Shown here piece by piece: positions 1 through 25,765 of a stretch of 25,765 nt of DNA. The position numbers and the translations under genes are program-made. Position 1 is the stretch's first letter, and the number at the start of each line of letters is the position of its first letter. The notes beneath the pieces were generated by a model. The model saw only the letters and a program-made list of their open reading frames with translations, was not told the DNA's origin and did no database searches. Source of the DNA: a virus; IMG/VR virus record IMGVR_UViG_3300036398_000653, positions 1 through 25,765 of that record; one strand, given 5' to 3'.

Positions 1-262
1 ATTCTGGATCAAAATACTTTTCTTCTTTAAATGAAACCATCTTGCCTACTGCTGATGGTTGATGCATTTCTCTAATATTCCCACGGAATTTTGCAAATGC
101 ATTCATAGATGCTTCTGTAGTAACAATATCGTTTTGCTTATCTAGGTTATCTAGAGATGCAAAACCTGAGACGATTCTTCGTCCTTGGTCTACTTTGGTA
201 AGGGGCATTGATAGACGAACATTGTCGCCATCAGTCACCCAAGAAGCCTTATTTATTTTCAT
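1..262 (-). CDS. Prohead protease, XkdF-like (N-terminal part only)
   Basis: The first 87 codons of a minus-strand gene that runs off the left edge of the window. The visible protein begins MKINKASWVTDGDN and contains a stretch like VSGFASLDNLDKQNDIVT followed by a region ending in MHQPSAVGKMVSF. This matches the start of the XkdF-type putative serine protease family, which trims scaffold and capsid precursors during head assembly. The catalytic part lies outside the window. The ATG at 262 is preceded by AGGAAG five bases upstream, and by an extended -10 box ten bases upstream of the start. It follows the portal gene directly (40-base gap), the usual portal-then-protease order of tailed phages. 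Family assignment is by recognition of motifs, without a search; the order supports it. Confidence 0.75.
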   Translation of the reverse strand, partial: MKINKASWVTDGDNVRLSMPLTKVDQGRRIVSGFASLDNLDKQNDIVTTEASMNAFAKFRGNIREMHQPSAVGKMVSFKEEKYFDPE

Positions 263-272
263 ATCACTTCCT

Positions 273-302
273 ATTATATCAAATGTTTATAGAGTTTCTC
301 AA
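273..302 (-). promoter_or_regulatory. Promoter of the protease gene (TTGAGA, 18 bases, TATAAT)
   Basis: On the minus strand TTGAGA (302-297) and TGATATAAT (281-273) with an 18-base spacer. It starts at the very end of the portal gene and ends ten bases before the protease ATG. Confidence 0.65.
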
Positions 303-1901
303 TTATTGAGACGCTCTGCCTTCTCCTTGTGCATTTCTTCCAGAAACGGTTGCTGTACCATCAGATTGGCTGTTTGTTCTTTCTGTATCCCGTTGGCGAT
401 TGCCAGCCAAATTTGCTCTCGTGTCAGTTGCCTGCCTTGCTGACATTTGGAATGGCTCTTCTCCATGACTAACCTGTGGCAAGTCAAGAACTTCACGGGC
501 TTCGTTGGGAAGCATAATCTGAGTCTTAACGTATCTTTCAAGAATTTGAGACTGTGCAATTTCGTCTGTAAGCGTCAACTCGTTAAACTTGAGTTCAAGA
601 ATGTCTGTCTTTTCACGGATTATCTTATTGACTATCTTTTCTAAGTGATGCTGGGCTGGTCTTGCAACCTGCTCCTTAAAGGTACGATCCTGTGCAAGTG
701 CTGCTGCAATAGCAGAAGAGTCTGCGCCTCCAAGTTTAGATATTGGTACCTGATGAGCAATTAAAATGTCATCACGATTTTGTTTTCTATATTCTTTAAA
801 TGATCCATCCTGGATACCATTTTCAATTGGCTCCATTTTAAACTCAACCTTATTCTGATCTGTATCTCCAGGAAGTGGGATATATAGAGTTCTATGAGAT
901 TGAGACTTTAAACCTGTCTGCAAGAATCTGAACATTTTGTCTTCTGCATCGCCAGATAGTTGTGCTCCCTTTAGGGTAATCACATATCTTGGTACCGCCT
1001 TGTTTTCAAAATAATCAATGTTGTACTGTGATGCTAATTTATCTCCAATAAGAGATGGCAGAGCAGATACAATATCTGGAACACCATAAAAAGTGTTTAG
1101 TGGAGAGTATTCTTTAATATGAATAATCTCATTTGGACGAGAGTCATTTGTTACTGGGTTAGGATTGCTTGCTCCAAAGTTGCGGAAGTAAACAACCTTT
1201 TGGCCAATGATTTGCAAGAATCCATCATGCAGTCTACGTACACGAACTGTCGTTGCAGGTATGTGTCCTATGTATCCAATATCTCCTTCAACATTTCTAC
1301 CTACCTCAATAAAGCCATTTCCTGTTGCTTGAACATCTGTAAAAACTTTTTCCATAATCTTTGTAAATGAGTCATCATCATTTAGGCTTTCTAGCCAGTC
1401 ACGGATCTCAATCTTCATTCTTTCTACACGCTTACGAGCACGCTTGACTTTATCCTCATCTTCACTCATTTCAAAGCGAAGCGATGTGCTATCTGTCATA
1501 GCAAAGTGGTAACCCAATCCAACAATATTTTCTACCTTAGCATCAATTGCTGCGTGGTTAGCAAATGATGTATCATAAAAGTTTGCTAACTCATACATGT
1601 TGTATGGCGGAGTAATAACATCAAACAAACCATAACCATTACGATATACAGTTCCAGGGTTAATCTGTTTAGATCCAGAGTCTTGTCCATAAGGCATTGC
1701 ATTTGCTGCATCTAAGTATGCGTCATCTCCAATTGCCTTATTAACAACTCTTGAAACTCTTCTTTTAAAATTTTGGTCTAACCCAGAATAATCTTTAAGC
1801 ATTTCCCAAGACTTGATAAACGGGTCTTGGTCTTTAAATAAATCTTCTTGTTCTTCTTGTGTATTTAGACTTGCGCCAATATATCTTTTTTCTTCACTCA
1901 T
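303..1901 (-). CDS. Phage portal protein
   Basis: A 532-residue protein of typical portal length. The portal is the dodecameric ring at the special capsid vertex through which DNA is packaged and ejected. The N-terminal third carries the pattern seen in PBSX-type portals: YGLFDVITPPYNMYELANFY, then HAAIDAKVENIVGLGYHF (residues about 90-135). The middle holds the usual region ending in a short amphipathic part, with HIKEYSPLNTFYGVPDIVSA (about 262-281). The C-terminal 40 residues are polar, rich in Gln, Arg, Asn and Gly, and probably disordered. The ATG overlaps the end of the upstream 131-residue gene by eight bases (ATGAGTGA), suggesting translational coupling. A large opposite-strand open frame and a frame-shifted one at the 3' end are shadows. 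Confidence 0.9.
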   Translation of the reverse strand: MSEEKRYIGASLNTQEEQEDLFKDQDPFIKSWEMLKDYSGLDQNFKRRVSRVVNKAIGDDAYLDAANAMPYGQDSGSKQINPGTVYRNGYGLFDVITPPYNMYELANFYDTSFANHAAIDAKVENIVGLGYHFAMTDSTSLRFEMSEDEDKVKRARKRVERMKIEIRDWLESLNDDDSFTKIMEKVFTDVQATGNGFIEVGRNVEGDIGYIGHIPATTVRVRRLHDGFLQIIGQKVVYFRNFGASNPNPVTNDSRPNEIIHIKEYSPLNTFYGVPDIVSALPSLIGDKLASQYNIDYFENKAVPRYVITLKGAQLSGDAEDKMFRFLQTGLKSQSHRTLYIPLPGDTDQNKVEFKMEPIENGIQDGSFKEYRKQNRDDILIAHQVPISKLGGADSSAIAAALAQDRTFKEQVARPAQHHLEKIVNKIIREKTDILELKFNELTLTDEIAQSQILERYVKTQIMLPNEAREVLDLPQVSHGEEPFQMSARQATDTRANLAGNRQRDTERTNSQSDGTATVSGRNAQGEGRASQ

Positions 1902-2289
1902 CTAGAGCACCCCTACCAAACTTGTCAACTGTTTGCTGTGCAGCATGCCAAGCGCCTAGGTCATTCATAGAAGGAATAAGTCCCTGCTTAAGTCTATCTA
2001 ACTGTTCTGAGTGCTCTTCATCTGTAATTCTTGTAAGTCCCGCAACAAATACTGCTTCACCATCTCCTGGGTCACCAAAGTGTTTTGCTGCATTTTTTAA
2101 TTCTGTAATCTTAGATATATCCCCACGCATGGATTCAATGTTTAGAACATTGCCTTCTCCGTCTGTAAACCACTTACCACTTGACTTTTTATATACATAC
2201 AGACCCCAGTCATATTGCTTCTCAATGACCTTTCTTCGGACATTGCTGACTATAGGTTTACCAGTTTTTTGGCTAATTAATGGATTCAT
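1894..2289 (-). CDS. Conserved phage protein of unknown function next to portal
   Basis: A 131-residue soluble protein, not recognised as an enzyme. It starts MNPLISQKTGKPIVSNVRRK and has a Trp-rich centre (YDWGLYVYKKSSGKWFTDGE) followed by a charged helical C-terminal half. No membrane segment or signal peptide is visible. I recall similar proteins beside portal genes in actinobacteriophage-like genomes, but this is memory, not a search. The ATG is seven bases downstream of a TGGTATACT box, so the mRNA is probably leaderless; an AAAGG also lies just before the start. Its last eight bases overlap the portal start, so it is co-expressed with portal. A connector or chaperone role would fit the position but is unproven. 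Confidence 0.8.
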   Translation of the reverse strand: MNPLISQKTGKPIVSNVRRKVIEKQYDWGLYVYKKSSGKWFTDGEGNVLNIESMRGDISKITELKNAAKHFGDPGDGEAVFVAGLTRITDEEHSEQLDRLKQGLIPSMNDLGAWHAAQQTVDKFGRGALDE

Positions 2290-2296
2290 AACCTTT

Positions 2297-2305
2297 AGTA
2301 TACCA
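2297..2305 (-). promoter_or_regulatory. Extended -10 promoter (TGGTATACT) for the 131-residue gene and portal
   Basis: Seven bases before the ATG at 2289, spacer AAAGGTT. It lies just outside the end of the LamG gene, which stops at 2308. Confidence 0.65.
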
Positions 2306-2307
2306 TA

Positions 2308-5300
2308 TTAGACTGGAGTCACGACAGAAGTTGACCACTCAACAGCATCATAAATCTTGAGTTTATCAGAGTCTAAAATCATTCCTTCTCCATCATCCAC
2401 AATAATCTTATTTGTTCCAATATAGGTTTTATATATTTCTGAAGGGTTTACTCCGTAGGTTGAAGAGGTTGATATTACGAGCATACCGTTCCAGGAGTAG
2501 TTGGTTTCCCAATACTGCCAATCAAAATTAACACCATCTTCAGACCTTACATTTGCCCATGGCCTTGTGATAACACTTTGGATTTGCTGAAGATCTGTGG
2601 CCTGATAATAAGAAATATTATTAAATACCCCTGGGCCATTAATATTTATTGATCCTAGGAAAGAGTCAAAAATTAGCGGGGATCCAAAAGATATTCCAAT
2701 AATGGTCCATTCTTTAATAGTTATAACTGGCTCTCTAACTATGGAACCATTTATGTAATAAGATATTCCGTTAACTTCTTCTCCCGTTGAATTATTAATT
2801 GCATATATCTTTGCTCTGCTGCCAGAAGGATTGGTTATCTTTGTGTAAAATTTAATTGTTTCATTTTTATGGTTAATTTCAAATAGTTGTACTGGGTCTA
2901 AACCAAAAGAGACGCTATCATTTCTATACCAAGCCTGGAAAGCACTAATACGATAATTGTTTGCAAGTGTTGTATTTACTGGAAGAGATATTCCTCGATC
3001 TACTGAAGCAGAAAATTCTCCTCTTACCTCAATTCCAGAATTTTTTGTCATGTATAGATATGGGGTGCTTCCTTTATAAATACTAAAAGGATTTTTAGAC
3101 TTGTAGTCATAATAAATTCCTGCTCTTTTGTATGGAAATAGATCGTTTCCAAACTTTGTTCCAACAGGATTAAAAGAGTTATCATTTAATACTTGAGAGG
3201 CTAATGACAAAGTTCTTAGTGTTATTGGCTTTGTTATTGTTCCACGAACATTAAATTCTAGCCTATAAACTATTGCTAGTTCATTAAAATCTACAGTTTT
3301 ACTTGGATATATTAGCGTATTATTTACAACTTCAAATCTTGTTGTTGACCACTGGGGATGGCTATCCATATCTAAAATTTTTGTTTCTATTGGCCTATCA
3401 ACAGTTAGGAAATTGCCAACTGGTGAGTTGGCCCCTTCTGCTACATATTGAAAAGTTATATAACTTCTAACAGCAGCATCATCAGTGTTATATATATTTG
3501 CTAGAACTGATTGCTCAGCCATATCTAAGTAGTCTTCCCATCCAGTCTCAGCCTCATCTGCTAGATCTGCATATGTTCTTTGTGTTGGTAAAGAATATTG
3601 CTCATATAGGTCTAGATAGGAAAAAGACTCAACCCCAACTCTTTCCTGTACAACTGTAGATGGCTCTGGATAGTCTACATTGAACTGAATAAAGTCTAGG
3701 TCATAATATTCGTTTCCAACATCATTTTTTACATACTGGGCAAAATAAGAAAGTGGCATATAATCTTCCCAATATCCAGATATACCGATATCTAAAAAGA
3801 ATGTGTTATATGATTCGTTTGGAAGCAAGGTATAACTTGCTGTATGAACAATAAGTTCATCTCCAGAAGTAATTAGGGCTATGCCATTAGGCATAAAATG
3901 ATCTGAAACCTGACCAACATTAAATGCAGTAGATAAGCCAACAGTGTAAATATATCCAGTAAAAGTTTTATTTTCTGTTTTGTCTCCAGCAATATATAAA
4001 GTTAGTCCTTTTCTGTTTCCAAAAAATGTTGCAACATTTCCACCAAATGTTTCAATAAGGCTGTCTATGTTTATTCCAACTGCTCTTTTTGTATTTAATA
4101 CAAGGGAATCAGTTGTAAATAGCAATTCTTCTTCGCCATTGTATGTCAAATAATACTTTACTAACAGACCTTCTTTTATTACGCTCATTCTATTTCCAGT
4201 AAGGGCATCCTGTATATCAAAAAGTATTTGCTCTTGTGGATTGTCATCTATTGCTTGTATTACTAAGTATATTCCGTGCACTTCATCATTTAAAATATCT
4301 AATGTTGAAAAATTCATATATCCGTCTATATCGTCCCAACTACTATTAGGTTTTAGACATATAAAGTTTGTATTTCCAGACTGAATAGCCTGATTATCGT
4401 CATAAAATTGTGTCAAAGTCTTTGTACCAATAGATATATCTGGAAGACTATAAGATGGGGTATCTAGAGATGTTGCTGTAGTTACAAGGTTGTCAAATGT
4501 TCCTTGCTGCCACTTTGCAAAGTTTGGATAAGAATAGTTAGCCGTATAGTCAGCAAAAGAATAATCAATGAAAGCAGATGTTCCTCCATAGGCAGAGTTA
4601 ATACCTTCGGGAGACTCTACTCCTTGTCCATATACCCATCTACGCTTAGCAACAGTAACTGGAACCTGATATGAATAAATTGCTATACAGTCAAGTTCTA
4701 TTTCTGGAACATCTGAGTACGCATAAAACCCAAGCCAGTCTTGAGAGTCTCCGTTTGCACTATTAACTATTGATGGAAGAGGTATTGAATTGGTGCTAAA
4801 AGATAAAGATAGAACCTCTTCTCCATTAATCAATAGACTTGCAGAATCTTTAATAATACGAATATCAATAAGCATTGGTCTATACCATTCACCAACAAAA
4901 TGTGACCTAAATGCATTTCCAATTTTTAATGTTATAAATCCTGACTCAACATATAATCCGTCTGAAGATGCTATTGGACCAAAAATCTTTCGTGGTTGTA
5001 GTGTATCAGAATTAATTCTAGCCCAAAACTCAACAGTATATTCCCCATATCTTCCCAATTCATTTAAAAATCCTTGTCCTGGAATAAGCAAAGATGGATT
5101 CTCTCCATTAGGGACAATCTTTGTTGCACCAGTTGCTCCATATACAAGCGGAATACTTGTATTTTTTGCAAACAAAGAAGTTTCAGACGCAAGGTAATAT
5201 CCGTTTACTCCAGTTAAGCCATATGGAAGTGCATCAATCGCATAGTCTTGGGTTATAGCAATATCTGTAGGAAATGACTCAACAGAACTCCCTAAAGATG

Positions 5301-5904
5301 TAGCATGGAACTCTTCTGCCCACTGCCCAGCACTTATTCCATTAACATAAAATTCATAGTCTGAAGAAGATGCTCCTCCAGTAATAGTAGATATTTTTAT
5401 AACAATTCTAAAAGTTGCTACCTTATCTGGAATAGGAAATGTAGAAGATAAAAAAGACCAACGATTATATAATGGGTCAACAAAAGTTTCTAATTGCTCT
5501 ACAACAGAAGACGTTGCTGGATCTGTGTACTCAAACCCAATAGATACCGAACTTACATAAATACTATTTGAATAAAAATATGAACCAACTGAAAATGATC
5601 CAAGTTCAGAACTCATATTAGAAAAATTACTTAGGTTTGGACTAACTAGTTTAATGACTCCAGTTGCCCCACTTGGAACCGTACCAAGAATGCTAGTTGA
5701 CAAACTATCTTCAAAAGGAGCATCTACGGCACCACTACCAGGATCTGTATTAACAGTTGCTCCAGTAGTTGTCCACTGAGATTCAACATTTCTTTTGGCT
5801 TCTGTAATCAAACTTACATAGTCAGCCTTGTCATCCAGTGCCCACAAGACTAATGGGTGTTCTGAGAAGATCTTCTCTGCATACAAATTTGATGGGTTAG
5901 ACAT
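2308..5904 (-). CDS. Very large LamG-like virion protein (probable minor tail or surface protein)
   Basis: A 1198-residue protein, the largest in the window. The N-terminus reads MSNPSNLYAEKIFSEHPLVL, which I have seen at the start of large aquatic phage structural proteins. Residues about 260-420 look like a concanavalin A/LamG jelly-roll: YTVEFWARI at 289, then alternating strands ending in LDCIAIYSYQ. A second related beta-rich region covers about 560-690, and more beta repeats follow. These domains typically bind glycans or line appendages. No catalytic motif is seen. The ATG has an AGGAG with a good spacing (at 5909-5913) and sits 17 bases below a TGCTATAAT box that starts right after the ribonucleotide reductase stop codon. 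It precedes the 131-residue gene and portal in the same direction. Exact virion location is inferred. Confidence 0.75.
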   Translation of the reverse strand: MSNPSNLYAEKIFSEHPLVLWALDDKADYVSLITEAKRNVESQWTTTGATVNTDPGSGAVDAPFEDSLSTSILGTVPSGATGVIKLVSPNLSNFSNMSSELGSFSVGSYFYSNSIYVSSVSIGFEYTDPATSSVVEQLETFVDPLYNRWSFLSSTFPIPDKVATFRIVIKISTITGGASSSDYEFYVNGISAGQWAEEFHATSLGSSVESFPTDIAITQDYAIDALPYGLTGVNGYYLASETSLFAKNTSIPLVYGATGATKIVPNGENPSLLIPGQGFLNELGRYGEYTVEFWARINSDTLQPRKIFGPIASSDGLYVESGFITLKIGNAFRSHFVGEWYRPMLIDIRIIKDSASLLINGEEVLSLSFSTNSIPLPSIVNSANGDSQDWLGFYAYSDVPEIELDCIAIYSYQVPVTVAKRRWVYGQGVESPEGINSAYGGTSAFIDYSFADYTANYSYPNFAKWQQGTFDNLVTTATSLDTPSYSLPDISIGTKTLTQFYDDNQAIQSGNTNFICLKPNSSWDDIDGYMNFSTLDILNDEVHGIYLVIQAIDDNPQEQILFDIQDALTGNRMSVIKEGLLVKYYLTYNGEEELLFTTDSLVLNTKRAVGINIDSLIETFGGNVATFFGNRKGLTLYIAGDKTENKTFTGYIYTVGLSTAFNVGQVSDHFMPNGIALITSGDELIVHTASYTLLPNESYNTFFLDIGISGYWEDYMPLSYFAQYVKNDVGNEYYDLDFIQFNVDYPEPSTVVQERVGVESFSYLDLYEQYSLPTQRTYADLADEAETGWEDYLDMAEQSVLANIYNTDDAAVRSYITFQYVAEGANSPVGNFLTVDRPIETKILDMDSHPQWSTTRFEVVNNTLIYPSKTVDFNELAIVYRLEFNVRGTITKPITLRTLSLASQVLNDNSFNPVGTKFGNDLFPYKRAGIYYDYKSKNPFSIYKGSTPYLYMTKNSGIEVRGEFSASVDRGISLPVNTTLANNYRISAFQAWYRNDSVSFGLDPVQLFEINHKNETIKFYTKITNPSGSRAKIYAINNSTGEEVNGISYYINGSIVREPVITIKEWTIIGISFGSPLIFDSFLGSININGPGVFNNISYYQATDLQQIQSVITRPWANVRSEDGVNFDWQYWETNYSWNGMLVISTSSTYGVNPSEIYKTYIGTNKIIVDDGEGMILDSDKLKIYDAVEWSTSVVTPV

Positions 5905-5921
5905 AATTCTCCTATCCCACT

Positions 5922-5930
5922 ATTATAGCA
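5922..5930 (-). promoter_or_regulatory. Extended -10 promoter (TGCTATAAT) of the LamG gene
   Basis: Nine bases downstream (leftward) of the reductase stop, 17 bases before ATG 5904; the short leader holds AGGAG. Confidence 0.65.
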
Positions 5931-5939
5931 GGCTAGAGT

Positions 5940-7973
5940 CTAATATAACTTAATCTCACAAGCATCTGTAGAACAATATTTTTCTGACTCAGCATCAAGG
6001 TTATCATTGCCATCATAAATAGCAGACCAATCAATTTTGCCAATCTTTCCTACATATGAGTTATATTCTTCTCTTGTGATTTCTGTATAAGGTTGCTGTG
6101 GATAAACCTTATCTCCCATTGGTAGGAAGGATACTGCCTTTAACTGTCCCTCATACATGTTTAAGGCAGGAGCAATAAATTTCTTCTCATTTTCTTTGTC
6201 AAATGACAGAGTTACAGAAACACCATTATCTGACCAATACTTCTGGGCTGTTGCTGCCAAACCAATCTTTTCAAATAAACTTACCTGCTTCTCAGAACGC
6301 TTATGTCCTGATGCAACTGGGAAATAAACTACTTGTGTGTTTGCTGATACAAGGTCTGGTTCAACTTTATATCCCGCTGCTTTAAACAGGTGAAGCATTG
6401 GATCAGTATCGCCAAAGCGAATAGCACGAAGATAAAATTCTCCTCCAGGACCCCAGTGAACTCCAGGGGTAGCGCCAGAAAGCAATGACACAGATCCTGA
6501 TGGCTTAACGGTGGTTACACGAACGGACTCACGAACACATAGCCATTCTGAATATGAGTGATCATATTGACGAATTGTGTTGTATCCTTCATCCATCCAT
6601 TCACGGGTTGTCGGCAATCCGTGCTCATCAGCAAAGGCTGCAATGCCTGTAAGTGATGTGCCAATACGACGATTTCTTTGCATGATACCGTTTGTCTGTT
6701 GCCAATGTGTTGGCATAAGAGTTACAGTCTTTCCATAAAGATAAGCAAACTTTAACGTTTTTAGGAAATCTTCTTTAGAGTCATGACGATTTAAATGTAC
6801 CTCTACAAGAGTACAAAGTTCATATGATTCCAATGGCTGCTCTGCACAAGGATTGAAGCCCATGATACGAGCATCTTTATAGTCTGGAGCATCTGCAAGA
6901 CGACCGTAATCTCTAGCAACACCAAGCCAGATAAAACCTGGCTCTCCATTGTCTGCAATTAAATCTACATAGTCTTCATATTTTGTTCCAACCTTAGCAG
7001 CAATTGAGTTATTGCTCATCCATGCCCAACCTGGCTTTTCTGGATCATATGAATTTCTTTCTGGAAACACTTCTGGATTCTTAAGATTAATAAAACCACT
7101 ATCTTCTGGTGTACCAAGTGCAAGGGTAGCAGAACGACGAACATTTCCAGAAACAACGCAAGTACCAATAAGATTTACAATATCTACAATAGCACGGCTA
7201 TCAAGTAGTTCTCCCGCTCTAGAGCCTACGACATTACGAATGCGGGTATGCAGATCAATAAGTGGTGCTGGACCGCTAGCAACCCCTCCAAAGCCCTTAA
7301 TGGGTGCTCCTAGAGGACGGATTAGGTCATAATTAAACTCCTGTACCGCTTGATTTTGACGAAGAAATGAGTTGATCAAAAGACGAACAGACTCTACCCA
7401 GCCTTCACGGGTATCAGGGATTTCATAGACTGAGGCTGGCTCTGAAGGTGCATAAATAGACATTTGCTTGTCTTGTCCAAGGGTGTCAAATCCTACACCA
7501 ATACCAAGCATAAGAGCATCCATAACCCATGCAAATAGGGCACCTGGATCATTACGATCAATGTCACGAGTAGAAACCATTGCACAGTTTTGGAGGGATG
7601 CTGAGTTACGCTTCTCCATAGTCATAGGTGTACCAAATGCCCAGAGACCACGGCCTGGGGGGGTCCACTTTAACTCAAACATTCTTTGAAATGCTTCTTG
7701 AGCGGACTTCTGAGCCTTGTTGTCATTCCACGGAAGTCGATTATCTTTAGCGTGGTTTTTCTGTACTGAATACATGCCCTCAATTACACGACGACAAACT
7801 TCATGCCAGCGTTCCTTTGTTCCGTCCTCTTTAACACGGGAATAGGTACGAATAAACGTAATCTCTCCAAGTGAGTTAGAGCCTGCATCTGAGAATCCAA
7901 ATGGTGCTGGAATCAGTTGATATTTATTAACAAAATCTTCTGATAGACGAAATGAAAATACGCTTTCTGACAT
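5940..7973 (-). CDS. nrdJ: Adenosylcobalamin-dependent ribonucleoside-triphosphate reductase (class II)
   Basis: A 677-residue monomeric class II reductase that converts ribonucleotides to deoxyribonucleotides for phage DNA synthesis, using coenzyme B12 to make the radical. The key residues are present with the same spacing as the Lactobacillus leichmannii enzyme: C130 (redox pair), then C376, E378 and C387 in NPCAEQPLESYELC, matching C408/E410/C419, and C387 as the pair partner of C130. The C-terminal shuttle pair is C667 and C672 (YCSTDACEIKLY). Other hallmarks are GIGVGFDTLG (157-166) and VKPSGSVSLLSGATPGVHWG (489-508). It appears intact, without an intein. The start at 7973 has AAAGG about 11 bases upstream; its mRNA would begin with a hairpin near 8027. 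An unusual position, between virion genes rather than among replication genes. Confidence 0.95.
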   Translation of the reverse strand: MSESVFSFRLSEDFVNKYQLIPAPFGFSDAGSNSLGEITFIRTYSRVKEDGTKERWHEVCRRVIEGMYSVQKNHAKDNRLPWNDNKAQKSAQEAFQRMFELKWTPPGRGLWAFGTPMTMEKRNSASLQNCAMVSTRDIDRNDPGALFAWVMDALMLGIGVGFDTLGQDKQMSIYAPSEPASVYEIPDTREGWVESVRLLINSFLRQNQAVQEFNYDLIRPLGAPIKGFGGVASGPAPLIDLHTRIRNVVGSRAGELLDSRAIVDIVNLIGTCVVSGNVRRSATLALGTPEDSGFINLKNPEVFPERNSYDPEKPGWAWMSNNSIAAKVGTKYEDYVDLIADNGEPGFIWLGVARDYGRLADAPDYKDARIMGFNPCAEQPLESYELCTLVEVHLNRHDSKEDFLKTLKFAYLYGKTVTLMPTHWQQTNGIMQRNRRIGTSLTGIAAFADEHGLPTTREWMDEGYNTIRQYDHSYSEWLCVRESVRVTTVKPSGSVSLLSGATPGVHWGPGGEFYLRAIRFGDTDPMLHLFKAAGYKVEPDLVSANTQVVYFPVASGHKRSEKQVSLFEKIGLAATAQKYWSDNGVSVTLSFDKENEKKFIAPALNMYEGQLKAVSFLPMGDKVYPQQPYTEITREEYNSYVGKIGKIDWSAIYDGNDNLDAESEKYCSTDACEIKLY

Positions 7974-8008
7974 TTATTATTTACCTTTCATAGCAAAATT
8001 AAGTGAGT

Positions 8009-8027
8009 ACTTCATAGTTTCTGAAGT
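8009..8027 (-). promoter_or_regulatory. Hairpin in the leader of the ribonucleotide reductase mRNA
   Basis: A six-base-pair inverted repeat (ACTTCA / TGAAGT, extendable to seven with 8008 and 8028) with a seven-base loop. It falls at or within a base or two of the transcription start predicted from the -10 box at 8035-8043, so the mRNA would carry a 5'-terminal hairpin. Such hairpins often protect transcripts from decay. The structure is seen directly; the role is inferred. Confidence 0.45.
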
Positions 8028-8034
8028 AGTCTTA

Positions 8035-8043
8035 AGTATAGCA
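8035..8043 (-). promoter_or_regulatory. Extended -10 promoter of nrdJ (TGCTATACT)
   Basis: On the minus strand the box reads TGCTATACT, about 60 bases upstream of the reductase start. No TTGACA-like -35 is visible; the region upstream is the T-rich tail of the preceding terminator. It belongs to the TGnTATA(A/C)T set that recurs throughout the window. Confidence 0.6.
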
Positions 8044-8050
8044 TAGATTT

Positions 8051-8081
8051 AAAAAGAAAAACACGCTCAAAAAGAACGTGT
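8051..8081 (-). terminator. Intrinsic terminator after the sulfotransferase gene
   Basis: On the minus strand an eight-base-pair stem (ACACGTTC pairing with GAGCGTGT, one G-U pair) with a five-T loop is followed by TTTTCTTTTT. It lies 70 bases after the sulfotransferase stop and just before the nrdJ promoter, so it separates the two units. A second hairpin at 8098-8128 (arms of 11 bases) lies between the stop codon and this terminator. Confidence 0.8.
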
Positions 8082-8150
8082 AAATCTTTTGTTTAGGGTT
8101 AGTACTTTTGTTTTTTTAAAGTATTAACTACTAATATAAATATCTATAAT

Positions 8151-8990
8151 TTAAAAATCTTTCCCTTTAACTTTCATCAAAGAGTTATCTCTCCAAAATT
8201 CCATATTAGAGTACTTGTGTTTAATGTAGTCAGAAAGAATGTCTACTGATGTTGACGATATTGACAAAGACTCTCTAACATCGTGCAAGTTCTCAGGATA
8301 GCCAAGATCTATATCGTTATCTAACTCTATCTTTTTTATGTTATTAAAGTCATGTTTATATTCTGGTAACTCTAAAAATTTATAGATACCAGACATTGTT
8401 TCTTGTGGTTTTAATACAAGATCATTGTATTCAACAATATGAAAAATATCCTTGTTTTCTAGATAGAATGCGGATGCAACAGAAACTAGTGCTCTGTCTA
8501 TATCCCCATTTATTTGCATAAGATATTCACATATACAGTCTTCATCAGAACGATAAATATTAACAAAAGCATTATTACTTATAACGTCATTTCTTAAACG
8601 ATCAGAATCCAGTTTAATAAATGAAGCAAGAATTTCTAAAATATCACGAACTGTGACTATAATCTTAGGACTTTTTGTAATATATTTTTTTATTAAATCA
8701 AGATTTCCTGGCATTCCCCAGTCTTTTTGCCTATCAACTATTATAGGCTTTTCTACATTTTTATAAAATGTATCAAAGAAAGAATAAAGTAGTTCTGACC
8801 CTCTGTCCTTATTTTCTTCATTTCGTTTTATACTATTTAAATAATTATACGACTTAGAATACTCCCACATCAAATCAAGAAGTGGGCTGAGTGGTGTGCT
8901 ATAAATATTTGGATTTTGATTTAATATTGCTGATAATAGTGTATTTCCACTTCTTGGTAAACCCGCTAAAAAATAATAAGTTTTTTTCAT
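8151..8990 (-). CDS. Sulfotransferase-family protein
   Basis: A 279-residue cytosolic protein of the P-loop sulfotransferase superfamily, which moves sulfate from PAPS to an acceptor hydroxyl or amine. The 5'-phosphosulfate loop is GLPRSGNT at residues 10-17, directly after a hydrophobic strand, and the 3'-phosphate motif is VTVRDILEILASF at 112-124. Length and layout fit bacterial and phage members. The acceptor cannot be told from sequence; host surface glycans or phage fibre components are possible. The ATG at 8990 lies six bases below a TGATATACT box with only Ts between, so the transcript should be leaderless. The gene is a single-gene unit, with its own promoter and an intrinsic terminator, sitting between adhesin genes and nrdJ. 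It is more AT-rich by eye than the fibre genes, consistent with separate acquisition. Confidence 0.85.
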   Translation of the reverse strand: MKKTYYFLAGLPRSGNTLLSAILNQNPNIYSTPLSPLLDLMWEYSKSYNYLNSIKRNEENKDRGSELLYSFFDTFYKNVEKPIIVDRQKDWGMPGNLDLIKKYITKSPKIIVTVRDILEILASFIKLDSDRLRNDVISNNAFVNIYRSDEDCICEYLMQINGDIDRALVSVASAFYLENKDIFHIVEYNDLVLKPQETMSGIYKFLELPEYKHDFNNIKKIELDNDIDLGYPENLHDVRESLSISSTSVDILSDYIKHKYSNMEFWRDNSLMKVKGKDF

Positions 8991-8996
8991 AAAAAA

Positions 8997-9005
8997 AGTA
9001 TATCA
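8997..9005 (-). promoter_or_regulatory. Extended -10 promoter of the sulfotransferase gene (TGATATACT)
   Basis: The minus-strand box ends six bases before the ATG at 8990 and the intervening bases are all T, leaving no room for a ribosome-binding site. A leaderless transcript is expected. Confidence 0.7.
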
Positions 9006-9064
9006 TACGGTCAACAATTTTTATAATTATTGCCATTAACATTTTTATTTTAGTGGATTATTTT

Positions 9065-9412
9065 TTACAAATCTTCTACTAAGTCCCAAGATAGGGTTTC
9101 TTCATTCCAAATATAATTTTTTCCATCTGCTGGACGCCTAACGGGAGGTCTCCATAATGATCCTTCACGAATAGTCCAAGAAGGATATGGCTTAGGTTCA
9201 ATAAATATATCTTCTTCTTCGTTATAAGAATAACCAATGCCTGCATATATGCCACGTATGTTATTATTATAACTTGTACGCTTACATACCTGTCCTCTAA
9301 AGTTTCCATACCAAGTTTCAGGATCTACTCCATCAATCAACTCTGTTTCATCAAGTCCAACGATTACATCAGTGACAATATTATTTTCATCTAAAAAAGC
9401 ATAGTGTGCCAT
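9065..9412 (-). CDS. Small MAH-type fibre-associated protein, copy 1
   Basis: A 115-residue soluble protein beginning MAHYAFLDENNIVTDVIVG, with a central TSYNNNIRGIYAGIGYSYNE block and a C-terminal WTIREGSLWRPPVRRPADGK part. This family is common next to tail-fibre genes in cyanophages and other aquatic phages; its function is not known to me, though association with adhesins or fibre assembly is likely. It is a paralogue of the 99-residue protein at 17136-17435, sharing MAH-A-LD-NNIV at the N-terminus and SYNNN-R--YAGIG in the centre. Here the C-terminal WxxxxxxWxPP part is kept, whereas copy 2 has lost it. The start codon shares one base with the stop codon of the glycine-rich gene (TAATG), so translation is probably coupled. 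Confidence 0.8.
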   Translation of the reverse strand: MAHYAFLDENNIVTDVIVGLDETELIDGVDPETWYGNFRGQVCKRTSYNNNIRGIYAGIGYSYNEEEDIFIEPKPYPSWTIREGSLWRPPVRRPADGKNYIWNEETLSWDLVEDL

Positions 9413-10260
9413 TATGAGAAAGTCACCGTTCCTGTTCCGCTAGTGATATATACGACTCTATTTGAACCTTGAATAGTGTTTGTTGAACCGCCTAGTCCAG
9501 ATAAAGATGCTTGGTAATCAGCAGGGAATCTAAGCGCAACAAGTCCAGAACCACCAGTTCCTCCACGAGTCCAGTAGTCTCCACCTCCGCCTGCTCCACC
9601 TCCATATGTTCCAGCACCGTTTCCACCCTTACCATTATTACTTGCACCGCCACCGCCACCGCCACCAGCACCGCCACCGCCTGCTGCCATAGTTCCTCCG
9701 CCAGCATAATATGTTCCACCTCCACCGCCACCACGATGATCACCTGTTATAGAATTAACAACACCAGCACCGCCACCACCTGCAATAGTGTCAGAAGACT
9801 GTGCACTACCTCCTGCTTGACCTGCACCACCGCCACCGCCACCGCCGTAACTTGTTCCACCACCTCCGCCAAATCCATGTCCTGCTGCGCCACCACCACT
9901 TGCTCCACCGAATCCACCGCCACCGCTGCCAGTGCCACCAGTTGTGCCTCCGTTTGCAGTTATACCATTAAATGAAGAACTACCTCCTGAAGATACGGTT
10001 GCGCCACCTGCACCGATTGAAGCAGAATATCCTACGCCAGTTAATAGTGTCTGTGTTGCCAAAGCAGCAGCATTTTGTCCAGATAGTGAGCCAATTGCAG
10101 ATGAACGAACTCCGCCTCCGCCTGCTCCACCAAAGCCTTGACGATCAGATCCGCCACCGCCACCTCCGACGATTACAAACTCAACAGTTAATGCTGGCTT
10201 TGCACGAAATCTGCCAAAACCTCTAACTGAGCCTGATCCAGTAGAACCCATCATAGGCAT
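9412..10260 (-). CDS. Glycine-rich adhesin-like protein, copy 1
   Basis: A 282-residue protein starting MPMMGSTGSGSVRGFGRF, followed by a short strand (VEFVIVGGGGGG) and about 180 residues dominated by Gly with scattered Ser, Thr and Ala. The last 50 residues return to a normal composition (SGLVALRFPAD and a final VVYITSGTGTVTFS). This is the glycine-rich domain organisation seen in phage tip adhesins, where poly-Gly runs can pack as polyglycine II helices, as known for the gp38 adhesin of a T-even phage. I infer a receptor-binding or fibre-tip role. RBS AGGGAG lies eight bases before the ATG. The gene is followed by the MAH protein with a TAATG overlap. Several opposite-strand and off-frame open frames here come from the GGN repeats and are not genes. 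Confidence 0.8.
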   Translation of the reverse strand: MPMMGSTGSGSVRGFGRFRAKPALTVEFVIVGGGGGGSDRQGFGGAGGGGVRSSAIGSLSGQNAAALATQTLLTGVGYSASIGAGGATVSSGGSSSFNGITANGGTTGGTGSGGGGFGGASGGGAAGHGFGGGGGTSYGGGGGGGAGQAGGSAQSSDTIAGGGGAGVVNSITGDHRGGGGGGTYYAGGGTMAAGGGGAGGGGGGGASNNGKGGNGAGTYGGGAGGGGDYWTRGGTGGSGLVALRFPADYQASLSGLGGSTNTIQGSNRVVYITSGTGTVTFS

Positions 10261-10274
10261 ATTATGTTCTCCCT

Positions 10275-12299
10275 TTATGCAAACTTACCTTGAGTTTCAA
10301 GAACAGTAAATGTTGCATTTGCTGTTTTGATAATTGTAAACGAATAAACATCAATAGACGATGCATTTCCTGCTGTTATTGCTGATGGAACCTTTGGTGT
10401 AACGTTAGTTCCATCAATTTGAATAGTACTTGGATAGTAAGGTGTTGCTCCGTTAGTATTCATCCAAACAAGGGTAATTGCATCACCTGTTGCCATTGCA
10501 TTATTTAATGTTGTACCGCTTGAATATCTGAAGTTTAGAGTGTGGTTGGCGGTTGCGTTAGATGTGTAGTACCAGATTGAAGCAGTAGCCACATCAAAGT
10601 TAATGGTTCCAGTTGCAGCAGAAGCCACAACGTTTACGTCTTCTTCTAATCCTCTAACAACTGTGTCGGTAAGAGTTCCACCTGTAATAGCAGGAGTTGC
10701 TATTGTTGGACTTGTTCCAAACACTAGAGCACCTGAGCCTGTCTCATCTGTAATTGCAGCAGCAAGGTTGGCACTTGATGGAGTTCCAAGAAGTGTAGCA
10801 ATGCCAGTTCCAAGAGATGTGATGCCAGTTCCACCGTTTGCAACAGGAAGTGTTCCAGTTACGCCTGTGCTTAAAGGAAGCCCAGTTACGTTTGTCATTG
10901 TTCCAGATGCTGGTGTTCCAAGTGCTGGAGTGGTTAATGTTGGTGATGTTAAAGTTTTATTAGTTAATGTTTGAGCAGTATTTAGATCTACAGTAGTTCC
11001 AGTATTAATACTGAATGCTGTTCCAGTTAATGTTAATCCTGTACCAGCAGAGTATGTGCCTGCACCAGAGAATTGGCTAAAAGCAATTGCATCAGTTCCA
11101 ATTGTTGCTGGCTGATTAACTTGCACCCAGCCAGTACCACCGTTTATAGTACCAGAAGATACGAAAACAAAGTCTCCACTATCTACTTCTGAAGCAGTAT
11201 CAAAGTCTGTGGCACGTGTAGGTTGTCCAGAAGCAGCAACTACATAAATACCATTTTCAGATTGTGTTGTTTGATTCTTAACGAGAACACGATTTCCAGT
11301 TGCAAGAGTTACACCATCAAGTGTGTCCCCATTTTCAAGGGCAGTTGATAAAGCAACATTTGCTGTTGTTGCAGCAACTACTGAAGGGTGAATATGCAAT
11401 CCTTCTGTTACAGCATCTACATAAGCCTTAGTTGCTGCGTCTGCTGAATCAGTTGGAGTTCCAAGACCAGTAATCTTGCTTGTGCCCATTGCAATTGCAC
11501 CTGTCATTGTGCCACCAGCAAGTGCTAATTTATTGTCTAATTGTGTTTGAATTGCTGAGGTTACTCCATTAAGGTAACCAATTTCTGTATCTGATACATC
11601 TGCAACTCTAAGTTGAACTGTTCCTGTTTCATCAGGGAATGTGATTGTGCGATCAGATGTTGGATCTGTAACTACAAGGGTAGTTTCATTGTCATTATCT
11701 GTTGTTCCTTCAACAATAATTGAAGTTCCAGGAACCAAAAGATTCTTGTTTGAATCAAGTCCTGCTACACCAGATATTGCACCAATATCTGAAGTTTCAA
11801 TATACCCACCTAAAGATGTATTTACTGATTCTATTAAAGCAACTGTTCCATCTGCATCTGGGAAGGTAATAGTTCTATCTGCTGTAGGGTCTCCTGCAGA
11901 AAGTACTAACTCGTAGGAATCTGCTGTTGTACCTTCCATTGTAATGGAACCTGTAAACACTCCAATATCTGTAATATCTGAAAGGTTTCCAGTTGTAATA
12001 ACTGTTCCTGTTACATTTGGAATTGTTATTGTACGATCTGCAGTAGGATCTGTTACTTGGAGAGTGGTCTCAAATCCGTCAGATGTAGCACCTTCAAAAG
12101 TAATACTTGAACCAAATGCTGGGTTGACTGTTGAGTTAGCGTCAACAAAGTAGTCTAGGTCTGCCCAGTGATTTACTCCGTCACCGATCTTAAACTTATT
12201 TGTGTCTGACTCCCAGCCCATCTCTGCAGCATTTAATACTGGGTTAGCAGAAGTCCACTGAGAAGCAGTTCCTCTGCGCTGTTGCATTCTTGTTGCCAT
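10275..12299 (-). CDS. Long modular tail-fibre protein 1
   Basis: A 674-residue fibre. Residues 1-52 ([15 protein letters not shown]...[14 protein letters not shown]) form the N-terminal attachment module common in phage fibres and related to the Mtd N-terminal domain. Three copies of a 35-residue beta module follow at about 66-102, 118-155 and 194-231, each with DPT(A/S)DRTITxPD. Residues 274-416 are about 86% identical to fibre 2 (12819-14678). Next come [15 protein letters not shown] repeats and a VANGGTG motif (to about 500). The last 110 residues resemble a C-terminal domain seen in cyanophage structural proteins ([20 protein letters not shown]). RBS AAGGGAG is followed by ATG at 12299. 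No reverse transcriptase is nearby, so this is not an obvious diversity-generating target. Confidence 0.85.
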
Positions 12300-12326
12300 T
12301 TATAACTCCCTTAGTGGTGTATTCAT

Positions 12327-12335
12327 ATTATATCA
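12327..12335 (-). promoter_or_regulatory. Extended -10 promoter of fibre 1 (TGATATAAT)
   Basis: The minus-strand box lies 27 bases upstream of the ATG, giving a leader of about 20 bases that carries the AAGGGAG ribosome-binding site. Directly upstream is an eight-base inverted repeat (AGATAATT/AATTATCT, 12335-12356) that also overlaps the stop codon of the preceding gene. Confidence 0.65.
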
Positions 12336-12340
12336 GATAA

Positions 12341-12799
12341 TTAATTAAAATTATCTACTGCTTCTCCGCCTACCCAGGTTTCTTCCCAAGATACTGTATT
12401 ATATAATCCAGCACTAACAAGATATCCTGGTTCGTTATATGCCCCGCCACTAACGAAAGTACTTACAATAAGACCAGAGCCATCAATTGATGTATCGTGA
12501 ATATGGTCTTGAAGTGTTTCTGCATCTTCAAGAGTTGCAATAGCAACCCATTGAGATCCGTAATAAACATGAACTCGTTCTGTTAATGTGTCAAACCACA
12601 GATTTCCATTTGATGGAGATACTGGAGGTGTTGCACCAACACTTACTCCTGCTGCAGACGCAACTGAGTCAACATATAGTTTTGTTGTTGCATGTGTATT
12701 TTCAGTAGGAGTAGCAACTGTGACAGTTCCGCCAAAAGTACCGCCTTGGGCTACATCTAGCCCATGCTTTACCTTAAAGTCTCTATTAGTTGTTGTCAC
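12341..12799 (-). CDS. Short fibre-type protein
   Basis: A 152-residue protein with start codon GTG at 12799, preceded by GGGAG six bases upstream. The N-terminus (NRDFKVKHGLDVAQGG, residues 5-20) resembles that of fibre 2 (TKDFRVKAGLVVEGST), so both probably dock in the same way. A fibre motif NTHATTKLYVDSV follows at about 34-46. The C-terminal half has GNLWFDTLTERVHVYYGSQW, a widespread phage structural motif, then an unassigned tail ending in GGEAVDNFN. I infer a short fibre or a fibre-associated collar. It lies between the two long fibres in the same direction. Confidence 0.75.
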   Translation of the reverse strand: MTTTNRDFKVKHGLDVAQGGTFGGTVTVATPTENTHATTKLYVDSVASAAGVSVGATPPVSPSNGNLWFDTLTERVHVYYGSQWVAIATLEDAETLQDHIHDTSIDGSGLIVSTFVSGGAYNEPGYLVSAGLYNTVSWEETWVGGEAVDNFN

Positions 12800-12818
12800 A
12801 GTTGACTCCCGTCTTTAA

Positions 12819-14678
12819 TTATGCTTCGATATAGGTCTTGCTTACCTTAACAAAAGTATCTGCTGCTGCAGCAGTAACCTGAAGAAGAACATTGCCAGCG
12901 TCATAGACAGCATTTGTTGTTCCTAGTTCACCATTGCTTTGCACATTAGCATATTCTGTTAGATAAACATTGTTTGATCCATCCACAGCAACAAGCATCT
13001 CAATTACTTCAATGTTGCCAGACTTTTTCATCTGAACAACATACTTAGCAGCAGAATATGTTGTTGCTGACCATGTATCAATTGTTGTTGCTGATGTTCC
13101 AGCAGTTGCTAGAGCAGATCCAACAAGAGCATCTGGAAGTGTTACAGATCCAACGCTTACACCGCTAAATGCTGGTGTTGCTGTTGAATGAAGGTCTTGT
13201 GGACCAGATAGTGTAATTGCACCAGTTGATGCACTTGCAGTAATCTGATTTGCTGTACCAGTGATAGAGAGAACACCAGTGTTTTCAATTGTGTCAGCAT
13301 TTACCTGAATACCAGTTCCAGCACCAACATTAAATGTATTTCCATCCAATGTCATACCAGCGCCACCAACGTATGTACCAGCGCCTGAGAACTGTGTAAA
13401 TACTATTGCATCTGTTCCAATTGTTGCTGGCTGATTTGTTTGTACCCAGCCAGTTCCAGCATTTGCTGTACCTGAATATACGAATACAAAATCGCCAGAA
13501 TCTACCTCTGATGCTGTATCAAAATCTGCTGCACGGGTTGGCTGACCTGAAGCCTGAACTACGTAAATACCGTTTTCAGATTGTGTTGTCTGGTTCTTAA
13601 CAAGAATACGGTTGCCAGTAGCAAGGGTAATTCCATCAAGAACATCTCCGTTTTCAAGAGCATTTGCAAGATTAACATTTGCAGTTGTTGCTGCGACTGC
13701 AGACTCATGAATGTGCAATCCTTCTGCAACTGAATCTACATAAGCCTTTGTTGCAGCATCTGCTGCATCAGTTGGTGTTCCAAGGCCTGTAATCTTGTAT
13801 GTTGCCATACTAACAGCGCCAGTTGGTGCTCCAACAGCATTTAGTGCAAACTCTGAAGGGTCTACAGAAATTGCTCCAGTATTATCATCATAGTCAAGAC
13901 CATTGCCTACAGAGTTTCCAACAGCATCTTGTGCTCTTTCATCTGTAAAGTACTTGTTTGTTGAACCTTCTGCAACATCATCAGATCCAAGGGTGCGTGA
14001 ACCACCAAGAGAAACTGAAGTACCGTTGATTGTAATTGCAGAGTTTGTAAGTGAGTTATTTGCAATGTTTGAAAGTGTGTTGTCTGCACCAGAAATTGTT
14101 TTATTTGTTAAAGTCTGGCTATCTGATGAACCTACTACTGTTCCAGTTGGAATTGCCTTTTGAGCAGCAGATCCGTCAATGTTTCCAGAGGAATCTGATA
14201 CAACAAAACTAGATGCTGCAATGCCAGAAACTGTATTATTATCAACACTTATTGTTTTATTTGTTAGTGTTTCAGTGCTTGATGCAGTAATGAATGAGCC
14301 TAGATCCGAAGTAAGTGCTACTGTACCAGTTGCGTCTGGGAATGTGATTGTGCGGTCTGCTGTTGGGTCTGTTACTGCAAGAGTTGTTTCAAAGTCGTTT
14401 GCTGTTGTACCTTCAAAAGTAATTGAAGATTCAAAAACTCCAACTGCTGGGGCTGCTGCCCACTTGATACCATTTGTTGCATTAGAATCTGCTGTAAGAA
14501 TATGTCCATCAGTTCCAACTGCTAAACGGGTAACAGTATCTGCAGCAGAGGCAACAAGGATATCACCTTTTACATCTACCAGTGCTTCTGTTAGTATATC
14601 GTGTCCATTAACGGTCGCAGTTGATCCCTCAACTACCAGTCCCGCTTTTACTCTAAAATCTTTTGTTACTGTTGCCAT
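12819..14678 (-). CDS. Long modular tail-fibre protein 2
   Basis: A 619-residue fibre. The N-terminal DFRVKAGL motif (7-14) is shared with the 152-residue protein. A GDILVASAADTVTRLAVG module (38-55) is echoed in the protein at 18502-19227. One 35-residue EGTT...[12 protein letters not shown] module lies at 86-122. TLTNKTIS repeats and a KYFTDERAQDAV motif follow. Residues 294-436 are nearly the same as fibre 1. The last 80 residues (KYVVQMKKSGNIEVIEMLVA... ending TFVKVSKTYIEA) form a beta domain known from T4-like cyanophage structural proteins and also found in the neighbouring protein at 14692-15138. AGGAG lies five bases before the ATG. Likely a trimeric receptor-binding fibre. Confidence 0.85.
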   Translation of the reverse strand: MATVTKDFRVKAGLVVEGSTATVNGHDILTEALVDVKGDILVASAADTVTRLAVGTDGHILTADSNATNGIKWAAAPAVGVFESSITFEGTTANDFETTLAVTDPTADRTITFPDATGTVALTSDLGSFITASSTETLTNKTISVDNNTVSGIAASSFVVSDSSGNIDGSAAQKAIPTGTVVGSSDSQTLTNKTISGADNTLSNIANNSLTNSAITINGTSVSLGGSRTLGSDDVAEGSTNKYFTDERAQDAVGNSVGNGLDYDDNTGAISVDPSEFALNAVGAPTGAVSMATYKITGLGTPTDAADAATKAYVDSVAEGLHIHESAVAATTANVNLANALENGDVLDGITLATGNRILVKNQTTQSENGIYVVQASGQPTRAADFDTASEVDSGDFVFVYSGTANAGTGWVQTNQPATIGTDAIVFTQFSGAGTYVGGAGMTLDGNTFNVGAGTGIQVNADTIENTGVLSITGTANQITASASTGAITLSGPQDLHSTATPAFSGVSVGSVTLPDALVGSALATAGTSATTIDTWSATTYSAAKYVVQMKKSGNIEVIEMLVAVDGSNNVYLTEYANVQSNGELGTTNAVYDAGNVLLQVTAAAADTFVKVSKTYIEA

Positions 14679-14691
14679 TTTATCTCCTTAG

Positions 14692-15138
14692 TTAAGCCTT
14701 CAGACCAATACGCAAATAGCGCAAGGTAATCGGGGTTTGTCCACCCACTGGAACTACAGTTAATGAAACTGTATCTCCTGCTCTAGACACGGAGATGGTG
14801 CCAATATTCCCATCATTGTCTACTGTGCCATATTCACTAACACTTACATCTGTATTGTCAGGGACTATGGTTAATTCTGTAGCGTAATACTTATTAGCGC
14901 CACCAGAAGTCTTTTTAATTGAGACCATGTACTTTACTGATCTCCACTCGCTGGCTGAAAAGTTATCAAAAATTGTTGAGTTCTCAATGCCGTTAATTGT
15001 AACCTCATTGTTACCATCTGAACCAAGATCTGTTGATCTTGCAGAGGTACTGTCAATCAAATCTTCATAGTTTGTTTGAGTAGGTCTATCTCCAGTTTGA
15101 AATAGAGACTTTATGCTTGAGATTGATAATTTAGCCAT
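14692..15138 (-). CDS. Small fibre-type structural protein with cyanophage-like C-terminal domain
   Basis: A 148-residue protein. The first 40 residues (ISSIKSLFQTGDRPTQTNYE) look like an attachment helix seen at the start of phage tail proteins. The remaining 90 residues, from SEWRSVKYMVSIKKTSGG to LRYLRIGLKA, are a divergent relative of the C-terminal domain of fibre 2 next to it. It looks like an attachment segment joined directly to a fibre tip, without the shaft. The ATG at 15138 sits six bases below a TGATATAAT box and has no Shine-Dalgarno sequence, so a leaderless mRNA is likely. The stop is 13 bases before the fibre 2 start. Confidence 0.75.
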   Translation of the reverse strand: MAKLSISSIKSLFQTGDRPTQTNYEDLIDSTSARSTDLGSDGNNEVTINGIENSTIFDNFSASEWRSVKYMVSIKKTSGGANKYYATELTIVPDNTDVSVSEYGTVDNDGNIGTISVSRAGDTVSLTVVPVGGQTPITLRYLRIGLKA

Positions 15139-15144
15139 ACAGGA

Positions 15145-15153
15145 ATTATATCA
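15145..15153 (-). promoter_or_regulatory. Extended -10 promoter (TGATATAAT) with leaderless start
   Basis: The minus-strand box ends six bases before the ATG at 15138; the spacer TCCTGT carries no ribosome-binding site. Confidence 0.7.
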
Positions 15154-15159
15154 CATATT

Positions 15160-15384
15160 TTAAAGTATATAGTTACTGTAACCAATAATTTGTAGGGGAA
15201 TTGGGGGGACAACTCCTGGACCACCTGCTGGAATCATAACAGATGAAAACCTAATTCTAAAAGGAAGAATTTCATCAATCCTTACGCCTCTATCTATAGT
15301 TTCAAAAGAAGTATTTAGGTAATTTTCTATCTCAATACGTCTTGTACTTACTGGTTGTTTTCTAGATAATGATACCGTTGCCAT
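15160..15384 (-). CDS. Small protein of unknown function in the fibre cluster
   Basis: A 74-residue protein, not recognised. It starts MATVSLSRKQPVSTRRIEIE, has a charged amphipathic first half, and a hydrophobic Pro/Gly-rich end (IPAGGPGVVPPIPLQIIGYS). No signal peptide or membrane span is clear. The start overlaps the upstream stop by one base (TAATG), which ties its translation to the GDT-domain protein before it. It could be a small baseplate or fibre-attachment subunit, but that rests only on position. Confidence 0.65.
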   Translation of the reverse strand: MATVSLSRKQPVSTRRIEIENYLNTSFETIDRGVRIDEILPFRIRFSSVMIPAGGPGVVPPIPLQIIGYSNYIL

Positions 15385-15800
15385 TATGCAGTTACATCCT
15401 CTAAGACTGTCACCTTACCCTGAGCAACGGTCCAAACAATAGCGTCTGAAGGAAGAGATAGTTCAATGTCAAAAATATCATTTGTTTGAAGACTAGCAGT
15501 TTGTGCTGCTGTTAGAGAAACTGTAAACTCTCCATCTTCATCATCAGCATCTGCTGCAGGTGTTAATGTGTATATAAGTGTTGCAGTGTCTGTTATCTGA
15601 CCAGGGACAACTGGGCTTGTTGTTGGTCTTTTAATCTGCATAGATATTGTCCAGTCAGGTATGTTTAATGGCTGACGAGCATCATCTGTTACGTATACCC
15701 GAAATGCTGCGGTATCACCTTTTACAAATGTCCAATTAACAAATGGTGGGGCCTCTCCAATGTCATATGTTCCAGAACCACTACCTCTATAAGTTGCCAT
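15384..15800 (-). CDS. GDT beta-domain protein, copy 1 (BppU-like N-terminal fold)
   Basis: A 138-residue protein built mainly of predicted beta strands. After FVNWTFVKGDTAAFRVYVTD (21-40) comes IPDWTISMQIKRP, the pattern of BppU-type N-terminal domains that attach receptor-binding proteins to the baseplate. The end reads VAQGKVTVLEDVTA. Two distant relatives lie at 19835-20179 and 21031-21435. I use the ATG at 15800, not one 30 bases upstream, because it shares a base with the preceding stop codon (TAATG), as several neighbours do. The longer version would add ten residues that look unrelated. The BppU assignment is tentative. Confidence 0.75.
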   Translation of the reverse strand: MATYRGSGSGTYDIGEAPPFVNWTFVKGDTAAFRVYVTDDARQPLNIPDWTISMQIKRPTTSPVVPGQITDTATLIYTLTPAADADDEDGEFTVSLTAAQTASLQTNDIFDIELSLPSDAIVWTVAQGKVTVLEDVTA

Positions 15801-16330
15801 TACGATAACCCTGCTTTCAATGATCCCCAAGTTCCGTTACCCTTTGGCTGACCCACAAGAATAATTCCACTTGATGCGTTTTTCTTTAAAACAATTCCTA
15901 CTGCTCCAGAACCTGTAACTGGAATTGTCGCTGTTAATCCACCACCATTAGCAACATATAATTTATTACCAACATTGTAAGCGTTAGTATTAATATTTGA
16001 AAATACACCAGACAATAAAACAACTCCATCGGAACTGTTTGATATTGCTGTTGTTGCTAGTCCTACTACTGGAAATGTTGATAAGTCATCAGAGTCACAT
16101 TTTGTAACTGCAGGTTTAGATGTTCCATACCCTGAAATATAAACTGGATCACCTTTAGCAATAGAGGATCCACTATTATTTGTTACTTCAAGTGTGTGGT
16201 ATGCGGGACCAATGGTTCCTAATAAAGACTCAACAGTTTCAGCCAATGACTGAATATCCTCGTGAACATTTACTGGATCACTGGATAGTGGATAAGGTAT
16301 ATCATAGTTTGTTGTTGAACCTGTAGCCAT
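15800..16330 (-). CDS. Fibre-associated protein with repeated strand motif
   Basis: A 176-residue protein. The first 40 residues (NYDIPYPLSSDPVNVHEDIQ...) form the N-terminal motif common in phage appendage proteins. The rest is a beta domain with KGDPVYISGYG, FPVVGLATT, GVVLLSGVFSNI and GNKLYVANGGGLT, a family I know from structural genes of many phages. Start: an ATG at 16342 also exists, but it overlaps the TATAAT of the promoter at 16341-16349, so it could not be on the transcript; the ATG at 16330 is ten bases below that box. The gene heads a unit that runs leftward, back-to-back with the plus-strand lysozyme-like gene. Confidence 0.75.
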   Translation of the reverse strand: MATGSTTNYDIPYPLSSDPVNVHEDIQSLAETVESLLGTIGPAYHTLEVTNNSGSSIAKGDPVYISGYGTSKPAVTKCDSDDLSTFPVVGLATTAISNSSDGVVLLSGVFSNINTNAYNVGNKLYVANGGGLTATIPVTGSGAVGIVLKKNASSGIILVGQPKGNGTWGSLKAGLS

Positions 16331-16340
16331 AGTATTTACC

Positions 16341-16349
16341 ATTATACCA
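16341..16349 (-). promoter_or_regulatory. Extended -10 promoter (TGGTATAAT)
   Basis: Minus-strand box ten bases before the ATG at 16330. It faces away from the lysozyme promoter at 16395-16425, so about 45 bases hold two divergent starts. Confidence 0.65.
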
Positions 16350-16394
16350 CTTCATGCTTACAGTTTTATAACAATTTAATAAAAATGTCAAAAG

Positions 16395-16425
16395 TTGGAC
16401 TTTTGGGGCAAAAACATGTTATACT
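16395..16425 (+). promoter_or_regulatory. Promoter of the lysozyme-like gene (TTGGAC / TGTTATACT)
   Basis: TTGGAC at 16395-16400, a 19-base spacer, then TATACT at 16420-16425 with the extended TG at 16417-16418. It is a plus-strand member of the same promoter class, but with a leader of about 45 bases. Confidence 0.65.
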
Positions 16426-16434
16426 TGGTAGTAA

Positions 16435-16460
16435 CACCAGATAACTGGTGCTTTTGTTTC
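16435..16460 (+). terminator. Terminator-like hairpin in the lysozyme leader
   Basis: CACCAG, loop ATAA, CTGGTG, then CTTTTGTTTC. This six-base-pair stem with a T-rich tail lies between the promoter and the AGGAGG at 16462-16467. It could act as a terminator, an attenuator or a 5' stabiliser. The tail is interrupted by G and C, so termination would be partial. Confidence 0.45.
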
Positions 16461-16475
16461 TAGGAGGTTTATTTG

Positions 16476-17048
16476 ATGAGAAGAGACAAGAAGGCTTGGA
16501 TTGGAATCCTATCATTAGTTGGATTACTAGCACCTATAAGTAATTCTGCTAACGCAATATCTAATACAACTGAAAATAATTTATTGAGTAATAAGTCCGT
16601 GACTGCCCCTGCCGACCCTAAGTCGGCCTTTTTGGTTTCTAAGCCAAAAAAAGTTTCAGTTTTGGCAAAGTATAAAAATGCTTCGTCTTTAACAGATTAC
16701 GAACTCGTTGAATTATTGAAGGCTGTAGGCTTTACTGGAAAGGGTCTAAAGACTGCTTGGGCTGTAGCCAAGGCAGAATCAAACGGAAGACCTTTTGCAT
16801 TTAATGGAAATGCTAAGACTGGAGACAGTTCTTACGGGGTATTCCAAATAAATATGATCGGAATCTTGGGACCTGATCGTAGAGAAAAATTTGACCTAAA
16901 CGCTAACGCTGAGTTATTTAACCCAGTAAAAAATGCAAAAATTGCATTCCACATGACCAAGGGTGGAACAGACTGGAAGTCTTGGAAATATGCTAAAACT
17001 GCCCCTGTACAGAGATGGTTAAAGAAATTTCCACATGAGCACCTATAA
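16476..17048 (+). CDS. Secreted lysozyme-like (transglycosylase-type) cell wall hydrolase
   Basis: A 190-residue protein that should cut peptidoglycan. Residues 1-27 form a signal peptide: basic MRRDKK, hydrophobic WIGILSLVGLLA, and an Ala-x-Ala site (SNSANA). A linker of about 45 residues follows. The lysozyme-like domain covers about 75-180, with the likely catalytic E101 in AVAKAESNGRP and the GVFQIN motif at 121-126. Similar domains occur in actinobacterial proteins and their phages. The start is ATG 16476, eight bases after AGGAGG; a TTG three bases upstream is not needed. It is the only plus-strand gene within the fibre block and has its own promoter and terminator. It could be the phage endolysin using host secretion, or a virion or superinfection-exclusion enzyme. 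Confidence 0.85.
   Translation: MRRDKKAWIGILSLVGLLAPISNSANAISNTTENNLLSNKSVTAPADPKSAFLVSKPKKVSVLAKYKNASSLTDYELVELLKAVGFTGKGLKTAWAVAKAESNGRPFAFNGNAKTGDSSYGVFQINMIGILGPDRREKFDLNANAELFNPVKNAKIAFHMTKGGTDWKSWKYAKTAPVQRWLKKFPHEHL
16611..16633 (+). terminator. Terminator-like hairpin inside the lysozyme coding region
   Basis: GCCGAC, loop CCTAA, GTCGGC, then CTTTTT: a GC-rich six-base-pair perfect stem with a T run, about 135 bases into the gene and in the codons of the linker after the signal peptide. On the minus strand there is no T tail, so any effect would be on the lysozyme transcript. It may be chance, but it stands out in AT-rich DNA. Confidence 0.45.
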
Positions 17049-17062
17049 CGATTAAAGTAAAG

Positions 17063-17100
17063 AACCCCATTGGATTTCTCCTTTGGGGTTTTTTATTTTA
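17063..17100. terminator. Terminator between convergent lysozyme and MAH genes
   Basis: Stem AACCCCA (17063-17069) with TGGGGTT (17084-17090), then TTTTATTTTA: a clear intrinsic terminator for the plus-strand lysozyme gene. Read on the minus strand, the same stem is followed by CTTTACTTTA, so it may also stop leftward transcription from the adhesin genes. Confidence 0.85.
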
Positions 17101-17135
17101 TTTTGTATTTACTAGAGGATAAACACTTTTATTAT

Positions 17136-17435
17136 TTATTCAGTAATGCTTAGAGAATGTTCAGAGTTAGGGCATTCCCAATTGCAAGTTATCTCATCTA
17201 ACTGTGCCTCTTCATGACATTTAGGAGGTATAAAAGCATCAAGATCTTCACGATACTCCATACCTATACCTGCATATCTAACTCTAAAGTTATTATTGTA
17301 TGATGTTTTTATCCAACGACCGCCAATGTTGTCTATAAGCCATTGGTAACCTTCATCACCGTTAGGGTCATTATTATCACCAACAGTTACACGAAGTACA
17401 ATGTTGTTATCATCAAGTTCTGCCCAATGTGCCAT
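17136..17435 (-). CDS. Small MAH-type fibre-associated protein, copy 2
   Basis: A 99-residue paralogue of the protein at 9065-9412. It begins MAHWAELDDNNIVLRVTVGD and keeps GGRWIKTSYNNNFRVRYAGI in the centre. This version is closer to the common cyanophage form. The usual C-terminal half with WxWxPP and YxWDEE motifs is replaced by a short Cys-containing tail (CHEEAQLDEITCNWECPNSE). The four cysteines (about residues 75, 85, 89 and nearby) are unusual for phage fibre genes. It overlaps the upstream glycine-rich gene by one base (TAATG), the same arrangement as copy 1. Function unknown; linked to the adhesin by context. Confidence 0.8.
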   Translation of the reverse strand: MAHWAELDDNNIVLRVTVGDNNDPNGDEGYQWLIDNIGGRWIKTSYNNNFRVRYAGIGMEYREDLDAFIPPKCHEEAQLDEITCNWECPNSEHSLSITE

Positions 17436-18502
17436 TATCCACCAACCGATGCTCTTGTATAACGGACAATAACAATTCCGCTAGATCCAGCAAATCCATC
17501 ACCAGCATTACTGCCTGAGTATCTTGCTGTAGTAATAGACCCACCTGCTCCACCGTCTCCAGTGTTACCGCCTCGATTACCACCACCAATTCCATAAGTG
17601 GTTCCGATACTAAATATATTTACGCCAGAGTTACCAGCAGTTCCAGGTGTAGTACCACTACCGCCACCTGCTCCTGGGTATCCAGCAGTTCCATTACCAC
17701 CTTGTGATCCTGTACCACCAGATCCTGTTGCAGATCCGTCATTGCCAGGTCCATATTGGTTATTCCATTGACCGCCAGCACCACCGCCACAACCTCCGCC
17801 ACCACCATTGCCACCAGCCTTGTCTCCGCCATGTCCACCGCCTGTTGCACTTAGACTAAAACCAGTTGTTGGATTTCCGCTACCTGGGCCGCTGCCTCCC
17901 TGAACTGGGGCACTTCCACCGCCACCAATTGTAATGTTATATGTTCCAGAAAGTGTTTGAGCATTAGCATTTCTGTATCCGCCAGCGCCACCATTGCCAC
18001 CTTGAAATGCTTGACCATATCCAGTTCCATTATCAAAATTAGAAAAGAAACTCCAGTTACCAGCACCGCCACCTCCGATAAGAGCGTAATCGGCTACTAC
18101 AGATCCATTGGTTACTGAAAGAGATCCATTTGATGTAAATGTTCTATAATAATAAGTTGAATCTGAAGTCAAGGTTCCGCCAGTGACTACTGGTGGATTT
18201 ATAGGGGTAACCGAATTACTTGCTGCAGATGAGTCTGAGGCTGCCCCATAGTTTGTTGTTCCAAAAACTGAAAAAGTATAAGCGGTACCATTTGATAATC
18301 CAGAAACCGTGATTGGGGAGCCTGATCCTGTTCCTGTAAAAGAACCTGGAGAAGAAGTTGCTGTATAAGAAATTGTGCCCTTACCAATGTAAGAAGAAGA
18401 GGTAAAGTTTACAGTAGCCTGTGCATTTCCTGAAGATGCTGACCCAATTACAGGAGAACTAGGTTTTTTACCACCAGAACTATTATTTCCAATTATTGGC
18501 AT
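17435..18502 (-). CDS. Fibronectin type III plus glycine-rich adhesin-like protein, copy 2
   Basis: A 355-residue protein starting MPIIGNNSSGGKKPSSPVIG. Residues about 13-101 form a fibronectin type III domain, with ITVSGLSNGTAYTFSVFGTT typical of its later strands. A strand ADYALIGGGGAGN (138-149) leads into about 200 Gly-rich residues and an end SSGIVIVRYTR. It shares the MPxxG start, the GGGG entry and the SG(L/I)VxxR(F/Y) exit with the adhesin at 9412-10260 but adds the FN3 domain. Glycine-rich domains of this kind are found in phage receptor-binding tips. It is preceded and followed by TAATG overlaps. Off-frame open frames inside it are repeats read in the wrong frame. Confidence 0.8.
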   Translation of the reverse strand: MPIIGNNSSGGKKPSSPVIGSASSGNAQATVNFTSSSYIGKGTISYTATSSPGSFTGTGSGSPITVSGLSNGTAYTFSVFGTTNYGAASDSSAASNSVTPINPPVVTGGTLTSDSTYYYRTFTSNGSLSVTNGSVVADYALIGGGGAGNWSFFSNFDNGTGYGQAFQGGNGGAGGYRNANAQTLSGTYNITIGGGGSAPVQGGSGPGSGNPTTGFSLSATGGGHGGDKAGGNGGGGGCGGGAGGQWNNQYGPGNDGSATGSGGTGSQGGNGTAGYPGAGGGSGTTPGTAGNSGVNIFSIGTTYGIGGGNRGGNTGDGGAGGSITTARYSGSNAGDGFAGSSGIVIVRYTRASVGG

Positions 18503-19227
18503 TAGGCACTCAAATCACCGACAAGAACCCAAGTATTTGTGTCACGTTTAATTAACGTGGCAGATGACCATTGTGTTCGTAACTTTAAACCAGGGGTAGC
18601 ATTAATTGTTACACCACCAGTAGCGACGACAGTCGTTTGTCCAAGGCCTGTTTGAAGTATATTTATTTGGGCACCAATTGGATAGGCAACAGATGAATTT
18701 AATGGCACAGTAAAGGTATTGCTAGAACCATTGTTCATTTCAACTAATTTTCCATTATCTGCAAGTACTGCAGTATAGGTAGTTCCAGTTTGTGCATTAA
18801 TTGAAAGATTAATAATTGGAGCAGTTAATGTTTTGTTAGTTAGAGTGTTAGTGCTAGAAGCAGTTACCTCTGGAGTTGCCCACTCAAGACCAGTTGCTGT
18901 TGCACTGTTTGCTGTAAGAACCCTTCCATTTGAACCTACCGTCAAAACAGATAAAGTGTTATCTGCTGAGGCAGACAATAAATCTCCCTTAGCATTAAAA
19001 CTTGTTTCCTGGATTGCAGTTCCTCCTGACAAGGAGTCAATCTGATCCTGAAGGTCATTTATTGTATATGCTATAGATGGATTTACTAATTCTGCTGGAT
19101 CTGTTTCTGCTGTATCAAATGTATATGAACCATAATGGTATACACGTAGTGCAGCCTGAATATCTGCTTGGTCTGAAAGACCTGGAATTTTTGTAGGTAC
19201 TAAACTACCAATTGATTCTGCTGCCAT
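18502..19227 (-). CDS. Medium-length tail-fibre protein
   Basis: A 241-residue fibre. The N-terminal 45 residues (MAAESIGSLVPTKIPGLSDQ, then AALRVYHYGSYTFD) are the attachment pattern seen in aquatic phage fibres. A GDLLSASADNTLSVLTVG module (about 80-97) resembles one in fibre 2, followed by [13 protein letters not shown]. The C-terminal half (LADNGKLVEMNNGSSNTFTV...LIKRDTNTWVLVGDLSA) is a widespread C-terminal fibre domain. GAGGTG before the ATG serves as ribosome-binding site, 17 bases below a TGGTATAAT box. Its stop overlaps the start of the FN3/glycine-rich gene (TAATG). A receptor-binding or linker fibre is likely. Confidence 0.8.
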   Translation of the reverse strand: MAAESIGSLVPTKIPGLSDQADIQAALRVYHYGSYTFDTAETDPAELVNPSIAYTINDLQDQIDSLSGGTAIQETSFNAKGDLLSASADNTLSVLTVGSNGRVLTANSATATGLEWATPEVTASSTNTLTNKTLTAPIINLSINAQTGTTYTAVLADNGKLVEMNNGSSNTFTVPLNSSVAYPIGAQINILQTGLGQTTVVATGGVTINATPGLKLRTQWSSATLIKRDTNTWVLVGDLSA

Positions 19228-19244
19228 ATTTTCACCTCATCAAG

Positions 19245-19253
19245 ATTATACCA
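19245..19253 (-). promoter_or_regulatory. Extended -10 promoter (TGGTATAAT) of the 18502-19227 fibre
   Basis: Starts three bases after the stop codon of the upstream gene at 19257. The leader of about ten bases contains GAGGTG. Confidence 0.65.
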
Positions 19254-19256
19254 TAA

Positions 19257-19835
19257 TTAGATAACTACAGTTATAAACAGATGTACCGTTACCTCTCCTG
19301 TTAGGTTAGACCAAGCGCTGCTTGCATACCTTGCTGCATTAAGATTGACTACTAAGTTTGTTCCAGATCCTGCAAGTGCGGGTATCTCAACCGAAGAAGC
19401 AATTGGAGCAGTATTTTCAATACTATACTGAACATTAAAGTTAGATGCTGTAAGAGGAGTTCCAGAAACTGTAACTATGTTGGCTATAGGAATAGATATT
19501 GATGCTTCTCCTGAAGCAAATGTTACTGTATGTCTTTTTGAATAGAGTGTTGGAGAAATTCTTAAAACTTGTGTCCAAGTATTTCCACCAGTTTCAGAAA
19601 TGTATTGATAAAGATATCCATAGTTTGCTCCAGGTGCTGAGTTGATATACATATCATATAGATTAATTGTTTCACTAAAAATAGCACCGTTTGTTGTTAG
19701 AGAATTTGGTTCTCCAGTTCCAACAAAAAATTTACTACCACGTTGTCCTGTTGGACCAATATCAACTAACAGTTCTACTACTTCTGGTGGCCCAAGAACA
19801 GTAATATCATCATTTGATAGCAAAACATCTGGCAT
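19257..19835 (-). CDS. Virion surface-type protein with short collagen-like segment
   Basis: A 192-residue protein starting MPDVLLSNDDITVLGPPEVV, followed by VDIGPTGQRGSKFFVGTGEP, a short collagen-like GPTGQRG motif leading into a beta domain. The motif YDMYINSAPGANYGYLYQYI (about 60-79) is typical of a family common in aquatic phage structural regions. The last third (FASGEASISIPIANIVTVSG onward) is a separate beta domain of unknown role. It overlaps the upstream GDT-domain gene by one base (TAATG). Probably part of the same appendage as its neighbours. Confidence 0.75.
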   Translation of the reverse strand: MPDVLLSNDDITVLGPPEVVELLVDIGPTGQRGSKFFVGTGEPNSLTTNGAIFSETINLYDMYINSAPGANYGYLYQYISETGGNTWTQVLRISPTLYSKRHTVTFASGEASISIPIANIVTVSGTPLTASNFNVQYSIENTAPIASSVEIPALAGSGTNLVVNLNAARYASSAWSNLTGEVTVHLFITVVI

Positions 19836-20179
19836 TATACTGCTCCAGAAATATCGTCTGTTACAGTAATTGTTCCAGTTAGAAGTGTATAAATCTCAAT
19901 ACCATTTTCAATTTCAACATCGTATACGTATGTTCCTGGTTCTAGATCTCTACCAACAGTTGGAGTAATTGTGCAGGTAACTATGTCAGAAATCTCATTA
20001 ACAACAGCATTAGCAGTGTATTGAGTTCCTTGGGGACCTCTCTGATTAGCAATTGTAAAACTGGCATTATAGTCTGTTAGTTCAAATGAAGATCCATCAT
20101 TTGCATTTTTAGGACGGGCTACAAACTCAGCAGTGTCACCACGGTAATAGTTAAAATCATAAGTACTTGGAAAAGCCAT
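19835..20179 (-). CDS. GDT beta-domain protein, copy 2 (BppU-like)
   Basis: A 114-residue protein: FNYYRGDTAEFVARPKNAND (9-28), then a strand pattern DYNASFTIANQRGP and an end LLTGTITVTDDISGAV. It is a distant relative of the proteins at 15384-15800 and 21031-21435. Two ATG codons sit in a row at 20182 and 20179; I chose the second because AGGAGG is six bases before it but only three before the first. The box TGGTATAAT is 17 bases upstream of the chosen start. A domain joining fibres to the baseplate is plausible but not shown. Confidence 0.75.
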   Translation of the reverse strand: MAFPSTYDFNYYRGDTAEFVARPKNANDGSSFELTDYNASFTIANQRGPQGTQYTANAVVNEISDIVTCTITPTVGRDLEPGTYVYDVEIENGIEIYTLLTGTITVTDDISGAV

Positions 20180-20196
20180 CATTATCCTCCTAGTTC

Positions 20197-20205
20197 ATTA
20201 TACCA
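20197..20205 (-). promoter_or_regulatory. Extended -10 promoter (TGGTATAAT) of GDT protein copy 2
   Basis: Begins immediately after the stop codon of the collagen-like gene (20206-20208) and is followed by a short leader with AGGAGG. Confidence 0.65.
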
Positions 20206-20940
20206 TTAAGAAATTGATATATATATACCCTTTAAGATAATGGTAGATTCATTATCTGTTCTTGCTTGAATTATGCCACCTTCTGATCTAATTTTAGATA
20301 TGTCGACATACAGGGTTTGGTTAACAGACATTTCATATGGATACTTATACTTTAGCATTCCTATATATGCTGTTGGGGATTCTACTTTTGGAATAAAGGT
20401 TCTAATCCAGGCCTCTGTATTATTTACATCAGTAGTTAAAACAATGTCGTACCTTATATCTATTTTGGCACCAATTTTTAATTGTTTAAAATTAATTCTT
20501 TGAGTTACTGGATTCCACAAAGATACAGAATTTGCTGGAAGAAACCTTAATATGCTGGAGTCTTCATCATCTTTCATAGTAATATTAACCCATCCATCAT
20601 CACCCCTGGTGGGGCCAAGAAGAATCAATCTCTTATCTTTATTTTCATAATAAGCCCAACCTGGATACTGTCCTGATGGAGAATCATAGCCTTGTGCTCC
20701 CCTGCCAGGCTCTCCCCGCTCTCCTTTAGGTCCTGCCTTGCCTTCTTCGCCCCTTGGTCCTTGAGGGCCTGTATCACCCTTCTCACCTTTGTCGCCCTTA
20801 TCACCTTTAGGGCCTACTTCTCCCTTTTCCCCTTGAATTCCAGGTACGGCGACATACTCAACATTGCCCTGATTACTTCCTTGGTTAGATTTTATTGCCT
20901 CTGAATATTTTGGCTTAGGAAAATCCATACTCTTTGCCAT
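20206..20940 (-). CDS. Collagen-like fibre protein
   Basis: A 244-residue protein with sixteen unbroken G-X-Y triplets at residues 34-81 (GIQGEKGEVGPKGDKGDKGE onward). Six of the sixteen Y positions are Lys and only one is Pro. The N-terminal 33 residues contain the attachment sequence, and the C-terminal 150 residues form an unassigned beta domain (YYENKDKRLILLGP..., IVLTTDVNNTEAWIRTFIPK) that probably trimerises or binds a receptor. Collagen-like stalks are frequent in phage fibres. The ATG follows the stop of a 29-residue gene by one base (TAAGATG) and there is no strong ribosome-binding site, so translation is likely coupled. Confidence 0.8.
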   Translation of the reverse strand: MAKSMDFPKPKYSEAIKSNQGSNQGNVEYVAVPGIQGEKGEVGPKGDKGDKGEKGDTGPQGPRGEEGKAGPKGERGEPGRGAQGYDSPSGQYPGWAYYENKDKRLILLGPTRGDDGWVNITMKDDEDSSILRFLPANSVSLWNPVTQRINFKQLKIGAKIDIRYDIVLTTDVNNTEAWIRTFIPKVESPTAYIGMLKYKYPYEMSVNQTLYVDISKIRSEGGIIQARTDNESTIILKGIYISIS

Positions 20941-20941
20941 C

Positions 20942-21031
20942 TTATGGCTTCTTTACTTTAAAAACCTTTTTGCCAATTTTAATAATTGGAGGCAAATTTG
21001 TTTGTGGAACTGTAACCTTAACAACTGGCAT
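20942..21031 (-). CDS. 29-residue basic peptide gene
   Basis: A tiny gene, easy to miss: MPVVKVTVPQTNLPPIIKIG followed by KKVFKVKKP. It has AGGAGG nine bases before the ATG, a start that overlaps the preceding stop by one base (TAATG), and a stop one base before the collagen-like start. This full set of translation signals in a chained unit supports it. The peptide has alternating Val/Ile and Lys residues, net charge about +7, and two prolines in its middle; it could be a beta hairpin or a fibre-binding peptide. No family is recognised. Confidence 0.65.
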   Translation of the reverse strand: MPVVKVTVPQTNLPPIIKIGKKVFKVKKP

Positions 21032-21435
21032 TATAAACTACCTCCTGGAGTAACATCTCCTAATACACATATGGTTCCAAGAACTGGGGTCCATACGGTA
21101 TCTTCTGTCTCTCCTTGGGCTGCTGGAATTATTACTTGCAAATCAAATGGTAGTTCTGCAACTACAGACCTATAGGCAATTCCCCAATTTTTAGATATAT
21201 CTGCTGATATAAAGATAGATGCTTCTGATCCATCAACTATAACGTCTAATTCGTCCAGAACATCTCCACTAGAGTCATAGGCTGTTGCAGAATATGTCCA
21301 ACCATCCGTATCCCAATAGGTTACTTCATCATCTTCAAGAAATTGAACAAGTAGTGTGGATGAGTCTCCTCGGACGACTGTCCATTGCACATGGGCTGGT
21401 GTTGCGCCTAGTTTTTCGGTTGCTGGAGTACACAT
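21031..21435 (-). CDS. GDS beta-domain protein, copy 3 (BppU-like)
   Basis: A 134-residue protein with HVQWTVVRGDSSTLLVQFLE (15-34), DTDGWTYSATAYDSSGD and a PVLGTICVLGDVTPGGSL end, laid out as in the GDT proteins at 15384-15800 and 19835-20179 but with low identity. The RGD tripeptide is not taken as an integrin signal. The ATG lies seven bases below TGGTATAAT, so the transcript should be leaderless. It heads the unit that goes on to the 29-residue peptide and the collagen-like fibre. Confidence 0.75.
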   Translation of the reverse strand: MCTPATEKLGATPAHVQWTVVRGDSSTLLVQFLEDDEVTYWDTDGWTYSATAYDSSGDVLDELDVIVDGSEASIFISADISKNWGIAYRSVVAELPFDLQVIIPAAQGETEDTVWTPVLGTICVLGDVTPGGSL

Positions 21436-21442
21436 ATCATTG

Positions 21443-21451
21443 ATTATACCA
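21443..21451 (-). promoter_or_regulatory. Extended -10 promoter (TGGTATAAT) with leaderless start
   Basis: Minus-strand box, seven bases from the ATG at 21435. The strong hairpin at 21461-21510 lies directly upstream. Confidence 0.7.
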
Positions 21452-21460
21452 TAAAATAAG

Positions 21461-21510
21461 GCTGGACACTCAGGAGCAGTGGGGTGGGTAGAAAGATCCT
21501 GAGTGCCAGC
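21461..21510 (-). terminator. Long GC-rich stem-loop, probable terminator
   Basis: Fourteen base pairs with a single bulged base: GCTGG + CACTCAGGA against TCCTGAGTG + CCAGC, around a 21-base loop that is C-rich on the minus strand (CCCACCCC). Followed on the minus strand by CTTATTTTATGG. It lies after the oxygenase gene and just before the promoter at 21443, where a terminator is expected. The long loop and weak T tail are unusual, so a structured regulatory RNA is an alternative. Confidence 0.6.
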
Positions 21511-21570
21511 ACTTTAGATTATATATGATTATTTTAAATAGGTTAAGATATATAAATTTATAACAAAAAG

Positions 21571-22104
21571 TTATTCAAAAAAATTTAAATTAACTACGCA
21601 TCTTGAAATATCCGTTGAACTGGTTCCAGTGTGCAGGAGGTCTGAATCAAATATTAGCAACCTATTTTCTACAGACTCTACTGTTGGACCATCTTTAAAA
21701 AGTGTCAGTCCATCATTTGTATTGACGTAGTAGACTGCTGTTTTTAAATTTTTAGGAGTATTTGGAAGATCTGTATGATATCCGTAAATTATTTTTTTAG
21801 GTGTTGGGGGGGTTAGATTTGATTTTATTCTTACAAGCGCTTTAGGGTTAATTATTTCTAGCATTGGAGAAAAAAGTTCAAAACAGTAATTTGATTGAGG
21901 ATACATATTACCATAAAATGTATGAGTAAACTGAAAATTATACTTTGACCCATCCTCACCATCTTCAAATAAAACATTTTCAGTTTTTGAAACTTTGTTG
22001 TCATTATAAAACCATGGGAACATATCTGACATTAATGTATTTTTTATTTCATTAAACTCTGCCTTTGGCAAAAAGTTATCAATTACTTTATAGTTTATTT
22101 CCAT
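21571..22104 (-). CDS. 2-oxoglutarate/Fe(II)-dependent oxygenase
   Basis: A 177-residue enzyme of the 2OG-Fe(II) oxygenase superfamily, which hydroxylates proteins, nucleic acids or small molecules. The iron ligands are H110 and D112 (GYHTDLPN) and H158 (LLHTGTSS); R168 in ISRCVVNLNF is the likely 2-oxoglutarate anchor. The N-terminal half (VIDNFLPKAEFNEIKNTLMS) is the common start of cyanophage oxygenases. The substrate is not evident; a collagen-like phage protein lies 630 bases away, which is discussed as a finding. The ATG is six bases below TGATATACT, so the mRNA is probably leaderless. The stop codon sits in the stem of an 18-base element repeated at 24539-24556. Confidence 0.85.
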   Translation of the reverse strand: MEINYKVIDNFLPKAEFNEIKNTLMSDMFPWFYNDNKVSKTENVLFEDGEDGSKYNFQFTHTFYGNMYPQSNYCFELFSPMLEIINPKALVRIKSNLTPPTPKKIIYGYHTDLPNTPKNLKTAVYYVNTNDGLTLFKDGPTVESVENRLLIFDSDLLHTGTSSTDISRCVVNLNFFE

Positions 22105-22110
22105 AGTTTT

Positions 22111-22119
22111 AGTATATCA
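22111..22119 (-). promoter_or_regulatory. Extended -10 promoter of the oxygenase gene (TGATATACT)
   Basis: Six bases upstream of the ATG at 22104 with spacer AAAACT and no ribosome-binding site. Confidence 0.7.
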
Positions 22120-22328
22120 CAAACTTTTTAAAAGCAAATATATAGCCAGAGTACTAAAAAAATCTATATTATTAAATTGTTATCAACTTGTTATATTCCA
22201 TATTTACTAAATGTCCGTTTTATCCTATTAGGCCAGGGTATTGATAGTGTATACTTAAAATATATAAAGAAAAGAATATACTGTAAAAGTAATATACTTA
22301 TATATAGTATATATTATATATAGAAGAA
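22120..22328. other. AT-rich intergenic stretch with palindromic TATA repeats
   Basis: About 210 bases without a gene between the holin-like gene and the oxygenase promoter. The right half (22250-22325) is a run of TATA-type dinucleotides with short palindromes and several TATACT-like words, so no single promoter can be picked out. It may end the holin-like transcript and feed the oxygenase promoter as an AT-rich upstream element. Nothing else is seen. Confidence 0.5.
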
Positions 22329-22541
22329 TTACTTATTATGATCTTTAATGTGTTCAATCAAAAGATCAAACATCTTGTCAGTCTTATCCTCAAGACGATT
22401 AACAGAGTCTTTTAGCGATGATCCAGAGTTTGGCTTAAGTTCGCTTAGGTAGTGTTTAACTAAAAACTTAACTCCGCCGACAAGAATACCAAAAATTGTC
22501 AAACAAGTTAAAGCAAGTCCAGCCCAGTCTTGAGGAGTCAT
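22329..22541 (-). CDS. Holin-like small membrane protein
   Basis: A 70-residue protein with one membrane helix at residues 7-28 (WAGLALTCLTIFGILVGG), a short basic turn KHYLSELKPNSGSS, and a C-terminal coiled coil from LKDSVNRLEDKTDKMFDLLI on. This layout matches a frequent small phage membrane protein, often annotated as holin or holin-associated in actinobacteriophages. It could open the membrane for lysis, but with only one helix and no lysin next to it on this strand the role is tentative. The ATG lies seven bases after TGATATAAT with no ribosome-binding site (leaderless). Confidence 0.7.
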   Translation of the reverse strand: MTPQDWAGLALTCLTIFGILVGGVKFLVKHYLSELKPNSGSSLKDSVNRLEDKTDKMFDLLIEHIKDHNK

Positions 22542-22548
22542 AAGGTTT

Positions 22549-22557
22549 ATTATATCA
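22549..22557 (-). promoter_or_regulatory. Extended -10 promoter of the holin-like gene (TGATATAAT)
   Basis: Seven bases upstream of the ATG at 22541; begins 15 bases after the stop of the upstream gene at 22572. Confidence 0.7.
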
Positions 22558-22571
22558 TTATTTAAGATTAG

Positions 22572-23018
22572 TTATTCACAAATATATGTAAATGACATAT
22601 GGAATTTATCTGCTGTTGATAGTACAAATGGAGAGTTGTGGTCAAATGGCTCATCCTTTGCAGAACTTCCAATATTCCATATAGACATTCCAGTTGAACC
22701 TGTAGATAGGTGTCCCTTAATGCTGTAATGGTCTACACCTTGATTTACAACATCATGAATAGATCCACCGTAAACATCTGTATGATATTTTGAATTAAAA
22801 GGAATTGTTAAAGAATATTGTCCAGTTCCAAAATTACTTACATTAGTAAATAAAACATCAATCTGTACTGTAACAAGATTTCCAATTTTGATATACGATC
22901 CAGTTGTTGGGGTATTTGTAAAGGCAAGTCCTGTTCCAGACCATACTGGAGAATAAGATTTAATTTGGGTTGTAAGTCCATCAGTATCACCAAAGGCTGG
23001 ATGGGTAAAACGTGCCAT
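22572..23018 (-). CDS. Beta-rich virion or fibre-tip protein
   Basis: A 148-residue protein of a family I know from many aquatic phages: YSPVWSGTGLAFTNTPTTGS (22-41), then YIKIGNLVTVQIDVLFTNVS, QYSLTIPF, a Gly/His-rich region and DEPFDHNSPFVLSTADKFHM near the end. Such domains often form the C-terminal tip of fibres; here it is free-standing. Its N-terminus (MARFTHPAFGDTDGLTTQIK) may be the docking part. It is chained to the preceding gene by TAATG. Confidence 0.75.
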   Translation of the reverse strand: MARFTHPAFGDTDGLTTQIKSYSPVWSGTGLAFTNTPTTGSYIKIGNLVTVQIDVLFTNVSNFGTGQYSLTIPFNSKYHTDVYGGSIHDVVNQGVDHYSIKGHLSTGSTGMSIWNIGSSAKDEPFDHNSPFVLSTADKFHMSFTYICE

Positions 23019-23302
23019 TACGACCCAGACTCTAGGTTAGTTTTTATTACTGCAACTTTCATTTCGTTTACAGATGCTATCGCATAAAGTTCGTCTCTAC
23101 CTGGAAGTTCAAAAGAAATAGAGTGGTTTGGCATAATTCTAAACCCATAGTTGGTGTCTGAAATTTCACTATCTCCACCGATATAAATATATCCAGAAGC
23201 ATTTACATTTTGAAGCGTAATGTCGATTCCTGAATGAGTTCCGTTTGGAGTCAAGCGGGTAGCAGAAGTATTAGATAGAGTAGTTAGTGAGTGCATGGTC
23301 AT
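23018..23302 (-). CDS. Small beta-sandwich phage protein
   Basis: A 94-residue protein with the pattern IDITLQNVNASGYIYIGGDS (27-46), NYGFRIMPNHSISFELPGRD and ELYAIASVNEMKVAVIKTN, typical of a small all-beta family that accompanies fibre genes in aquatic phages. It lacks a signal peptide. The ATG at 23302 lies six bases below TGCTATAAT (leaderless); an ATG two codons on is less likely. It overlaps the downstream gene by one base (TAATG). Probably a virion accessory subunit. Confidence 0.75.
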   Translation of the reverse strand: MTMHSLTTLSNTSATRLTPNGTHSGIDITLQNVNASGYIYIGGDSEISDTNYGFRIMPNHSISFELPGRDELYAIASVNEMKVAVIKTNLESGS

Positions 23303-23308
23303 ATATGT

Positions 23309-23317
23309 ATTATAGCA
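23309..23317 (-). promoter_or_regulatory. Extended -10 promoter (TGCTATAAT) of the 23018-23302 gene
   Basis: Six bases upstream of the ATG at 23302, spacer ACATAT. It is the leftward half of a divergent promoter region with 23445-23450. Confidence 0.7.
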
Positions 23318-23331
23318 TTATTAGTCTTAAA

Positions 23332-23414
23332 TTCGGCGGGATACCAATCGAGCCGAAAATAGAGGTTATCAAACCCTCCTATAGACAACATATGGGATAC
23401 ACTCCCAAGTATGT
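23332..23414. promoter_or_regulatory. Two hairpins in the divergent intergenic region
   Basis: First, TTCGGC/GCCGAA (23332-23337 with 23352-23357). Second, a two-part stem ACATA-TGGGA / TCCCA-AG-TATGT (23388-23414) with loop TACAC. Neither has a T run, so they are not plain terminators. Lying between two divergent starts, they may be protein-binding sites. Confidence 0.4.
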
Positions 23415-23444
23415 CTAGAAGTGGCTTCAAACCCTTATATGGGC

Positions 23445-23450
23445 TATAAT
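23445..23450 (+). promoter_or_regulatory. TATAAT box for the plus-strand small genes
   Basis: TATAAT six bases upstream of ATG 23457, without the TG extension. The same spacing as the minus-strand leaderless promoters. Confidence 0.6.
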
Positions 23451-23456
23451 AGATCT

Positions 23457-23540
23457 ATGGACATGGTTTTAGTATTTGTTGCTCCAATAGTTATTGTTGC
23501 AGCCTTAGTGATGTGGATGTTTGAAAATGTCAACAGGTGA
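23457..23540 (+). CDS. 27-residue single-span membrane peptide
   Basis: A mini-gene: MDMVLVFVAPIVIVAALVMW followed by MFENVNR. Residues 3-22 are a continuous hydrophobic helix with a short polar end, a classic one-span membrane peptide. The ATG is six bases after a TATAAT, so it would be read from a leaderless mRNA. Its last 14 bases overlap the start of the cysteine-rich gene in another frame, so the two are probably translated from one mRNA. I recall short membrane peptides in this position in related phages, but cannot name a family. It might be a lysis or membrane-modulating peptide. Confidence 0.6.
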   Translation: MDMVLVFVAPIVIVAALVMWMFENVNR

Positions 23541-23727
23541 TGCAAAGCCATGGGATCTTATCAATGGTTCTAAGAGAGCGCCAGAAGATATTGCTGCTGA
23601 GCGTTTGGCGATATGTAAGGGATGTGAGTTTTTTCGTAAAGGAAACCAGAGTTGTAAGAAGTGTGGTTGTTTTATGAAGTTGAAGACTCTTATAGATAAG
23701 GCTAAGTGTCCTATTGATAAATGGTGA
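23527..23727 (+). CDS. Cysteine-rich zinc-ribbon-like protein (DUF6171-like)
   Basis: A 66-residue protein beginning MSTGDAKPWDLINGSKRAPE. Cysteines at 30 and 33 (ICKGC), 43, 46 and 48 (SCKKCGC) and 61 (KCPIDKW) suggest a bound zinc or iron-sulfur centre. The CKKCGCFMKLKT...KCPIxKW signature is that of the DUF6171-like family, widespread in phages and of unknown function. I use ATG 23527 rather than a TTG two codons earlier. The upstream membrane peptide overlaps it, and the next gene has a possible start at 23721 that overlaps its stop. Confidence 0.8.
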   Translation: MSTGDAKPWDLINGSKRAPEDIAAERLAICKGCEFFRKGNQSCKKCGCFMKLKTLIDKAKCPIDKW

Positions 23728-23798
23728 TTATTCGCCAGAAACCAGTGAATGGTTTGTGTACCGTCGCAAATTTAAAAATAACAGAAAAGGATAAAAAA

Positions 23799-24545
23799 AT
23801 GAAACCAATAACAGTATACTGGTCTCCGTATTTAGATAGTCAACAAGAGCAGGACTGGTCATTTTTATATCCCAAACCAATTAGCCTATTTTCTGATCAT
23901 TTAAAAAATAAAGACAAGTCAAGCAAAAATCATTTTTTTCAATGTCCTGCAACATCTTCAAAGATTAAAAAAACATTGGTTTTTAACTCTCCTATGACTT
24001 TTGGATATGATTACGACTTTTCTGAAAATAAGACAAATCTAGAAATTAATACCAAAGAGGCCATCCTCATGTATGGTATCAGGGATGACATGCTTACTAC
24101 TGGACCTAATTTTAAACTTGCGTTAAGTTACTCTTTTTTTGCTGATCAGAGTTTAGAGGTTTCTTATACATCCCCCTTTTTCCATAAAGCAAAATATATG
24201 GAAAGTTGTTCTACAGTACCTGGAAATTTTAACATTGGAGAGTGGTATAGACCATATAGTGTTGAGTTACAAACCTGGTCAAGGAAAGGATCAATTAATT
24301 TTGTTGAAAATGAGCCTTTGTTTTATGTTGAGTTTAAAACAGACAGACCGATAATACTTAAAAGATATAGCCAGAGTGACCTACTTATAAAATATTCTCA
24401 TGCTAATGTAAATACTACTAACTTGTTTGGTATTGGGCAAACCCTAAAGTCCAGATATGAAAGATTCAGATCTATTGGTATGCGTGAAAAAATATTAAGT
24501 GAAATCAATAAAAATATTATTGATGAAGAGTATATGACTTTATAA
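23799..24545 (+). CDS. Conserved aquatic phage protein of unknown function
   Basis: A 248-residue soluble protein starting MKPITVYWSPYLDSQQEQDW. I recall the family from cyanophage and pelagic phage genomes, with the marks VYWSP, FFQCPATSS (about 48-56), VPGNFNIGEWYRPYSVELQT and a C-terminal RYERFRSIGM; its function is unknown to me. There are no membrane spans or clear catalytic motifs. The ATG at 23799 has AAAGGA seven bases before it. A longer version from ATG 23721 would overlap the previous stop and add 26 residues, which look unlike the rest. The gene ends eight bases before the convergent 47-residue gene, within a shared hairpin. Confidence 0.7.
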   Translation: MKPITVYWSPYLDSQQEQDWSFLYPKPISLFSDHLKNKDKSSKNHFFQCPATSSKIKKTLVFNSPMTFGYDYDFSENKTNLEINTKEAILMYGIRDDMLTTGPNFKLALSYSFFADQSLEVSYTSPFFHKAKYMESCSTVPGNFNIGEWYRPYSVELQTWSRKGSINFVENEPLFYVEFKTDRPIILKRYSQSDLLIKYSHANVNTTNLFGIGQTLKSRYERFRSIGMREKILSEINKNIIDEEYMTL

Positions 24546-24557
24546 CAAAAAGTTATA
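24539..24557. repeat. 18-base gene-end element, copy 2 (copy 1 at 21557-21574)
   Basis: TTTATAACAAAAAGTTAT occurs exactly twice as far as I see, here and at 21557-21574. It folds as TATAAC/GTTATA around AAAAA. In both places the stop codon of a leftward gene falls inside the stem. Here it also covers the stop of the rightward gene ending at 24545. It may be a weak terminator or 3' stabiliser. Confidence 0.5.
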
Positions 24558-24696
24558 TGTCTAAAACCTCTTCGTCCAAACCTTGTTCAACAGGTATTAT
24601 GATAGGCTCACCTAGGTTGTTTGTTGCTACTATAGGAGTGTGTTCGTATTGGAATTCTGGATCCCAGGCATTTTCAAAATTGTCTAATATTCCCAT
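24553..24696 (-). CDS. 47-residue acidic protein
   Basis: A small gene encoding MGILDNFENAWDPEFQYEHT and then PIVATNNLGEPIIIPVEQGL with the end DEEVLDI. It is acidic, with an MGxLDNFExAWD start that I associate with small phage proteins of unknown function. The ATG lies seven bases below TATAAT (24704-24709), again too close for a ribosome-binding site. It converges on the plus-strand gene ending at 24545. Confidence 0.65.
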   Translation of the reverse strand: MGILDNFENAWDPEFQYEHTPIVATNNLGEPIIIPVEQGLDEEVLDI

Positions 24697-24703
24697 ACCG
24701 TCC

Positions 24704-24709
24704 ATTATA
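24704..24709 (-). promoter_or_regulatory. TATAAT box of the 47-residue gene
   Basis: Seven bases before ATG 24696. It lacks the TG extension (GGGG precedes it), but keeps the leaderless spacing. Confidence 0.55.
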
Positions 24710-24750
24710 CCCCAAATCTGAAAAATTTTGTAAAAACCAAAATAGCAAAA

Positions 24751-24787
24751 ATCTGAATATTTTTCTCAGATGTATGATACATATAAT
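24751..24787 (+). promoter_or_regulatory. Hairpin, 13-base palindrome and TATAAT box
   Basis: ATCTGA/TCAGAT (24751-24771), the palindrome ATGTAT-G-ATACAT (24770-24782) and TATAAT at 24782-24787. The palindrome would sit in the -10/-35 spacer of a rightward promoter, an operator-like position. No plus-strand gene follows, so a short RNA is the only product that fits. Confidence 0.4.
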
Positions 24788-24837
24788 AGAAAAAATAAAT
24801 GTAAATAATTAGTGAGCACACACTGGAGAGATCTATT

Positions 24838-24906
24838 GTACTAGTGCCATCAAATTATAGGACACTAGTACGCCTAACTTTCTGGATACTAGTGCCACCA
24901 TTTTTT
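24838..24906 (+). ncRNA. Possible small RNA with mutually exclusive hairpins
   Basis: Three copies of a TACTAGTG core: direct at 24839-24852 and 24887-24900 (14 bases, one mismatch) and inverted at 24863-24871. The middle copy can pair with the first (9 base pairs) or the third (8 base pairs), with 16-base loops both times. The second pairing is followed by CCACCA and TTTTTT. On a plus-strand transcript this resembles an attenuator. It ends against the 3' end of the leftward 59-residue gene. The structure is seen; transcription is inferred. Confidence 0.4.
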
Positions 24907-25085
24907 CATGATTGTGTGGCACCCTGTAGGTAGCCGTCAATTGATAATAAATCGCATGTAATTTTTACACGCTGGCTAGGGTGCAATGTTGATTGAAATA
25001 AATGCATAAAGTCGTAGACCTCTTGCTTAGATTGTAGATTGATATTGCGAGTGTTACCCGACATTGTTGTTATTGTTACTTTCAT
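24906..25085 (-). CDS. 59-residue protein, last gene of the small-gene operon
   Basis: Begins MKVTITTMSGNTRNINLQSK and continues with a helix EVYDFMHLFQSTL and VKITCDLLSIDGYLQGATQS. It is not recognised. AGGAA lies five bases before the ATG, which follows directly on the stop of the upstream gene (TAAATG). With good ribosome-binding sites and tight packing in four consecutive genes, this is very probably real although short. Possibly an early gene that acts on host functions. Confidence 0.7.
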   Translation of the reverse strand: MKVTITTMSGNTRNINLQSKQEVYDFMHLFQSTLHPSQRVKITCDLLSIDGYLQGATQS

Positions 25086-25256
25086 TTAATTTCCTACACT
25101 TTCTAATAGTTCTGCCATAGCGATTTGGATTTGATTGTATGCGTTAGCACAATCGTAGCAATATGTTTCTGTAGGGATACCGCCGAGCATGAGGGCAGCG
25201 ATTCCGCTATAGACTAGTTCTGTGTTCTCACAATGGATAACTTTGCAAATGTTCAT
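25086..25256 (-). CDS. 56-residue cysteine-containing protein
   Basis: MNICKVIHCENTELVYSGIA is followed by ALMLGGIPTETYCYDCANAY and a helical end. Cys 4 and 9 and the CYDC pair (about 38 and 41) form a probable zinc site of CxxxxC...CxxC type. The family is not known to me. AAAGGA lies 11 bases before the ATG. Stop and next start are adjacent. A small zinc protein of this kind often binds DNA, RNA or another protein. Confidence 0.7.
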   Translation of the reverse strand: MNICKVIHCENTELVYSGIAALMLGGIPTETYCYDCANAYNQIQIAMAELLESVGN

Positions 25257-25352
25257 TTATTTATTTTCCTTTTTATTGAGTAGGGCTAGGGCTTGTGCAA
25301 GGCTTTCCTTGCGTTGCGCTTCTACATGCGCCTTGAATTCGTCTAGATTCAT
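25257..25352 (-). CDS. 31-residue helical peptide
   Basis: MNLDEFKAHVEAQRKESLAQ followed by ALALLNKKENK: a single charged amphipathic helix. Its ATG overlaps the stop of the upstream gene by four bases (ATGA) and its stop directly precedes the next ATG, so it fits exactly between two genes of the operon. It is supported by that packing rather than by any known family. Confidence 0.6.
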   Translation of the reverse strand: MNLDEFKAHVEAQRKESLAQALALLNKKENK

Positions 25353-25528
25353 TTAGACACTTTCCAATCTCTCCACATTGGGAGTCTTTCTGGGTCGGTA
25401 TCATCGTACCAACGCTCAATGTTATTTTCACAATCTTGGCAGAAAGTGTATTGTGTATCTGCAACCTCTGAGATAGCAGATTTCATAGGGTTATGCTCAA
25501 CGCATTTTGTTATTTGTAGTGTAGTCAT
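25349..25528 (-). CDS. 59-residue zinc-finger-like protein, first gene of the operon
   Basis: MTTLQITKCVEHNPMKSAIS, then TQYTFCQDCENNIERWYDDT and an aromatic end. C9 and H12 with C30 and C33 (CxxH...CxxC) suggest a zinc-binding fold. The WYDDTDPERLPMWRDW region is Trp- and Asp-rich. The gene has the best ribosome-binding site in the window (AAAGGTGG, six bases from the ATG). It starts the operon after a structured leader of about 125 bases. Function unknown; a regulator or host-takeover protein is plausible. Confidence 0.7.
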   Translation of the reverse strand: MTTLQITKCVEHNPMKSAISEVADTQYTFCQDCENNIERWYDDTDPERLPMWRDWKVSK

Positions 25529-25650
25529 TTTAGACCACCTTTCTTTTATTTAATCTTACTCCGTAAGTCTAGCATGGATTTCTTGTACTGTCAAGTATAC
25601 TGGCTAGTAGTCTCAACCTTTGAGACGCTTACTTTCTTTTATTTAATTTT
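25529..25650 (-). promoter_or_regulatory. Structured leader of the small-gene operon
   Basis: About 120 bases without a gene. Contains the stem GTCTCAA/TTGAGAC (25610-25626, three-base loop), the stem CTTAC/GTAAG (25555-25567), and two identical 16-base copies of CTTTCTTTTATTTAAT (25539-25554 and 25632-25647). The first copy carries the AAAG part of the ribosome-binding site. A second TATACT lies at 25594-25599. Leader-based control is possible. Confidence 0.5.
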
Positions 25651-25668
25651 CTATACTTAGAAGTATAG
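25651..25668. promoter_or_regulatory. 18-base perfect palindrome over the -10 box (operator-like)
   Basis: CTATACTTAGAAGTATAG is a full inverted repeat that includes the -10 box of the small-gene operon. A dimeric repressor bound here would block the promoter. The sequence is seen; the operator role is inferred. Confidence 0.5.
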
Positions 25669-25690
25669 CACAAAAATGTCAAAAAGTCAA
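25662..25690 (-). promoter_or_regulatory. Promoter of the small-gene operon (TTGACT, 17 bases, TATACT)
   Basis: On the minus strand: TTGACT at 25690-25685, spacer of 17, then TATACT at 25667-25662 with the TG extension. It is the most complete promoter in the window, with both hexamers close to the sigma-70-type consensus, which fits an early host-read gene set. Confidence 0.7.
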
Positions 25691-25756
25691 GTTTAGACAC
25701 GGACAAATCGGACATTTCTAGTGTGATTTAGACCACACAAAAAATTCGAAAAAAAG

Positions 25757-25765
25757 TTATCCACA
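25757..25765 (+). promoter_or_regulatory. Consensus DnaA box at the window edge
   Basis: TTATCCACA is a perfect match to the DnaA box consensus, preceded by an A-rich tract (25741-25755). It ends the window, so a possible cluster of further boxes cannot be seen. One copy alone does not prove an origin. Confidence 0.45.

Follow-up and report, generated by a model that had tools for sequence, protein, structure and literature searches.

What might two hairpins do between the promoter of a phage lysozyme gene and its catalytic domain? The question is raised by the window, the whole stretch of 25,765 nucleotides of viral DNA analysed here (IMG/VR record IMGVR_UViG_3300036398_000653). A sequence-only reading took its lysozyme gene for a self-contained moron inserted backwards, and proposed that two terminator-like hairpins could stop transcription early unless an antitermination event or a coupled ribosome lets it pass.

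Taken as a single sequence, the window lends neither hairpin more weight than chance: it holds 3 terminator-like sites in 4 kb where 3.0 are expected, and 13 promoter-like sites where 11.5 are expected. It is the comparison with relatives that lifts both hairpins above this level. A first set of relatives was gathered through the lysozyme gene itself and is biased towards its presence; for unbiased sampling, a second set was collected through the conserved divergent neighbour on the left (minus strand, 15800 to 16342), which has a weak match to a head decoration PHROG. Pooled, 360 loci gave 358 matches. Of these, 17 lacked a start, had too short an upstream sequence or were cut at the end, and were set aside; the 341 usable matches comprise 172 different sequences, and 169 if the coding part is compared.

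A lysozyme gene at a constant locus

The gene (plus strand, 16476 to 17048) has two candidate starts, TTG at 16473 and ATG at 16476, of which close relatives keep the ATG, and a stop at 17048. Its product consists of a leader judged by eye to be signal-peptide-like, a low-confidence linker, and a domain matching Pfam SLT_3 (PF18896; 62.5 bits against a curated cut-off of 27, residues 81-170). E101 in the active-site motif, which we take to be the catalytic glutamate of this lysozyme-like domain, is invariant in 12 of 12 aligned proteins. An AlphaFold model (12 relatives; mean pLDDT 66.8) places a helical domain past residue 57, the first 55 residues being of low confidence. The closest solved folds, those of c-type lysozymes, score weakly: E is about 3e-3 and TM, by query length, about 0.43. 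Searches against PHROGs and NCBIfam returned no match. Distant homologues are encoded by the Streptomyces tectivirus WheeHeim (31% identity) and the Prochlorococcus phage P-SCSP1d (36%), and a coarse scan of the matched part of both detected no hairpin of the linker type. When genome contigs were scanned with query A1 for a host or prophage copy, two weak Riflebacteria matches and nothing close came up.

In mycobacteriophage Ms6 an internal start reportedly gives a short enzyme devoid of its signal (PMC3111421). A comparable internal start was looked for by eye in the present gene and seems unlikely; the codons at the invariant L63 are variable.

The expression signals described in the sequence-only reading can all be read directly: an extended -10, a Shine-Dalgarno AGGAGG (plus strand, 16462 to 16467) that is kept in relatives, and a GC-rich terminator-like hairpin AACCCC...GGGGTT with a T run behind the gene (plus strand, 17063 to 17104). 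A terminator-like hairpin within 110 nt past the stop recurs in 58 of 75 representatives. The lysozyme gene was also said to be the only plus-strand gene in most of the window, and this holds from 1 to about 23,450 for long ORFs that do not lie over a longer minus-strand ORF. Likewise, a scan by strand of two large relatives places it as a reversed gene within a long opposite-strand block, whose transcript would be antisense to the lysozyme if it runs through.

Is the gene then a moron? It does have its own promoter and terminator and an orientation against its neighbours. The moron trait of being present or absent among relatives at one site was looked for in the sample drawn through the left neighbour. 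There the lysozyme gene adjoins that neighbour divergently, at the same place and in the same orientation, in 78 of 80 loci, and the other two had just 160 nt of room. A constant place and orientation among relatives is an outcome that the sequence-only reading had itself named as refuting. The spacing between both genes is 123-161 nt in 76 loci and 1,733 nt in L315 and L316. Furthermore, SLT_3 is matched exactly once in every one of 10 large related records of 60-108 kb, in keeping with a single copy at a core location. On these two results inserted cargo is rejected, and the picture of a moron inserted backwards is not supported.

The same large records were searched for other wall enzymes and for an integrase. 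Amidase_2 has no match in 10 of them, Peptidase_M23 none in 8, and NLPC_P60 none over the cut-off in 8, with two weak matches below it; calling the lysozyme the only wall enzyme refers to these tested families. Since the divergent locus is constant, the SLT_3 match single and these other enzyme families are without such matches, we regard the gene as core to these phages; its lysozyme is presumably exported and is probably the endolysin. An integrase was matched in 0 of the 10 large records, which makes a role in protecting a lysogen less likely.

The two sides of the gene differ in their constancy. The left side is conserved, and the right flank (17136 to 20940 in the window; L002-L081) varies by relative, with sulfotransferases and unrelated ORFs; the lysozyme gene marks the edge of a variable cargo region. 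Among the structural genes of the window there are matches to a B12-dependent ribonucleotide reductase, a sulfotransferase, a collagen-like protein and, weakly, a 2OG-Fe(II) oxygenase (5940-7973, 8151-8990, 20206-20940 and 21571-22104). The portal protein is closest to those of Streptomyces phages, at 45% identity.

A hairpin written in the codons of the linker

The hairpin GCCGAC-CCTAA-GTCGGC (plus strand, 16611 to 16627) lies inside the reading frame at codons 42-52, just past the signal-like leader, a position that is nearly fixed. With a score of at least 14 it is found in all 169 of the distinct coding sequences, never shifted by more than one codon in the alignment, and the runner-up position elsewhere in the gene reaches at most 70% of them. 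Shuffling synonymous codons within the gene (100 shuffles) keeps the hairpin in 27.6% of sequences on average and 34.3% at most.

Could such a hairpin simply be the echo of a repetitive A-x-x-K-x-A motif spelled with biased codons, and have no regulatory role at all? The motif A-x-x-K-x-A-F/L does recur in the protein alignment. Against this explanation, about 72% of the draws lose the hairpin when synonymous codons are shuffled, and amino acids change in pairs that preserve the stem. The 52 distinct 30-mers covering the element include stems of the kinds GCCGAC/GTCGGC, GCCACC/GGTGGC, GCCGCC/GGCGGC or AGCGGC, ACCGCT/GGCGGT and others, and the changes alter the amino acids on both arms jointly (D..S, T..V, A..A, V..A). 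In three of the 30-mers (L038, L049, L358) the stem has even been re-formed one codon out of register, as GCCCC/GGGGC. On these comparisons the explanation is strongly disfavoured and hardly credible. The sequence-only reading had named stem conservation as the check to be made, and the check comes out in favour of the linker hairpin: its stem is kept even where the protein linker changes, by paired codon changes on both arms.

The strength of this pairing was counted on 49 of the 52 distinct 30-mers, the three re-registered ones being left out. Paired cells amount to 95.6%, where shuffles give 85.9%, and covariation scores 0.347, where they give 0.159; neither value was reached in any of 500 shuffles. 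Two further counts, of pairs with a two-sided change (reached in 113 of 500 shuffles) and of further pair types (340 of 500), do not exceed the shuffles. Registers slid by 1-3 columns pair in 19-57%. A tree of 77 representatives, built with the linker omitted, has weak resolution (of its 74 inner branches 11 are starred), and the counts of changes taken from it are rough. With five re-registered rows set aside, 72 representatives remain. Among these, at least 9 changes on this weakly resolved tree turn the pair at columns 4-14 from G-C to A-T or back, and no representative has it unpaired. At the pair adjoining the loop, 14 of the 72 have C-A. Departures at the three variable outer pairs read, on the sense strand, G-T in four cases (pair 1-17) and T-G in one (pair 5-13), and never A-C. 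Together with the fixed one-sided tail described below, these G-T departures favour a role as RNA of the plus strand.

Predictions that start from the sequences alone agree with this picture. Given no structure, RNAalifold folds 40 of the 77 representatives into eight pairs forming two helices within the first 210 nt or so, which are the two hairpins under discussion. Long-range pairing between leader and linker, also looked for by eye, does not appear in this prediction. A scan of 851 nt against Rfam gave five matches up to E=1, none of them near the gathering score and none on either hairpin.

A frozen tail and its terminator score

Behind the stem follows a U-rich tail of frozen codons, CTTTTTGGTTTCT (plus strand, 16628 to 16640). 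Its phenylalanine is TTT in 62 of 62 cases, where family usage predicts about 78%, and its serine TCT in 69 of 69, where about 33% are predicted. The leucine ends in G in 67 of 67, TTG and CTG together making up 27% of the leucine codons of the family. Upstream, the first stem codon is equally fixed, as alanine GCC in 68 of 68. The four tail codons have a T content of 0.695 versus 0.597 under a synonymous null (sd 0.009, maximum 0.617 of 100 draws); tails with CTG fall short of the maximum that synonymous codons would allow. All 169 elements carry 5-6 T within the first 8 nt past the stem and thus combine a GC-rich hairpin with a U-rich tract.

How terminator-like is this element? The score d, whose formula reportedly stems from d'Aubenton Carafa's work, is above zero in 139 of 169 linker elements versus 4.4% of shuffles, and zero or below in 30. 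The window's own copy is outside the positive group at d = -19.0, because its tail begins with C. Two large relatives were scanned for such sites, neither of them the window's own genome, which is represented by 25.8 kb. In the 105.9 kb relative no sense-strand intragenic site other than the linker element has d>0, and three intergenic ones do; the 107.7 kb relative has two other intragenic and two intergenic sites of this kind.

A hairpin right after an export signal may also be thought of as acting on the ribosome. It would slow translation once the signal has left the tunnel, so that targeting comes first and synthesis of the catalytic domain second, and the U-rich tail would be a by-product of hydrophobic codons. 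The nearly fixed position in 169 sequences and the retention of the hairpin within the translated region suit such pausing. What it does not call for is a tail frozen beyond the needs of the protein (TTT, G-ending leucine, TCT) or a T content above the synonymous null, and we consider it unlikely.

Some features of this region deserve mention in their own right. A programmed -1 frameshift at the T run was considered and rejected, as the slippery heptamer is not conserved; the heptamers among the 52 distinct 30-mers include TTTTTTG, TTTTCTG, TCTTTTG, TTTTGTT and others. In the window's clade the U tail has another potential partner in an A-rich stretch behind it, and the alternative hairpin would be TTTTTGGTT-TCTA-AGCCAAAAA (16629 to 16650 in the window). 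Upstream of the linker hairpin, leucine codon 36 (counted from TTG 16473; about 16581-16583) is TTA in 72 of 77 representatives, and TTA accounts for 29% of leucine codons across the lysozyme gene family.

A stem-loop at the predicted 5' end

The promoter is of the host type (plus strand, 16395 to 16425), with a -35-like TTGGAC (16395-16400) and an extended -10 TGTTATACT (16417-16425). The -35-like element reads TTGACT in many relatives, and the -35/-10 pattern is kept across representatives; the spacer sequence differs among clades and has no element common to all. From the position of the -10, transcription is predicted to start at 16432 on the plus strand, 7 nt past the hexamer. The leader hairpin CACCAG-ATAA-CTGGTG (plus strand, 16435 to 16450) is located at the predicted 5' end of the RNA.

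This location is general. In the first set the stem starts after 2-9 nt past the -10 hexamer in 65 of 65 distinct leaders; among 120 distinct 75-nt leaders it starts at nt 3-10, most often at nt 7, in all 120, the 5' end being a predicted one, and 108 of them beat dinucleotide shuffles at p<0.05. The stems belong to several unrelated kinds of sequence and evolve fast by two-sided changes. If arms are swapped between leaders (64 of 65 used, own arms pairing by construction), 50.8% of the cells pair. Such a stem is also rare at other promoters: among the 104 and 102 extended -10 sites of two large relatives, it accompanies only the lysozyme promoter and one other in each.

Several clades show peculiarities around this promoter. 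L060, L099, L144 and relatives have a third half-site (GGTGT, GGTGC or AGTGC) just upstream of the predicted start, which matches the first arm of the leader stem in the manner of a DNA operator or an alternative fold. L060, L087, L131 and relatives have TATTATAGCAC about 35-45 nt upstream of the -10, which on the opposite strand is an extended -10, TGCTATAAT, for the divergent neighbour. Leaders appear to be exchanged among close relatives, L034 combining linker codons like those of L032 with a leader like that of L011.

As a terminator the leader hairpin does not qualify, for its d is negative in 65 of 65 distinct leaders, and of the two terminator-like hairpins originally proposed this one has to be dropped. 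Because of these negative scores and its place at the predicted start, it is better read as a 5'-terminal stem-loop, which might protect the 5' end.

Protection of RNA ends can be extended to the whole arrangement. Both hairpins could serve the stability or processing of the mRNA, shielding ends or guiding a nuclease, and the second would then show where the RNA is processed or where an intermediate of its decay has its 3' end, and not where transcription terminates. The leader stem, at the predicted start in all distinct leaders, resembles 5'-terminal stabilising stem-loops (such as those named among the references of PMC3997798). The one-sided U-rich tail of the linker hairpin is left unexplained, and as an account of both elements this seems to us improbable. 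A different thought is that the inverted repeats act at the DNA level, binding a regulator once at the transcript start and once in the gene. The leader repeats do overlap the predicted start, some clades add the half-site just upstream, and leader types are swapped between close relatives. Sense-strand departures in the outer linker pairs that are G-T or T-G, never A-C, are what RNA predicts, and the linker hairpin has its tail on one side; in this regard the case of the leader hairpin stands less firmly than that of the linker. A DNA-level site for both repeats is very improbable.

A proposed attenuator within the enzyme's own frame

We lean towards reading the linker element as an attenuator within the open reading frame, readthrough of which would give the full-length lysozyme of a core phage gene. 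Transcripts would leave the host-type promoter with a stem-loop at their front and would soon meet an intrinsic terminator built of codons, some 123-156 nt past the start codon, between export signal and catalytic domain. RNA polymerase stopping at the hairpin and its U-rich tail would release an RNA of about 196 nt that is unable to encode the enzyme. A full-length mRNA would arise only if the hairpin is kept from folding, either by a ribosome close behind the polymerase or by an antitermination factor, and the output of a lethal enzyme would thereby be tied to efficient translation or to the phase of infection, presumably with the timing of lysis as its purpose. The early stop envisaged in the sequence-only reading is the best reading for the linker hairpin, but not for the leader hairpin, which is not terminator-like by score.

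The numbers are compatible with such a switch. Across 77 representatives the predicted short RNA measures 188-206 nt, with a median of 196 and the two hairpins marking its predicted ends, and the 3' arm of the linker hairpin has a median local pairing probability of 0.998 (minimum 0.36). The -35/-10 spacer varies, so that no Q-type binding element common to the family can be seen in it; a Q-type antiterminator element between -35 and -10 may be specific to a clade.

A bolder variant turns the relation between the two transcripts around. The locus could be a dual-purpose RNA gene that chiefly makes a discrete and stable RNA, about 196 nt long, with a conserved 5' hairpin and a 3' terminator written in codons, and whose lysozyme is the product of readthrough. 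Lytic phages would in this way carry a lambda-like late switch inside the ORF of the lysis enzyme. The short RNA would then have a task of its own; it could deliver a truncated export-signal peptide or act on the overlapping transcript of the other strand. We put this forward tentatively, as a possible but doubtful extension of attenuation within the frame.

When transcription terminates early inside coding sequence, this usually counts as a mishap that genes have to avoid. In the present family of large phages, which is known from environmental DNA, a terminator-like element made of codons is retained by two-sided changes even at a cost in amino acids, and its conservation suggests that production of the enzyme depends on passing a built-in brake. 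If this is true, the output of a lysis enzyme is controlled from within its own frame, and the locus would offer a natural test case for the coupling of translation and transcription in phage-infected cells. The hairpins predict exact RNA ends, near +1 and near +196.

Comparison with known systems

Examples of attenuation, of intragenic terminators and of 5' stem-loops have been described before. The present case differs in that the terminator-like element lies in the ORF of a phage lysis enzyme and is maintained there by two-sided changes. A literature search found no description of one; most subscription journals lay outside its coverage, and absence is not proven.

In phage lambda, an intrinsic terminator, tR', stands a short distance past the late promoter pR' and ahead of the lysis enzyme, so that a short RNA is made by default and Q antitermination is needed to go further. 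The present locus resembles pR'/tR' and the systems of AlpA/Q-type antiterminators (PMC9371919) in the order of a promoter, soon a putative intrinsic terminator, and then the lysis enzyme, and it would likewise yield a short RNA by default. Unlike in these systems, the terminator-like element lies inside the ORF of the enzyme and is built of codons, the -35/-10 spacer holds no element shared by all clades, and no antiterminator gene has been identified.

A promoter with two outputs is also found in the Gifsy-1 prophage, where IsrK represents a short terminated RNA next to a readthrough mRNA from one phage promoter (PMC4825925). IsrK acts in trans in a prophage, whereas the short form predicted here falls within the lysozyme ORF and has no known action in trans. 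The leader hairpin, in turn, has its likeness in the 5'-terminal stabilising stem-loops of ompA, papA and aprE (named among the references of PMC3997798), which sit at the extreme 5' end, followed by a ribosome-binding site. Unlike in those cases, the 5' position is deduced from the promoter alone, and the stem evolves fast and has several unrelated sequences.

A parallel for the linker element is ribosome-controlled attenuation in Escherichia coli. There a ribosome stalled upstream of an intrinsic terminator increased termination (PMC5021804); the systems studied were a reporter for pyrL and, inside the coding regions of rsxC and narY, terminators picked by prediction. As in that system, a hairpin followed by a U tract would be free to fold unless a ribosome follows closely. 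The pyrL element is a leader and the rsxC and narY sites are predicted ones, whereas the element described here is fixed by two-sided changes across a whole gene family.
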